64,000 bases of DNA from Buttiauxella agrestis (GTDB taxonomy: Bacteria; Pseudomonadota; Gammaproteobacteria; Enterobacterales; Enterobacteriaceae), in NCBI RefSeq assembly GCF_900446255.1, contig NZ_UIGI01000001.1, positions 3,002,763-3,066,762 of the forward strand, read 5' to 3'. Positions 1-64,000 of this stretch are shown one piece after another. Every line of letters begins with the position of its first letter. Position 1 is the stretch's first letter. The notes beneath the pieces were generated by a model that saw nothing but the letters and a program-made list of their open reading frames with translations, had not been told where the DNA came from and ran no database searches. Position numbers and translations under genes: made by a program.

Positions 1-928
1 CAATTTGCAGCACACGCGCCGCGTGGCGCAGGTTATCGAGACATGCGCCCATCACTTGTGGCACGCAGCGAATCGAATACGGGTCTTGCACGCGCCCACA
101 ATGCTGATGGGAATCGACAATCTCACTGCCGTCCAGCAACGCTCTGACTGCGGCCGCGACGTCAATTTGCCCGGTTTGCCCGCGCGCTTCATGAATACGG
201 GCATCGAACGGTTTCACCGAACCTTTGATGGCTTCGAGGGATAACGCGCCCGCCACCAGTCCGGCACCAAAGACTTTCTCGCCTTCAAACAAACCGCGCA
301 GCGCCAGTGCTGTAGAAACCTGGGTGCCGTTGAGTAACGCCAGCCCTTCTTTTGGCCCGAGCACTAACGGCTCGACACCGGCAATTTTCAGCCCGGCAAT
401 CGCAGGCAGTTCTTCGCCGTTGATACGAACGTTGCCTTCACCCAGTAGCATCAGGGAAAGATGCGCCAACGGTGCTAAATCACCCGAGGCACCCACTGAC
501 CCTTTTTCAGGGATCACCGGCATCACGCCCGCGTTAAACAAGGTCAGCAAACTGTCGATAACCTTCATCCGCACGCCAGAATGACCACGGGCGAGACTGA
601 TGATTTTGCTCGCCATCACCAGGCGCACAACATCATCAGGCAGAGGTTGCCCAAGGCCGACGCTGTGGGAAAGCACCAGATTGCGTTGCAACTCAGCGAG
701 GTGCTCTTTTGCAATGGTGGTTTGCGCCAGTTTGCCAAAACCCGTGTTAATGCCGTAAACCACATCGCCGTGATTCACGATATCCTCAACGGTTTTTTGG
801 GACTTTGCGACTGCCTCAACGGCCTGCGAATCAAGGCTCAGAGTGACGGTTCCATGGTAGATTTCACGCAGCGTGGCGAGCGTTACACGCCCTGGAGTGA
901 GACAGCACAGCTTTTTTTGCAGGGACAT
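1..928 (-). CDS. hutH: Histidine ammonia-lyase, C-terminus beyond window edge
   Basis: This enzyme deaminates L-histidine to trans-urocanate, the first step of histidine degradation in the cytoplasm. About 309 N-terminal residues are visible of a family length near 510. The Ala-Ser-Gly triplet that cyclises to the MIO prosthetic group lies at residues 147-149 in the context [12 protein letters not shown], preceded by the conserved YGINTGFG motif near residue 58. The ATG at 928 follows an AGGA ribosome site about 8 bases upstream. A HutC operator lies about 40 bp upstream at 970-981, so the gene is expected to be repressed by HutC and induced by urocanate. No hutU (urocanase) gene is seen in the window; it may lie beyond the left edge in the same operon. 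The reading frame is intact up to the edge. Confidence 0.95.
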
Positions 929-969
929 AGTGACATCCTGATGGCATCAATTCGTATGAACGTATAGAG

Positions 970-981
970 TTGTATAGACAA
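970..981. promoter_or_regulatory. HutC operator between hutH and hutC
   Basis: TTGTATAGACAA sits between the divergent hutH and hutC genes. The same 12 bases in reverse complement occur at 3907-3918 just before hutI. Two identical sites at both divergent promoters of a hut locus that encodes its own GntR-type repressor strongly suggest HutC binding. The shared pattern is TTGT-N4-ACAA. The position also implies that hutC regulates itself. Confidence 0.8.
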
Positions 982-1088
982 CCTAACTAATAAACCCAAA
1001 TGACCGCCAGCACGTCATAGGTAATTTTTATTGAACAGTGAGCGGGATCGCGCTTTCACCGCAAAATGAAATAATCAAGGAACCGCTA

Positions 1089-1835
1089 ATGTCTGAGACT
1101 CTCGCCCAATTACGCGCCGCCATCAGTGATTTACCCGCGCCCATTTATTTGCGGGTGAAGCAGGGAATTATCACTCAGATACGCAGCGGTAACTGGGTTG
1201 CCCACCAGCGAGTGCCTTCGGAAACTGAATTGGTTAATGCGCTTAATGTCAGCAGAATGACGATTAACCGCGCGTTGCGGGAACTGACGGGGGAAGGCTG
1301 GCTGGTGCGAATGCAGGGGGTCGGAACATTTGTCGCCGAGCAAAAAGGCCATACCGCTATGCTGGAAGTGGGCAGCATAGCCGAAGAAATTACCGCCCGT
1401 GGCCATCATTATCGCAACCAGGTGGTTGCCCTTGAGCAAGTCAACGCGGATGAAAAGCTGGCGCATGCTTTTTCAATTAACATCGGCGAACCGCTGTTTT
1501 ACTCGCAGCTGGTTCATTACGATAACGATATGGCGGTGCAACTGGAAACACGCTACGTCAATCCGGCGCTCGCCGCTGATTATCTACACCAGGATTTTCG
1601 CCTGTTCACGCCGCACCACTACCTGAGCAAAGTTGCGCCGTTAACCTCAGGTGAACATGTTGTGGAAGCGGTGCTCGCCGACGAAACGCAACAAGGCTTA
1701 CTTGAAGTGACCGCTAGCCAGCCTTGTCTGTTGATTCAACGCCGCACCTGGCATCATTCTCAGGTGGTGACGGTGGCCCGGCTGTTGTATCCAGGCTCAC
1801 GTTATCAGTTGGTAGGCAGTTTTACAGGTAAGTGA
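1089..1835 (+). CDS. hutC: Histidine utilization repressor HutC (GntR/HutC family)
   Basis: HutC is a GntR-family transcriptional repressor that releases the hut promoters when it binds urocanate. The 248-residue protein has an N-terminal winged helix ([20 protein letters not shown], about residues 38-57, then REL and VGTFV) and a C-terminal UTRA effector domain ending with the typical [12 protein letters not shown]. The ATG at 1089 is chosen over an upstream in-frame start at 1038. It has AAGGA 7 bases upstream, and known HutC proteins begin near this point. The 3' end overlaps the converging hutD gene by 14 bp. The HutC operator at 970-981 lies upstream, so autoregulation is likely. Confidence 0.95.
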
Positions 1836-2373
1836 TTTCACTAAACAGCAGTTTCCCTTCCGATTTCAGCAAGCGCAAAGTGTGGCGGCCATCTTGCCAC
1901 CACGCGCCCTGCTCCGCCTTGAGCAGTTTGTCACCCAGTTGCCACTCGCCGCTTAATACGTACACAATCCCGCCGCGTGGTGCGAAGGTGGTAAACGAGC
2001 GGTCCGCCACACGCACTTTGGCGCGGCAACGGTCACGGTGCGTCATGATATTAAAATCCATCGACATCCCCTGTTTCAGCTCGGCTTTAACCGTGTAATC
2101 ACCAGCAAAAGCAAACGGCTGGAAGTGCTTCAGGGTATGGCGAAACGCCTTTCCTGCATCCAGCACCACTTCGCCCCCTTCGAGCAAAGTGATGACGCGG
2201 TCTACCTGTGGGAACGCCGAAAACTCACCGCTACTGGCGATCGAAGCGATACTGGCGCGCCAGTTAAAATCACGCGTTGCGGGCGGAAAGCAGCAAATTT
2301 CGCGGGTTTCTCCAGCCCCGTTACGCCACAAACTGACGGGCACTTTCCGTATATCAAAAAATTCCATCACCAC
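1822..2373 (-). CDS. hutD: HutD family protein
   Basis: This 183-residue protein belongs to the HutD/Ves cupin-like family found in hut loci. Visible hallmarks are the N-terminal [18 protein letters not shown] and [22 protein letters not shown] segments, which form the bicupin core. The molecular role is not settled. In Pseudomonas, HutD has been described as a governor that limits hut expression at high histidine, possibly by binding an intermediate. The start overlaps the hutF stop by 7 bp, showing translational coupling in a hutF-hutD operon. The 3' end overlaps hutC tail to tail. Confidence 0.9.
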
Positions 2374-3731
2374 TCCTGAAGGGTGCGCATCACCTGCGCA
2401 AACTGTGTGTTGCTTTGTTCATCGAGCGGGTGCTGCCTGTCGCTGATTACCTGCTTCCCGGCAACCCACACGTCTCTGATTTGTTCACGGCTCCCACCAA
2501 ATATCCAGCGGTTGAGCAACGCATAATCTTCTATGTGCGCAAGCCAGGAATCACGCTCGAGCACCAGCCAGTCTGCACGTTGCCCCGGCGCTATCATGCC
2601 CATAGTGACGCCGCAAGCCTGTGCGCCTCCCACCGCCGCTTGTCGCCATAACACTTCACCCACCTGCGGCAGTTCTGGCAGCACAATCCGATTGCGGCGT
2701 TTGTCGCGCAGACGCTGCGCATATTCGAGCCAACGTAGCTCTTCGAGCGCATTCACCGAAACATGGCTGTCGGAGCCAATCCCCCAGTGCCCGCCCTGCG
2801 CAATGAAATTGGTTGCCGGGAAAATACCGTCACCGAGATTCGCTTCGGTAGTGGGACACAACCCCGCCACGGAGCGGCTTTCAACAATTTGGGTTAACTC
2901 TTCCGGCGACAAATGCGTGGCGTGAACCAGGCACCAACGGTCATCCACAGCAAAGCGGTTATACAGCCACTCCACCGGGCGCTCGCCACTCCAGGCAAGG
3001 CAGTCATCGACCTCTTTTTCCTGCTCGGCAATATGGATATGCACCGGCATTCGGTAGTCGCTGGCTTCCAGCACATCTTCCATTTGCTCCTGCGTCACCG
3101 CTCTTAATGAGTGGAAACACAGGCCATGATTAATCAACGGATAGCGACGCAGCGCATTGCCCAGCGCCTGTTGCTGGCGCAAGTAACGGTCGACATCCTG
3201 AATAAATCTTTTCTGCCCAACGGCGGGAGGCTGCGCGCCAAATCCCGCATGGCTATAGAGCACAGGCAACAAAGTCTGCCCTATTCCGCTGTTATCGGCA
3301 GCAAGCAGCAATTGCTGTAGCATCAAATCGCCTGACGCATACGGTTTTCCGTTAACGTCATGATGTAAATAATGAAATTCTGCAACCTGGGTATAGCCGC
3401 CCTTGAGCATGTCGATATACAAGCGTGTGGCAATAGCGCCAACTTGCTCCGGCGACAGCTTTTGCACCATGCGATACATCACATCGCGCCACGTCCAGAA
3501 GCTATCTTGCGGATTGCCCGCGACCTCCGTCAGCCCCGCCATCACCCGCTGGAAAGCATGCGAATGCAAATTCGTGATAGAAGGAATCACTACACCGGGA
3601 AGCAGCGTAGCCTCCTCGCTTGTAGCGCCAGCCTCAACATGAGTTATCGTCCCTCGTTCATCGACGGTAATGCGCACATTGTGTCCCCAGCCTTGGGGGA
3701 GCATGACAACTGGTGCAAAAAATGCTGGCAT
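2367..3731 (-). CDS. hutF: Formimidoylglutamate deiminase
   Basis: HutF hydrolyses N-formimidoyl-L-glutamate to N-formyl-L-glutamate and ammonia, the diagnostic enzyme of the five-step histidine pathway. It is a 454-residue amidohydrolase-superfamily TIM barrel. Metal-ligand motifs are visible: LHSHAF (His56 and His58), HIHIAEQ in the middle, HATHLS and finally GSDSHVSVN with the catalytic Asp. The ATG at 3731 is preceded by an AGAAGGA ribosome site. The gene diverges from hutI across a 205-bp intergenic region that contains a HutC operator, and it is followed by hutD with a 7-bp overlap. The product feeds the deformylase encoded by hutG at 5150. Confidence 0.93.
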
Positions 3732-3906
3732 AGATTTGATTCCTTCTTTTGCGATGCCAATGATTTAGCGATTATTTCGTGCCGACGCAAACCAAATCCG
3801 TCGTTTGCTAAAAAATTGTGTGACGGACAACAAAACGCGGGGTTGCCTGCTACTTTAGCGGCAACCTGGTTGCTCAACTCATCATGCTGCGCTAGCTTGT
3901 AGTCAA

Positions 3907-3918
3907 TTGTCTATACAA
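3907..3918. promoter_or_regulatory. HutC operator before hutI
   Basis: TTGTCTATACAA is the exact reverse complement of the site at 970-981. It ends 18 bp before the hutI ATG and lies in the hutF/hutI divergent region. A TTG codon at 3907 could extend the hutI frame upstream, but it coincides with this operator and has no ribosome site, so it is not used as the start. Confidence 0.8.
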
Positions 3919-3936
3919 CCTGATGTGGAGAATGTC

Positions 3937-5166
3937 ATGACTTATCCTCGCGCCTGCGACAGCCTGTGGAGTGGCGCAACCCTGGTCACGATGAAAGACG
4001 GTCTTTACCACTTAATTGAAGATGGCGTTATCGCGGTGCATCAGGGGAAAATCGTCTGGCTCGGCGCGCGGGCGCAACTTCCTGATATCACGGCCGCTGA
4101 ACATCACCATTTTGACGGCGGAATCGTGACGCCAGGCTTTATCGATTGTCATACGCATTTAGTTTTTGGCGGCGATCGCAGCGCGGAATTTGAAATGCGC
4201 TTAAACGGCATGAGCTACGCGGAAATCGCCGCACAGGGCGGCGGGATTATTTCCACCGTTCGCCACACGCGCGAAGCTGACGAAAATGACCTGCTGAACG
4301 CCGCACGTCAGCGCCTGCAACACTTGTTAAAAGAAGGCGTGACCACCGTCGAAATAAAATCGGGCTATGGCCTGGATATCGACAACGAAATCAAAATGCT
4401 GCGTGTGATTCGTCAACTCGGAGAAACGCTCCCGGTTGAAGTGTATGCCACCTGCCTGGCCGCGCACGCCATACCGCCAGAATTTAGCGGCGATGGCGAT
4501 AAGTGGGTCGACGTGGTTTGCGAGCAGTTACTCCCTCGTGTGGCGCAAGAAAAACTGGCCGATGCGGTTGATGCATTTTGCGAACATCTGGCTTTCAGTC
4601 CGGCACAAACCGAAAAAGTCTTTGCTGCTGCTCGCGGTTTGGGATTGCCGGTCAAACTTCATGCCGAACAACTCTCCGCACTGGCGGGTAGCAGCCTGGC
4701 GGCTCGTTACCAGGCGTTATCTGCCGATCATCTTGAATACGCCACCGATGCCGATGCACAAGCGATGGCCGCAGCGAATACCGTGGCCGTTCTGCTGCCG
4801 GGCGCGTTTTATCTATTGCGCGAAAAACAGCAGCCTCCGGTCGCTGCATTCCGCGAACATGGCGTGCCGATGGCCGTCGCCAGTGACGCAAACCCAGGCA
4901 CGTCCCCGGTACTTTCGCTGCGATTAATGCTCAATATGGCGTGTACGTTGTTTGGCCTGACGCCAGAAGAAGCGCTGGCGGGCGTGACGCTTCACGCGGC
5001 GCAGGCGCTGGGAATTAGAGAAAGCCACGGCAGTCTAGAATGCGGGAAAGTTGCCAACTTTGTGCACTGGCCTGTGGCACGTCCGGCTGAACTGGTCTAT
5101 TGGTTAGGGGGGCAATTGCCCTGCACCGTGATTTATCAGGGAGAGAAACGTGACAGCACCTTTTAA
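3937..5166 (+). CDS. hutI: Imidazolonepropionase
   Basis: HutI hydrolyses 4-imidazolone-5-propionate to N-formimidoyl-L-glutamate, the third step of histidine degradation. The protein has 409 residues, normal for the family, and is a metal-dependent amidohydrolase. Motifs include [17 protein letters not shown] (zinc-binding HxH), KSGYGL, LHAEQLS and [10 protein letters not shown] near the C-terminus. The ATG at 3937 has TGGAG 6 bases upstream. An HutC operator at 3907-3918 overlaps the promoter region. The 3' end overlaps hutG by 17 bp, so the two genes form a coupled hutIG unit. Confidence 0.95.
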
Positions 5167-5947
5167 TTTCAGCCGTGGGAAACTGCCACTATTGGTCAGC
5201 ATCCCTCACGCAGGCACCGCATTAACGCCAGAAGTTGAGTCGTCCCTGAGCGATGCGGCACGCCCATTGCCCGATACCGACTGGCATATCCCGAAGCTAT
5301 ATGAATTTGCCCACGCACTCGGCGCGAGTGTGATTGTCGGTAATTATTCGCGGATGGTTATCGACCTTAACCGCCCCGCCGATGATAAACCGCTCTATAC
5401 CACGGCGACAACTGGCCTGTACCCCGAAACCTTGTTCGATGGCACAGCCGTTTTTATTCCCGGTAAAGAACCCAATACGCCGCAGCGTAAAGCCGCGCTG
5501 GACACTATCTGGCAGCCGTACCATCAGCAATTGCAGAGCGAGCTGGAGAGAATGAAAGCCGAACACGGCTACGCGCTATTGTTCGATGCGCATTCCATCG
5601 CCAGCCATATTCCGCGTCTGTTCGACGGCAAATTACCGGATCTGAATTTCGGCACCAACGGCGGTAAAAGTTGCGATGAGCTGATTGAAGAACATCTGGT
5701 GGCCTGTGCGGCCTCGCAAAACCAATTTAGCTGGGTGGCAAACGGGCGCTTTAAAGGTGGATATATCACGCGCGCTTATGGGCAGCCGTCGCAAGGCGTT
5801 CACGCAGTGCAGTTAGAACTTGCGCAGTGTAATTATATGGATGAGCAACCGCCGTTTGCATGGCGTGAAGAGCGAGCAGAAAAACTGCAACCGCTGCTTG
5901 AGCAGTTTATTCGTTCGATGTTGAGTAGCGCCCAGCAGATTGCCTGA
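5150..5947 (+). CDS. hutG: N-formylglutamate deformylase
   Basis: This enzyme hydrolyses N-formyl-L-glutamate to formate and L-glutamate, the last step of the five-step hut pathway. The 265-residue protein belongs to the N-formylglutamate amidohydrolase family (VSIPHAGT near the N-terminus, [19 protein letters not shown]). It is not the arginase-like formiminoglutamase that carries the same gene name in Klebsiella and Salmonella. Translation starts at a GTG inside the end of hutI, behind a GGAGAG ribosome site, indicating coupling. The upstream HutF supplies its substrate. A strong hairpin follows at 5971-6019. Confidence 0.93.
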
Positions 5948-5970
5948 GAATTAAAACGGGTAAAAAGAAA

Positions 5971-6019
5971 ACCGCCGGTCCTGTCCACAAGATAACGCTT
6001 TGTGGACAGGACCGGCGGT
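5971..6019. terminator. Bidirectional hairpin terminator between hutG and spy
   Basis: A perfect 20-bp inverted repeat (arms 5971-5990 and 6000-6019, 9-base loop) separates the converging hutG and spy genes. The A-rich stretch at 5961-5970 becomes a U-rich tail for transcripts leaving spy on the minus strand. On the plus strand the tail is only CTTAA, so termination of hutG is probably weaker. Confidence 0.85.
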
Positions 6020-6037
6020 CTTAAGTCAGTCGATCAG

Positions 6038-6526
6038 TTATTCCTGATCAGCAGGCATTTTACCTTCATGTTGAGGACGTTCTGTCAGACGCTTCTCAAA
6101 ATTGGCATTAAATTGTTTTTTCTGCTCAGGCGTCAGAATGTTGTAGATTTTATTCTGCGTTTCCATATGAGCCATCATACGAGTTTTGTTTTGCTCGGCC
6201 ATTTTGTCGACTTGCGCCTGGGCTTTCGCTTTGTCGAAGCTGTCGCTGGCGATAATATTATGTGCCGCACGACGTTCTTCTACTGAAGGACGCTCCATTT
6301 TACCGCGCTGGTCTTTCATGATGTCGCGCACTTGCTGTTTCTGCGCATCCGTCAAATTCAAATCTTTGAACATCATATCGTGATGGCCGCCACGCATACC
6401 TTTATGGTGCATCATCGGCGCATCGGTTTTTGCCGCCGTGGTCGTGGTGGTGTCAGCTGCATGAGCCAGGTTCGCCGCGCCCAGAGCCAGAGTTGAAGCA
6501 ACAAAGAGAGCTGTTAATTTACGCAT
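6038..6526 (-). CDS. spy: ATP-independent periplasmic chaperone Spy
   Basis: Spy is a small periplasmic chaperone that cradles unfolding proteins and is induced by envelope stress. The 162-residue product has a clear signal peptide ending LGAANLAHA before ADTTTT. It is followed by the LTxxQ-type repeats of the CpxP/Spy family: LTDAQKQQVRDIM and LTPEQKKQFNANF. The His/Met-rich MMHHKGMRGGHHDMM segment is typical of Spy. The ATG at 6526 has AGGAA upstream; a longer frame to 6712 lacks a signal peptide at its front and is rejected. A CpxR-like box lies about 100 bp upstream. In E. coli spy also flanks the ast operon. Confidence 0.93.
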   Translation of the reverse strand: MRKLTALFVASTLALGAANLAHAADTTTTTAAKTDAPMMHHKGMRGGHHDMMFKDLNLTDAQKQQVRDIMKDQRGKMERPSVEERRAAHNIIASDSFDKAKAQAQVDKMAEQNKTRMMAHMETQNKIYNILTPEQKKQFNANFEKRLTERPQHEGKMPADQE

Positions 6527-6622
6527 ATTGTTTATTCCTGTTCTGATTTCTATTACGACAAGGTGTGCCGCGTTGACGAAATTAAGTTTACGGGGTTGTG
6601 CGTCAAGTAATAGTGCGCATCG

Positions 6623-6637
6623 GTAAAGCATTGAAAG
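6623..6637. promoter_or_regulatory. Possible CpxR box upstream of spy
   Basis: GTAAA-gcatt-GAAAG resembles the CpxR consensus GTAAA-N5-GTAAA with two mismatches. It lies about 97 bp upstream of the spy start. Spy is known to be controlled by CpxR and BaeR in E. coli. The rest of the 6527-6848 gap is AT-rich and shows no further gene; nothing stronger than this box was seen. Confidence 0.4.
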
Positions 6638-6848
6638 GATAAAAAACAAAATTGCAGCAATTATGAAGAGAATAAGGATAAAACGTCGCTGAATTGCAAC
6701 AGAATATAACAAGGCGATGATTTTAAAGGAATTATGAAGAGATTGTATAGTAATTAGAATGTTGAAGAAAGCATCTATTAAGATTTATCTGTATATTGTT
6801 GTTTGACCGGTGATTATTTTCCGGCCCCATTACTGAGGCCGATGCATA

Positions 6849-7814
6849 TTAAAGTTCGCGTAGCATTAATCCAGCACGTAATCCCACCGCGACATTAGGA
6901 TTAGGGAATAATACATATTCAATATCTTCTTTCACCACGTAACGCGTGTCGCCATCTTCTGCCAGTAATGTGTCTTTAGGAAACGCGGTGAAATTCTGCG
7001 TTTTCGCCGACATGTGCAACACAAAGGCATCGCTGAGGCGAGTGATCTGTTGCGCCACTTTATAGCGTAGCGGCTCGCCTTCCGCTGCTGGCGGAGTTTC
7101 ACCACTCAGTAAAGCCTGCAATGCCTGTTTGGTTTGTTCAAACTGGCTGAGATCATTTTCACCAAAGGCTTGCGCCTTGCCCAATTCCAGCGTGCAGCTC
7201 AGCGCATTGAAATGCTCACTGCTGAAATGAGTGAAAGTCCCGCCCGGTGACTGGTGGAACACCAGCGCCTGTAACCCCGCGCAACCCAGCCACGAGAGAA
7301 ACGCCTCATCGTACGGCGTGGTGCGTGAAGGTAATACCCCAAAACGTGGATGGTATGAGCTACGAATGGCAGTGTGCATATCGAGATGCCAGCAAATGGT
7401 CTCTTCGCTTTGGGCGAGGAACAAATCCATCGCGTGTTCAAGGCGACAGGCACGCTGAGTTTCAATGCTTTCCGGGAACTGCTGCCAGCCCCCGCCGAAC
7501 ATGCGGTTCATGTCGCTGTGTTGGTAACGCTGGTTGCTGCGCAATGCCTCTGGATTACCCAGAATCACCAGCAACCGCCATTGCAACGCCAGCTCACCCG
7601 CGAGAAGACTATCAACAAGCTGCGCGAGTATTTCTACTGGCGCAGTTTCGTTACCGTGGATACCCGCCGACAACACCAGCGTCTTTTCCACAGATTGATG
7701 CGGAGTCAATGCCAAAATCCCCTCATCCCACCACTGCCAACGTAGGTGAGTGTTTTTTCCTGCGGTCTGCGTTGGCACTTTACCCGCCAGGGTTTGCGCC
7801 AAAAAATCCAACAT
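6849..7814 (-). CDS. astE: Succinylglutamate desuccinylase
   Basis: AstE hydrolyses N-succinylglutamate to succinate and glutamate, the last step of the arginine succinyltransferase pathway. The 321-residue zinc hydrolase of the M14/AstE-AspA family shows the metal site GIHGNET with His53 and Glu56, and a downstream DMHTAIR segment contributing further active-site residues. It is the last gene of astCADBE, starting 23 bp after astB. The region after the stop (6780-6845) has a weak GGCC-rich stem that may terminate the operon. Length and motifs agree with the E. coli enzyme. Confidence 0.95.
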   Translation of the reverse strand: MLDFLAQTLAGKVPTQTAGKNTHLRWQWWDEGILALTPHQSVEKTLVLSAGIHGNETAPVEILAQLVDSLLAGELALQWRLLVILGNPEALRSNQRYQHSDMNRMFGGGWQQFPESIETQRACRLEHAMDLFLAQSEETICWHLDMHTAIRSSYHPRFGVLPSRTTPYDEAFLSWLGCAGLQALVFHQSPGGTFTHFSSEHFNALSCTLELGKAQAFGENDLSQFEQTKQALQALLSGETPPAAEGEPLRYKVAQQITRLSDAFVLHMSAKTQNFTAFPKDTLLAEDGDTRYVVKEDIEYVLFPNPNVAVGLRAGLMLREL

Positions 7815-7837
7815 TGAGCCTCCGGTTAGGACTGAAA

Positions 7838-9166
7838 TTAGTGCTGAAACGGATAAACAAAACCTAAGTCTAGTATACGCGTCAGTTCGTCGAGTGCTTC
7901 GCGCCCTTCACGCAACAGTTGAGGGTCAGCTAAATCAGCCTGAGTTAACCGATCGCGATACCAGCGATCGACCCAGTTGTTGAGGGTGATAAACAACTTG
8001 TCGTTCATCATCACCGCCGGGTTTACCGCTTTGAGTTCTGCATCATTGAGAACCACACGCAGACGTAAACACGCCGGGCCGCCGCCGTTAGCCATGCTTT
8101 CGCGCAGGTCGAAGACCTGCAAATCGCTAATCGGGTTATCCGCCGCCAGAACCTCATTGAGATAACGCCACACGCCCGCGTGTTGGCGTGACTCTTCGGG
8201 CAAGATAAGCGTCATACTACCATCTTCACGGCTCAGTAACTGACTGTTAAATAAATACGTTCCGACCGCATCAGCCACACTCACTTTATCCGCTGGCACT
8301 TCAATGGCGGTAAAACCAGGCACTCTTTCACGTAACTGCTCGTAAAGCGCGTGCTGATGCAGGAACGCCTGTTCGTGGCAGAACAGCACCTGGCGGTTGG
8401 AAACCGCAATCACGTCGTTGTGGAATACGCCCTGGTCGATAACCATCGGGTTTTGTTGCGCGAACACCAGTAAATCCGGTTTGACCTGGTTCAGTCGCGC
8501 TACCGCCTGGCTTGCTTCTAATGTCTGACGTGCCGGGTAGCGCGCCGGAATGAGTCCGGCTTTGGCTTCTTCACGCCCATAAACAAACAGTTGTGTCGAC
8601 GGTTCGCCATAGGCTCCGCCCAGACGGTTATGGTTCGCCGCCCCTTCGTCACCAAACATCGCGACCTGCGGCAATGCGCCGTGAACAGAAAAATACTGCT
8701 CATTACGGAAGATGGCTCGCAATGTGTTTTCTGTGGTTGGCGCTTCACTGGCGCGGTGGAATTTGTTGTTCAGATTCGCCACCGAGAAATGCACTTTGCC
8801 ATCCAGGCTGTCGGCCGATGGGCAAACGGTCGCGGCATTGGCCACCCACATAGAGGAAGCCGAACTGACAGCCGACAAAAGCTGCGGTGCATCTTTGGCG
8901 ACACGCTCAATAACTTGCGCATCCGTTCCACTGAAACCTAACTGGCGCAGCAGAGGTACATTAGGCCGCTCTTGCGGAGGGATAACCCCCTGCGCGAAAC
9001 CGGCATCTGCCAGCGCTTTCATTTTCAGCAAGCCTTGTTTAGCGGCAAGCTTAGGGTTCGAGACGCGGAACTGGTGCTTAGTCGACGCTTCGTTACCGAA
9101 AGAAAGCCCGGCGTAATGGTGGGTTAACCCCACCAGTCCATCAAAGTTAACTTCACGCGCTTTCAT
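7838..9166 (-). CDS. astB: N-succinylarginine dihydrolase
   Basis: AstB cleaves N2-succinylarginine to N2-succinylornithine, CO2 and two ammonia molecules, the nitrogen-releasing step of the pathway. It has 442 residues, against about 447 in E. coli, and belongs to the amidinotransferase fold. Recognisable segments are [22 protein letters not shown] at the start (contiguous in the family), [20 protein letters not shown] with the catalytic His, and [16 protein letters not shown] with the nucleophilic Cys near residue 366. It begins 2 bp after astD stops, within the astCADBE operon. Confidence 0.95.
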
Positions 9167-9168
9167 GG

Positions 9169-11668
<2,500 letters not shown>

Positions 11669-11672
<4 letters not shown>

Positions 11673-12889
11673 GATTGCTCTCCCGCTAAAAAGCGTTCAC
11701 AGGCGCGCTCAAAACGATCCAGCCCTTTTTGCACTTCGGCTTCACTGACAATTAATGCCGGTGCGAAACGGACCACATTTGCCCCGGCGATAAGCATCAT
11801 CAAGCCTTCCTGAGCCGCAGCCTGTAAAATAAGTTTAGCTTTTCCACTGTATTCCGGTTGAAGGACACAGCCAATTAACAACCCCAAACCGCGCACTTCG
11901 CTGAACAGTTGATGCTTCTGGTTAATTTTGTTTAAACGCTCAACAAACCAGGCGTGGCGCTGCTTAACTCCGTTCAGCACTTCTGGCGTGTTAATGATTT
12001 CCATCACGCGACCGGCAACCGCACCCGCCAGCGGATTACCACCGTAGGTGGTGCCGTGGGTGCCGACGACCATCACTTTTGAGAATTTATCGGTGGTCAG
12101 CATCGCGCCAATCGGGAAGCCACCGCCCAACGCTTTAGCGGTAGAAAGGACATCCGGCGTGATGCCGTAGTGCATATAGGCGTAAAGCTCGCCGGTGCGG
12201 CCGACACCGGTTTGCACTTCATCGAAAATCAGTACCGCGTTATGGCGGTCGCAAAGCTCGCGCAAACCTTGCAGGAAAGTAGGATCGGCGGGTACCACGC
12301 CGCCTTCGCCCTGCATCGGCTCCACAATCACCGCGCAGGTATTTTCGTTGATCAGTTCGCTGGCAGATTGCAGATCGTTATAAATGGCGTGGCTAATTTG
12401 CGGCGGCAGCGGCGCAAAATCCTGCGAATAAGCCGGTTGCCCGCCTGCCGAAACAGTAAACAACGTACGACCGTGAAACGCATTTTTGAATGCAACGATG
12501 CCACTTTTGTTCGGGCCAAAATTATCGTGGGCGTATTTTCGTGCCAGTTTGAGCGCCGCTTCGTTGGCTTCTGCACCCGAGTTACAGAAGAACACTTTGT
12601 CGGCAAAAGTGGCATCGATCAGTTGTTTTGCCAGGCGCAGAATCGGCTCGTTAGTGTAGCCATTGCCGGTATGCCAGAATTTTGCCGCCTGCTCTTCTAA
12701 CGCTTTGCGTAAATCAGGGTTGGCGTGGCCCAGCGCGTTGACCGCAATACCCCCGGCGAAATCGATATAGTCTTTGCCTTGCTGGTCCCACAATGTCGAC
12801 CCTTCACCGCGCACAGGAATAAAAGAAGCTGGGGCATAAACGGGCATCATCCATTCGTCGAAATTTTGGCGGGTAATTGACTGCGACAT
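11669..12889 (-). CDS. astC: Succinylornithine transaminase
   Basis: AstC is a class III PLP aminotransferase that converts N2-succinylornithine and 2-oxoglutarate to the semialdehyde and glutamate. It also overlaps in activity with acetylornithine aminotransferase ArgD. The 406-residue protein shows the [17 protein letters not shown] motif, the [13 protein letters not shown] segment with the PLP-ring Asp, and the [13 protein letters not shown] motif with the Schiff-base lysine. It is the first gene of astCADBE. The ATG at 12889 is preceded by GGAGAGG. Upstream lie a sigma-54 promoter (12961-12977) and a double ArgR box (13032-13070), so nitrogen limitation and arginine should both induce it. 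Confidence 0.95.
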
Positions 12890-12960
12890 AAAGACCTCTC
12901 CGGGTAAATAAAAAGTTATTTATATGTTAAATAATTGAGTGTTTGCGCTGTAAATGTAGA

Positions 12961-12977
12961 TTGCACGCTTCGTGCCA
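12961..12977 (-). promoter_or_regulatory. Sigma-54 promoter of astCADBE
   Basis: Read on the minus strand this is TGGCACGAAGCGTGCAA. It matches the RpoN -24/-12 consensus TGGCAC-N5-TTGCW with one substitution in the -12 element. It lies about 72 bp upstream of the astC start. The E. coli astC promoter is also sigma-54 and NtrC dependent. Possible NtrC half-sites (TGGTGC at 13078-13083) exist upstream, but no full palindrome was convincing. Confidence 0.85.
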
Positions 12978-13031
12978 GCCAGCGATATAAATGCATAGCG
13001 GAGGGTTGATAAAGGAAAATCAAGGAGTTAC

Positions 13032-13070
13032 AAACCAGGCATATTCACTAAAAGTGAATATATAGTGCAT
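13032..13070. promoter_or_regulatory. Tandem ArgR boxes upstream of astC
   Basis: Two 18-bp ArgR-like boxes occupy 13032-13049 and 13053-13070, separated by 3 bp as in classical ARG boxes. The second (AGTGAATATATAGTGCAT) matches the TGAATWWWWATTCA core at most positions. The first has only its ATTCA half well conserved. Their inner halves form the perfect inverted repeat ATATTCAC/GTGAATAT at 13041-13061. The site is about 55 bp upstream of the sigma-54 promoter, fitting ArgR-dependent activation. The rest of the astC-xthA gap (12890-13337) holds a short GC hairpin at 13177-13193 and the presumed xthA promoter. Confidence 0.65.
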
Positions 13071-13337
13071 AGTTTTATGGTGCCGTATGGATCGCCGCAC
13101 GAAAACAAGAAATATTATGCAACCGTAAAATTTAATACTGGATTTGTGATCGATGATGGGGTTTGCACGGCTATTACGCCCCAAAACGGGGCGGCGTGAC
13201 TGAATTTGGTGCAGATTTTGTATGTGTACAGACTTCAGACCCTGGCGCTTATCCCCGACAAAACGGCGATCCCTCGGCATTTTTGCCATTTTCTGCTAAC
13301 ATCCTGCAACATTGACTCGTCACCACGGCAGCGACTT

Positions 13338-14144
13338 ATGAAATTCGTCTCTTTTAATATCAACGGCCTGCGCGCCCGTCCGCACCAACTTCAAGCCATT
13401 GTTGAACAGCATCAACCTGACGTTATCGGTTTGCAGGAAACAAAAGTCCACGATGACATGTTCCCGCTCGAAGAGGTTGCAAAGCTGGGTTACAACGTCT
13501 TTTATCACGGTCAGAAAGGCCATTACGGTGTGGCGTTGCTCACCAAAGAGACGCCAATTTCGGTGCGTCGTGGTTTCCCTGGCGACGATGAAGAAGCCCA
13601 GCGCCGTATTATCATGGCCGAAATTCCTTCCCCATTAGGCAATCTGACGGTGATAAACGGTTACTTCCCGCAGGGTGAAAGCCGCGACCATCCGACCAAA
13701 TTCCCGGCCAAAATGAAGTTCTATCAGGATCTGCAAAACTACCTGGATACCGAACTGAAGAAAGATAATCCGGTGCTGATTATGGGTGATGTGAACATCA
13801 GCCCGACCGACCTGGATATTGGTATTGGCGAAGACAACCGCAAACGCTGGTTGCGTACCGGTAAATGTTCCTTCCTGCCGGAAGAACGTGAATGGATGGA
13901 CCGCCTGATTAGCTGGGGCCTGGTCGATACTTTCCGCCACGCAAACCCTGAAGCGCAAGACAAGTTCTCGTGGTTTGATTACCGCTCGAAAGGTTTTGAT
14001 GACAACCGTGGCCTGCGCATAGATTTGCTGCTGGCAAGCCAACCGCTGGCTGAACGCTGTGTTGCAACCGGCATTGATTACGATATTCGCAGCATGGAAA
14101 AACCATCCGACCATGCGCCGGTGTGGGCTGAATTTAAGCTATAA
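13338..14144 (+). CDS. xthA: Exodeoxyribonuclease III
   Basis: Exonuclease III is the main AP endonuclease and 3'-phosphodiesterase of base-excision repair and also degrades duplex DNA from 3' ends. The 268-residue protein has the E. coli length. The catalytic residues of the EEP nuclease fold are visible: Glu34 in LQETKVHD, Asp and Asn in [16 protein letters not shown], and the C-terminal SDHAPVW with the catalytic His. The start at 13338 gives [10 protein letters not shown], as in homologues. A 44-codon upstream extension has no similarity and is rejected. It diverges from astC, the same arrangement as in E. coli. Confidence 0.97.
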
Positions 14145-14162
14145 GGAAGAACACCACATCCC

Positions 14163-14822
14163 ATGCGTAAGTTACTGTTTGCCACGCTGGTTGTGGTTTT
14201 CGTTCTCCTCATTATCTATTTGCCGCCGGGAAGTCTGGCGGCCCTGCAACACTATCAAGCGCAATTCTCAGCCTGGCATCATCAGCATCCGCTGCAAACG
14301 GCGTTTGCCTTCTTCGTGATTTATGTCCTCATCACTACACTTTCGATCCCCGGTGCCACGTTGTTAACGCTGCTGGCTGGCTCGCAATTTGGTTTGATTC
14401 AGGGCACGGTTCTGGTTGCTTTGGCGGCGACCTGTGGCGCAACACTTGCCATGCTGATTAGCCGTTATCTGTTACGTCATTGGGTACAGCAACGTTTTGC
14501 GGCTCCCATGTCGGCCATAAATCGTGGGATGGAACGCGAAGGTTTGTACTATCTTTTTGCTTTACGTCTGACGCCGGTTTTCCCGTTCTTTTTGATCAAT
14601 TTGCTGATGGGCCTGACGTCGGTCAACACTCTGCGTTATTTTGCCGTTAGCCTTGTCGGGATGCTGCCAGCGATTGTGGTTTATCTCAACGCCGGACGCG
14701 AACTGAGCCAGCTTCGAACACTGAGCGATATTCTTTCCCCCGGCATGATGCTGATGTTTATTTTGCTGGGTTTATTGCCACTGGTTTCACGCCGGATAGT
14801 CCGCCTGCTCCGAAAATCATAA
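14163..14822 (+). CDS. TVP38/TMEM64 family inner membrane protein (YdjX/YdjZ type)
   Basis: This 219-residue polytopic membrane protein belongs to the TVP38/TMEM64 branch of the DedA superfamily. Visible family features are the re-entrant-loop motifs IPGATLLTLLAGSQFG and the LRLTPVFPFFLINLLMGLTSV segment, with about five hydrophobic helices. In E. coli the same position after xthA holds the related genes ydjX and ydjZ, and I cannot decide which is the orthologue. The exact transported substrate is unknown; DedA relatives have been linked to lipid scrambling and membrane homeostasis. The gene lies 18 bp after xthA and 10 bp before ynjB, so it is probably co-transcribed with ynjBCD. Confidence 0.85.
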   Translation: MRKLLFATLVVVFVLLIIYLPPGSLAALQHYQAQFSAWHHQHPLQTAFAFFVIYVLITTLSIPGATLLTLLAGSQFGLIQGTVLVALAATCGATLAMLISRYLLRHWVQQRFAAPMSAINRGMEREGLYYLFALRLTPVFPFFLINLLMGLTSVNTLRYFAVSLVGMLPAIVVYLNAGRELSQLRTLSDILSPGMMLMFILLGLLPLVSRRIVRLLRKS

Positions 14823-14832
14823 GGATTCCATT

Positions 14833-16008
14833 TTGCGTCTTTTAACACTTTTGCTGTCGCTGGTTGCGGTCAGTTTCGCGGCTTTTGCACAGCCTGACAA
14901 CTGGAACAGTCTGCGTCAGCAAGCCAATGGCCAGACCGTTTATTTCAACGCCTGGGGCGGTGATCCGGCGGTAAACCGTTATCTCGACTGGGTTGCCGGT
15001 GAAATGAAACAGCAGTATGGCGTGACGGTAAAAGTGGTGCGCCTTGCCGATGCTGCTGATGCGGTAAAGCGTATTCAGAGCGAAGATGCCGCCGGGCGCA
15101 AAACCAGGGGTTCGGTCGATTTACTGTGGGTGAATGGCGAAAATTTCCGCACCCTGAAACAGGCTGGATTGCTGAAAGAAGGCTGGGCGTGGGAGTTACC
15201 CAACTGGCGCTACGTCGATCAGAGAAAACCCGTGCGCGAAGATTTTTCACAGCCGACTGACGGTGCCGAAGCACCGTGGGGCAGCGCGCAATTAATGCTC
15301 ATTGGCAATGTGCAGCCCAACGTGAAATTCCCGCGCAACGCTGATGAACTACTGGCATTTGCCAAAGCGCACCCGGGTAAACTGAGTTACCCTCGCCCGC
15401 CCGATTTCACCGGCACCGCGTTTATCGAACAGCTATTAATTGTGCTGACTCACGATCGACAAGCGTTGCGTATCCCGCCGGACGCAGCGACGTTCCAGCA
15501 GGTGACGGCTCCGCTGTGGGATTACCTGGATAAGCTGCATCCGCTGTTATGGCGTGAGGGCAAAACATTCCCGCCAACGCCTGCACGCATGGATCGCATG
15601 CTGGCCGACGGCGAACTGCTGTTCTCCGTGACGTTCAACCCCTCGCATGTCGACAATTTAATCGACCGCAAACAACTGCCAAAAACAGCCCAGGCGTTTG
15701 GATTTGAGCAAGGCATGTTGGGGAACGTCCATTTTGTGACGATCCCAGCTAATGCCAATGCGCAGGCGGGCGCGCAAGTGCTGGCTAACTTCCTGATGTC
15801 GCCAGAGGCGCAAATTCGTAAAGCCAACCCGGCAATCTGGGGCGATGCGACGGTGCTTGATAGTTCGACACTGCCACAACCGTTGCGTGAACAACTCGAT
15901 GCTCAAAAGCCTGTCCACCAGCATAGCGTGCCTTATCTGGCTGAACCGCACGCCGCCTGGGTAGAGGCTCTGGAAAAAGAGTGGTTGCAGCGTTACGGGG
16001 CTAAATGA
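14833..16008 (+). CDS. ynjB: ABC transporter substrate-binding protein YnjB
   Basis: YnjB is the periplasmic binding component of the uncharacterised YnjBCD importer. The 391-residue precursor begins with a signal peptide (RLLTLLLSLVAVSFAAFA, cleavage before QPDNW). It has the fold of extracellular solute-binding family 1 proteins, with VYFNAWGGDPAVNRYLDW near the N-terminus. The start codon is TTG at 14833, about 8 bases after the AAGGA of the preceding stop region; no ATG alternative fits the signal peptide. It overlaps ynjC by 4 bp (ATGA). The substrate is unknown; a thiamine- or polyamine-like compound is a guess from family relatives only. Confidence 0.9.
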   Translation: MRLLTLLLSLVAVSFAAFAQPDNWNSLRQQANGQTVYFNAWGGDPAVNRYLDWVAGEMKQQYGVTVKVVRLADAADAVKRIQSEDAAGRKTRGSVDLLWVNGENFRTLKQAGLLKEGWAWELPNWRYVDQRKPVREDFSQPTDGAEAPWGSAQLMLIGNVQPNVKFPRNADELLAFAKAHPGKLSYPRPPDFTGTAFIEQLLIVLTHDRQALRIPPDAATFQQVTAPLWDYLDKLHPLLWREGKTFPPTPARMDRMLADGELLFSVTFNPSHVDNLIDRKQLPKTAQAFGFEQGMLGNVHFVTIPANANAQAGAQVLANFLMSPEAQIRKANPAIWGDATVLDSSTLPQPLREQLDAQKPVHQHSVPYLAEPHAAWVEALEKEWLQRYGAK

Positions 16009-17573
16009 GCCATCGTCTCTTAGCAAACCTTGCTGTGGCGTGCGTTTTTGCACCGCTGCTACCGGGTTTAGCTATGATGACAAAGCCGCTGCTTATGCCC
16101 GAAATATGGCAGGCGTTGTGGACGGATAACCAATGGCCGCAGGCGCTGCTGGCGACGCTAAATTCAACTCTGATTAGCGTCGTGGGGGCGCTGGTGCTGT
16201 GTTTGATTCTGCTTTGCGGGCTTTGGCCTGGCGTTCGCTGGCAACGTTACACCGCGCAACTGCCGCTCCTGTTAGCCTTGCCTCACGTTGCCTTCGCCAG
16301 CGGTTTTCTGTTGCTGTTTGCCGATAACGGCTGGCTGGCACGCTTGTGTGGCGTGTCATTTCATCTTGATGAATTTGGTGTAGGGCTGGGCATATTGCTG
16401 GCGCTCAAAGAGAGCTGGTTTTTGTTATGGATTGCCAGCACGCAGCTCCACCACACGACGCTGTCCCAACAACTCACCGTGGCGCAAAGCCTGGGTTATG
16501 GCCCGCTGCAAAGCCGCATTCGGGTTATTGTTCCGCAGCTTTTACCGCGCCTGAAGTGGGCGGTATTAGCGGTTGTGGCCTACAGCCTTTCGGTGATTGA
16601 TGTCGCGATGATTCTTGGCCCGGCAAACCCGCCAACGCTCGCGGTTCTTGCCTGGCAGTGGCTTAACGATGCCGACCCGCAACGCGTGGCAATGGGGATG
16701 TTAACGTCCCTGCTGATGTTGGTAATGTTGATCGTTTTTATTGTCGTTGGCTACGGGCTCTGGATGTTCATTCGCCGCGCTTTAGGGCAATTTTCCGGCA
16801 GGCGCCATCAATCTGGTATTCAGCCGCTGGCTTCGGGTGCCGGTTTTATGATGAGCGCAACGGGCATGGCGGCCATCGCAATACTGGTAGTTTGGTCATT
16901 CGCCGACGGCTGGTTCTACCCTTCGCTATTTCCCGATGGACTTGCGTTTTCTGGCTGGCAAGCAGCTGAGTTATCGTCGTTAACTACCACACTGCTAATC
17001 GCGCTGGCGAGTAGCTTACTCGGTTTGCTGGTGGTGATTCTTTGGCTGGAAGGTGGAAACTCGCGCTTTGATATGTGGCTGGTTCTACCGTTGTTTTTAC
17101 CCGCGCTGCCGCTGGTCGCCGGGCAATATCGAATGTTGTTAGTGCTTGATCAAGATGGTCATTGGCCCGGTGTTATCTGGAGTCATTTGCTGTGGGTGGT
17201 GCCGTATATGTTATTAGTGGCACGCCCCGCCTGGCAGCAGTTTGACAGGCGGTTGCTTATCACCGCGCAGACTTTTGGCTGGTCGAGATGGAAGATTTTA
17301 TGCCGGGTTAAACTGCCGATTTTAGTTCGCCCGCTGCTGGCCGCTTTTGCCGTTGGGTTCTCAGTCAGTGTCGCGCAGTATTTACCCACGCTCTATGCGG
17401 GTGCCGGGCGTTTTTCCACCGTCACCACTCAGGCGGTGGCCTTAAGCAGCGGCGGCGACCCACAACAGCAGGCGATTCAGGCGTTGCTGCAAATGCTGCT
17501 TCCGGCAATGATGTTTATCGCTACACTCCAGGTTAGCCGCCTGGTGAGTCATTATCGACAAGGGTTACGCTGA
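16005..17573 (+). CDS. ynjC: ABC transporter permease YnjC
   Basis: YnjC is a 522-residue fused double permease of the binding-protein-dependent transport family, with about twelve membrane segments in two halves. Each half carries an EAA-type loop that contacts the ATPase: AQSLGYGPLQSRIRVIVPQLLP in the first half and AQTFGWSRWKILCRVKLPILV in the second. The gene overlaps ynjB by 4 bp and ynjD by 1 bp (TGATG), which shows a coupled operon. The fused layout resembles the permeases of iron and thiamine importers. Confidence 0.9.
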   Translation: MSHRLLANLAVACVFAPLLPGLAMMTKPLLMPEIWQALWTDNQWPQALLATLNSTLISVVGALVLCLILLCGLWPGVRWQRYTAQLPLLLALPHVAFASGFLLLFADNGWLARLCGVSFHLDEFGVGLGILLALKESWFLLWIASTQLHHTTLSQQLTVAQSLGYGPLQSRIRVIVPQLLPRLKWAVLAVVAYSLSVIDVAMILGPANPPTLAVLAWQWLNDADPQRVAMGMLTSLLMLVMLIVFIVVGYGLWMFIRRALGQFSGRRHQSGIQPLASGAGFMMSATGMAAIAILVVWSFADGWFYPSLFPDGLAFSGWQAAELSSLTTTLLIALASSLLGLLVVILWLEGGNSRFDMWLVLPLFLPALPLVAGQYRMLLVLDQDGHWPGVIWSHLLWVVPYMLLVARPAWQQFDRRLLITAQTFGWSRWKILCRVKLPILVRPLLAAFAVGFSVSVAQYLPTLYAGAGRFSTVTTQAVALSSGGDPQQQAIQALLQMLLPAMMFIATLQVSRLVSHYRQGLR

Positions 17574-18211
17574 TGCTCAATGTTCAGAACTGTTCGATTT
17601 CTAATGCATCGCACTCGCTGATTAATGAGCTGAATTTTACCGTTTCTCCGGGCGAAGTGCTGACGCTAATGGGGCCGTCGGGCGCGGGGAAGTCGACGTT
17701 TTTAAGCTGGATGATTGGCGCATTGTCGGCTGAATTTCGCGTGTCAGGTGAGCTTTGGCTTAACCAAAAACGCCGCGATACTTTACCTACTGAACGGCGA
17801 AACATTGGCATTCTGTTTCAGGATGCATTGCTGTTTGCTCATCTGAACGTTGGGCAGAACCTGGCGATGGCGATTCCTGAGGCGATTAAAGATCGTAAGC
17901 TGCGCCAGCATTGCGTTGAAGAAGCCCTGGCAAACGCACAACTCGCGAATTTTGCCCGGCGCGACCCGGCAACACTTTCCGGTGGGGAACGGGCGCGCAT
18001 TAGCGTGCTGCGGGCTTTGTTGGCAAAACCAGAAGCGCTGCTGCTCGACGAACCTTTTTCACGTTTAGATCAGACCTTACGCGAGCAATTTCGCCAGTTT
18101 GTCTGGCAACAAGTCGAGCAAATGGACATTCCGGTGGTGCTGGTCACGCATGACCCGCAGGATATTCCCGCTGGCGGAAAAATAATCACGATCAATAGTT
18201 CCCCCTGCTAA
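17573..18211 (+). CDS. ynjD: ABC transporter ATP-binding protein YnjD
   Basis: YnjD is the cytoplasmic ATPase that powers the YnjBCD importer. The 212-residue protein contains Walker A (GPSGAGKST, about residues 37-45), the Q-loop ILFQDALLF, the ABC signature TLSGGERARISVLRAL, and Walker B with catalytic Glu in ALLLDEPFSRLD, followed by the switch His in VTHDPQD. It is short because it lacks the C-terminal regulatory domain found in larger relatives. The ATG overlaps the ynjC stop by one base. A terminator-like hairpin follows. Confidence 0.92.
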   Translation: MLNVQNCSISNASHSLINELNFTVSPGEVLTLMGPSGAGKSTFLSWMIGALSAEFRVSGELWLNQKRRDTLPTERRNIGILFQDALLFAHLNVGQNLAMAIPEAIKDRKLRQHCVEEALANAQLANFARRDPATLSGGERARISVLRALLAKPEALLLDEPFSRLDQTLREQFRQFVWQQVEQMDIPVVLVTHDPQDIPAGGKIITINSSPC

Positions 18212-18246
18212 TTCGTCATACATATTCATGCGTTACCGCAAAGAAT

Positions 18247-18284
18247 AGCCGTCGCTATTAGGCAAAAATAGCGGCTCTTTTTTT
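18247..18284 (+). terminator. Terminator after ynjBCD
   Basis: The segment AGCCG-tcg-CTATT pairs with AATAGCGGCT across a short loop with a three-base bulge, followed by a run of seven T. It lies between ynjD and ynjE and fits intrinsic termination of the transporter operon. Confidence 0.6.
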
Positions 18285-18303
18285 CTCTCTTTCAGGTTAT
18301 AAG

Positions 18304-19599
18304 ATGAAACGTGTTTCTCAACTAACCGCCGCCTTGATGTTATCCGGGTTGGCGCACATGGCAACCGCGGCAGAAATGCCATCCCAGATGACTTTATCCA
18401 CTCTTCAAGCGCAGCACGGCGTGGTTATTGATACACGTCTAAGTGCCTTTTATAACGGCTGGCCACAAACCATTTCCAGTGTCGGTGGCCACGAGCCTGC
18501 CGCTCTGAATTTATCGGCCAGTTGGTTAGACATGATGAATGACGAGCAACTGCAATTGTGGGCAAAACAGCACGCGATTAAACCTGACAGCCTGATTGCT
18601 CTGTATGGCAATGATGATGAGACAAAAGCGGTGAAAACACGCTTGTCTAAGCTGGGCTATCAGCATGTTGCACTGCTTTCAGATGCTCTCCAGCAACCTG
18701 CTCGTTTGCAGAAAATGGCTCACTTCGAGCAGTTGGTTTACCCGCAGTGGCTGCACAATCTGATGCAGAATAAACCTGTCGTGGCAAAACCGGCCGGTGA
18801 AGTGAAAATTATTGAAGCCGCCTGGGGCGCGCCAAAACAATATCTGCTAAGTCACATTCCAGGTGCGGATTACATTGATACCAATGACATCGAAAGCGAG
18901 CCGTTATGGAACAAAGTTTCTGACGACAAGCTGAAAGCATTGATGGCAAAACACGGTATTCGTCACGATACCACCGTGATTATGTACGGGCGTGATGTCT
19001 ACGCTGCGGCACGTGTCGCACAAATTCTGCTGTATGCAGGCGTGAAAGATGTGCGTTTGCTCGATGGCGGCTGGCAGAGTTGGTCTGATGCCAAATTGCC
19101 TGTCGAACGCGGCTTGCCAAACGATGTAAAACCCGCACCTGACTTCGGCGCAACCATTCCAGGCCAGCCACAACTGATGCTCGACACCGAGCAGGCTCGT
19201 GGCCTGTTAGGTCGTAAAGACGCGTCTTTAGTGAGCATCCGTTCCTGGCCGGAATTTATCGGTATCACCAGCGGCTATAGCTACATTAAGCCAAAAGGTG
19301 AAATTGCCGGTGCGCGTTGGGGCCATGCGGGTTCCGACTCCACGCATATGGAAGATTTCCACAATCCAGATGGCACTATGCGTTCGGCTGATGATATTGC
19401 CGCGATGTGGAAAAGCTGGAACATTACGCCGGATCAGCACGTTGCGTTTTATTGCGGCACCGGTTGGCGCGCGTCTGAAACCTTCATGTATGCCCGCGCA
19501 ATGGGCTGGCAGAATGTTGGCGTGTACGATGGCGGCTGGTATGAGTGGAGCAGTAATCCGAAGAACCCGGTGGCGACTGGGGAGCGTAAACCGCTGTAA
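18304..19599 (+). CDS. ynjE: Thiosulfate sulfurtransferase YnjE
   Basis: YnjE is a secreted rhodanese-family protein built of three rhodanese domains, of which only the last carries the catalytic cysteine. The 431-residue precursor has a signal peptide ending GLAHMATAA before EMPSQ. The active loop CGTGWRAS starts at Cys384. A middle rhodanese domain is visible around HIPGADYIDTNDIES to RLLDGGWQSW, and the third ends VYDGGWYEWSSNP. In E. coli it has been linked to sulfur transfer around molybdopterin synthesis, although its export signal makes that location puzzling. The gene follows the ynjD terminator. Confidence 0.92.
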   Translation: MKRVSQLTAALMLSGLAHMATAAEMPSQMTLSTLQAQHGVVIDTRLSAFYNGWPQTISSVGGHEPAALNLSASWLDMMNDEQLQLWAKQHAIKPDSLIALYGNDDETKAVKTRLSKLGYQHVALLSDALQQPARLQKMAHFEQLVYPQWLHNLMQNKPVVAKPAGEVKIIEAAWGAPKQYLLSHIPGADYIDTNDIESEPLWNKVSDDKLKALMAKHGIRHDTTVIMYGRDVYAAARVAQILLYAGVKDVRLLDGGWQSWSDAKLPVERGLPNDVKPAPDFGATIPGQPQLMLDTEQARGLLGRKDASLVSIRSWPEFIGITSGYSYIKPKGEIAGARWGHAGSDSTHMEDFHNPDGTMRSADDIAAMWKSWNITPDQHVAFYCGTGWRASETFMYARAMGWQNVGVYDGGWYEWSSNPKNPVATGERKPL

Positions 19600-19601
19600 T
19601 G

Positions 19602-19633
19602 CCCTCACCCTAACCCTCTCCCCAGGGAGAGGG
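19602..19633 (+). repeat. Dispersed hairpin repeat, copy 1
   Basis: A 32-bp element directly after the ynjE stop begins with CCTCACCCTAACCCTCTCC and closes with GGGAGAGGG, forming a 9-bp stem at 19614-19622 and 19625-19633. A second copy in inverted orientation lies at 62792-62823, after potD. Both sit between converging genes, as expected for a mobile REP-like hairpin or 3'-end processing element. Confidence 0.8.
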
Positions 19634-19652
19634 AATTGAACAGTGGATAACA

Positions 19653-20273
19653 TTAGCGTTTATCCACCCGACTTAACGTCTCATACCCACTCCACACTCG
19701 CGTAAATGTGGTCATCCAGCACAGCGCACCAAACACCCACGCAAACCAGACAAACCACTGCGGGAACAGGCAACTCAGGACAAAGAGCGCGATAGTCTCC
19801 GTGCCTTCCGTCAGGCCACCGAGATAGTAAAACGATTTGTGCGCGTAGCCGGGGTTATCAAGATGATGCTTTTGCGCCACCGCAGCAAACGCCAGGAAAC
19901 TGCTGCCGGTGCCGATAAACGCAAACAGAAGCCAGCCACCGGCTAATGCATTTTGCGCCGGGTCGGCAAGAATAAAGCCAAATGGCACCAGAGCGTAAAA
20001 CAAAAAATCTAACGAAATATCGAGAAAACCACCGGCATCCGTCAGGCCGCGCCGCCGCGCCAGTGCGCCATCTAAACCATCAAACAGCCGGTTCAACACT
20101 ATCGCAACCAGGGCTGCGCCATACCATTCCAGCGCTAAAAATGGCAACGCAAGCACACCGATGGCAAAGCCAATTAGCGTCAGCCCATCGGGAGAAGTAG
20201 AGGGTTTATCCAGCACCGCCGCAACGCGCTCCAGTGACGGTTTAATCCGTGGATGGAGGTAACTATCAAACAT
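19653..20273 (-). CDS. ynjF: CDP-alcohol phosphatidyltransferase family protein YnjF
   Basis: YnjF is an integral membrane protein of the CDP-alcohol phosphatidyltransferase family, which joins a CDP-linked lipid or alcohol to a second alcohol. The 206-residue protein carries the diagnostic motif D-G-x2-A-R-x8-G-x3-D-x3-D in the form LFDGLDGALARRRGLTDAGG followed by FLDISLD. Several hydrophobic helices follow. The substrate is not known. The start at 20273 (MFDSYLHPRIKP) matches the E. coli protein; an upstream frame to 20363 is inside ynjA. It overlaps ynjA by 8 bp, so the two are likely coupled. Confidence 0.9.
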   Translation of the reverse strand: MFDSYLHPRIKPSLERVAAVLDKPSTSPDGLTLIGFAIGVLALPFLALEWYGAALVAIVLNRLFDGLDGALARRRGLTDAGGFLDISLDFLFYALVPFGFILADPAQNALAGGWLLFAFIGTGSSFLAFAAVAQKHHLDNPGYAHKSFYYLGGLTEGTETIALFVLSCLFPQWFVWFAWVFGALCWMTTFTRVWSGYETLSRVDKR

Positions 20274-20844
20274 GAGGCTGTTTCCCGGTTGCGCTGACGC
20301 ATAGCCCTTGCGCCGGAATATCCAGTGCGGCATTAAAGCGGGCGGAGAGATTCTGGAATGCAATCAATGCGGTTAATTCGGTGATGGCCGGGTCGTCATA
20401 ATGCGTTTTCAGCTCGGCTTTTAGCGCATCACTGATTTGCGGAGGGGTCGCCGTCATCGCATCAGCATAAGCGAGTGCCGCTTGTTCTTTGGCGGTGAAC
20501 AGCGTCTCGTCACGCCAGTTCGCGACGGCCAGGACTTTGTCCATCGAACCGCTACGCTCTGCCAGCCGCAAGCTATTAGCATCAATGCAAAATTCGCAGC
20601 AGCATTGTTGGGAAACACGCGTCATCACCAGGGAGCGCACCACCGGGTCGATTTTCGCCCGCCGTCTTTCGAGAAAGCCCACGAACAGCGCCACCAGCCA
20701 GAATAAAAACGGAAAGCGCCCCCACCATCGCGTTGGATTTAGCACCGATCCGAAATGCTTTTGTTGCATTGAAACAATGGGCCGTAAACTGGCAGGTAAT
20801 TTTTCAAGCGGAGCCACCCAGGGAGCGCTGTTTTTATTCATCAT
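20266..20844 (-). CDS. ynjA: Carboxymuconolactone decarboxylase family protein YnjA
   Basis: YnjA is a 192-residue AhpD-like protein of the carboxymuconolactone decarboxylase fold. Its CEFC motif (within SQQCCCEFCIDANSL, near residue 82) is the redox-active C-x2-C of AhpD-type peroxidase adaptors, followed by a conserved residue pattern. The function is unproven; a peroxide or thiol-disulfide role is inferred from the motif. In E. coli ynjA stands upstream of ynjB on the other side of the cluster, so its position after ynjF here is a local rearrangement. It overlaps ynjF and diverges from nudG. Confidence 0.88.
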   Translation of the reverse strand: MMNKNSAPWVAPLEKLPASLRPIVSMQQKHFGSVLNPTRWWGRFPFLFWLVALFVGFLERRRAKIDPVVRSLVMTRVSQQCCCEFCIDANSLRLAERSGSMDKVLAVANWRDETLFTAKEQAALAYADAMTATPPQISDALKAELKTHYDDPAITELTALIAFQNLSARFNAALDIPAQGLCVSATGKQPHV

Positions 20845-20908
20845 TCGGGAAAATCTTCAGAAAATCTTTGGTGGCGCGTATTATGCCACGCCAATAGGGA
20901 AAGAACGG

Positions 20909-21325
20909 ATGAGTATCATGAAAACCATTGATGTCGTTGCGGCAATTATTGAGCGCAACGGTAAGATTTTACTCGCCCGACGCCCGGAAGATGGCGATCA
21001 GGCGGGGTTATGGGAATTTCCCGGCGGTAAAGTCGACGCGGGTGAATCACAACCTGAAGCCCTGGCGCGGGAGTTAGAAGAAGAACTGGGGATTAAAGCG
21101 GTCATTGGCCATTACATTGCCAGTCATCAGCGGGAAGTTTCCGGGCGAATGATTCATCTGCACGCCTGGCATGTCAGTGAGTTTAGCGGCGAATTAACCG
21201 CGCTTTGCCACAGTGAACTGGCCTGGTGTTTACCCGCCGGGGCGTTGGATTACAACCTTGCCCCGGCAGATATTCCGTTACTTGAAGCGTTTATGGTTTT
21301 ACACGCCGCCAGACTAAAGGATTAG
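20909..21325 (+). CDS. nudG: CTP/pyrimidine Nudix pyrophosphohydrolase NudG
   Basis: NudG hydrolyses oxidised or modified (d)CTP, such as 5-hydroxy-CTP, to the monophosphate, cleaning the nucleotide pool. The 138-residue protein contains a complete Nudix box: GKVDAGESQPEALARELEEE followed by LGI, fitting G-x5-E-x7-REL-x-EE-x-G. The start at 20909 has AGGGA at ideal spacing. A second ATG at 20918 would give the exact E. coli N-terminus and cannot be excluded. The 3' end overlaps ynjH tail to tail by 35 bp. Confidence 0.92.
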   Translation: MSIMKTIDVVAAIIERNGKILLARRPEDGDQAGLWEFPGGKVDAGESQPEALARELEEELGIKAVIGHYIASHQREVSGRMIHLHAWHVSEFSGELTALCHSELAWCLPAGALDYNLAPADIPLLEAFMVLHAARLKD

Positions 21326-21572
21326 TACTAAGCGTCTTTTCGTCGCGCTGGCATTGCAACAAAATTCCGCCATCGGCTTTCACAACCGCCCCTTCGGTGT
21401 AATTTTGATCCTGATAGATACAACACTGGCTGCACGGTGCCGCTCTTTGCCCCTGAGTGCTGAACACTTCCGGCGGCACAGAAATATCAACCTGGGGATC
21501 AAGACGCTGCGCCATCCCCGGCAGGCTTATCATCAGCGCCACGGCGGCGGCGAGCAGGCTTTTTAGTTTCAT
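21291..21572 (-). CDS. ynjH: DUF1496 family protein YnjH
   Basis: This 93-residue protein of unknown function matches the YnjH (DUF1496) family: a signal peptide ([21 protein letters not shown]), a short [10 protein letters not shown] segment, and a conserved domain with the cysteines of [18 protein letters not shown] and LLQCQRD. Export to the periplasm is likely, where the cysteines may form disulfides. The start at 21572 has GAGGGAAG upstream, but this places the first 74 bp inside the 3' end of topB in another frame. The other end overlaps nudG. In E. coli, gdhA and ynjI separate ynjH from topB. Confidence 0.85.
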
Positions 21573-23487
21573 CTTCACTTCCCTCTTTTTTCGCCCATTG
21601 CTTACGTGGTTTTTTCTGCTCATCGGGCGCTTTAACGCCTTTGAAGGCATGATGAACCGGTTTGGTTCGCGCCTGGTGAATCAGGTCATATAACGTTTGC
21701 ACCAGCGGCTGCATGAAATCCTGATAACGGCACTGCTTTTCACTGATTTGCGTCAGCGTCGATTCCCACTGCGCCGTCATATCTGGCCTTGCAGCCAGTT
21801 CTGGCAGCGAGTGAATTAACGCCCGCCCGGCATCTGACGAGTGAATATAGCGCCCTTTTTTCACCAGAAACGTTCGTTTGAACAACAGTTCGATGATGCC
21901 GGCACGAGTCGCTTCTGTGCCTAATCCGTCCGTTGCGCGCAGGATCTTTTTCAGATCTTTATCCTGCACGAAGCGGGCAATCCCGGTCATTGCCGAAAGC
22001 AGCGTTGCATCGGTGAAATGGCGTGGCGGTTGGGTCTGGCGTTCAATCACCTCACCTTTTTCACACAGCAATTCATCCCCTTTGGCAACCACCGGCAGCG
22101 GCGTACCATCGTTTTCTTCATCGCGCTCTTTGCCGCCCAACAGCGTGCGCCAGCCTGCTTCGGCCAGGAAACGAGCTTTGGCGTTAAATTTGCCGCCAGC
22201 AATATCAAGATCGATGGTGCATTTGCGGAACACCGCATCGGCACAGAACTGCATTAAGTATTGTCGGGCGATCAGGTTGTAAACTTTAGATTCATTTTCA
22301 GAAAGCGAAATTTTAGAGCTACGTGCAGTCGGGATAATCGCGTGGTGAGCATCAACTTTTTTGTCATCCCAACAGCGGTTGCGCAGATCGGTATTCAGCG
22401 CAGGCTGCGGGAATAAATCAGGCTGGTGCACACTAATCGCATTCAGTACCGCGTGGCGCCCGGCAAAATGTTCATCCGGTAAGTAACGGCTATCCGAGCG
22501 CGGGTAAGTGATCAGTTTATGGGTTTCGTACAGTTTCTGGCAGATATCCAGCACGTTCTGTGCACTTAGCCCAAAACGTTTGGCCGCCTCGATTTGCAGG
22601 CTGGAGAGCGAAAACGGCAGCGGGGCGACTTCTGATTCCCGTTTATCATTATACGCGGTGACGATCGCCGGTTGCCCGCCGATACGGTTCACCACATGTT
22701 CAGCGAGCGGGCGATGCAGCAAGCGCCCCTCTTCGTCCTGATACGGTTCGCAAGATTCGCTTGGTTGCCACGTGGCGACAAATCGTTCATCCGCAGGCGT
22801 AACGATGTGCGCTTTGACTTCGAAGAAGTCTTTAGCGACGAAGTTCTCAATTTCTTCGTCGCGACGCACCACCAGCCCGAGAACCGGCGTTTGCACGCGC
22901 CCGACGGAGAGCACGCCCTGATAGCCCGCATTACGCCCCAGAATGGTGTAAGCGCGGGTCATGTTGATGCCGTAAAGCCAGTCGGCACGGGCGCGAGCCA
23001 GGGCTGAAACACACAGCGGAATAAATTCACTGTTCGCACGCAGGCGACTTATTGCGCGTTCTACCGCCTGCGGGTTGAGATCGTTTATCAGGCAGCGTTG
23101 AACCTGCTGACGCTTTTCCGGTGCCAGTTCCAGGTAGTCGAGAACTTCGTCCACCAGCAGTTGCCCTTCGCGATCCGGGTCGCCTGCATGAACCACTTCG
23201 TCAGCCTGGACGAGGAGTTTTTTGATGGCATTAAGCTGTTTAGTCACCGACGGGCGCGGCTGCAACTGCCATTTTTCCGGGACAATCGGCAAATCGGCAA
23301 GGTTCCAACGCGCGAAACGCGCATCGTAAGCATCCGGCTGGGCCTGTTCGAGCAAGTGGCCGATACACCAGGTAACGACTTGCCCATTACCACACTCAAT
23401 GAACCCATCGCCACGGCGGTGGGGCTTGGGTAGCACGTCAGCAATAGCGCGAGCGAGACTCGGTTTTTCGGCAATAAACAAACGCAT
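21499..23487 (-). CDS. topB: DNA topoisomerase III
   Basis: Topoisomerase III is a type IA enzyme that decatenates DNA with single-stranded regions and works with RecQ at stalled forks. The 662-residue protein has the TOPRIM start ([20 protein letters not shown]), the acidic [12 protein letters not shown] triad and the active-site tyrosine in the [14 protein letters not shown] segment. The C-terminal tail (from about residue 615) is Lys/Arg-rich and low complexity, as usual for DNA binding. The start at 23487 matches E. coli; six extra upstream codons overlap selD and are rejected. It begins 5 bp after selD ends. Confidence 0.96.
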
Positions 23488-23491
23488 CCGA

Positions 23492-24535
23492 CTAACGAAT
23501 CTCAATCATCGGGCGGCCCGCGCGTGCGGTTTTTAGCTCGCCAATCGCGGTCAGTTTGATGCCATTTTTTTCGGCGACGGCGGCAACGGCAGCTTCTGCG
23601 CTCTCTTCAACGGCCAGCAGCAAGCCGCCAGAGGTTTGCGGGTCACAGAGCAAATCACGCTGCGCCTGGGTCATTTCACCCATCAGGTAGCCGTAGCTGG
23701 CAAAGTTGCGCGAAGTACCGCCTGGCACGCAGCCCTGCGCGATGTAGTCTTCGACATTCGGCAATTTAGGGACTTTGTCGAACCAAACTTCGGCCTGAAT
23801 GCCTGCGCCCTGGCACATTTCGCTGAGATGGCCGAGCAGACCAAAACCGGTGACATCCGTCATGGCGGTGACGCCTTCGATATCGGCAAATTCGGCGCCA
23901 GGTTTGTTGAGTTGGCACATGACGTCTGCGGCCAGGCCGTAGTGTTCGGGTTTAAGCAGGGATTTTTTCTCAGCGGTGGTCAGCACGCCAATACCGAGCG
24001 GCTTGGTGAGGAACAGTTTGCAACCTGCGGTGGCCGAGCTGTTTTTCTTCACGCGGTCGGTAGGCACAATCCCGGTCACGGCGAGGCCAAAAATAGGCTC
24101 TGGTGCGTCAATGGAGTGACCACCCGCCAGAGAAATTCCGGCCTGCTGGCAAACAAAACGCCCACCTTCAATGACTTTACGCGCGATTTCTGGTGCCAGG
24201 GTGTTAATCGGCCAGCCAAGAATGGCGATAGCCATAATAGGTTTGCCGCCCATCGCGTAGATATCACTGATCGCGTTAGTGGCAGCAATGCGCCCAAAAT
24301 CGAAAGGGTCGTCGACGATCGGCATAAAGAAGTCGGTGGTGCTGATGACACAAGTGCCGTTGCCCAGATCGTATACCGCCGCATCATCACTGGTTTCGTT
24401 TCCTACCAGCAAGTTAGGGTCGACAAATTTAGCCTGCTCGGATTGCAGAATAGTTTGCAGGACTTTCGGGGAAATTTTGCAGCCGCAACCAGCTCCGTGG
24501 CTGTACTGCGTCAAACGAACGGTTTGCTCACTCAT
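23492..24535 (-). CDS. selD: Selenide, water dikinase (selenophosphate synthetase)
   Basis: SelD makes selenophosphate from selenide and ATP, the selenium donor for selenocysteine and selenouridine. The 347-residue protein keeps the active-site Cys17 and Lys20 in GAGCGCK, encoded as ordinary cysteine rather than selenocysteine. It also keeps the Asp-rich metal site DDAAVYDLG, the [13 protein letters not shown] segment and [12 protein letters not shown]. The gene is followed closely by topB, as in E. coli. Confidence 0.97.
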
Positions 24536-24653
24536 GGACTACTCCTGTCATTGGCAATGCCGCTATGGTAACTCTTCGGCCAGGGAGTAGTAAGTATCAG
24601 TGTCTGAATTGCGCCATTGCTGGTCACAATCCAGACAGCTTTTATGTGATTGC

Positions 24654-25205
24654 TTAGAATTTGTGCACAAATGGAGCGATGTCTGGCACGCTGACGGTGG
24701 TAGACGCTTTAAGCTGCGGCGTTCCCAGATAGAGGAAACCCACCACTTCGTCTTGCTCACGACACTTGAGCGCGTCACGCACGGCTTCGCTTTCAGTCCA
24801 GATTCCTGTGCGCCAGATGCCGTTGTAACCCTGAGCCACTGCCGCCATCTGCATCGCCATAACAGCGCAACCCGCAGAGACCACTTGCTCCCAGACCGGG
24901 ACTTTGTGATTGTCATCGCAATGCGCGACGACCGCGATAATCATTGGCGCACGGAACGGAGCGGTGCGCGCTTTTTCAATGCCCTTTTCCTCCTGCTCTT
25001 CAGCGATGGCAGCCTGTTCCATCACTTTGCTAAAGCGCTCACGCCCTTCGCCTTCGATGATGGTGAAACGCCACGGCTGTAATGTGCCGTGGTCCGGCGC
25101 ACGCATACCCGCACGAATAATGTTATTCAGGACATCGCCTGCGGGAGCAGGTTCTACCAGGCGGGAAGCGCTGCGACGGTTAAGTAGTAGTTCGAGTGCA
25201 TCCAT
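24654..25205 (-). CDS. ydjA: Nitroreductase family protein YdjA
   Basis: YdjA is a minimal FMN-dependent nitroreductase-family oxidoreductase of 183 residues. Motifs include the N-terminal [15 protein letters not shown]-binding arm, [17 protein letters not shown], and [12 protein letters not shown]. The physiological substrate is unknown. The start at 25205 follows AGGAG and matches E. coli; a longer frame to 25334 is rejected. The gene diverges from sppA and sits upstream of selD, as in E. coli. Confidence 0.93.
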
Positions 25206-25364
25206 TTGAAAACTCCTGTAATGATTTTTAACGGCAAAACTAACACAGCAGGTGAATTTGTTACAGCGCAGGGCAGATTTCCTACTGACTTTCGCCCTGG
25301 AGGTATTTAGGATAGCGGTAACTTTGGCTGTCACACGCAGCTTGCCAGAAATAACGGAGTATTC

Positions 25365-27215
25365 ATGCGCACCATTGGGCGATTTGTTGCCGGTTTTTTT
25401 AAGTGGACCTGGCGTCTGCTTAACTTTATTCGAGAGTTTATTCTCAACCTGTTTTTAGTGCTGTTGGTTCTGGTCGGCGTTGGCATCTGGATGCAGCTGA
25501 ACAGCGCTCCAGCCGAGCCTGCGCGGGGTGCGTTGCTGCTGGATATTACTGGTGTGGTGGTCGATAAACCGTCGGTGAGTAATAAGCTGGGCGTGATTGG
25601 CCGCCAGTTGCTGGGTGCCAGTTCTGACCGCTTGCAGGAAAACTCGCTGTTTGATGTGGTCGATACCATTCGTCAGGCTAAAGATGACCGCAACATCACC
25701 GGAATTGTGCTGGACTTAAAAGAGTTCGCCGGTGGCGATCAGCCTTCGATGCAATATATCGGCAAAGCACTGCGTGAATTCCGCGACAGCGGCAAGCCGG
25801 TTTACGCCGTGGGTGACAGCTATAACCAGGGTCAATATTACCTGGCCAGTTTCGCCAATAAAATCTGGCTCTCGCCACAAGGTATGGTGGATTTACACGG
25901 TTTTGCGACAAACTCCCTGTATTACAAAACGCTGCTGGATAAGCTGAAAGTCTCCACGCACATCTTCCGCGTCGGCACCTATAAGTCTGCCGTGGAACCG
26001 TATATTCGTGACGATATGTCCCCTGCTGCGCGTGAAGCCGATAGCCGCTGGATTGGTGAGCTGTGGCAAAACTATCTCGCGACGATTGCCGCTAACCGCC
26101 AGATAACGCCTGATCAGGTATTCCCTGGGGCACAAGGTCTGCTTGATAGCCTGCAAAAACTCGGTGGCGATACGGCGAAATATGCGTTGGATAACAAGCT
26201 AGTAGATGAACTGGCCAGCAGCGCCACCATCGATAAAGCCATGGTGAAACAGTTTGGCTGGAACAAAGAAAACAAAGATTTCAGCTACACCAGTATGTAT
26301 GACTACGTGGTGAAAAAACCGGCTGATAGCGGAGATGCAATTGCTGTCATCATCGCCAATGGCGCAATTATGGATGGCGAGGAAACGCCAGGCCAGGTCG
26401 GCGGTGATACCACGGCAATGCAAATTCGCGAAGCGCGTCTTGACCCTAAAGTGAAGGCAATTGTGCTGCGTGTTAACAGCCCTGGCGGCAGCGTTACGGC
26501 GTCAGAAGTGATCCGTGATGAACTGGAAGCCGCGCGTGCGGCGGGCAAACCTCTCGTGGTTTCGATGGGCGGAATGGCAGCATCAGGCGGCTACTGGATT
26601 TCAACTCCAGCCAATTATATTGTCGCCAGCCCGAACACCCTGACCGGCTCGATTGGTATTTTTGGCGTGATCAATACCGTTGAAAATAGTCTTGATTCGA
26701 TTGGCGTTCATACTGATGGCGTGGCAACTTCGCCATTAGCGGATGTGGCGGTGACGAAATCGTTACCACCGGAAGTTCAGCAGATGATGCAGTTGACCAT
26801 CGAAAATGGCTATAAGCGCTTCGTTAACCTGGTGGCGGATTCGCGTAAGAAGACACCGGAGCAAATTGATGCCATCGCGCAAGGTCATGTCTGGACCGGC
26901 CAGGATGCGAAAGCGAACGGGCTGGTCGATAGCCTCGGTGATTTCGATGATGCCGTAGCGAAAGCGGCAGAACTGGCGAAGCTGAAAACCTGGCACCTGG
27001 ATTTCTGGCAGGATGACCCGAGCTTTATCGATATGGTGTTTGATAGCATGAGCGGTTCCGTGCGCGCCATGTTGCCGCAAGCGTTGCAGGCATATTTGCC
27101 CGCGCCACTGGCTGAAGCTGCGTTAGCCGTTAAAGCGCAAAACGATAAGTTTGGCACCATGAATGACCCGCAAAACCGTTACGCTTTCTGCCTCACTTGT
27201 GGTGATGTGCGATAA
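25365..27215 (+). CDS. sppA: Signal peptide peptidase SppA (protease IV)
   Basis: SppA degrades cleaved signal peptides at the inner membrane. The 616-residue protein has one N-terminal membrane anchor (residues about 20-45) and two tandem peptidase S49 domains. The Ser/Lys dyad is split between halves: the lysine in [19 protein letters not shown] and the nucleophilic Ser in [13 protein letters not shown]. The C-terminal half also has [13 protein letters not shown]. Length equals the E. coli enzyme within two residues. The GGAG ribosome site precedes the ATG at 25365. The gene diverges from ydjA and precedes ansA. Confidence 0.96.
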
Positions 27216-27229
27216 TTCATAACTTCCAG

Positions 27230-27290
27230 GGTGGATGAGCGTCGCGCCATCCACCGCTTTTTAAGGCGGGTGACACTTCGTTTACCCGCC
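27230..27290 (+). repeat. Twin hairpins between sppA and ansA
   Basis: Two adjacent stem-loops follow sppA. GGTGGATG/CATCCACC is at 27230-27237 and 27248-27255; GGCGGGT/ACCCGCC is at 27265-27271 and 27284-27290. The second stem has a CACTTCGTTT loop. They resemble intergenic REP-like palindromes of enterobacteria. The run of T at 27258-27262 after the first hairpin could terminate sppA transcription. Confidence 0.6.
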
Positions 27291-27316
27291 CTACATTGCT
27301 GATGTGAAACCATTCC

Positions 27317-28333
27317 ATGCAAAAAAAATCCATCTACGTTGCCTATACCGGCGGTACTATCGGTATGCAACGATCTGAACACGGTTACATTCCCGTTTCC
27401 GGGCACCTGCAACGCCAGTTGGCGTTGATGCCAGAATTCCACCGCCAGGAAATGCCTGATTTCACCATTCATGAATATCAGCCGCTGATGGACTCCTCGG
27501 ATATGACCCCCGAGGACTGGCAGCACATCGCCGATGACATCAAAGCGCATTACGACGAGTACGACGGTTTCGTGATTTTGCACGGCACTGACACGATGGC
27601 ATTCACCGCCTCAGCGCTGTCGTTTATGCTGGAAAATCTGAGCAAGCCCGTGATTGTGACCGGCTCACAGATCCCTTTAGCTGAATTGCGCTCGGACGGG
27701 CAGATTAACCTGCTCAACTCGTTGTATGTGGCGGCAAATTTCCCGATTAATGAAGTCACATTGTTCTTTAATAATCGTCTGTATCGCGGCAACCGCACCA
27801 CCAAAGCGCACGCTGACGGTTTCGACGCATTTGCCTCACCCAATTTGGCACCGTTGCTTGAAGCGGGAATTCACATTCGCCGCCTGAATACGCCACCCGC
27901 GCCGCACGGTGATGGAGAACTGATCGTTCACCCGATTACACCGCAGCCGATTGGCGTGGTAACGATTTACCCGGGCATTTCGGCAGATGTAGTCGGTAAC
28001 TTCTTACGCCAGCCGGTAAAAGCGTTGATATTGCGTTCCTATGGTGTGGGTAATGCGCCACAGCACGGCGCGTTCCTCAAGGAGTTACAAGAAGCCTCTT
28101 CACGCGGCATTGTGGTAGTAAACCTCACGCAATGTATGTCCGGTAAAGTGAATATGGGGGGTTATGCCACGGGTAATGCGCTAGCTCAGGCAGGCGTTAT
28201 CAGCGGCTATGATATGACGGTAGAGGCCACGCTGACTAAACTTCATTATTTGCTTAGCCAGAATCTCGACGTGCAGGCCATACGCGAAGCGATGTCGCTT
28301 AACTTACGTGGCGAACTGACTCCAGATGAGTAA
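27317..28333 (+). CDS. ansA: L-asparaginase I, cytoplasmic
   Basis: AnsA hydrolyses L-asparagine to aspartate and ammonia in the cytoplasm with low substrate affinity. The 338-residue protein shows both threonine motifs of the family: YTGGTIGM near the N-terminus and VILHGTDTMAFTASAL with the Thr-Asp pair around residues 91-92. It lacks a signal peptide, distinguishing it from periplasmic AnsB. pncA follows after 9 bp, so the two form an amidase operon as in E. coli. Confidence 0.96.
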   Translation: MQKKSIYVAYTGGTIGMQRSEHGYIPVSGHLQRQLALMPEFHRQEMPDFTIHEYQPLMDSSDMTPEDWQHIADDIKAHYDEYDGFVILHGTDTMAFTASALSFMLENLSKPVIVTGSQIPLAELRSDGQINLLNSLYVAANFPINEVTLFFNNRLYRGNRTTKAHADGFDAFASPNLAPLLEAGIHIRRLNTPPAPHGDGELIVHPITPQPIGVVTIYPGISADVVGNFLRQPVKALILRSYGVGNAPQHGAFLKELQEASSRGIVVVNLTQCMSGKVNMGGYATGNALAQAGVISGYDMTVEATLTKLHYLLSQNLDVQAIREAMSLNLRGELTPDE

Positions 28334-28342
28334 GGAGAAACC

Positions 28343-28972
28343 ATGAAACGTGCTTTGTTATTGGTTGATTTACAAAATGATTTTTGTGCCGGTGGCGCAC
28401 TCGCCGTCCCGGAAGGTGATAGCACGATTGATATCGCTAACACCTTGATAAGCTACTGCAAAGCAAAGGGCGATGCCGTGGTTGCAACCCAGGACTGGCA
28501 CCCCGCCAATCATGGGAGTTTTGCCAGCGTTCAGCGAACCGAACCGTTTTCACAGGGGAAGCTCGACGGGCTTCGCCAAACCTGGTGGCCGGATCATTGC
28601 GTGCAGAACAGCGAAGGAGCAAAGCTCCATCCTTTGCTCAATACTCATGAAATAGAGGCTGTTTTTCAAAAAGGCGAAAACCCGCAGATTGATAGCTACA
28701 GCGCGTTTTTCGATAACGGGCATCGTCAAAAAACTCAACTTGATGACTGGCTCTACCGCAAAGAGATTAAACAGCTCGTGGTGATTGGCTTGGCGACAGA
28801 CTATTGTGTGAAGTTCACCGTACTCGACGCCCTGTCGCTCAGTTATGACGTCACCGTGATTACAGATGGCTGCCGCGCGGTGAATCTGCATCCTCAGGAT
28901 AGTCTGCGAGCGTACCAGGATATGTCTGCCGCTGGCGCAACGCTAATGACACTGGCTGATTTTACTTACTAA
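28343..28972 (+). CDS. pncA: Nicotinamidase
   Basis: PncA deamidates nicotinamide to nicotinate for NAD salvage. It also hydrolyses pyrazinamide. The 209-residue isochorismatase-fold protein shows the catalytic Asp10 in LVDLQNDF, the metal ligands in ATQDWHPANHGSF, and the nucleophilic Cys in GLATDYCVKFT. It is co-transcribed with ansA at 9-bp spacing behind an AGGAG site. A short GC hairpin follows at 28992-29009. Confidence 0.96.
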   Translation: MKRALLLVDLQNDFCAGGALAVPEGDSTIDIANTLISYCKAKGDAVVATQDWHPANHGSFASVQRTEPFSQGKLDGLRQTWWPDHCVQNSEGAKLHPLLNTHEIEAVFQKGENPQIDSYSAFFDNGHRQKTQLDDWLYRKEIKQLVVIGLATDYCVKFTVLDALSLSYDVTVITDGCRAVNLHPQDSLRAYQDMSAAGATLMTLADFTY

Positions 28973-28991
28973 ATTACTTACCCGGTTCCCC

Positions 28992-29009
28992 AGGGCGTGA
29001 AAGCGCCCT
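28992..29009 (+). terminator. Hairpin after pncA
   Basis: AGGGCG-tgaaag-CGCCCT forms a perfect 6-bp stem 19 bp after the pncA stop. It is followed by a pyrimidine-rich CCTTTCTTTA tail. It probably terminates the ansA-pncA operon. Confidence 0.6.
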
Positions 29010-29063
29010 CCTTTCTTTATTCGATTCCGCTCTCATTCTTAACTTTTAATGCTCGCTCATTTC

Positions 29064-29077
29064 TGAGAGCGCTCTCA
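29064..29077. promoter_or_regulatory. Perfect 14-bp palindrome upstream of the chitinase
   Basis: TGAGAGCGCTCTCA is an uninterrupted palindrome with a central CG, the architecture of LacI/GalR-family operators. It lies about 100 bp before the chitinase ATG and abuts a possible -10 element (CATAAT, 29076-29081), where a repressor would block RNA polymerase. No LacI-family regulator gene is visible in the window, so the binding protein must be encoded elsewhere. Confidence 0.6.
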
Positions 29078-29176
29078 TAATGAATTTGTTTATTAATGCA
29101 GCAACTTAGCTGCGTTTATTTTGCCTTCCGTCCCCTCTGGTTACTGAAGGCTTGCTCGTCAAAGAGGAACTACCCT

Positions 29177-30448
29177 ATGGTCTTCACGCGTAAACTGCTG
29201 CCGTTACTGGCAGTGATACAGATCGCTTGTGCCGGTGTGGCTCAGGCAAGCTCTTACCTCTCAGTCGGTTATTTCAACGGTGGAGGCGACGTCACAGCCG
29301 GACCGGGCGGCGATATAGATAAACTCGATGTACGCCAGATAACGCACCTCAACTATTCGTTTGGTCTGATTTATAACAATGAAAAAGACGAAACAAACCC
29401 TGCACTGAAGGATGCGTCGAAACTGCATCAAATTTGGTTGTCACCGAAAGTGATGGCCGATCTGGAAAAGATCCCCGACCTACGTAAACAAAATCCTTCC
29501 CTGAAAGTGCTGCTATCGGTTGGCGGTTGGGGCGCGCGTGGCTTCTCAGGTGCTGCGGCGACACCAGAAAACCGTGCGATATTTATCCACTCAGCGCAGG
29601 AGGTTATTAAACGTTACGGGCTGGATGGTATCGATCTTGACTGGGAGTATCCGGTGAATGGGGCGTGGGGTTTGGTGAATAGCCTGCCGGAGGATAAAGC
29701 GAACTTTACCGCGCTACTCAACGAAATGCGGGCCGCGTTAGGTAAAGAAAAACTTCTGACCATCGCCGTGGGCGCTAACGTGAAAAGCCCAACCGAGTGG
29801 GTGGATGTAAAAGCCATTGCGCCAGCGCTGGATTACATCAATCTGATGACCTACGACATGGCATACGGCACGCAATATTTTAACGCCAATCTTTATGATT
29901 CAAAAACCTGGCCGACTGTGGCCGCTGCGGATAACTACAACGTTAACTTTGTCGTGGATAACTACATTAAAGCCGGTTTGAAGCCTGCGCAGATGAACCT
30001 GGGAATTGGCTTCTACGGACGAATCCCTAAACGTGCAACCGAACCAGGCATTGACTGGGATAAGCCAGACGCCGCTAAAAACCCGGTGACACAGCCCTAT
30101 TTCGGCGATACCGAGAAAGCCTTGTTTATGTCTATGGGCGTTGACCTGACAAAAGACAGTTACATGAAATACAACGACATTGTCAGCAAACTACTTAACG
30201 ATCCGCAAAAGCGCTTTACGGAAAACTGGGATAACGATGCGCATGTTCCGTATCTGACCATTAAGTCTGCTGAAGGCAAAGATCTGTTCGCTATTTCGTA
30301 TGAGAACCCACGTTCTGTGGCAATCAAGGCGGAGTACATCAAAGCGAAAGGATTGGGTGGCGCGATGTTCTGGGAGTACGGCGCGGATGACAACAATAAA
30401 CTGGCGAAAGAGTTAGCCAAAGATTTGGGCATTAAAACCGAGCATTAA
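29177..30448 (+). CDS. Secreted glycoside hydrolase family 18 chitinase
   Basis: This is a family 18 chitinase, expected to hydrolyse beta-1,4-N-acetylglucosamine polymers with retention through substrate assistance. The 423-residue precursor has a signal peptide (VFTRKLLPLLAVIQIACAG, cleavage near VAQA/SSY). Both GH18 signatures are present: LLSVGGWGA at about 112-120 and DGIDLDWEYP at 150-159, with catalytic Glu157 and its supporting Asp residues. A late MFWEYGADD segment completes the barrel. No chitin-binding domain is seen. The ATG at 29177 has AGAGGAA upstream. The gene occupies the place of the ydjE-ydjJ genes of E. coli between pncA and yeaC. A hairpin terminator follows. Confidence 0.92.
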   Translation: MVFTRKLLPLLAVIQIACAGVAQASSYLSVGYFNGGGDVTAGPGGDIDKLDVRQITHLNYSFGLIYNNEKDETNPALKDASKLHQIWLSPKVMADLEKIPDLRKQNPSLKVLLSVGGWGARGFSGAAATPENRAIFIHSAQEVIKRYGLDGIDLDWEYPVNGAWGLVNSLPEDKANFTALLNEMRAALGKEKLLTIAVGANVKSPTEWVDVKAIAPALDYINLMTYDMAYGTQYFNANLYDSKTWPTVAAADNYNVNFVVDNYIKAGLKPAQMNLGIGFYGRIPKRATEPGIDWDKPDAAKNPVTQPYFGDTEKALFMSMGVDLTKDSYMKYNDIVSKLLNDPQKRFTENWDNDAHVPYLTIKSAEGKDLFAISYENPRSVAIKAEYIKAKGLGGAMFWEYGADDNNKLAKELAKDLGIKTEH

Positions 30449-30463
30449 TGAATCAGCGTGTAT

Positions 30464-30492
30464 GGCGGGCAACGCAAGGTTACCCGCCTTTT
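30464..30492 (+). terminator. Terminator after the chitinase gene
   Basis: GGCGGG and CCCGCC (30464-30469, 30483-30488) form a stem followed by TTTT. It separates the chitinase from the converging yeaC gene. Confidence 0.6.
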
Positions 30493-30497
30493 CAAAT

Positions 30498-30776
30498 TTA
30501 GAGCTTCACCGTCAAAATCGGCGCAGGCTCAATACCAAACTCCGCTTTGAGCTGCTGCTTACTTTTCATCACGATATTGCCATCGGTGCCAATGGTCATA
30601 TGCTGCGGGTCAGTGTTGTGACGCGTCTGCCACATCATTACCAGCTGTAGGCTGTTCTCTTTTTGGTCTGGGGTCAACGCCACACCGTCAGGCCATTTTC
30701 CCAGCTCAACGGCTGTCACCAGACGTTGATAAACTTCCGGTGTCATTGTGTCTAACATTTCATCCAGGTTCATCAT
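30498..30776 (-). CDS. yeaC: DUF1315 family protein YeaC
   Basis: YeaC is a 92-residue cytoplasmic protein of unknown function (DUF1315). The family core is plainly visible: MTPEVYQRLVTAVELGKWPD, GVALTPDQKENSLQLVMMWQ and MKSKQQLKAEFGI. No signal peptide or membrane helix is seen. It lies 39 bp after msrB on the same strand, as in E. coli, and is probably co-transcribed with it. Confidence 0.9.
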   Translation of the reverse strand: MMNLDEMLDTMTPEVYQRLVTAVELGKWPDGVALTPDQKENSLQLVMMWQTRHNTDPQHMTIGTDGNIVMKSKQQLKAEFGIEPAPILTVKL

Positions 30777-30815
30777 GCGGCAAGTTCCTGTGGAATAATT
30801 TGCTGAATCGATTTT

Positions 30816-31229
30816 TCAACCTTCGGTTTGTTCACCGTTTTTATCATCAGTGAAGTTTAGCGAGGCTGAGTTTACGCAGTAGCGCTCACCGGAAGGCTGC
30901 GGGCCATCGGGGAAAACATGGCCTAAATGCGCCTCACAGTTGCTGCAACGGATCTCAACACGTTCCATACCATGTGAAAAATCTTTGATATAGCGGATAG
31001 CGTCGTCGCTCACTGGCTCGTAGAAGCTAGGCCAGCCGCAGCCTGAGTCATATTTGGACTCTGACATAAACAGCGGTGCATCACAGACCAGGCAATGATA
31101 GACACCATCACGTTTGTTATGCAGTAAACGTCCAGAAAACGGTGGCTCAGTGCCATGTTTCTGCGTGACATAGAACTGCATTTCAGACAGGTTTTTTTTA
31201 GATGAATCAGGAGGTAATTGATTAGCCAT
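30816..31229 (-). CDS. msrB: Peptide-methionine (R)-S-oxide reductase MsrB
   Basis: MsrB reduces the R-epimer of methionine sulfoxide in proteins, using thioredoxin. The 137-residue protein has two zinc-binding CxxC pairs (CLVC and CSNC), the [10 protein letters not shown] motif, and the catalytic Cys in [13 protein letters not shown]. It diverges from gapA across 346 bp, the same arrangement as E. coli yeaA-gapA. Confidence 0.96.
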
Positions 31230-31350
31230 ATGCGTACATCTCGTGCAGTGGGTGCTGTGACTGATAACAGCATGATTCTAACAAAAAATTAACAACGCCG
31301 TGCTGTTTTTTGTTCTAAACTTAGCCCTGAATTTCTGGCGCAGCGTCATT

Positions 31351-31366
31351 TGTGATCGCCGTCACA
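31351..31366. promoter_or_regulatory. CRP-binding site in the msrB-gapA region
   Basis: TGTGATCGCCGTCACA matches the CRP consensus TGTGA-N6-TCACA at every specified base. It lies 210 bp before the gapA ATG. E. coli gapA has a catabolite-activated promoter, which this site would serve; it could also act on msrB. Confidence 0.8.
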
Positions 31367-31504
31367 TTTTTGTTGGAATTGATCTTTAAAATTCCTCGCA
31401 TCGTCCCCATTTGGATAAAGAGCCAAAAGGGAAGCGCGAGGCGGTTCAGTCGTTCAAATGATGTCCATAGGATTGATTTGTCGCAATGATTGACACGATT
31501 CCGC

Positions 31505-31532
31505 TTGACGCTGAGTAAGGTTTTTGTAATTT
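31505..31532 (+). promoter_or_regulatory. Probable sigma-70 promoter of gapA
   Basis: TTGACG at 31505-31510 and TAATTT at 31527-31532 are separated by 16 bp and stand about 44 bp before the gapA start. This fits the strong proximal promoter of gapA in enterobacteria. The hexamer assignment is by eye. Confidence 0.5.
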
Positions 31533-31563
31533 TACAGGCAACCTTTTATTCACTAACAAATAG

Positions 31564-32571
<1,008 letters not shown>

Positions 32572-32594
32572 GTTGAGATGAGTCATTAATCCTG

Positions 32595-32622
32595 AAGGGC
32601 GACTGTGGTCGCCCTTTTTTTT
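32595..32622 (+). terminator. Intrinsic terminator of gapA
   Basis: AAGGGCGAC and GTCGCCCTT form a perfect 9-bp stem with a TGTG loop (32595-32616), followed by a run of T to 32622. Confidence 0.9.
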
Positions 32623-32647
32623 CGCCTTTGATCGATAGGTTGAACAA

Positions 32648-33535
32648 ATGATTAATAAAATTTTTGCCCTTCCGGTTATTGAACAAATCACCCCTTCCGT
32701 GTCTCTTCGCAAAATTGACGAGCTGGAAGCTATCGTGGTCGACCATCCACAAGCTCGCGGTTCCTTTACTTTGCAAGGCGCACACCTTCTGTCGTGGAAA
32801 CCTGCTGGTGAAGAAGAAGTACTGTGGTTGAGCGACAATACGCCGTTCCAGGACGGCAAAGCTATTCGCGGTGGCGTGCCAATCTGCTGGCCGTGGTTTG
32901 GCCCAGGCGCACAAGCCGATCTGCCAGCACACGGTTTTGCGCGTAATCTGCCATGGGCATTGACTGCACATAATGAAGATGAAAGCGGTGTTTCACTGAC
33001 TTTCGAACTGCAAAGCAGCGACGCCACTCGCAAATACTGGCCACATGACTTCACCCTGTACGCACGTTACAAGCTGGGTAAAACCTGTGAGATGGAACTG
33101 GAAGCACACGGCGAGTTTGAAGTGAACTCTGCACTGCACACTTACTTCAATGTTGGCGATATTGCTGATGTGAAAGTGAGCGGGCTGGGCAACAAATATA
33201 TCGATAAAGTGCTGAATGCCTCTCTCGGCCAATTAACCGACGGCGTGCAAACCTTCCCGGACCGCACCGACCGCGTCTATCTGGAGCCAGAAGAGTGCAG
33301 CGTGATTCACGATGCGAGCCTGAACCGCAGCATTGATGTGATTCATCATCATCATATCAACGTCGTTGGCTGGAACCCAGGCCCGGCACTGTCTGCCTCT
33401 ATGGCTGATATGCCGGACGATGGCTATAAGACTTTCGTGTGCGTGGAAACGGCATGCGCCAGTGCACCGCAAAAAGCAACGGCAGATAAGCCAGCGCGTT
33501 TAGCGGCAACACTACGTGTAGCAAAAAAAGCTTAA
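32648..33535 (+). CDS. yeaD: Glucose-6-phosphate 1-epimerase YeaD
   Basis: YeaD is a D-hexose-6-phosphate mutarotase of the aldose-1-epimerase fold, interconverting the anomers of glucose-6-phosphate. The 295-residue protein shows QGAHLLSWKP, GVPICWPWFGP, LPAHGFARNLPW (with the conserved His) and the late NPGPALSASMADMPDDGYKT. It stands 26 bp after the gapA terminator, as in E. coli. The stop codon overlaps the stop of yeaE on the other strand. Confidence 0.93.
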   Translation: MINKIFALPVIEQITPSVSLRKIDELEAIVVDHPQARGSFTLQGAHLLSWKPAGEEEVLWLSDNTPFQDGKAIRGGVPICWPWFGPGAQADLPAHGFARNLPWALTAHNEDESGVSLTFELQSSDATRKYWPHDFTLYARYKLGKTCEMELEAHGEFEVNSALHTYFNVGDIADVKVSGLGNKYIDKVLNASLGQLTDGVQTFPDRTDRVYLEPEECSVIHDASLNRSIDVIHHHHINVVGWNPGPALSASMADMPDDGYKTFVCVETACASAPQKATADKPARLAATLRVAKKA

Positions 33536-34383
33536 ACCATATCTAAAGGCGTTTTGCGGCCCGGTGCCGGAAACGCCTTCTCCATCAGTTCAATCTCTTC
33601 CTGACTCAACTCAATCTCCAGCGCTGCGGCATTTTCTTTTACATGCGCCACAGTTCCCGCTTTTGGAATCGCGATAACACCATCATGGTGAATGACCCAG
33701 GCTAAGAGCAGTTGCGCAACCGTCGCACCTTTTTGATTCGCGAGCTGATTAAGTACCGGATGATTCATTAACCCGCTACGTAAACGCCCGGCCTGCGCTA
33801 ATGGACAATATGCCATAACCGGCATACGTTGCTGCTGACTCCACGGCAATAAGTCATATTCAATGCCGCGTGAAGCAAGGTGATAGAGCACCTGATTGGT
33901 GGCGCACTCGTGCCCGCCTGCCACATTCCACAGTTCCTGCATATCGCTGTAGTCGAGATTGGATACACCCCAACGGCGAATTTTGCCCTGCTTAATAAGG
34001 TGTTGCATCACACTAACGGTTTCTTCAAGCGGGATATCCCCACGCCAGTGCAATAAATAGAGATCGAGATAATCGGTTTTCAAGCGCCTGAGACTGTTCT
34101 CACAGGCGGTGATAGCGCTCTGGCCCGCAGCATTCCATGGGTAGACTTTCGAGACCAGGAAAACATCATCTCGCCTGCCGCTGATAGCCTCTCCAACCAC
34201 TTTCTCGGCACCACCATTGGCGTACATTTCAGCAGTGTCGATTAGCGTTAACCCGAGATCAATCCCCGCTCGCAGCGCATTCACCTCATCCACATGCTGC
34301 GCGGCGTTCTCACCCATGTACCAGGTTCCCTGCCCGATGGCGGGTAAGGGTTGTGAATCTGAAAAGAGAATTTGTTTTGCCAT
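33532..34383 (-). CDS. yeaE: Aldo/keto reductase YeaE
   Basis: YeaE is an NADPH-dependent aldo-keto reductase; the E. coli enzyme reduces methylglyoxal. The 283-residue TIM-barrel protein shows the catalytic Asp-Tyr pair in LTLIDTAEMYANG, the catalytic Lys in VFLVSKVYPWN and His in YLLHWRGD, and a C-terminal AIPKAGTVAH cofactor segment. The start at 34383 follows AGGGATG; sixteen upstream codons are rejected. It could act with the methylglyoxal synthase paralogue at 49690 only in a broad metabolic sense, as the genes are not linked. Confidence 0.94.
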   Translation of the reverse strand: MAKQILFSDSQPLPAIGQGTWYMGENAAQHVDEVNALRAGIDLGLTLIDTAEMYANGGAEKVVGEAISGRRDDVFLVSKVYPWNAAGQSAITACENSLRRLKTDYLDLYLLHWRGDIPLEETVSVMQHLIKQGKIRRWGVSNLDYSDMQELWNVAGGHECATNQVLYHLASRGIEYDLLPWSQQQRMPVMAYCPLAQAGRLRSGLMNHPVLNQLANQKGATVAQLLLAWVIHHDGVIAIPKAGTVAHVKENAAALEIELSQEEIELMEKAFPAPGRKTPLDMV

Positions 34384-34460
34384 GACATCCCTCCAAAACT
34401 GTTGCACCACAATAATGCAAACGGGGCGCAAGCGCCCCGTATCAATACATTAACTGCATA

Positions 34461-35210
34461 TCAGAAACTATAAGTGATACCCGTCATCAACACGCCGGTC
34501 CACTCTTTATCAACCATTGGGCTGTTTGTGACTTCATCCGCCAGGCGAATGTAGCGACCCATACCGAAGACATTCCAGTTATCTGTCAGTTTGTAGTTAA
34601 CAGATAACTCAACATACGGCGCCCAACTATCATCTGGATCATAAGAATTTAAGCCGCTGCGCGCGGATTCATTCTTGCTGATGCCATAATAGTATTCGTT
34701 CTGGTTTTCGCTGCTCCACGTAATTCCGATACCCGGCGTTAAGGTCAATCGGTCGGTAGTGTAGCGATACAACCACGCAGTGTCCCACGTCACACCATTG
34801 CTGTTATCCAGCGTGTCACCCGCAAGTACCGTGCGCAAGAAACCATATTGCGTGTAATGGGCGTAAGAAAGTCCCGCCATCAGTGTCGCGTAGCGGTTAC
34901 TCAACTGACGCATACTGTGAAGATTGCTGTCTTTCGCGCGGAAAAAGAGCGGTGAATAGTATGCCGTGATAGACAGCTTGTCGGTCTGGTCATTCCACAG
35001 GTAATAACCCGCAGTCAAGCCACGCAGATAGAAATTATCCCCTTCATAACCCACCATCGGCACAGGATAAACACGGTCCTGGTCGCCTTTGTACAAGTTC
35101 GGTGTGACCAGGGCTGCCGCCCCTAAAGACCATGGGCCGTCAGCGGCGTGAACAGAAGAAAAAGATGAGGCAATTAGCGCCCCCAATGTAAGAATTTTGA
35201 ATTTGCTCAC
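34461..35210 (-). CDS. mipA: MltA-interacting protein MipA
   Basis: MipA is an outer-membrane protein that scaffolds the lytic transglycosylase MltA with the synthase PBP1B. The 249-residue precursor begins with a signal peptide (SKFKILTLGALIASSFSSVHA) before ADGPWSLGAA. It then consists of amphipathic beta strands ending in the outer-membrane-type terminal phenylalanine (GITYSF). The gene is followed by yeaE on the same strand and diverges from yeaG. Confidence 0.94.
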   Translation of the reverse strand: MSKFKILTLGALIASSFSSVHAADGPWSLGAAALVTPNLYKGDQDRVYPVPMVGYEGDNFYLRGLTAGYYLWNDQTDKLSITAYYSPLFFRAKDSNLHSMRQLSNRYATLMAGLSYAHYTQYGFLRTVLAGDTLDNSNGVTWDTAWLYRYTTDRLTLTPGIGITWSSENQNEYYYGISKNESARSGLNSYDPDDSWAPYVELSVNYKLTDNWNVFGMGRYIRLADEVTNSPMVDKEWTGVLMTGITYSF

Positions 35211-35533
35211 AATCCATTAAGTCCTTTAATCAAATAATCAGCGATGAGAGTGTAACCTTCCTTTCCATTCACCCCAAATTTTTTACGTTCCAGAAACCTC
35301 CGATTAACTGCTCAACATCTCTCAAACAGGTTTCACTGACTTTTCAGTTTTATGAATCGCAGGTGAAACCCGCTGCTTCTCTTTACAACAAAAGGAGAAA
35401 TAATTGGATGAGTTATTGATATGTCATTGAAATTGGCTTGCGGCCGTATGCAAGTTTTGCAAATGCCATCTACGCTTTATTTTAGGAAGATGAAATACGC
35501 TGAACGAGGCAATGAAAATGCCACTAATGAAGT

Positions 35534-35549
35534 TGGCATGAGGGTTGCT
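35534..35549 (+). promoter_or_regulatory. Sigma-54 promoter of yeaGH
   Basis: TGGCATGAGGGTTGCT matches the RpoN consensus TGGCAC-N5-TTGCW with one change (C to T at the end of the -24 box). It lies 88 bp before the yeaG ATG, giving a predicted start near 35561. The E. coli yeaGH operon is induced by nitrogen starvation through NtrC and sigma-54. The remainder of the 35211-35636 gap is AT-rich; a 61-codon frame at 35421-35606 contains this promoter and is not considered a gene. Confidence 0.85.
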
Positions 35550-35636
35550 CGAGATTCAGGAGACGTCTTCCGGGGGCCTCCATTACTCATACGAACGGCT
35601 CTCTAACCTGTGCTAAAAACGAAAGGACGGCATGCC

Positions 35637-37571
35637 ATGAATATATTCGATCACTATCGCCAGCGTTATGAAGCTGCCAAGGACGAAGAGTTCACACTGC
35701 AGGAGTTTCTTGCTGTCTGTAAGCAAGATCGCAGTGCCTATGCTAATGCGGCAGAAAGGCTATTGATGGCCATTGGTGACCCCATAATGGTGGATACTGC
35801 CACAGAGCCACGGCTGTCCCGTCTCTTTTCGAACCGGGTGATTTCCCGTTATCCGGCTTTTGAAGAGTTCTATGGCATGGAAGAAGCCATTGAACAAATT
35901 GTTGCCTATCTCAAACATGCAGCCCAGGGGCTGGAAGAGAAGAAACAGATCCTCTACTTACTGGGGCCTGTCGGTGGCGGTAAATCCTCGCTCGCTGAAC
36001 GCCTGAAAGCGTTGATGCAACGCGTACCCATTTACACGCTCAGTGCTAACGGTGAACGCAGCCCGGTGAATGACCACCCGCTGTGTCTGTTCAATCCGCA
36101 AGAAGATGCCTCTATTCTTGAAAAAGAGTACGGTGTCCCAACCCGCTATCTCGGCACGATTATGTCGCCGTGGGCGGCAAAACGTCTGCATGAATTTGGC
36201 GGCGACATCACCAAGTTCCGCGTGGTGAAAGTCTGGCCGTCGATTCTGGCGCAAATCGCGATTGCCAAAACTGAACCCGGTGATGAAAACAACCAGGATA
36301 TCTCGGCGCTGGTCGGTAAAGTGGATATCCGCAAACTGGAAAATCATGCGCAAAACGATCCGGATGCTTACGGCTATTCCGGCGCACTGTGCCGTGCAAA
36401 CCAGGGCATCATGGAATTCGTGGAGATGTTCAAAGCCCCAATTAAAGTGCTTCACCCGTTGCTGACCGCAACCCAGGAGGGCAACTATAACGGGACTGAA
36501 GGCATTTCCGCCCTGCCGTTTAACGGTATTATTCTGGCGCACTCCAACGAATCTGAATGGGTGACGTTCCGTAATAACAAAAACAATGAGGCGTTCCTTG
36601 ACCGTGTTTACATCGTCAAAGTGCCTTATTGCCTGCGGATTTCCGAAGAGATCAAAATCTACGAAAAACTGCTAACCCACAGCGAACTGTTACACGCGCC
36701 GTGTGCCCCTGGCACGCTGGAAACGCTGTCGCGATTTTCGATTTTGTCGCGTCTGAAAGAGCCAGAAAACTCCAGTATTTACTCCAAAATGCGGGTGTAC
36801 GACGGCGAAAGTCTGAAGGATACCGATCCGAAAGCGAAATCCTACCAGGAGTATCGTGATTACGCCGGTGTGGACGAAGGCATGAACGGGCTATCGACAC
36901 GTTTTGCGTTCAAAATCCTCTCCCGCGTGTTCAACTTTGACCATGTGGAAGTGGCGGCAAACCCGGTTCACCTGTTCTATGTTCTGGAACAGCAAATCGA
37001 GCGCGAGCAGTTCCCGCAAGATGTGGCAGAGAAATACCTCGAGCATTTGAAAGGCTACCTGATCCCGAAATATGCTGAATTTATCGGTAAAGAGATTCAA
37101 ACGGCGTATCTCGAATCTTACTCAGAGTACGGGCAAAACATTTTCGACCGTTATGTTACCTACGCTGATTTTTGGATTCAGGATCAGGAGTACCGCGACC
37201 CGGATACCGGTCAGTTGTTTGACCGTGAATCACTGAATGCGGAACTGGAAAAAATTGAAAAACCGGCTGGCATCAGCAATCCGAAAGATTTCCGTAATGA
37301 AATCGTCAACTTCGTGTTGCGTGCCCGTGCCAACAACAATGGTCGTAACCCTAACTGGACCAGCTACGAGAAGCTGCGCACGGTTATCGAGAAGAAAATG
37401 TTCTCGAATACCGAAGAGTTACTGCCCGTTATCTCGTTCAATGCCAAAACCTCGACCGACGAGCAGAAAAAACACGATGACTTTGTCGATCGTATGATGG
37501 AGAAAGGCTACACCCGTAAACAAGTTCGCCTGCTGTGCGAATGGTATCTGCGGGTACGCAAGTCTTCATAA
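35637..37571 (+). CDS. yeaG: PrkA-type protein kinase YeaG
   Basis: YeaG is a 644-residue PrkA-family Ser/Thr kinase with an N-terminal AAA-like domain. It is induced by nitrogen starvation and stationary phase and acts in adaptation to sustained nitrogen stress. The Walker A motif GPVGGGKSSLAE lies near residue 105. The C-terminal half is the PrkA domain with YSEYGQNIFDRYVTYADFWI. Length equals E. coli YeaG. The start at 35637 follows AAAGGA. It is followed by yeaH after 70 bp and driven by the upstream sigma-54 promoter. Confidence 0.96.
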   Translation: MNIFDHYRQRYEAAKDEEFTLQEFLAVCKQDRSAYANAAERLLMAIGDPIMVDTATEPRLSRLFSNRVISRYPAFEEFYGMEEAIEQIVAYLKHAAQGLEEKKQILYLLGPVGGGKSSLAERLKALMQRVPIYTLSANGERSPVNDHPLCLFNPQEDASILEKEYGVPTRYLGTIMSPWAAKRLHEFGGDITKFRVVKVWPSILAQIAIAKTEPGDENNQDISALVGKVDIRKLENHAQNDPDAYGYSGALCRANQGIMEFVEMFKAPIKVLHPLLTATQEGNYNGTEGISALPFNGIILAHSNESEWVTFRNNKNNEAFLDRVYIVKVPYCLRISEEIKIYEKLLTHSELLHAPCAPGTLETLSRFSILSRLKEPENSSIYSKMRVYDGESLKDTDPKAKSYQEYRDYAGVDEGMNGLSTRFAFKILSRVFNFDHVEVAANPVHLFYVLEQQIEREQFPQDVAEKYLEHLKGYLIPKYAEFIGKEIQTAYLESYSEYGQNIFDRYVTYADFWIQDQEYRDPDTGQLFDRESLNAELEKIEKPAGISNPKDFRNEIVNFVLRARANNNGRNPNWTSYEKLRTVIEKKMFSNTEELLPVISFNAKTSTDEQKKHDDFVDRMMEKGYTRKQVRLLCEWYLRVRKSS

Positions 37572-37578
37572 CGTCTGA

Positions 37579-38925
<1,347 letters not shown>

Positions 38926-38942
38926 TTTCTGACACACTATCA

Positions 38943-38975
38943 AAGCCAGCCAAATTTATTTTGGCTGGCTTTTTT
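38943..38975 (+). terminator. Terminator of yeaGH
   Basis: AAGCCAGCCAAA and TTTGGCTGGCTT form a perfect 12-bp stem with a TTTAT loop, followed by TTTTT. It separates yeaH from the converging M15 peptidase gene. Confidence 0.9.
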
Positions 38976-39330
38976 ATTCACGCCAGCGTTTAGGTAAAGG
39001 CCGCACATCAATATGTGTATAGCTTTCACCACGTCCAATTCCATATTCTTTCGGATATGCGTTTTCAAGATAATCAGCCACTGCATCAGGTGCAATGGTA
39101 TTCACGAGAATATCCGCCGCCGCTCCCAGTAAATGCTGGGTTGCATATTCGCCGCCATGAGCCTTGTTATAGTAGGTGCAACAGCACCCGAGTTGCACAT
39201 ACACAGGCCGTTCAAAATATTGATAAACACGCTCCAGAAGTGACACTAATTCTTTGCTGATATCAGCAAAGCCGCAACCGCAGGGACAGGCAAAATCATG
39301 CCGGTAAAAATGTTGAGAAATTGCTTTCAC
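38974..39330 (-). CDS. M15-type D-Ala-D-Ala carboxypeptidase-like protein
   Basis: This 118-residue protein belongs to the peptidase M15 (M15_3, phage-endolysin-like) family of zinc D,D-peptidases. The putative zinc triad is His66 and Asp73 (in TQHLLGAAADI) and His106 in THIDVR. The N-terminus has the family ACPCGCG cysteines. There is no signal peptide, so it is either cytoplasmic or released with phage-type help. It resembles prophage-encoded peptidases but no other phage gene is nearby. In E. coli this position between yeaH and yeaL is filled by yeaI, yeaJ and yeaK. Confidence 0.75.
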   Translation of the reverse strand: MKAISQHFYRHDFACPCGCGFADISKELVSLLERVYQYFERPVYVQLGCCCTYYNKAHGGEYATQHLLGAAADILVNTIAPDAVADYLENAYPKEYGIGRGESYTHIDVRPLPKRWRE

Positions 39331-39580
39331 GTTTAGGTTTCGCTACCGTTCAAAAATAGGATGAATGTCTCAGAGAATTCTATATTTATGCTAAGAACAT
39401 GGAGCCATCAACCACAATAGGTTAAAAATGATACGAGAGTATACTTCAGGGATTCAAATAGTTTTTATAGATCAAAACTATCGAATTGATCGTTAAAAAC
39501 AATTTAATTCCTATGGTTTATTATGCAACTGCCTGAAAAATCAAGCTTCCATTTAAAAAAGCTGACGGTATTCCATTCCT

Positions 39581-39630
39581 GCGAGTAAAGTAGTTAATAA
39601 CAATAAAAAAGCCACTACTTTATTTTTCGC
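39581..39630 (+). promoter_or_regulatory. Leader hairpin before yeaL
   Basis: TAAAGTAGT (39586-39594) pairs with ACTACTTTA (39614-39622), extended by GCGA/TCGC around an internal T-rich loop. The hairpin ends directly before the AAGGA ribosome site of yeaL (39631). The rest of the 39331-39641 gap is AT-rich without an evident gene. It could be an attenuator or a structured 5' leader. Confidence 0.45.
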
Positions 39631-39641
39631 AAGGAATGAAA

Positions 39642-40091
39642 ATGATCTTCGACTCCACACTATTAATACTTCTGGCACTGGCTGGATTAGGTTTTGTCAG
39701 CCATAACACCACCGTTGCGGTATCCATTCTGGTACTCATCATTGTGCGTGTCACACCGCTGAGCCAGTTCTTTCCGTGGATTGAAAAACAAGGTTTAACG
39801 GTCGGGATAATCATTCTGACCATTGGCGTGATGGCTCCCATCGCCAGCGGAACCTTGCCCGCCAGCACCCTTCTTCACTCCTTTACCAACTGGAAATCAC
39901 TGGTTGCCATCGTCGTAGGGGTGTTTGTTTCATGGCTCGGTGGGCGCGGTGTGACATTAATGAGCAGCCAGCCAAGTTTGGTGGCCGGTTTACTGGTGGG
40001 AACGGTTTTAGGTGTAGCCTTGTTTCGCGGCGTACCTGTCGGGCCGCTTATTGCCGCCGGGCTTGTCTCGTTAATTGTCGGAAGAACCTAA
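39642..40091 (+). CDS. yeaL: DUF441 family inner membrane protein YeaL
   Basis: YeaL is a 149-residue integral membrane protein of unknown function (DUF441). Four hydrophobic helices are visible with the conserved [32 protein letters not shown] and [18 protein letters not shown] segments. The ATG at 39642 is preferred to one at 39636 because AAGGA lies directly against the latter. The 3' end overlaps the converging nimR by 4 bp, as seen for yeaL-yeaM in E. coli. Confidence 0.92.
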
Positions 40092-40873
40092 GGCTCAAGC
40101 GATGCCAGATAGCGCCCCGGCGTATTGCCGAGCGCTTTTTTGAACATCGTTATAAAAGCGTTGGTTGAGTCATATCCCAGTTCGCTCGCAATTTGTTGGA
40201 CTGATACTCCGCCAATCAGCAGCTGCAAGGCGATGATTAACTGCAACTGCTGGCGCCAGCGCCGGAAACTCAGCCCTGTTTCTTTTACCACCAGGCGGGC
40301 GAGATTGCGCTCGCTCATCGCCAGTTGCGAAGCCCATTGTTCGAGAGTTAAACGTTGCTGCGGATGCTGCACCAGTTGGTCGGCAATAAAACGAATTTTC
40401 GGGTGTCGGGACATAGGCAAATGTAGCTGTTCCACCGCCTGGCGCGGCAGTTCGTCGAATAATACCTGAACTAACCTTTGCGTCTCGGGCTGGGATAAAT
40501 CCCCTTCGTTTTTCTCGGTGAGATGCACAATAAGCTCGCGGACCAGCGGTGAAATTCTTAGGGTGCAGCATTGCGCAGGCATCTCTACCGCGCCCGGTTC
40601 GATAAACAGAAAGCATAACCGTGCATTAGCGGTGGCGCGGTTGCTGTGCGGCATTTCCCCTGGGATCCAGACGGCATGCTGAGTTGGCACCATCCACAGT
40701 GCGGGTTCGACTTCACAGGTGATCCCGCCGTGCAGCGCAAGAATCAATTGGCCTTTGCGATGCTGATGGAAAGGAATTTCGTTTTCGCTTTCCGATACCA
40801 GAATGCGAAACGCCTGAGCTGGCTGACAATTGCTGTCGGGATTGAACCCTTCCAGGGCTAAACCACGTTCCAT
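40088..40873 (-). CDS. nimR: AraC-family regulator NimR (YeaM)
   Basis: NimR is an AraC-family repressor of the adjacent efflux gene nimT; the E. coli pair confers 2-nitroimidazole resistance when derepressed. The 261-residue protein has an N-terminal cupin-like domain ([18 protein letters not shown]) and a C-terminal double helix-turn-helix ([19 protein letters not shown], then [20 protein letters not shown] and the GNTPGRYL ending). It diverges from nimT across about 100 bp, where its operator is expected; I could not place it with confidence. Confidence 0.92.
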
Positions 40874-40971
40874 TAAGTTGTCCGGTTTTAGGGATAATCT
40901 GTCATTTTACGTTGATTTCATCCGTACCCAAAGCGTGTATCTTGAGCGCATCGTTTTTTAGAGATCTTTTT

Positions 40972-42177
40972 ATGAGTCCAATGACTGCTACCCGTTTGAA
41001 AAAACATGGCTTACTGCTGGCCGGTATTTTGATGATTGCCACTACGCTGCGCGTGACGTTTACCGGTGCGGCACCCTTGTTGGATATGATTCGCGAGACA
41101 TTCGGCCTGACGACGGCACAAACGGGCATACTCACCACATTGCCATTATTAGCTTTTGCGGTCGTTTCCCCATTAGCGGCAGGTATTGCTCGCCGGTTCG
41201 GTATTGAACGCACCCTGTTTGCTGCCATGTTAATTATCTGCGCCGGAATTGCGCTGCGATCTGCGGGAAATACCGCATTATTGTATTTTGGTACGGCAAT
41301 CATTGGCTGCGGGATTGCTATCGGGAATGTGTTATTGCCCGGCCTGATTAAGCGGGACTTTCCAGGGCACGTTGCACGTCTTACTGGTGCATATTCATTG
41401 ACGATGGGCGTTGCAGCCGCCATCGGTTCCGTGTTTGTGGTACCTGTTGCTCAACACGGGTACGGCTGGCCTGGCGCGCTATTAGCACTGATGATTTTCC
41501 CGGTGGCGGCATTGGTGGTCTGGTTGCCGCAGCTATCAAACCATACCTCATCAACATTAAGCACCAGCAAAGCACTGCACAACCGCGGCATCTGGACCTC
41601 TGCACTGGCATGGCAGGTGACATTATTCCTCGGTATTAACTCGCTTATTTATTACGTCGTGATTGGCTGGTTGCCTTCGATACTGATAAGCCACGGTTAT
41701 AGTGAAGCACAGGCCGGTTCGCTACATGGATTAATGCAACTGGCGACCGCCATTCCTGGCCTGTTGGTGGGTTTGATCTTAAGCCGCCTGAAAGATCAAC
41801 GAGGGATCGCTATTCTGATGGCATTGCTGTGCGCCGTAAGCGCCATCGGCTTGTTGGTCATGCCGGATTTAGCCAGTGTTTGGGTGGTGAGCTTTGGTTT
41901 TGGTTCTGGTGCGACCATGATTTTGGGACTCACGTTCATTGGCCTGCGGGCGAACAGTGCGCACCAGGCGGCTGCGCTTTCGGGTATGGCGCAATGTGTA
42001 GGTTATTTATTAGCGGCTTTCGGCCCGCCGTTGATGGGTAAAGTTCATGATATTTCAGGCCAGTGGAGCCTTCCACTGATGGGATGCGCGCTGCTGGCCT
42101 GTATCATGGCTGTATTTGGGGGCTTTGCCGGGCGTGATGCAGAAATAAATCCAACGCGCCCGCATCACTCTTCGTGA
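40972..42177 (+). CDS. nimT: MFS transporter NimT (YeaN)
   Basis: NimT is a 401-residue major facilitator of the cyanate-transporter (CynX-like) branch with about twelve hydrophobic helices. The E. coli protein exports 2-nitroimidazole. Family features include GAAPLLDMIRETFGLT, GIAIGNVLLPGLIKRDFP and the late AHQAAALSGMAQCVGYLLAA. The start at 40972 (MSPMTATRLKK) follows AGAGA; a twenty-codon upstream extension is rejected. Its stop is immediately followed by the stop of the converging amidotransferase gene. Confidence 0.92.
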   Translation: MSPMTATRLKKHGLLLAGILMIATTLRVTFTGAAPLLDMIRETFGLTTAQTGILTTLPLLAFAVVSPLAAGIARRFGIERTLFAAMLIICAGIALRSAGNTALLYFGTAIIGCGIAIGNVLLPGLIKRDFPGHVARLTGAYSLTMGVAAAIGSVFVVPVAQHGYGWPGALLALMIFPVAALVVWLPQLSNHTSSTLSTSKALHNRGIWTSALAWQVTLFLGINSLIYYVVIGWLPSILISHGYSEAQAGSLHGLMQLATAIPGLLVGLILSRLKDQRGIAILMALLCAVSAIGLLVMPDLASVWVVSFGFGSGATMILGLTFIGLRANSAHQAAALSGMAQCVGYLLAAFGPPLMGKVHDISGQWSLPLMGCALLACIMAVFGGFAGRDAEINPTRPHHSS

Positions 42178-42888
42178 TTAACGCTGCGCCGCTTTGAGCA
42201 ATGCTTCAACCAGCGGCGCAGGTCTGTTTTTCAATGCGTTACGCTCGTGCTGAAACAGGGTGCCGACAAAAAATGGGTGGCCATTTAATTCAACAGCGCG
42301 GATTTCACCTTGATTATCCCAACCTGTCACCTGTAGTTGCGACTGACGAATCTGGTCGGCAAAACTTTCAGCAATCCCATAGTTACAGTGGTAGCCTTCT
42401 TCGATTTGTGTCCGGCCATAATAAGCCTCAGCAATGATTGAACCGGGCTTTAATTTTATCGCGTCAGATTTCTCCACCAACGAGCAACTCAGCGGCGCGA
42501 TAACTAACCTCCCCTCGTTTTCAGTTTCAGCGTGTCCGGCATCGTGCCACCCGATAACGTTTCGGGCGTATTCAATTACCGCATGCTGAAACCCACCACA
42601 GGTTCCCAGAAATGGGATCTGGTTTTCACGAGCAAAGCGGATGGCCAGAAAAGCACCTTCTTCATTTTGATAAGGGCTTGCCGGGACGCACCAAATCGCG
42701 TCGTATCCCACGAGATCTTCCTGGCTCGTCACGTCAGGTGTCGATAGCCAGTCATAGTCAGCGGTGACACCAACATATTCAGCTGCATTATCTAAAGCCA
42801 GGGGAATCGCCTGATGCGCGATAACCGCAGGATTAAAGTCACCCACCAGCGCAATACGAAGAGTTTGTTTCAGAGGTAATGGAGGCAT
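42178..42888 (-). CDS. CTP synthase C-terminal-like glutamine amidotransferase
   Basis: This 236-residue protein resembles the class I glutamine amidotransferase domain of CTP synthase without the synthetase domain. The nucleophile elbow FLGTCGGFQHAV contains Cys97, and FQHERNALKNRP near the C-terminus supplies the His-Glu pair. The start RIALVGDFNPAV matches the CTP-synthase GATase N-terminus. The codon for residue 97 is TGC, so it is cysteine, although the family is annotated as possibly including selenoproteins. The ammonia acceptor and the pathway are unknown. It is absent from the E. coli K-12 locus as I know it. Confidence 0.8.
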   Translation of the reverse strand: MPPLPLKQTLRIALVGDFNPAVIAHQAIPLALDNAAEYVGVTADYDWLSTPDVTSQEDLVGYDAIWCVPASPYQNEEGAFLAIRFARENQIPFLGTCGGFQHAVIEYARNVIGWHDAGHAETENEGRLVIAPLSCSLVEKSDAIKLKPGSIIAEAYYGRTQIEEGYHCNYGIAESFADQIRQSQLQVTGWDNQGEIRAVELNGHPFFVGTLFQHERNALKNRPAPLVEALLKAAQR

Positions 42889-43043
42889 TTATTTGAATAT
42901 CCTTATGTTTAACAACTTCTGGCACATAAGGAATGATAGGATATGCCGATATTTTTTGCCTGGCAACGCCCATAATTAGCAGGGTAGTAAAACCTGGGTA
43001 CACTGGTGTAGCGTGTCTTTTTCTCCTCAATGACTGTGACGCA

Positions 43044-43538
43044 ATGAAAACAAAAATACTGGTCAGTGCTTGTTTGATGGGTTTTAAAGTTCGTTATAAC
43101 GGGCAGGATAAGCCTCTGCTGGCCGATGTGCTGACGCGTTGGCAACAAGAGGATCGGTTAGTCATTCATTGCCCGGAACTGGCGGCGGGATTGAGCACGC
43201 CTCGTCTGCCCGCAGAACTTGTGGGTGGTGGTGGTCTGGCAGCACTTAATGGATCAGCAAACATTCTGGAAAGTGATGGTACGGATGTGAGCCAACATTA
43301 TTTGTTAGCAGCGTGTCTTGCATTAAAAACCGCGCAAGAATCCGGATGTCGCCTGGCATTAATGACGGACGGCAGTCCTACCTGTGGCAGTTTGAAGATT
43401 TATGACGGGACATTTCAGGGAAGAACGCAGCCGGGAATGGGGGTTGCAACAGCGTTACTGCGACAGCACGGTATCGAAGTTTACGCAGATAGTGAGATTT
43501 CTGCGCTAATCGCTCGCATCGCCGAGTTAGACGGGTAA
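43044..43538 (+). CDS. DUF523 family protein
   Basis: This 164-residue protein belongs to the DUF523 family of unknown function. Conserved family features include ILVSACLMGFKVRYNG near the start, HCPELAAGLSTPRLPAE, and the LMTDGSPTCGS segment with conserved Ser, Pro and Cys. The start at 43044 is chosen from the motif start MKTKILVSACL; thirty-seven upstream codons are not conserved-looking and lie in the divergent promoter region. The cysteines (CP and TCGS) suggest metal or thiol chemistry, which is inference only. Confidence 0.85.
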   Translation: MKTKILVSACLMGFKVRYNGQDKPLLADVLTRWQQEDRLVIHCPELAAGLSTPRLPAELVGGGGLAALNGSANILESDGTDVSQHYLLAACLALKTAQESGCRLALMTDGSPTCGSLKIYDGTFQGRTQPGMGVATALLRQHGIEVYADSEISALIARIAELDG

Positions 43539-43577
43539 TCAATCACATTTAATTACCCGCTCTGCCCCACAAGCCAA

Positions 43578-43883
43578 TCAATGCACCGCGAGCGCTTCAT
43601 CAACTTCTGGCAATAAAGACTTGTCTAACGGCAACAAATATTCGGCCCGGACAAAGGTATAACCTTCACGACCATCAAAGGCAACAACATTACCTGTCAC
43701 CAGCCACAGCGGATGATCCGCATCGTGCGGCAGTTGAGTCACAACGCCTGTAACCGGGTTTACAAAGCTTTCGCCCGGTTCGCAAAGACCAAAAAGTTCG
43801 ACTGATTTACCGACATTCACGCGCCCGGCGGCGGTACGGGAGCCGATAATCATTGCCAGCATGCCCGGTTTTAACTGAAACAT
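43578..43883 (-). CDS. Hypothetical protein, small beta-rich domain
   Basis: I do not recognise this 101-residue protein. The start at 43883 (MFQLKPGMLAMIIGSR) follows weak spacing; an in-frame ATG six codons upstream is possible. The sequence is rich in predicted beta strands and resembles a KOW- or SH3-like fold, with GMLAMIIGSRTAAGRVNVGK at the N-terminus. No signal peptide, membrane helix or metal motif is seen. Codon use looks like its neighbours. It converges with the DUF523 gene and lies upstream of nothing obvious on its strand. Confidence 0.55.
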   Translation of the reverse strand: MFQLKPGMLAMIIGSRTAAGRVNVGKSVELFGLCEPGESFVNPVTGVVTQLPHDADHPLWLVTGNVVAFDGREGYTFVRAEYLLPLDKSLLPEVDEALAVH

Positions 43884-44028
43884 AAAAAGACTCTGTAGCA
43901 CCTTAAAAATTGGCTATATCAGAACATTCTTAGATGAAAATGTAAACAGGCCACGAATTTTACCTCGTAGCCTGTAGCGTCAAGAGCGCGTTCCAAAAAA
44001 CACGCTGCGTATATTTACAGCTTACACC

Positions 44029-44057
44029 GCGTGACTTAAAACCTGCGTCACGCTTTT
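44029..44057 (+). terminator. Terminator-like hairpin near the yqaE-type gene end
   Basis: GCGTGAC (44029-44035) and GTCACGC (44047-44053) form a 7-bp stem followed by TTTTATTT on the plus strand. No plus-strand gene lies immediately upstream, so its client is unclear. It may help end transcription of the minus-strand YqaE-type gene despite lacking a T-tract in that direction. Confidence 0.35.
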
Positions 44058-44063
44058 ATTTGA

Positions 44064-44222
44064 TTAATCGCGGGTTTGTACCCAGAAAGCATGAATTAAC
44101 CCAGGGATGTAGCCTAGCAGCGTCAGTACAATGTTCAGAATAAATGCCCAGCCGAATCCCTTACCTAGCAACACACCCAATGGGGGTAAAATAATCGTAA
44201 AAACAATACGCCAAAAGCCCAT
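44064..44222 (-). CDS. YqaE/Pmp3 family membrane protein
   Basis: This 52-residue protein belongs to the UPF0057/Pmp3 family of tiny stress-related membrane proteins. It has two hydrophobic helices (VFTIILPPLGVLLGKG and FILNIVLTLLGYIPGLIHAF) with the conserved PPLGV and GYIPGLIHA motifs. The start at 44222 follows GGAG at 8 bases; a longer frame to 44282 lacks a ribosome site. In yeast Pmp3 affects membrane potential under salt stress; the bacterial role is unclear. Confidence 0.88.
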   Translation of the reverse strand: MGFWRIVFTIILPPLGVLLGKGFGWAFILNIVLTLLGYIPGLIHAFWVQTRD

Positions 44223-44408
44223 AAAAAAACTCCAGTTATTAATGCTAACTACACTGAAAAAAGCATATTTCACTGTAAGCATAGTCTACTGAGCGTAAAC
44301 CTACAGACGGTGTATCGTGATTTAATGTAAATAGCGGGCATAACCACAGCAAGGGTATGTGTTTGATTTAAAGGTATAAAAGATGGGTATTAGCGGATTT
44401 TAAATAAC

Positions 44409-44433
44409 AAAAAACCCGCACAATGGCGGGTTT
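44409..44433 (-). terminator. Terminator of the cold-shock gene
   Basis: AAACCCGC (44412-44419) and GCGGGTTT (44426-44433) form an 8-bp stem. On the minus strand it is followed by a T-rich tail from the A-run at 44408-44414. It ends the cold-shock transcript. Confidence 0.8.
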
Positions 44434-44505
44434 ATTCACTTTGACTTAACGGCTCGGGTTATTCACCGTCTTCGCATGCGTAAGTCTCAGTATGCGTTAG
44501 CAGTC

Positions 44506-44715
44506 TTACAGAGCAACAACGTTAGTTGCTGATGGACCTTTAGCGCCGTTCTCAACAGAGAACTCAACTTTCTGGCCTTCGTCCAGAGTTTTGAAATCAT
44601 TGCTCTGAATGGCAGAGAAGTGAACGAACACATCTTTGCTACCATTGTCAGGAGTGATGAAACCGAAACCTTTTTCTGGGTTAAACCATTTTACTAAACC
44701 AGTCATTTTAGACAT
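44506..44715 (-). CDS. CspA-family cold-shock RNA/DNA-binding protein
   Basis: This 69-residue cold-shock domain protein acts as an RNA chaperone. It carries RNP1 (KGFGFITP) and RNP2 (VFVHFSAIQ), with the [11 protein letters not shown] start of the CspA family. The sequence resembles the cold-inducible CspA/CspG type more than constitutive CspC or CspE, but I do not assign a letter. The ATG at 44715 has GAGGAAG upstream. A long 5' leader with a short GCCAT/ATGGC hairpin precedes it, which fits cold-shock mRNA regulation. A leaderless antiterminator role is also possible for this family. Confidence 0.92.
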
Positions 44716-45000
44716 AGATACTTCCTCATTATTTTACAGCCATTTAATATGGCGAACGTGGTCTGTATTGCAGAACGTTTCTTATTTAGGCACTTAGGAG
44801 GAGACTCACGAAGAAGGGTATCTGATGACTTGATAGCGCTTGAACTGAGGACTGCTTTACTAAAACTGCTTTCATAAGGTCTGTCTTCCAAACCGATGAC
44901 GCATTTACTCATGCCTGCGCTTTGGAAGCAAGAATTATTTTCAAATAATAATTTTCTCATCAAGCTTTGCCGCCCTGCTCCCTTCCGCACAACCTCAACC
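44716..45000 (-). promoter_or_regulatory. Probable long 5' leader of the cold-shock gene
   Basis: CspA-type genes have leaders of about 150 nt that change structure with temperature. Here the minus-strand sequence before the ATG contains a GCCAT-ATTAA-ATGGC hairpin at 44739-44753, like the hairpin close to the E. coli cspA ribosome site. A 147-codon open frame (44703-45146) runs through the whole leader and stops 11 bases inside the cold-shock gene. Transcription start and leader length are not determined. No promoter hexamers are claimed. Confidence 0.45.
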
Positions 45001-45089
45001 TCGAATATGGGTGTGTGTTTTTTAATCAAAGCATCTGTGTGCGAGCTATAGTTAAACGGTAGCCGGATGAATGTGTAGATGGTGTCGCG

Positions 45090-46532
45090 ATGGCCCGTTT
45101 GTTGTTGGTACTTCTCTTGATGTCTACGTTTTTGCCGATGACGCATGCAGCCACCGACGAACAGCCGTTGAAATTCGATACCCAGGTTAACACCGTCCTG
45201 GGTGATTATGATGTGATGAAAGAGCGGCGCGTGATACGCGTTTTAATCCCTTACAGCAAAACTTTCTACTTTATTGACAACCGGGGTACGCAGCGCGGCA
45301 TCATGGTTGAGTTGATGCAACAGTTTGACAAACAAATCAATAAAGGCCTTAAACCCTCAAAAAAAACACATCTCCTTTTTATTCCAACCGCACGTGATCA
45401 GCTCATCCCACAGCTAATTGCTGGCCGTGGCGATGTCATTGCTGCCAATTTAACGATGACTCCAGAACGTGAAAAGTTAGTCGATTTCAGCGATCCCTTA
45501 GCTAAAAATGTCCGTGAAGTAGTGATTGCCAGCGGCAAGGCTCCCGAACTCACAACCGCAGAATCTCTGTCGGGTAAATCTCTGTTTGTTAACCCTTCTA
45601 CCAGCTACATTTCGAGTATTGATACACTTAATAAAAGCCTGACCGAGAAACAACTTCCACCCGCGATAGTGATCAAAGCCCCCGGCAATTTTGAACCCGA
45701 AGATATTCTGGAAATGGTCAATGCGAACCTCGCCGACTACACCGTGGTGGACAGATATCTGGCAATCTTGTGGAAACAGATTTACCCCAACATTGTGGTT
45801 TACGAAAATATTACGCTGCGGGATGACGGTTCTATCGCCCTTGCTATGCGCAAAAACTCCCCTTTGCTTAAGGCCCAGCTCGATAAATTCACGGCTAGCC
45901 ACAAAATCGGCACTTCATTCGGGAATCAACAGGTTTATAAATATTTGCGCAATACGAAGTGGGTAAAAGATGCGCGTTCGGAAGATGAGATAAATAAATT
46001 TAATCAGGTCACTGAAATATTTCGCAAATATGGTGCGCAATATAATGTCGACTGGCTACTAATGGCGGCTCAAGGCTACCAGGAGTCACGTCTCGATCAG
46101 TCTGTGCGAAGCAAAAGCGGTGCAATTGGCGTGATGCAGGTTCTCCCGACCACCGGTAAAGAGTTAAAGGTAGGCGATATCAGTTTAATCGACCCGAACA
46201 TTAATGCAGGAGTGAAATACATCCGCTTCATGCGCGACCGTTATTTTGCGGATGAACCCATGAGTGACATGAACAAAATGCTATTCACTTTCGCGTCTTA
46301 TAATGCAGGACCGGCTAAAATTTCCCGATTACGTAAAGAAGCAGCCAAAAGTGGCCTTGACCCTAATATCTGGTTTAACAATGTTGAAAGAATTGCGCAG
46401 CTGCGTATAGGTAATGAAACGGTGCAATACGTGAGCAACATCTTTAAGTATTACGTTGCTTATCAGCTCATCATGGAACAAATAAAAGCGCGGAAAGCAG
46501 AGTTGCCTGTTGCCGCCAGTACCGCAGAATAG
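45090..46532 (+). CDS. MltF-like membrane-bound lytic transglycosylase
   Basis: This 480-residue protein has the architecture of MltF: a periplasmic solute-binding-type domain (residues about 45-290) followed by a lytic transglycosylase SLT domain. The catalytic glutamate is Glu332 in AAQGYQESRLDQ, followed by GAIGVMQVLPTT and TFASYNAGPAKISRLR. The precursor has a signal peptide (ARLLLVLLLMSTFLPMTHA) but no lipobox, whereas the E. coli enzyme is found at the outer membrane. It is probably a paralogue, since the true mltF lies beside purL in E. coli. The ATG at 45090 has a weak ribosome site. Confidence 0.85.
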   Translation: MARLLLVLLLMSTFLPMTHAATDEQPLKFDTQVNTVLGDYDVMKERRVIRVLIPYSKTFYFIDNRGTQRGIMVELMQQFDKQINKGLKPSKKTHLLFIPTARDQLIPQLIAGRGDVIAANLTMTPEREKLVDFSDPLAKNVREVVIASGKAPELTTAESLSGKSLFVNPSTSYISSIDTLNKSLTEKQLPPAIVIKAPGNFEPEDILEMVNANLADYTVVDRYLAILWKQIYPNIVVYENITLRDDGSIALAMRKNSPLLKAQLDKFTASHKIGTSFGNQQVYKYLRNTKWVKDARSEDEINKFNQVTEIFRKYGAQYNVDWLLMAAQGYQESRLDQSVRSKSGAIGVMQVLPTTGKELKVGDISLIDPNINAGVKYIRFMRDRYFADEPMSDMNKMLFTFASYNAGPAKISRLRKEAAKSGLDPNIWFNNVERIAQLRIGNETVQYVSNIFKYYVAYQLIMEQIKARKAELPVAASTAE

Positions 46533-46598
46533 CTCTGCCTGTGATAGCTTCAGCATTCTTTTTCAATAACATCACTTGCCTTGAATGTCGAGATTTAT

Positions 46599-46618
46599 TA
46601 CTGTATATAAACACAGCC
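46599..46618. promoter_or_regulatory. LexA (SOS) box before the msgA/dinI-like gene
   Basis: TACTGTATATAAACACAGCC matches the LexA consensus TACTGTATATATATACAGTA at 16 of 20 positions, including both CTG and CAG ends. It stands 17 bp before the ATG at 46636. DinI in E. coli is an SOS gene, so damage-inducible control of this homologue is expected. Confidence 0.85.
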
Positions 46619-46635
46619 TTAAAAGAGACGTATCA

Positions 46636-46878
46636 ATGTTCGTGGAACTGGTTTACGACAAACGAAATGTAGCGGGTCTTCCCGGTGCAAATGAAAAAAT
46701 CCTTGCCGAGCTTACCCGAAGAGTTCAGACCATTTTTCCAGATGCTGACGTCAGAGTGAAACCCATGCAGATGAATGCGGTTCACAGTGATTGCACGAAA
46801 AATGAGAAAGAGAAAATCAACCGCCTGGTTGAAGAGATGTTTGATGAAGCGGATTTCTGGCTGGTTTGCGAAGACTAA
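46636..46878 (+). CDS. DinI/MsgA-family protein, SOS-regulated
   Basis: This 80-residue protein belongs to the DinI family and most resembles Salmonella MsgA, a macrophage-survival gene in the same icd-linked position. DinI binds RecA filaments and modulates SOS and UmuD cleavage. Family features are MFVELVYDKR at the start, ELTRRVQTIFPDADVRVKPM in the middle, and the acidic C-terminal helix EEMFDEADFWLVCED. The ATG at 46636 is the first one after the LexA box; an upstream start at 46585 would include the box in coding sequence. The YoaJ-like peptide follows after 17 bp. Confidence 0.88.
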   Translation: MFVELVYDKRNVAGLPGANEKILAELTRRVQTIFPDADVRVKPMQMNAVHSDCTKNEKEKINRLVEEMFDEADFWLVCED

Positions 46879-46895
46879 CAACAGGTCGCACAACA

Positions 46896-46970
46896 ATGAG
46901 AAAAACAACCGTAGTTTTAATTGTCGTCGCCATACTGGTCTGGCTTGCGAGCCAGCAGGGTTGGATTTAA
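46896..46970 (+). CDS. YoaJ-like 24-residue membrane peptide
   Basis: A 24-codon frame starts at 46896 with MRKTTVVLIVVAILV and ends WLASQQGWI. It matches the E. coli membrane miniprotein YoaJ in length, the (M)(K/R)KTT start, the hydrophobic core and the GW-type end. A single membrane helix of about 16 residues is expected. An ACAGG sequence lies about 10 bases upstream. It begins 17 bp after the SOS-controlled dinI/msgA-like gene, so co-transcription and DNA-damage induction are plausible. Its function is unknown; a TisB-like toxin role is only a comparison. Confidence 0.75.
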   Translation: MRKTTVVLIVVAILVWLASQQGWI

Positions 46971-47037
46971 CACACGACTGAGGAAGTGCTACCGAAAGCT
47001 AGCCTTCCTTAAATTTGATTTCATACAGACGAAAAAA

Positions 47038-47058
47038 AAACCACCTGAAAGGTGGTTT
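47038..47058 (-). terminator. Terminator of the tRNA-Thr gene
   Basis: AAACCACCT and AGGTGGTTT form a perfect 9-bp stem with a 3-base loop. The run of A on the plus strand at 47032-47040 gives a long T-tract on the minus strand, just beyond the tRNA 3' end. In the plus direction it could also end the msgA-like/YoaJ-like transcript. Confidence 0.88.
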
Positions 47059-47067
47059 TCTTCAATA

Positions 47068-47143
<76 letters not shown>

Positions 47144-47298
47144 GTGGAATGCATAGTACATAAACTCGATCTACGATGCAATTCCTTGCGAACTGTTCGC
47201 TTAAAAATTCAACTTATTGTTATAAAATCAACCAGTCACGCGCGAAAAATCTGTATTTTGCGTAAAAATTGCACTTCTTATAAACCGGTTACTGCGAT

Positions 47299-47526
47299 TT
47301 AAAACACTTTTGATGAGAAATCGTTTTTGACTTCGCTTTCTATATAAGTGTTCAAGCCCCATCCGGCACGCGCCAGTTCTTTCATTTTTTCCAGATGTTC
47401 TGGCCCTGGGTGGCGGATATCGTACAGATACACGTGATTATTCTTGAACCGGACTTTCATCGAGTTTGCATCAATCTGGAAACTGACAACCTGTGAATCA
47501 CCACTTTTGTTGGAATAATTTTCCAT
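47299..47526 (-). CDS. Hypothetical small protein, KTSC-like
   Basis: I do not recognise this 75-residue protein with confidence. The central part (VSFQIDANSMKVRFKNNHVY followed by LYDIRHPGPEHLEKMKEL) resembles the KTSC domain, a short beta-alpha module of unknown role. The ATG at 47526 has GAGGAT upstream. There is no signal peptide or membrane segment. It lies between tRNA-Thr and icd, a place that holds variable small genes in related bacteria. Confidence 0.6.
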   Translation of the reverse strand: MENYSNKSGDSQVVSFQIDANSMKVRFKNNHVYLYDIRHPGPEHLEKMKELARAGWGLNTYIESEVKNDFSSKVF

Positions 47527-47630
47527 ACCACATCCTCTTTGATTGAACCTGAATTCGGTCGATTCATCTATTAATCACGTCCAGAGTTTTGGTAAAGGGT
47601 AATAGCTCACGATTTCAGAAAAACAATAAA

Positions 47631-47657
47631 AAAAGGGGAGCCATTGGCTCCCCTTTT
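47631..47657 (-). terminator. Terminator of icd
   Basis: AAAAGGGGAGCC and GGCTCCCCTTTT form a perfect 12-bp stem with an ATT loop. The A-rich sequence at 47624-47634 supplies a T-tract on the minus strand. Confidence 0.92.
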
Positions 47658-47677
47658 ATCATTAGCGAGTTCGCTAA

Positions 47678-48928
47678 TTACATATGTTCGATCATTGCGT
47701 CGCCAAACTCTGAACATTTCAGCAACTTAGCGCCTTCCATCAGGCGTTCGAAATCGTAAGTTACGGTTTTCGCGTTAATCGCGCCTTCCATACCTTTAAC
47801 AATTAAGTCAGCCGCTTCGAACCATTCCATATGACGCAACATCATTTCAGCAGACAGAATAATAGAACCTGGGTTCACTTTATCCTGGCCTGCATATTTT
47901 GGTGCGGTGCCGTGGGTGGCTTCGAACAGTGCACATTCGTCACCGATGTTAGCGCCTGGTGCGATACCGATACCGCCAACCTGAGCTGCCAGCGCGTCGG
48001 AGATGTAGTCACCGTTCAGGTTCATACAAGCAATAACATCGTATTCAGCAGGACGCAGCAGGATCTGTTGCAGGAATGCATCAGCAATCACGTCTTTAAC
48101 GATAATCTCTTTGCCGGTGTTAGGGTTCTTCAGTTTCACCCATGGGCCGCCATCGATCAGCTCGCCGCCGAACTCTTCACGCGCTAATTGATAGCCCCAG
48201 TCTTTGAAAGCACCTTCGGTGAATTTCATGATGTTGCCTTTGTGTACCAGGGTCACGGAATCACGGTCGTTAGTGATTGCGTATTCGATGGCTGCACGAA
48301 CCAGGCGTTTGGTGCCTTCTTCAGAGCACGGCTTGATGCCGATACCGCAATGTTCAGGGAAGCGAATTTTCGTCACGCCCATTTCATCACGCAGGAATTT
48401 GATGACTTTTTCAGCTTCAGCGCTGTCAGCCTTCCACTCGATGCCCGCATAAATATCTTCTGAGTTTTCACGGAAGATAACCATGTTGGTCAGTTCTGGG
48501 TGTTTAACCGGGCTTGGCGTGCCCTGGTAGTAACGCACCGGACGCAGGCACACGTACAGGTCAAGCTGCTGACGCAGCGCAACGTTCAGGGAACGAATAC
48601 CGCCGCCAACTGGAGTGGTCAGTGGGCCTTTAATTGCCACGCGGTAATCACGAATCAGGTCCAGAGTTTCTTCTGGCAGCCAGACATCCTGGCCATAAAG
48701 TTGGGTAGATTTTTCGCCGGTATAGATTTCCATCCAGGAAATTTTCCGCTCGCCTTTGTAGGCCTTCTGCACGGCGGCATCAACCACTTTGATCATAGCT
48801 GGCGTCACGTCCACACCGATACCATCACCTTCAATGAAAGGAATGATTGGGTTGTGAGGAACATTCAGTTTGCCATCTTGCAGGGTGATCTTTTTACCTT
48901 CCGCCGGAACAACTACTTTGCTTTCCAT
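47678..48928 (-). CDS. icd: NADP-dependent isocitrate dehydrogenase
   Basis: Icd oxidatively decarboxylates isocitrate to 2-oxoglutarate in the TCA cycle. The 416-residue protein has the E. coli length. The [13 protein letters not shown] segment contains the substrate-binding serine that AceK phosphorylates to divert flux to the glyoxylate shunt. [15 protein letters not shown] and [20 protein letters not shown] complete the metal and cofactor sites. The 3' end of icd is a prophage integration target in E. coli, but it is intact here with a normal terminator and no adjacent integrase. It diverges from rluE. Confidence 0.98.
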
Positions 48929-49062
48929 TAACCTTCTCCTTCGAGCGATTCTTTTTGTTAATGATTTGTAATGTGCGTGTCAATACTACTTGAATATCAG
49001 GCCCGCGCCAATCACTGGTGATTTCCGTTATAATGCGTTAATACCTAACGTCTGAAAACACT

Positions 49063-49695
49063 ATGAATAAAACTTCTTTTAGAAATCACCAAGTTGAACG
49101 ATTCAGCACACGACGCCCTGCCAAAAAAAAGCGCCCGGACGGACCGAAGCGGCTGGTTATCTTCAATAAACCCTACGATGTGCTACCGCAGTTCACCGAC
49201 GAATCTGGCCGCAGCACGCTGAAAGATTACATACCGTTACAAGGAATTTACGCGGCGGGCCGTCTGGATCGCGACAGCGAAGGCCTGCTGGTGTTAACCA
49301 ATGACGGCGCTTTACAGGCGCTACTCACCCAACCGGGCAAACGTACCGGGAAAGTCTATTTTGTGCAGGTTGAAGGTGCAGTAACAGCAGAAGCGCTGGA
49401 ATCTCTGCGTAGCGGCGTCACCCTAAACGATGGCCCTACTCTGCCCGCAGGAGCTGAACTGGTTGACGAGCCTGCATGGATTTGGGCGCGTAACCCGCCG
49501 ATTCGTGAACGCAAGGCGATTCCTACCAGCTGGTTGAAAATCACCTTGTACGAAGGGCGTAACCGCCAGGTAAGGCGTATGACGGCGCATGTGGGTTATC
49601 CAACTCTACGCCTGATTCGTTATGCAATGGGGACACTGGAACTGAGCGATTTGGCACCGGGCGAATGGCGCGAAATCCCGATTGAGACCTTATAA
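49063..49695 (+). CDS. rluE: 23S rRNA pseudouridine(2457) synthase RluE
   Basis: RluE converts U2457 of 23S rRNA to pseudouridine. The 210-residue protein belongs to the RsuA/RluB/E/F family; the catalytic aspartate is in [19 protein letters not shown], and [16 protein letters not shown] completes the fold. Unlike some relatives it has no S4 domain, only a basic N-terminal arm ([14 protein letters not shown]). The 3' end overlaps the converging mgsA-like gene by 6 bp. In E. coli rluE is followed directly by nudJ. Confidence 0.95.
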
Positions 49696-50187
49696 AAGGT
49701 TCTGAGTATTGACGCCGTGTTGTGTGACGTGTGAAACGCGACTGCTGAGGAACGCGTCACTATCAGGCACGGTGATTTCCAGCGCTTGCTCAAATAGAGA
49801 AGAGTTAATCAAGAAATTGGCGCTACAAGCGTTGCTGGCAATAGGGATGTTCCATGCCGTTGCCAGCCGCATCAGGGCTTTTACATCGGAGTGATGTGGC
49901 ACCGCACTAAGCGGATCCCAGAAGAAAACCAGCACATCAATCTGACCTGACGCAATCAAATACCCTAGCTGTTGATCGCCACCTATCGAGCCACTCATCA
50001 AAGCCAGTACAGATAAACGGGTATGAGCCTGCAAGAGATTTCCGGTAGTGCCGGTTGCGTAAATAATGTGGTTGCTGAGTGTTGTCTGGTTATCAATCGC
50101 CCAGTTCAGCAGGTCGGGTTTACAAGGATCGTGAGCCACTAAAGCGATACGTTTCTGTTGCGGCATAATACGCGTGGTAAGCTGCAT
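49690..50187 (-). CDS. Methylglyoxal synthase paralogue
   Basis: This 165-residue protein is a clear homologue of methylglyoxal synthase, which converts dihydroxyacetone phosphate to methylglyoxal and phosphate. All catalytic residues known from E. coli MgsA are at the same numbers: His19 (ALVAHD), Asp71 (GGDQQ), Asp91 (FFWDPL), His98 and Asp101 (PHHSDV). The phosphate-binding ATGTTGN is also kept. Yet the sequence diverges from E. coli MgsA in many other places, and the gene is not at the mgsA locus (hspQ/helD). It is probably an additional copy. The start at 50187 matches MgsA (MQLTTR versus MELTTR). CRP- and Fur-like sites lie upstream. Confidence 0.88.
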
Positions 50188-50245
50188 GATGGTACCCTCG
50201 TGATGATTTAAAAAATCTCACTTAGTATAGGTCACAAGAAAAAAG

Positions 50246-50284
50246 TGTGATCCAGATCATTTATTGATAATGATAGGTATCATT
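50246..50284. promoter_or_regulatory. CRP-like and Fur-like sites between mgsA paralogue and nudJ
   Basis: TGTGATCCAGATCATT (50246-50261) matches the left CRP half fully and the right half partly. GATAATGATAGGTATCATT (50266-50284) resembles a Fur box and contains the perfect inverted repeat AATGATA/TATCATT. Both lie in the 117-bp divergent region. They could control the methylglyoxal synthase paralogue, nudJ or both. Confidence 0.45.
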
Positions 50285-50304
50285 CAGCTAACCGAGAGAA
50301 ACTT

Positions 50305-50754
50305 ATGTTTAAACCGCACGTTACTGTCGCCTGCGTGGTTCAGGCACAGGGGAAATTTTTGGTTGTTGAAGAAACAATCAATGGCAAAGCCTTATGGAAT
50401 CAGCCTGCCGGGCATCTGGAAGCCGACGAAACGCTGGTTGAAGCCGCTCAACGTGAATTGTATGAAGAAACGGGTATTTGCGCGCAGCCGCAAACATTCA
50501 TCCGTTTGCATCAATGGATTGCGCCAGATAATACGCCGTTCCTGCGTTTCTTATTCTGTATCGATCTTGAAGAACAACTTCCCACCACTCCGCATGATAG
50601 CGACATCGATCGCTGCTTATGGTTGGATGCACAACAAATTGTTAACGCAGGAAATTTACGCTCGCCATTAGTGGCGGAAAGTATTCGCTGCTATCAGCGT
50701 GCTGAACGTTATCCGCTCAGTATGATCGGCGCATTTAACTGGCCGTTGAGTTAG
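50305..50754 (+). CDS. nudJ: Phosphatase NudJ
   Basis: NudJ is a Nudix hydrolase that releases phosphate from HMP-pyrophosphate and nucleoside di/triphosphates. The 149-residue protein has a complete Nudix box: [20 protein letters not shown] followed by TGI. The start at 50305 ([12 protein letters not shown]) matches E. coli and follows GAGAAA. It precedes mnmA by 66 bp; nudJ, mnmA, hflD and purB run in one direction as in E. coli. Confidence 0.94.
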
Positions 50755-50820
50755 GGGTGCCAGGCCCGGTGATGCGTGATAGAATACGCCGCCTTTAAGT
50801 TCAATGTCGTGAGTTACTCC

Positions 50821-51933
50821 ATGTCTGATAACAGCCAGAAAAAAGTGATCGTCGGGATGTCCGGCGGGGTCGATTCCTCCGTTTCCGCTTACCTGTTGCA
50901 ACAACAAGGTTACAAGGTGGAAGGCCTGTTCATGAAGAACTGGGAAGAGGACGATGGCGAGGAGTATTGCACCGCAGCGGCTGATTTAGCCGATGCACAA
51001 GCCGTTTGTGATAAGCTCGGCATTGAACTGCACACCGTAAACTTTGCCGCAGAATACTGGGATAACGTGTTTGAACACTTCCTGGAAGAGTACAAAGCCG
51101 GGCGCACACCGAACCCGGACATTCTGTGCAACAAAGAAATCAAATTTAAAGCCTTCCTCGAATTTGCCGCCGAAGATTTAGGTGCCGATTACATCGCTAC
51201 CGGTCACTACGTGCGTCGCGAAGACGTGGACGGTAAAAGCCGCCTGCTTCGTGGTTTAGACAGCAATAAAGATCAAAGCTACTTCCTCTACACACTCGGC
51301 CATGAGCAAATCGCGCAAAGTCTGTTCCCGGTTGGCGAATTAGAAAAACCGGAAGTGCGCCGCATCGCCGAAGAGTTAGATTTGATCACCGCGAAGAAAA
51401 AAGACTCCACCGGTATCTGCTTTATCGGCGAGCGCAAATTCCGCGAATTCCTGGGCCGCTACCTTCCTGCACAGCCGGGTATCATCGTTACTGTTGATGG
51501 CGAAACCATTGGTGAACACCAGGGGTTGATGTACCACACACTCGGCCAACGTAAAGGTCTGGGCATCGGTGGCACCAAAGAAGGTAGCGAAGATCCCTGG
51601 TATGTGGTCGATAAAGATGTTGAGAACAACATCCTGGTTGTGGCTCAAGGTAGTGAGCATCCACGTTTGATGTCCGTTGGCTTAATTGCGCAGCAACTGC
51701 ATTGGGTTGACCGCGAAACGTTGACCGAACCGCTGAAATGCACAGTGAAAACGCGTTATCGCCAGACCGATCTTCCTTGCACTATCACGCCGTTGGATGC
51801 AGATCGCATTGAAGTGCGTTTTGATGAGCCCGTTGCCGCCGTCACTCCAGGCCAGTCTGCCGTGTTCTACCTCGGTGAAGTGTGCCTCGGTGGTGGTGTT
51901 ATTGAGCAGCGTCTGCCGCTCGTAACTGAATAA
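50821..51933 (+). CDS. mnmA: tRNA 2-thiouridylase MnmA
   Basis: MnmA adds sulfur to U34 of the tRNAs for Lys, Glu and Gln, accepting it through the TusA-E relay. The 370-residue protein starts with the PP-loop ATP motif [10 protein letters not shown]. The two catalytic cysteines are in [12 protein letters not shown] and [12 protein letters not shown]. The start at 50821 is chosen over a fifteen-codon upstream extension from homologues. hflD follows after 36 bp. Confidence 0.97.
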
Positions 51934-51969
51934 AATAAAGTTTAATCGCAAACAAGGACGAATAACCTG

Positions 51970-52599
51970 GTGGCTAAAAATTACTATGACATCACTATCG
52001 CGCTGGCAGGGATATGCCAGTCTGCTCGTCTGGTTCAGCAATTGGCGCATCAGGGGCATTGCGATAACGAGGCGCTGCATGTCTCGTTAAATAGCGTTAT
52101 TGATCAAAATCCAGGTTCCACGCTGGACGTTTTCGGTGGCAATGAAGCCAACCTGAAATTGGGTCTGGAAACCTTGCTGGGTGTATTGAACGCCAGTAAT
52201 CGTCAGGGTCTGAACGCTGAATTAACGCGTTATACCTTAAGCCTGATGGTTCTTGAGCGTAAACTTTACGCCAACAAAGGTGCGATGGATAAACTCGGGT
52301 CGAGCATCGCCGGTTTGCAGCGTCAATTGGAACATTTTGACCTTGAGTCCGAAACGTTACTTAGCGCTATGGCCGGGATTTATGTTGATGTGATTAGCCC
52401 GCTAGGCCCACGTATTCAGGTCACAGGCTCCCCTGCCGTGCTGCAAAGCCCGCAGGTGCAAAGCAAAGTCCGTGCCTCGTTGTTAGCCGGTATCCGCGCC
52501 GCCGTATTGTGGCACCAGGTTGGCGGTGGCCGCCTGCAGTTAATGTTTTCTCGTAGTCGCCTGTGTGCTCAGGCCAAACAAATTCTTGCTCAATGTTAA
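51970..52599 (+). CDS. hflD: High frequency lysogenization protein HflD
   Basis: HflD is a 209-residue cytoplasmic, peripherally membrane-associated protein that binds the lambda CII activator and affects lysogeny; its cellular role is unclear. Family segments are [40 protein letters not shown] and [14 protein letters not shown]. The start is GTG at 51970, behind AAGGACG. The C-terminus is a few residues shorter than in E. coli. purB follows after 20 bp. Confidence 0.94.
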
Positions 52600-52616
52600 C
52601 CTCTCTGGAGTTGTAA

Positions 52617-53990
<1,374 letters not shown>

Positions 53991-53996
53991 CACCTG

Positions 53997-54023
53997 AACG
54001 CCACCCGCTGCGGTGGCGTTTTT
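53997..54023 (+). terminator. Terminator of purB
   Basis: AACGCCAC (53997-54004) and GTGGCGTT (54013-54020) form an 8-bp stem followed by TTT. It ends 12 bp before the PhoP box. Confidence 0.8.
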
Positions 54024-54035
54024 ACATTCCCGCCT

Positions 54036-54052
54036 GGTTTACTCACGGTTTA
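54036..54052. promoter_or_regulatory. PhoP box of the phoPQ autoregulated promoter
   Basis: GGTTTA-ctcac-GGTTTA is a perfect direct repeat matching the PhoP box (T/G)GTTTA-N5-(T/G)GTTTA. A -10-like GATAAT follows at 54064-54069, 11 bp downstream. This is the class II spacing used by PhoP-activated promoters. Positive autoregulation of phoPQ is expected. Confidence 0.9.
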
Positions 54053-54113
54053 TGCCCCCTGGCTGATAATTAGCGTTAAACTATCAATGCCATCTATTTA
54101 CTGGGAAAATCGA

Positions 54114-54785
54114 ATGCGTGTACTCGTTGTGGAAGATAATGCCCTGTTACGCCACCATCTCCAGGTTCAGTTGCGTGAAGCCGGTCATCAGGTTGATGCT
54201 GCGGAAGATGCCAAAGAAGCCGACTATTTCCTGAATGAACACACTCCCGATATTGCCATTGTTGATTTGGGCCTGCCTGACGAAGACGGCCTGAGTCTTA
54301 TCCGTCGCTGGCGCAGCCATGATATCACCTTGCCTATCCTGGTTTTGACTGCACGTGAAGGCTGGCAGGATAAAGTCGAAGTGCTGGGCGCGGGCGCTGA
54401 TGATTACGTGACTAAACCGTTTCATCTTGAAGAAGTTGTCGCTCGTATGCAGGTATTGATGCGCCGCAACAGCGGCCTGGCGTCACAGGTTATTTCCCTA
54501 CCCCCTTTCCAGGTCGATTTATCCCGCCGCGAGCTGCTTATCAACGACAATCAGATTAAGCTCACCGCCTTTGAATACACCATCATGGAAACGCTGATTC
54601 GTAACAATGGCAAAGTGGTCAGCAAAGATTCATTAATGCTCCAGCTTTATCCCGATGCCGAACTGCGTGAAAGCCACACCATTGATGTTTTAATGGGCCG
54701 TTTGCGTAAAAAAATTCTGGCTGAATATCCCCATGAAGCTATCACCACAGTGCGTGGTCAGGGCTACCGCCTCGATCTGCGTTAA
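54114..54785 (+). CDS. phoP: Response regulator PhoP
   Basis: PhoP is the OmpR-type regulator of the PhoPQ system, controlling Mg2+ homeostasis, lipid A modification and virulence genes. The 223-residue protein has the receiver domain with phosphoacceptor Asp51 ([11 protein letters not shown]), the switch Thr in VLTAREGWQ and Lys in VTKPFHLEE. The C-terminal winged helix has [12 protein letters not shown] and the [17 protein letters not shown] recognition region. The start at 54114 gives MRVLVVEDN and follows GGGAA; nine upstream codons are rejected. phoQ begins 2 bp after the stop. Confidence 0.97.
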
Positions 54786-54787
54786 CC

Positions 54788-56248
54788 ATGAAATTCTTCG
54801 GCCGTATTTTACCGTTATCACTTCGCGTTCGCTTTTTACTGGCGACTGCCGTGGTAGTCATGGTGCTGTCACTGGCCTACGGTGTCGTGGCATTAGTGGG
54901 CTACAGCATCAGTGTTGATAAAACCTCTTTCCGTTTACTGCGCGGTGAGAGCAATCTTTTTTATACATTTGCCAGCGTTGAAAATGGCCATGTGGAAGTG
55001 GTTCTGCCAGACAACCTGAATCTGAAAACGCCGACCATGGCACTTATCTATGACGATAAAGGTAACTTGCTCTGGACCCAGCACAATGTGCCGCTTATCG
55101 TGCAGCAAATTAAAAAAGAGTGGCTCACCAGTAACGGTTTTCACGAGCTTGAAGCAAACTTCGATACCACCCACGCTTTGCTGGCAAACGATGAAAAGCT
55201 ACAGACTGAGCTAAAAAATTTTTATGACGATGACTATAGTGATGATGTCACTCACTCCGTCGCGGTCAATAAATACCCTGCCATGGGGAAAATGCCTGCT
55301 CTAACCATTGTGGTTGTGGACACAATTCCGCTCGAATTAAAACGCCAGTACACAGTACTGAGCATGTTTGCCTGTGTATTCATCGCCAACTTATTGTTAG
55401 TCATACCGTTGCTTTGGTTTGCCGCACGCTGGAGCCTGCGCCCCATTGAAGCCCTGGCCCGAGAAGTACGCGAACTGGAAAAACATGACCGCGACGCATT
55501 AAACCCGGAAACGACACGTGAGCTAACCAGCCTCGTGCAAAACCTCAACCGGCTGTTGCGAACCGAACGTGACCGTTACCAAAAATATCGCACCACCCTC
55601 ACCGATCTCACACACAGCCTGAAAACACCACTCGCCGTATTGCAAAGCACGCTGCGATCGTTACGCACCAACAAGCTGGATATTGAGAACGCAGAGCCGG
55701 TGATGCTTGAGCAAATTAGCCGTATTTCTCAGCAAATTGGCTACTATCTGCATCGCGCCAGCATGCGTGGTGACAACGCACTGATTAGTCGCGAACTTCA
55801 TCCCGTCGCCCCGTTGCTCGACAGTCTTTGTTCCGCGTTAAATAAGGTTTATCAACGCAAAGGCGTGAATATCACGCTCGATATTTCCCCGGAAATCACC
55901 TTTGTGGGCGAGAAAAATGACTTTATGGAAGTCATGGGCAACGTGCTGGATAACGCCTGCAAATACTGTCTTGAATTTGTTGAGATTTCCGGCCGCCAAC
56001 TGGACGACACGCTGCATTTATTTGTCGATGACGACGGGCCGGGGATCCCGGAGAGTAAACGGGCGCTGGTATTTGACCGCGGGCAACGCGCCGATACCTT
56101 GCGGCCCGGTCAGGGCGTGGGTTTATCGATCGCTCGGGAAATCGTCGAACAGTATGATGGTCAAATCAAGGCCTCGGGCTGCGAGCTGGGTGGCACGCGC
56201 ATGGAAGTGATTTTTGCGCGCCAGCGTCCAGACCGAGAAGAAGATTGA
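54788..56248 (+). CDS. phoQ: Sensor histidine kinase PhoQ
   Basis: PhoQ senses low Mg2+, acidic pH and cationic peptides in the periplasm and phosphorylates PhoP. The 486-residue protein has two membrane helices (about 17-40 and 195-215) enclosing a PAS-like sensor domain. The acidic Mg2+-binding patch is visible as [14 protein letters not shown]. The HAMP and dimerisation domain contains the phosphorylated His near residue 277 in [17 protein letters not shown]. The ATPase has [16 protein letters not shown] and GQGVGLS. Length equals E. coli PhoQ. Confidence 0.97.
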
Positions 56249-56319
56249 AAATACTCCCGTAACCGGCAGCACCATCCGTTATAATCCTCGGCAGGCTCCT
56301 TCACCTGCCGGATAATAAT

Positions 56320-57441
56320 ATGGACTATCAACTCGACCTAAATTGGCCCGATTTCATCGCGAACTACTGGCAAAAACGCCCGGTGGTTCTAAAACGTGGC
56401 TTCAAAAACTTCATCGACCCTATCTCCCCGGATGAACTCGCAGGCCTTGCCATGGAAAACGAGGTGGACAGCCGCCTGGTCAGCCATAACGAAGGCAGAT
56501 GGCAAGTCAGCCACGGTCCATTCCAGAGCTATGATCACCTGGGCGAAAACAACTGGTCTTTACTGGTTCAGGCCGTTAACCACTGGCATGAACAAAGCGC
56601 ACGCTTAATGCGCCCCTTCCGCGCACTACCGGACTGGCGAATTGACGATCTGATGATCTCTTTCTCGGTACCGGGCGGCGGCGTTGGCCCGCATTACGAC
56701 CAGTACGACGTATTTATCATTCAGGGTGTTGGCCGCCGTCGCTGGCGTGTTGGGGAAAAAGTCGCCCTGAAACAGCACTGTCCGCATCCTGATTTGCTGC
56801 AAGTTGAACCGTTCGACGCCATCATCGACGAAGAGATGGAGCCGGGTGATATTCTCTATATCCCGCCTGGTTTCCCGCACGAAGGCTACTCGCTGGAAAA
56901 CTCGATGAACTACTCTGTCGGTTTCCGCGCCCCAAGTGGCCGCGAGCTGATCAGTGGTTTTGCCGATTACGTGCTGCAACGTGAACTGGGCAGCCAGCGT
57001 TATACCGACCCTGATGTGCCTGTGCGCCAGCATCCTGCGGATGTTCTGCCGCAAGAGATGGATACATTACGCGAAATGATGCTGGATCTTATCAACCAGC
57101 CTGAACACTTCAAAACCTGGTTCGGTGAGTTTGTTTCCCAATCACGCCACGAACTTGACGTCGCTCCGCCAGAACCGCCGTATCAACCTGATGAGATTTA
57201 CGACGCCCTGAAACAGGGTGATGCCATTACTCGCCTGGGTGGCTTACGCGTGCTGCGTATTGCCGATGAGATTTACGTTAACGGCGAAAAAATTGACAGC
57301 CCGCATCGCCCGGCTCTTGAAGCACTGGCGAGCAACATCACACTGAAAGCAGAAATGTTTGGTGATGCGCTGGAAGACCCGTCGTTCCTGGCCATGCTGG
57401 CCGCACTGGTTAACAGCGGTTACTGGTACTTCGAGGATTAA
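56320..57441 (+). CDS. roxA: Ribosomal protein uL16 3-hydroxylase RoxA
   Basis: RoxA (YcfD) is a 2-oxoglutarate/Fe(II) oxygenase that hydroxylates an arginine of ribosomal protein uL16. The 373-residue JmjC-type cupin has the iron triad His125 and Asp127 in VGPHYDQYDVF, and His187 in PPGFPHEGYSLEN. The C-terminal dimerisation and winged-helix region follows. It stands 71 bp after phoQ, as in E. coli, and is followed by a strong terminator. Confidence 0.95.
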   Translation: MDYQLDLNWPDFIANYWQKRPVVLKRGFKNFIDPISPDELAGLAMENEVDSRLVSHNEGRWQVSHGPFQSYDHLGENNWSLLVQAVNHWHEQSARLMRPFRALPDWRIDDLMISFSVPGGGVGPHYDQYDVFIIQGVGRRRWRVGEKVALKQHCPHPDLLQVEPFDAIIDEEMEPGDILYIPPGFPHEGYSLENSMNYSVGFRAPSGRELISGFADYVLQRELGSQRYTDPDVPVRQHPADVLPQEMDTLREMMLDLINQPEHFKTWFGEFVSQSRHELDVAPPEPPYQPDEIYDALKQGDAITRLGGLRVLRIADEIYVNGEKIDSPHRPALEALASNITLKAEMFGDALEDPSFLAMLAALVNSGYWYFED

Positions 57442-57449
57442 TAAGTTGT

Positions 57450-57480
57450 TGCGGGTGGCACATTTGCCACCCGCATTTTT
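57450..57480. terminator. Terminator between roxA and pepT
   Basis: TGCGGGTGGCA (57450-57460) and TGCCACCCGCA (57465-57475) form an 11-bp stem with a short loop, followed by TTTTT. It ends roxA and abuts the stop of the converging pepT. The minus-strand tail is not T-rich. Confidence 0.85.
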
Positions 57481-58705
57481 AACTCCGCTTCGCCGTCAGC
57501 TCCGCAATCCTGACAATCACCGCCACCGCTTTCTCCATCCCTTCCAGCGTCACAAACTCGTGTTTGCCGTGGTAGTTATAGCCGCCGGTGAACAGATTCG
57601 GGCAAGGCAAACCTTTGAATGACAGCTGCGCGCCATCGGTACCGCCGCGAATCGGTTTCATGATGGGCTCGATATCACAATCACGCATCGCCTGTTGCGC
57701 CACTTCGATAATGTATGGGTGTTCGGCGACTTTCTCGCGCATGTTGTAATAGCTATCGTCGATAATCAGCTCGATATAGCAATCCGGGTGCAGGCCCTTG
57801 CCCACTTTTTTGGCGATATCCATCATCTTGCGCTTACGAGCTTCAAACTGTTCGCGGTCAAAATCACGAATGATGTAGTGCATTTCAGCGCGATCAACTG
57901 AACCTTTTATGCCGTGAAGATGATAAAAACCTTCGTAGCCTTCAGTGCATTCAGGGCTTTCGTTGGCCGGTACTTCGGCATGAATACGTGCAGCGAGTGA
58001 CAGCGCATTAACCATCACCCCTTTTGCAGACCCTGGGTGAACATTGTTGCCGACAATTTTAATGGTCACAGACGCCGCATTGAAGTTTTCGCACTCCAGT
58101 TCACCGACGCCGCCGCCATCAACGGTGTAGGCCCAGCGTGCATCAAAGGCTTCTACATCAAAGTGTTTCGCGCCTTTACCGACTTCTTCATCAGGAGTGA
58201 AAGCAACGCGGATATCGCCGTGGGGGATGTTTTTCTCTTTGAGCACCGTCATCGCCGTCATAATTTCGGCGATACCGGCTTTATCATCCGCGCCGAGCAG
58301 CGTTTTACCATCGGTGGTAATCAGGGTTTGCCCAAGCAATTGATGCAAAACAGGGAACATCACCGGAGAGAGCACTTCATCGCCGATACCCAACGCAATG
58401 TCGCCACCGCGATAATTTTCGACAATCTGCGGATTCACATTTTTACCTGTGAAATCAGGTGCGGTATCGACGTGGGAAATGAAACCAATGGCCGGGACTT
58501 TTTTATCGACGTTGGAAGGAAGTGTGCCCATCACGGTACCATGATCGCCCAGAGTCACATTCACCAAACCCATCTCTTCCATTTGCTCTTTCAGCAATCG
58601 CAACAACTTCCACTGCCCTTCTGTGCTCGGAACTTGTTTTACGCCCGGCTTGGACTGCGTATCCAAAGAGACATAATGTAAGAAACGCTCAAGTAATTTA
58701 TCCAT
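57479..58705 (-). CDS. pepT: Peptidase T (tripeptidase)
   Basis: PepT is a cytoplasmic zinc aminopeptidase that releases N-terminal residues from tripeptides. The 408-residue M20 protein shows the metal site [14 protein letters not shown], the [14 protein letters not shown] bridge Asp, the [11 protein letters not shown] catalytic Glu, and the late NYHGKHEFV. The start at 58705 ([12 protein letters not shown]) matches E. coli; seventeen upstream codons are rejected. It diverges from potABCD. E. coli pepT is FNR-activated, but no convincing FNR site was found here. Confidence 0.96.
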
Positions 58706-58971
58706 GTCGCTACCCTCAATTTTTGTGACTTCATTATCAGTAAGCCACAAATGCAAATATTGCGTTAGGTCACTTTTAGCCTGCCAGAGTTAAAAATAGT
58801 CGTGAATTGGGGAACTGTTGCCTGTCGGTATTCAAATCCAGGCCACACTAAGGTATCAAGGATTGGCGATTTCAATGCTTTGCCGTAGAATGCCTGCCCT
58901 TACTTAACGTGCAAAACCGCAAGGTGGTTACTCACAAACCCCGCATCAGCCCGCAATTTGATGCGTCTTAT

Positions 58972-60108
58972 ATGGGACAGCGTAAAAAATTGAATAAACA
59001 GCAACGTTCGCTTTCACCGCTGGTAGAACTGGCGGGAGTAGGTAAGAGCTTTGATGGCAAAACCGTAATTTCTGATTTATCTCTCACCATCAATCATGGT
59101 GAATTCCTGACACTCCTGGGTCCTTCTGGCTGTGGGAAAACCACCGTACTGCGCCTAATCGCCGGACTGGAAAGCGTGGATTCTGGCAATATTATTCTTG
59201 ATAACCAGGATATTACGCAGCTTCCCGCTGAACATCGCCACGTCAATACCGTCTTCCAGAGCTATGCTCTGTTTCCTCATATGTCCGTTTTTGAAAACGT
59301 CGCGTTCGGTTTAAGAATGCAGAAAACGCCTGACGCGCAGATAACGCCGCGCGTGACTGAAGCGTTAAAAATGGTGCAGTTAGAGGAATTTGCCCAACGT
59401 AAACCGCATCAGCTTTCTGGCGGCCAGCAGCAGCGTGTGGCCATTGCGCGGGCGGTGGTCAATAAACCGCGATTACTACTGCTTGATGAGTCGCTTTCTG
59501 CGCTCGACTACAAATTGCGCAAGCAAATGCAGAACGAACTTAAAGCCCTCCAGCGTAAACTCGGCATTACCTTCGTATTCGTCACTCACGACCAGGAAGA
59601 AGCGTTGACCATGTCCGACAGGATTGTGGTGATGCGCGATGGTCGTATTGAGCAAGACGGCACGCCGCGCGAAATTTACGAAGAACCTAAAAACCTGTTC
59701 GTGGCGAGCTTTATCGGTGAAATCAATATCTTTGATGCGATCGTTATTGAACGTGTTGATGAACAGCGCGTGCTGGCGAGCGTCGAAGGCCGCGAGTGCC
59801 ATATTTACGCAAGCATGCCGGTTACGACAGGTCAGCATCTGAAAGTGCTGCTGCGCCCGGAAGATTTACGCGTTGAAGAAATCAACGATACTCATGTGGC
59901 AGAGGGTTTAATCGGTTATGTGCGGGAGCGTAACTACAAAGGCATGACGCTGGAATCTAATGTCGAGCTGGAAAACGGCAAAATGGTGATGGTCAGCGAA
60001 TTCTTCAACGAAGACGACCCTGATTTTGACCACACTCTCGACCAGAAAATGTCGATTAACTGGGTTGAAAGTTGGGAGGTCGTGCTGGCAGATGAAGAGC
60101 TCGCGTAA
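58972..60108 (+). CDS. potA: Spermidine/putrescine ABC transporter ATPase PotA
   Basis: PotA powers the PotABCD polyamine importer. The 378-residue protein has Walker A (GPSGCGKTT), Q-loop ([11 protein letters not shown]), signature ([15 protein letters not shown]), Walker B ([12 protein letters not shown], with Ser after Glu as in E. coli PotA) and switch His (VTHDQEEAL), followed by a C-terminal TOBE regulatory domain. The start at 58972 ([10 protein letters not shown]) matches E. coli; an upstream GTG at 58909 is rejected. potB overlaps its 3' end by 17 bp. Confidence 0.96.
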
Positions 60109-60949
60109 ATTCCAGAACCTTGTGATCGCCACTATTGTCGGTTGGCTGGTACTGTTCGTGTTCCTGCCCAATCTGATGATCATCGGCACCAGTTTCCTGA
60201 CGCGTGATGACGCTAATTTCGTCAGCATGGTTTTCACGCTGGATAACTACACCCGGCTTGCAGACCCTTTGTACGCGCAGGTTTTGCTACACTCGCTAAA
60301 TATGGCGGTGATTGCCACCCTCGCCTGCCTGGTTCTGGGCTATCCGTTTGCGTGGTTCCTCGCGCGTTTACCCGAACGGGTGCGCCCGTTGCTGCTGTTT
60401 TTACTGATTGTCCCCTTCTGGACCAACTCGTTAATTCGCATTTATGGACTGAAAATCTTTCTCAGCACCAAAGGGTATATGAATGCGTTTTTGTTGTGGC
60501 TGGGGGTGATTGATACGCCTATTCGTATTATGTACACCGAAAGCGCCGTCATTCTTGGCCTTGTGTATATCCTGCTGCCATTTATGGTAATGCCGCTGTA
60601 CTCGAGCATTGAAAAGCTTGATAAGCCGCTACTGGAAGCGGCGCGGGATTTAGGGGCCAGCAAACTTCAGACCTTTATCCGCATTATTATTCCGCTCACC
60701 ATGCCGGGCATTATTGCCGGATGCTTATTAGTGATGCTGCCCGCGATGGGACTGTTTTACGTCTCCGACTTAATGGGCGGTGCGAAAAACCTGCTGATTG
60801 GCAACGTGATTAAGAGCCAGTTCCTGAACATCCGCGACTGGCCGTTTGGGGCGGCCACCAGCATTACTCTCACGCTGGTAATGGGCCTGATGCTGCTGAT
60901 TTACTGGCGTACCGCCAGCTTGTTGAATAAAAAGGTGGAATTAGAATGA
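60092..60949 (+). CDS. potB: Spermidine/putrescine ABC transporter permease PotB
   Basis: PotB forms the membrane channel together with PotC. The 285-residue protein has six hydrophobic helices and the EAA loop [19 protein letters not shown] that contacts PotA. The start at 60092 ([11 protein letters not shown]) is supported by the E. coli N-terminus, although the GGGAGG ribosome site lies rather far upstream. It overlaps potA by 17 bp and potC by 4 bp. Confidence 0.95.
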
Positions 60950-61725
60950 TAGGTCGCCTGCTTCGTGGCGGCTTTATGACCGCTATCTACGCGTATCTGT
61001 ATATTCCCATCATCATTTTGATCGTTAACTCGTTTAACAGTTCGCGTTTCGGCATTAACTGGCAGGGCTTTACCGGAAAGTGGTACTGCTTGCTGATGAA
61101 TAACGACAGCCTGCTACAGGCCGCACAGCATTCACTGACTATGGCGGTGTTTTCTGCCACCGCAGCAACGCTGATTGGTTCGCTGACCGCTGTGGCACTG
61201 TATCGCTACCGTTTTCGTGGCAAGCCGTTCGTCAGCGGTATGCTATTTGTGGTGATGATGTCGCCCGATATCGTGATGGCGATTTCACTGCTGGTGCTGT
61301 TTATGCTGCTCGGGGTTTCGCTCGGCTTCTGGTCGTTGTTATTCTCACACATCACCTTCTGTCTGCCGTTTGTGGTCGTTACCGTCTATTCGCGGCTGAA
61401 AGGCTTTGATGTGCGCATGTTAGAAGCGGCGAAAGATCTGGGTGCCAGTGAATTAACTATTCTGCGCAAGATCCTGCTGCCACTCGCGATGCCTGCCGTC
61501 GCCGCAGGCTGGTTGCTCAGTTTTACGCTCTCGATGGACGACGTGGTGGTTTCATCTTTTGTGACCGGCCCAAGTTATGAAATTTTACCGTTGAAGATTT
61601 ACTCAATGGTGAAGGTAGGTGTTTCGCCAGAGGTGAACGCACTTGCCACCATTTTGTTAGTACTCTCGCTGGTCCTGGTCATTGCCAGTCAGCTTATTCT
61701 TCGTGATAAAACCAGGGGACATTAA
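60946..61725 (+). CDS. potC: Spermidine/putrescine ABC transporter permease PotC
   Basis: PotC is the second permease subunit of the polyamine importer. The 259-residue protein has six hydrophobic helices and the EAA loop LEAAKDLGASELTILRKILL, followed by SMDDVVVSSFVTGP. It is about five residues shorter than in E. coli at the C-terminus. Its ATG overlaps the potB stop (ATGA). potD starts 1 bp after its stop. Confidence 0.96.
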   Translation: MIGRLLRGGFMTAIYAYLYIPIIILIVNSFNSSRFGINWQGFTGKWYCLLMNNDSLLQAAQHSLTMAVFSATAATLIGSLTAVALYRYRFRGKPFVSGMLFVVMMSPDIVMAISLLVLFMLLGVSLGFWSLLFSHITFCLPFVVVTVYSRLKGFDVRMLEAAKDLGASELTILRKILLPLAMPAVAAGWLLSFTLSMDDVVVSSFVTGPSYEILPLKIYSMVKVGVSPEVNALATILLVLSLVLVIASQLILRDKTRGH

Positions 61726-61726
61726 A

Positions 61727-62773
61727 ATGACTAAATGGCCACGCCACCTGCTAGCTGCAGGCGTTCTGACGCTCGGTATGGGCACTGCACATGCCGACGA
61801 CAGCAAAACTCTCTACTTCTATAACTGGACCGAGTACGTGCCGCCAGGCCTGCTTGAACAGTTCACCAAAGAAACCGGCATTAAAGTGATTTATTCGACT
61901 TACGAATCGAATGAAACCATGTATGCCAAGCTCAAAACGTATAAAGACGGTGCCTATGATTTAGTGGTGCCATCAACTTACTTTGTGGCGAAAATGCGCA
62001 AAGAAGGCATGATCCAGAAGATCGATAAAAGCAAACTGAGCAATTTCAAAAACCTCGATCCTGAAATGCTTAATAAGCCCTTTGACCCGAATAACGATTA
62101 CTCCATTCCCTACATCTGGGGTGCGACAGCCATTGGTGTAAACAGTGATGCTATCGACCCGAAAACTGTCACCAGTTGGGCTGATTTATGGAAGCCGGAG
62201 TACAAACAAAGCCTGCTGCTGACCGATGATGCGCGCGAAGTGTTCCAGGTCGCGCTGCGTAAGCTCGGTTATTCCGGCAACACGACTGATCCGAAAGAGA
62301 TTGAAGCGGCTTATCACGAACTTCAAAAGCTGATGCCAAACGTGGCGGCATTCAACTCAGATAACCCAGCCAACCCGTATATGGAAGGCGAAGTGAATCT
62401 CGGTATGGTGTGGAATGGCTCGGCGTATGTTGCCCGCCAGGCAGGCACGCCGCTGGAAATTGTCTGGCCGAAAGAAGGTGGGATTTTCTGGATGGATAAC
62501 TTGTCTATTCCGGCAAATGCCAAAAACGTGGACGGTGCGTTGAAACTAATTAACTTCCTGTTGCGCCCGGAAATTGCAAAACAGGTCGCGGAAACTATCG
62601 GCTACCCGACGCCAAACCTTGAAGCACGCAAATTGCTGCCAAAAGAAGTTTCCGGTGATAAGACGCTTTATCCAGATGAAGCCGTGCTGAAAAATGGTGA
62701 GTGGCAAAACGATGTCGGCGACGCCAGTACGATTTATGAGAATTATTATCAGAAATTGAAAGCGGGACGCTGA
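61727..62773 (+). CDS. potD: Spermidine/putrescine-binding protein PotD
   Basis: PotD is the periplasmic receptor that delivers spermidine, and less strongly putrescine, to PotBC. The 348-residue precursor has a signal peptide (TKWPRHLLAAGVLTLGMGTAHA) before DDSKTLYFYNWTEY. Polyamine-binding aromatic and acidic residues fall in YNWTEYVP, STYESNETMYAK and GGIFWMDNLSIP. It is the last gene of potABCD. The dispersed hairpin repeat at 62792-62823 follows. Confidence 0.97.
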   Translation: MTKWPRHLLAAGVLTLGMGTAHADDSKTLYFYNWTEYVPPGLLEQFTKETGIKVIYSTYESNETMYAKLKTYKDGAYDLVVPSTYFVAKMRKEGMIQKIDKSKLSNFKNLDPEMLNKPFDPNNDYSIPYIWGATAIGVNSDAIDPKTVTSWADLWKPEYKQSLLLTDDAREVFQVALRKLGYSGNTTDPKEIEAAYHELQKLMPNVAAFNSDNPANPYMEGEVNLGMVWNGSAYVARQAGTPLEIVWPKEGGIFWMDNLSIPANAKNVDGALKLINFLLRPEIAKQVAETIGYPTPNLEARKLLPKEVSGDKTLYPDEAVLKNGEWQNDVGDASTIYENYYQKLKAGR

Positions 62774-62791
62774 GTTTAGCGTTGATGTATC

Positions 62792-62823
62792 CCCTCTCCT
62801 TCAAGGAGAGGGTTAGGGTGAGG
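62792..62823 (-). repeat. Dispersed hairpin repeat, copy 2
   Basis: Read on the minus strand this copy starts CCTCACCCTAACCCTCTCC, identical over 19 bases to the start of copy 1 at 19602. Its stem CCCTCTCC/GGAGAGGG (62792-62799, 62805-62812) has a different loop (TTCAA on the plus strand). It separates potD from the converging cobB and may serve as a shared terminator. Confidence 0.8.
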
Positions 62824-62829
62824 ATGGTT

Positions 62830-63654
62830 TTAAGACAGACCTTTCAACAACCGTTCCACATACTCCGGCACCACTTCGCTGGCTAAACCGTAGAATTTCT
62901 CCTCGAACTCACTCCCAACCTGGCTTGGTTCAAGATTTAGCTCAACGGTATGTGCACCTTGCAAACGGGCTTCGTGCACGAACCCGGCAGCCGGGTAAAC
63001 ATGGCCTGATGTGCCGATGGCAATAAAGTAATCGGCTGTCGCCAGCGCCTGGTAAATCTCATCCATACCGAGCGGCATTTCGCCAAACCACACCACATGC
63101 GGGCGCAAAGGTGAGGAAAGTTGGCAGCAGTGGCAGCGGTCTTGCGAAGTAATATCCGTTTTCCACTCCAGCACTTGTCCGCTATGCACACAGCGAACTT
63201 TTAGCAGCTCACCATGCATATGGATAATATTTTTATTCCCGGCGCGTTCATGCAGATTATCAATATTTTGCGTCACCAACAGAAAGTGATCGCCCAGTTC
63301 TTCTTCAAGGCGAGCCAGCGCCAGATGAGCGGCGTTAGGCTTAATTTCTGCCTGCTGGAGTTGCTGGCGACGCGCATTATAAAATGCCTGCACCAGTTCC
63401 GGGTCACGAGCAAAACCCTCTGGCGTCGCCACATCTTCTACCCGATGTTCTTCCCACAAGCCATCGGTGGCGCGGAAAGTTCTAATCCCTGACTCGGCGG
63501 AAATCCCCGCCCCGGTCAGTACCACAACTCGAGGTTTTTCCATCGCTTCGGGTCCAGGACTGTCTCTGAAAAAAGCACGCTGACGTAAGCGCTGGCGGAG
63601 CAATCGTTTGGTTTTGCGAAACCGGCTTAACCGATGTTGACGACGCGATAGCAT
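62830..63654 (-). CDS. cobB: NAD-dependent protein deacylase CobB (sirtuin)
   Basis: CobB removes acetyl and succinyl groups from protein lysines using NAD+, for example reactivating acetyl-CoA synthetase. The 274-residue class III/U sirtuin shows [28 protein letters not shown] and [11 protein letters not shown] with the catalytic His. Zinc cysteines occur in RCVHSG and [18 protein letters not shown] and NLEPSQVG complete the NAD site. The basic N-terminal arm ([20 protein letters not shown]) corresponds to the long E. coli isoform. It lies 3 bp from nagK and is probably co-transcribed. Confidence 0.96.
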
Positions 63655-63657
63655 AAT

Positions 63658-64000
63658 TTACTCCGTGAGATGGAGGAAAGCCGCACCACGCATACCGCCA
63701 GCATCGCCATGGCGTGCAGGTTCAATGCGAGGGACTTTTGCCACAGGTAATAAATACTTAGGCAAACGCTCAGGCAGTTGCTGGTACATCTCAGTAAAGT
63801 TAGACAACCCACCGCCAATGACCACCAGATGCGCGTCAATGGCGGTCAGCAAGCTGCCGAGGCAACAGGCCAACAGCTCAACAAAACGGTCAACGTGGGC
63901 AATCGCTTTATCATCACCCGCACGATAGCGGGCAACGATTTCTTTGGGTTCCAGTGGTTCAGAGTAGAAGTGTTGGTAAACCCATGCAAATCCACGGCCT
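63658..64000 (-). CDS. nagK: N-acetyl-D-glucosamine kinase, N-terminus beyond window edge
   Basis: NagK phosphorylates N-acetylglucosamine recovered from the cell wall. Only about 113 C-terminal residues are inside the window. Recognisable are [16 protein letters not shown] near the edge (with the preceding part missing), [20 protein letters not shown], and the terminal [20 protein letters not shown] ending in HLTE. This matches the end of E. coli NagK. The gene continues past 64000 and is followed by cobB, the same order as in E. coli. Confidence 0.93.

Follow-up and report, generated by a model that had tools for sequence, protein, structure and literature searches.

A YoaJ-like membrane peptide gene follows a LexA-boxed msgA gene in Buttiauxella and some related Enterobacteriaceae

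Results

Organization of the msgA-yoaJ locus

The window analysed here is a stretch of 64,000 nucleotides from Buttiauxella agrestis, in which a LexA (SOS) box, an msgA-type gene and a yoaJ-like frame stand in close succession on the forward strand. The box (TACTGTATATAAACACAGCC, 46599-46618, + strand) lies 17 nt upstream of the ATG (46636) of a gene encoding an 80-residue MsgA-type protein of the DinI family (46636-46878, + strand), and a frame for a 24-residue, YoaJ-like single-span membrane peptide (MRKTTVVLIVVAILVWLASQQGWI, 46896-46970, + strand) begins 17 nt past the end of that gene. A sequence-only reading of this DNA had seen a near-consensus LexA box 17 bp before a DinI/MsgA-family gene and a 24-codon YoaJ-like frame 17 bp after it, and each of these elements was borne out by the matrix and profile comparisons given below.

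The pair is flanked on one side by a cspA-like gene and a lytic-transglycosylase-like gene (45090-46532) and on the other by a tRNA-Thr (TGT) gene (47068-47143, - strand), the usual downstream neighbour, and by icd, which we take to be the frame at 47678-48928. The product of 45090-46532 is an MltF-like protein with solute-binding and SLT domains that scores below the NCBIfam MltF cut-off; this gene stands between the cspA-like gene and msgA in nine of the 11 named Buttiauxella loci (all except L031 and L035), and different genes take its place upstream of msgA in relatives. In L035, from an uncultured Buttiauxella, an impB/mucB-type polymerase gene (umuC-like; L035:4059-5770), with a small gene upstream of it, stands past the tRNA-Thr adjoining the msgA-yoaJ pair.

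The LexA box and its probable promoter

Scored with a LexA matrix built from 11 E. coli boxes, the box reached 24.3 bits and was the top site in the 64-kb window, the runner-up scoring 13.1 bits. It departs from the ideal palindrome at four of 20 positions, and a search of the window for that palindrome with up to three mismatches allowed gave no match. The core CTGT-N8-ACAG occurs three times in the window against 0.57 expected, making the core motif by itself weak evidence; the claim of LexA control is carried by the full box and its conservation. A box is found at the equivalent place in all 12 Buttiauxella loci (L001-L012), and every one of the 17 genomes with the msgA-yoaJ pair carries one upstream of msgA, with scores of 21.5-28.8 bits.

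Inspection by eye points to a probable sigma-70 promoter at 46581-46609 (+ strand), composed of TTGAAT (46581-46586), a 17-nt spacer and TATATA (46604-46609), with the putative -10 element falling within the LexA box. This promoter was not listed by the promoter scan because it has only eight of 12 consensus matches, below the scan threshold. The locus thus has the strong box in promoter position that is characteristic of the LexA regulon. In S. Typhimurium, LexA boxes are reported 14 bp ahead of msgA and 19 bp ahead of dinI, and both genes are reported to respond to nalidixic acid, msgA with a 3.44-fold rise (PMC8072944).

The msgA-type gene

Comparison with Pfam DinI (PF06183) places the window protein in this family, with an E-value of 7.9e-19 and 68.2 bits against a gathering score of 24.2, and its match in the PDB is DinI (1ghh, 1.1e-06). 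As a member of the DinI family it resembles Salmonella MsgA and E. coli DinI. The model for DinI proper (NF007893) gives 36.5 bits, short of its cut-off of 111, and a separate DinI above that cut-off is encoded in all 12 Buttiauxella genomes. The window protein shares 72% identity with a relative from Salmonella enterica subsp. diarizonae and 36% with E. coli DinI; the nearest named record among the best 80 of 133 hits, from Buttiauxella agrestis ATCC 33320 (L026), is identical to it. The Salmonella copies are probably msgA, judging from their likeness and a nearby cspH-like gene, and two of them (L055 and L066), unlike the window gene, have no YoaJ frame behind them.

Homology and selection of the yoaJ frame

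The window peptide matched the NCBIfam YoaJ model NF011343 with an E-value of 2.8e-06 at 27.1 bits, under the curated cut-off of 54. With an independent profile made from 32 YoaJ peptides at non-msgA loci, the frame scored 31.0 bits (2.2e-8), compared with 11.3 bits for the next frame of the window and 10.2 for the best of 20 shuffled windows. The frame has the significant match, the length and the start that mark the wider YoaJ family, and on these profile scores the peptide is a homologue of YoaJ, not an equivalog under NF011343. It shares with E. coli YoaJ (b4675) a length of 24 residues, a like start (MKKTT/MRKTT), A12 and a small-xxx-G-W end, at 46% identity overall; it differs in having W16, in its ASQQGWI terminus and in its score under the NCBIfam cut-off. 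In E. coli, yoaJ stands behind dgcP-yoaK with no LexA box in its vicinity, in contrast to the window locus. E. coli YoaJ has been described as a membrane protein of N-in/C-out topology (PMC4597795); it was found to co-precipitate with RseP, which cleaved it in two out of four assays (PMC4597795, PMC10470546), and it is listed among the E. coli small membrane proteins of unknown function (PMC9769844). Phage and plasmid collections searched with the 24-residue peptide gave no match, which for so short a query is mild evidence against an origin of this kind.

The pattern of substitution in yoaJ is that of a coding sequence. Among 46 msgA-linked copies (21 distinct) pN/pS is 0.17; the 13 distinct copies from Buttiauxella, that of the window among them, give 0.10 at a pS of 0.53. 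Third codon positions of the Buttiauxella frames vary at 19 of 23 codons and second positions at one of 23. Of 100 differences from the consensus, 76 leave the amino acid unchanged, where the null gives a mean of 28% and at most 44%, these counts being per sequence and not per event. The copies used were partly chosen by their first-codon pattern, which missed L035 and counted the identical L108. The low pN/pS and the synonymous excess point to protein-level selection on the YoaJ frame, which is indirect evidence that it is translated.

The msgA-yoaJ junction and the 3' flank

The 17-nt gap between the genes (CAACAGGTCGCACAACA, 46879-46895, + strand) holds a weak Shine-Dalgarno sequence, AGG at 46883-46885, 10 nt before the yoaJ ATG, and no terminator was found in it on the + strand of the window. 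Behind yoaJ, sequence and fold reveal a hairpin (AGGAAGTGCTA...TAGCCTTCCT, 46980-47010, + strand), the like of whose arms can be seen by eye in other Buttiauxella loci, and then a terminator-like hairpin (AAAAACCACCTGAAAGGTGGTTTTC, 47036-47060, -12.2 kcal/mol), which is assigned to neither strand and could also serve the opposite-strand tRNA gene; both are absent from the list of the terminator scan. The LexA box and the lack of a detected terminator between the genes of the window support the earlier suggestion that box, msgA and yoaJ make up one unit.

This picture extends to most of the 20 distinct loci compared: 17 have no terminator-like hairpin between msgA and yoaJ, the other three (L006, L050 and L051) have a weak one, and 13 have such a hairpin behind yoaJ. 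The gap shrinks to only 2 nt in five loci (L010, L035, L037, L038 and L039), all of which are among the seven with no terminator detected behind yoaJ. Within the Buttiauxella/Cedecea/Dryocola clade gap lengths fall at 2, 17, 53-62, 74 or 98-106 nt, some of these values including the stop codon and any unaligned msgA end. Nine of the 12 Buttiauxella genomes have gaps of 74-106 nt, several of the longer ones with an extended -10-like TGnTATnAT visible by eye. Gaps of this length could hold a yoaJ promoter, so the tight operon is not universal and yoaJ could have a private promoter in some species. The window gap ends in the same bases as the longer gap and by eye resembles a shortened version of it. 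The Franconibacter gap measures 215-239 nt and contains a weak terminator-like hairpin.

We also considered an RNA switch acting by occlusion or coupling, given that the fold of 46606-47066 (z -3.33) joins the msgA tail and the yoaJ tail in a long hairpin. This candidate was rejected: the fold lacks conservation across the 20 distinct loci, where 9 to 98 out of every 100 synonymous recodings, depending on the locus, fold equally well, and the strong fold over the junction is accounted for by codon content.

Distribution and history of the pair

All 12 Buttiauxella genomes have yoaJ behind msgA, and each has this one strong yoaJ match, further matches being weak and inside longer frames. Among the 80 named loci, which are the best 80 of 133 hits, 17 have a YoaJ frame behind the msgA-like gene, namely 11 from Buttiauxella, two from Franconibacter, and one each from Cedecea colo, Enterobacter sp. 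R1(2018), Dryocola boscaweniae and Cedecea sulfonylureivorans. It is absent behind the other 63 of these best 80, and msgA-like paralogues without yoaJ occur in genera that have the pair or are close to those that do (L023-L025, L041-L043 and L062), including Buttiauxella L062 and the uncultured Cedecea L043. The sequence-only reading had proposed a check for YoaJ-like frames behind msgA/dinI-like genes elsewhere; the arrangement is confirmed as real, and it is conserved well beyond the strain. A hydrophobic small frame is not general behind msgA-like genes, as one occurs, at the threshold used, in only four of the 63 loci lacking YoaJ. The 3' flank of msgA-like genes nevertheless seems often to carry lineage-specific cargo. 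A different conserved small frame (LSLPEY..GKAIM-like) stands behind msgA-like genes in L041, L042, L043, L048, L064 and perhaps L045.

A tree of 80 msgA genes (240 columns, after removal of one row of 81 for its truncated frame) calls for two separate origins of the pair, in a 16-row clade (SH-aLRT 97) and in the two Franconibacter rows. Because the tree is that of a single gene, with 240 columns, the second origin could instead reflect transfer of msgA, and the long gap makes Franconibacter the weaker of the two cases.

A YoaJ match was present at E 0.05 in 76 of 295 genomes of the family, and at E 0.001 in eight of 295 genomes drawn from the order, all eight from the same family. We examined 70 of the 81 family matches, leaving out seven weak ones in frames of at least 351 residues and four borderline ones (G303, G075, G185 and G266); L221 and L222, from the order survey, do not enter the locus counts. 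The 79 yoaJ loci, one from E. coli K-12 and 78 others, comprise 42 with dgcP or yoaK no more than 260 nt upstream, 17 with msgA and 20 with other neighbours, among them SRAP (yedK-like), aminotransferase and lipid A acyltransferase genes. At the 62 loci other than those with msgA, no LexA box was found between 1500 bases upstream and 300 downstream, the best site scoring 14.0 bits. In one genus (L130, L158 and probably L161) yoaJ follows a SRAP (yedK-like) gene, confirmed with PF02586 in L158, and has no LexA box; SRAP is another yoaJ neighbour that is named for DNA damage.

The E. coli-like partners of yoaJ persist in Buttiauxella. The dgcP gene is found in 10 of 12 genomes, with no yoaJ behind it in the four loci read, and yoaK in 11 of 12, apart from yoaJ. 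A long gene lies directly upstream of yoaK in six of the seven Buttiauxella loci read (L213-L218 among them); in L213, the only copy tested, this is a MASE5-GGDEF gene. No LexA box was found at yoaK in the seven of 11 loci that were read, the best site there scoring 9.5 bits. The E. coli-like order, being the commonest, is presumably the older; if so, yoaJ parted from yoaK and came to stand with msgA. The single strong yoaJ and the lack of a separating terminator make it probable that a LexA operon of one lineage took yoaJ in, and the locus is best described as a case in which one group of Enterobacteriaceae has placed a known small membrane protein in a unit headed by a LexA box.

Helix properties of YoaJ and SOS toxins

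Like the SOS type I toxins TisB and DinQ, the window YoaJ is short, has one span and is linked to a LexA box. It differs from them in its uncharged, non-amphipathic helix, in being the second gene of its unit and in having no antitoxin RNA that we could see: no antisense-RNA promoter-like site was listed over yoaJ, in a scan that is insensitive and also missed the probable LexA promoter. The hydrophobic moment of the window helix is 0.02, with no charged residue past position 3, compared with 0.18-0.24 and charges at K12, E22 and K26 in two Buttiauxella TisB peptides. In TisB, four charged residues (D5/K12/D22/K26) are described as forming a strip on the polar face, with a possible passage for protons (PMC8309996). 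The amphipathic helix and charged strip of a TisB-like toxin are thus lacking in the window YoaJ. Of the 12 Buttiauxella genomes, 11 encode TisB itself, in every case behind a LexA box some 200-225 nt away, so that the job of TisB is already taken. The idea that YoaJ substitutes for a missing TisB or DinI was rejected, since these are present in 11 and 12 of the 12 Buttiauxella genomes, respectively.

The peptide family as a whole is less uniform. For E. coli YoaJ the moment is 0.14, close to the 0.18 of one TisB, with one glutamate, at position 20, and 13 of 44 non-msgA YoaJ peptides have an acidic residue near the end; the case against a pore therefore rests mainly on the msgA-linked type. 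T5 and A12 are invariant among the 54 distinct 24-residue YoaJ peptides, and 52 of these have A or G at position 18 together with G at position 22. The conserved (A/G)xxxG motif tips the balance towards binding of a partner in the membrane but, small-xxx-small motifs being common in membrane helices, is no proof of it. Taken together, the uncharged, non-amphipathic helix and the presence of TisB make a pore unlikely and a partner-binding role more likely.

Discussion

Our analysis favours, as slightly more likely than not, an explanation in which msgA and yoaJ are the two genes of a LexA operon whose SOS-made YoaJ binds a partner membrane protein and forms no pore. DNA damage would lead to cleavage of LexA and to transcription from the promoter at about 46581-46609, and one transcript would run through msgA and yoaJ to the terminator region behind yoaJ. 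MsgA would act in the cytoplasm as a RecA modulator of the DinI type. YoaJ, translated from the msgA message, would insert into the inner membrane as one helix with its N-terminus inside; its (A/G)18-xxx-G22 face may then bind a helix of the partner protein, the activity of which would be altered while the SOS response is on.

The strongest competitor holds that yoaJ is a passenger, placed behind msgA by chance and keeping an older housekeeping job, as beside dgcP/yoaK in E. coli, with SOS read-through being incidental. That yoaJ wanders among neighbours, that the 62 non-msgA loci are free of LexA boxes and that the longer gaps of many Buttiauxella could carry a separate promoter all agree with this; against it, the pair has stayed together in every one of the 16 rows that make up the Buttiauxella/Cedecea/Dryocola clade despite repeated change in gap length, and the msgA gene tree needs a second origin in Franconibacter. 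We consider this account a real contender, if on the unlikely side.

A specific form of the partner-binding explanation would make YoaJ an SOS-induced inhibitor of the divisome (FtsW/I/N). Its model is SidA of Caulobacter, a 29-residue, SOS-induced inner-membrane protein that is reported to inhibit division through FtsW (PMC4211646) and thus acts on a membrane partner, as we propose for YoaJ. Caulobacter is a distant bacterium, and the two peptides are alike in size and LexA control; by analogy, SidA is the nearest working model for YoaJ. The dinI message of Klebsiella is also described as carrying a division inhibitor, the sRNA DinR (PMC10907235). Set against this, E. coli yoaJ has no LexA box nearby and the portions of the YoaJ literature consulted make no mention of filamentation, and a divisome target for YoaJ seems to us unlikely.

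The sequence-only reading had pointed to depolarisation of the membrane, in the manner of TisB, and this part of it found no support. A short hydrophobic peptide behind a LexA box does invite the comparison, DinQ, a one-span SOS peptide, is reported to depolarise on over-expression (PMC3567139), and several E. coli type I toxins are reported to influence depolarisation (PMC11997105). The same source reports that TisB alone controls the proton part of depolarisation in E. coli (PMC11997105), and the window peptide, unlike TisB, has neither charged strip nor amphipathicity; with TisB encoded in nearly all Buttiauxella genomes and no antisense promoter listed by the insensitive scan, depolarisation by YoaJ is disfavoured and we judge it quite improbable. 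Weakest of all is the notion that the message carries a DinR-like sRNA in its 3' UTR, which has its precedent in Klebsiella dinI (PMC10907235) and could draw on the hairpins behind yoaJ, but is very improbable given that changes in yoaJ are mostly synonymous, that 155 of 500 shuffles pair as well as window 46879-47066 does with the ftsZ start of G001, the nearest genome available for comparison (one target region), and that the long-range fold lacks conservation and at none of 20 loci clearly exceeds synonymous recodings in strength.

The two-gene LexA operon with a partner-binding YoaJ would have its closest parallels among known SOS outputs. SOS-induced small membrane proteins are already known as a kind, of which msgA-yoaJ would be a variant. 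DinR likewise is an extra SOS output in the 3' part of a dinI-family message; it is an RNA, while YoaJ is a peptide, and no comparable ftsZ pairing exists in the window. The msgA-yoaJ pair would thus add a peptide example to the pattern set by DinR, in which a dinI-family message carries an extra, lineage-specific SOS output. We found no report of the msgA-yoaJ pairing in the open-access literature, which excludes most subscription journals.

More speculatively, YoaJ may be a membrane arm of the SOS response that was drawn twice, in Buttiauxella/Cedecea/Dryocola and in Franconibacter, to a LexA-controlled msgA, so that a single message would couple a RecA modulator with a target in the inner membrane, and the job of YoaJ in E. 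coli may bear on surviving DNA damage; we offer this wider proposal tentatively and think it rather doubtful. For a peptide of this family, a place as the last gene of a LexA-box unit points to DNA damage as the condition and to msgA as the partner gene, and lends itself to a simple test. Since yoaJ lies behind a DNA-damage-controlled gene, Buttiauxella and some of its relatives probably make a membrane peptide during the SOS response.
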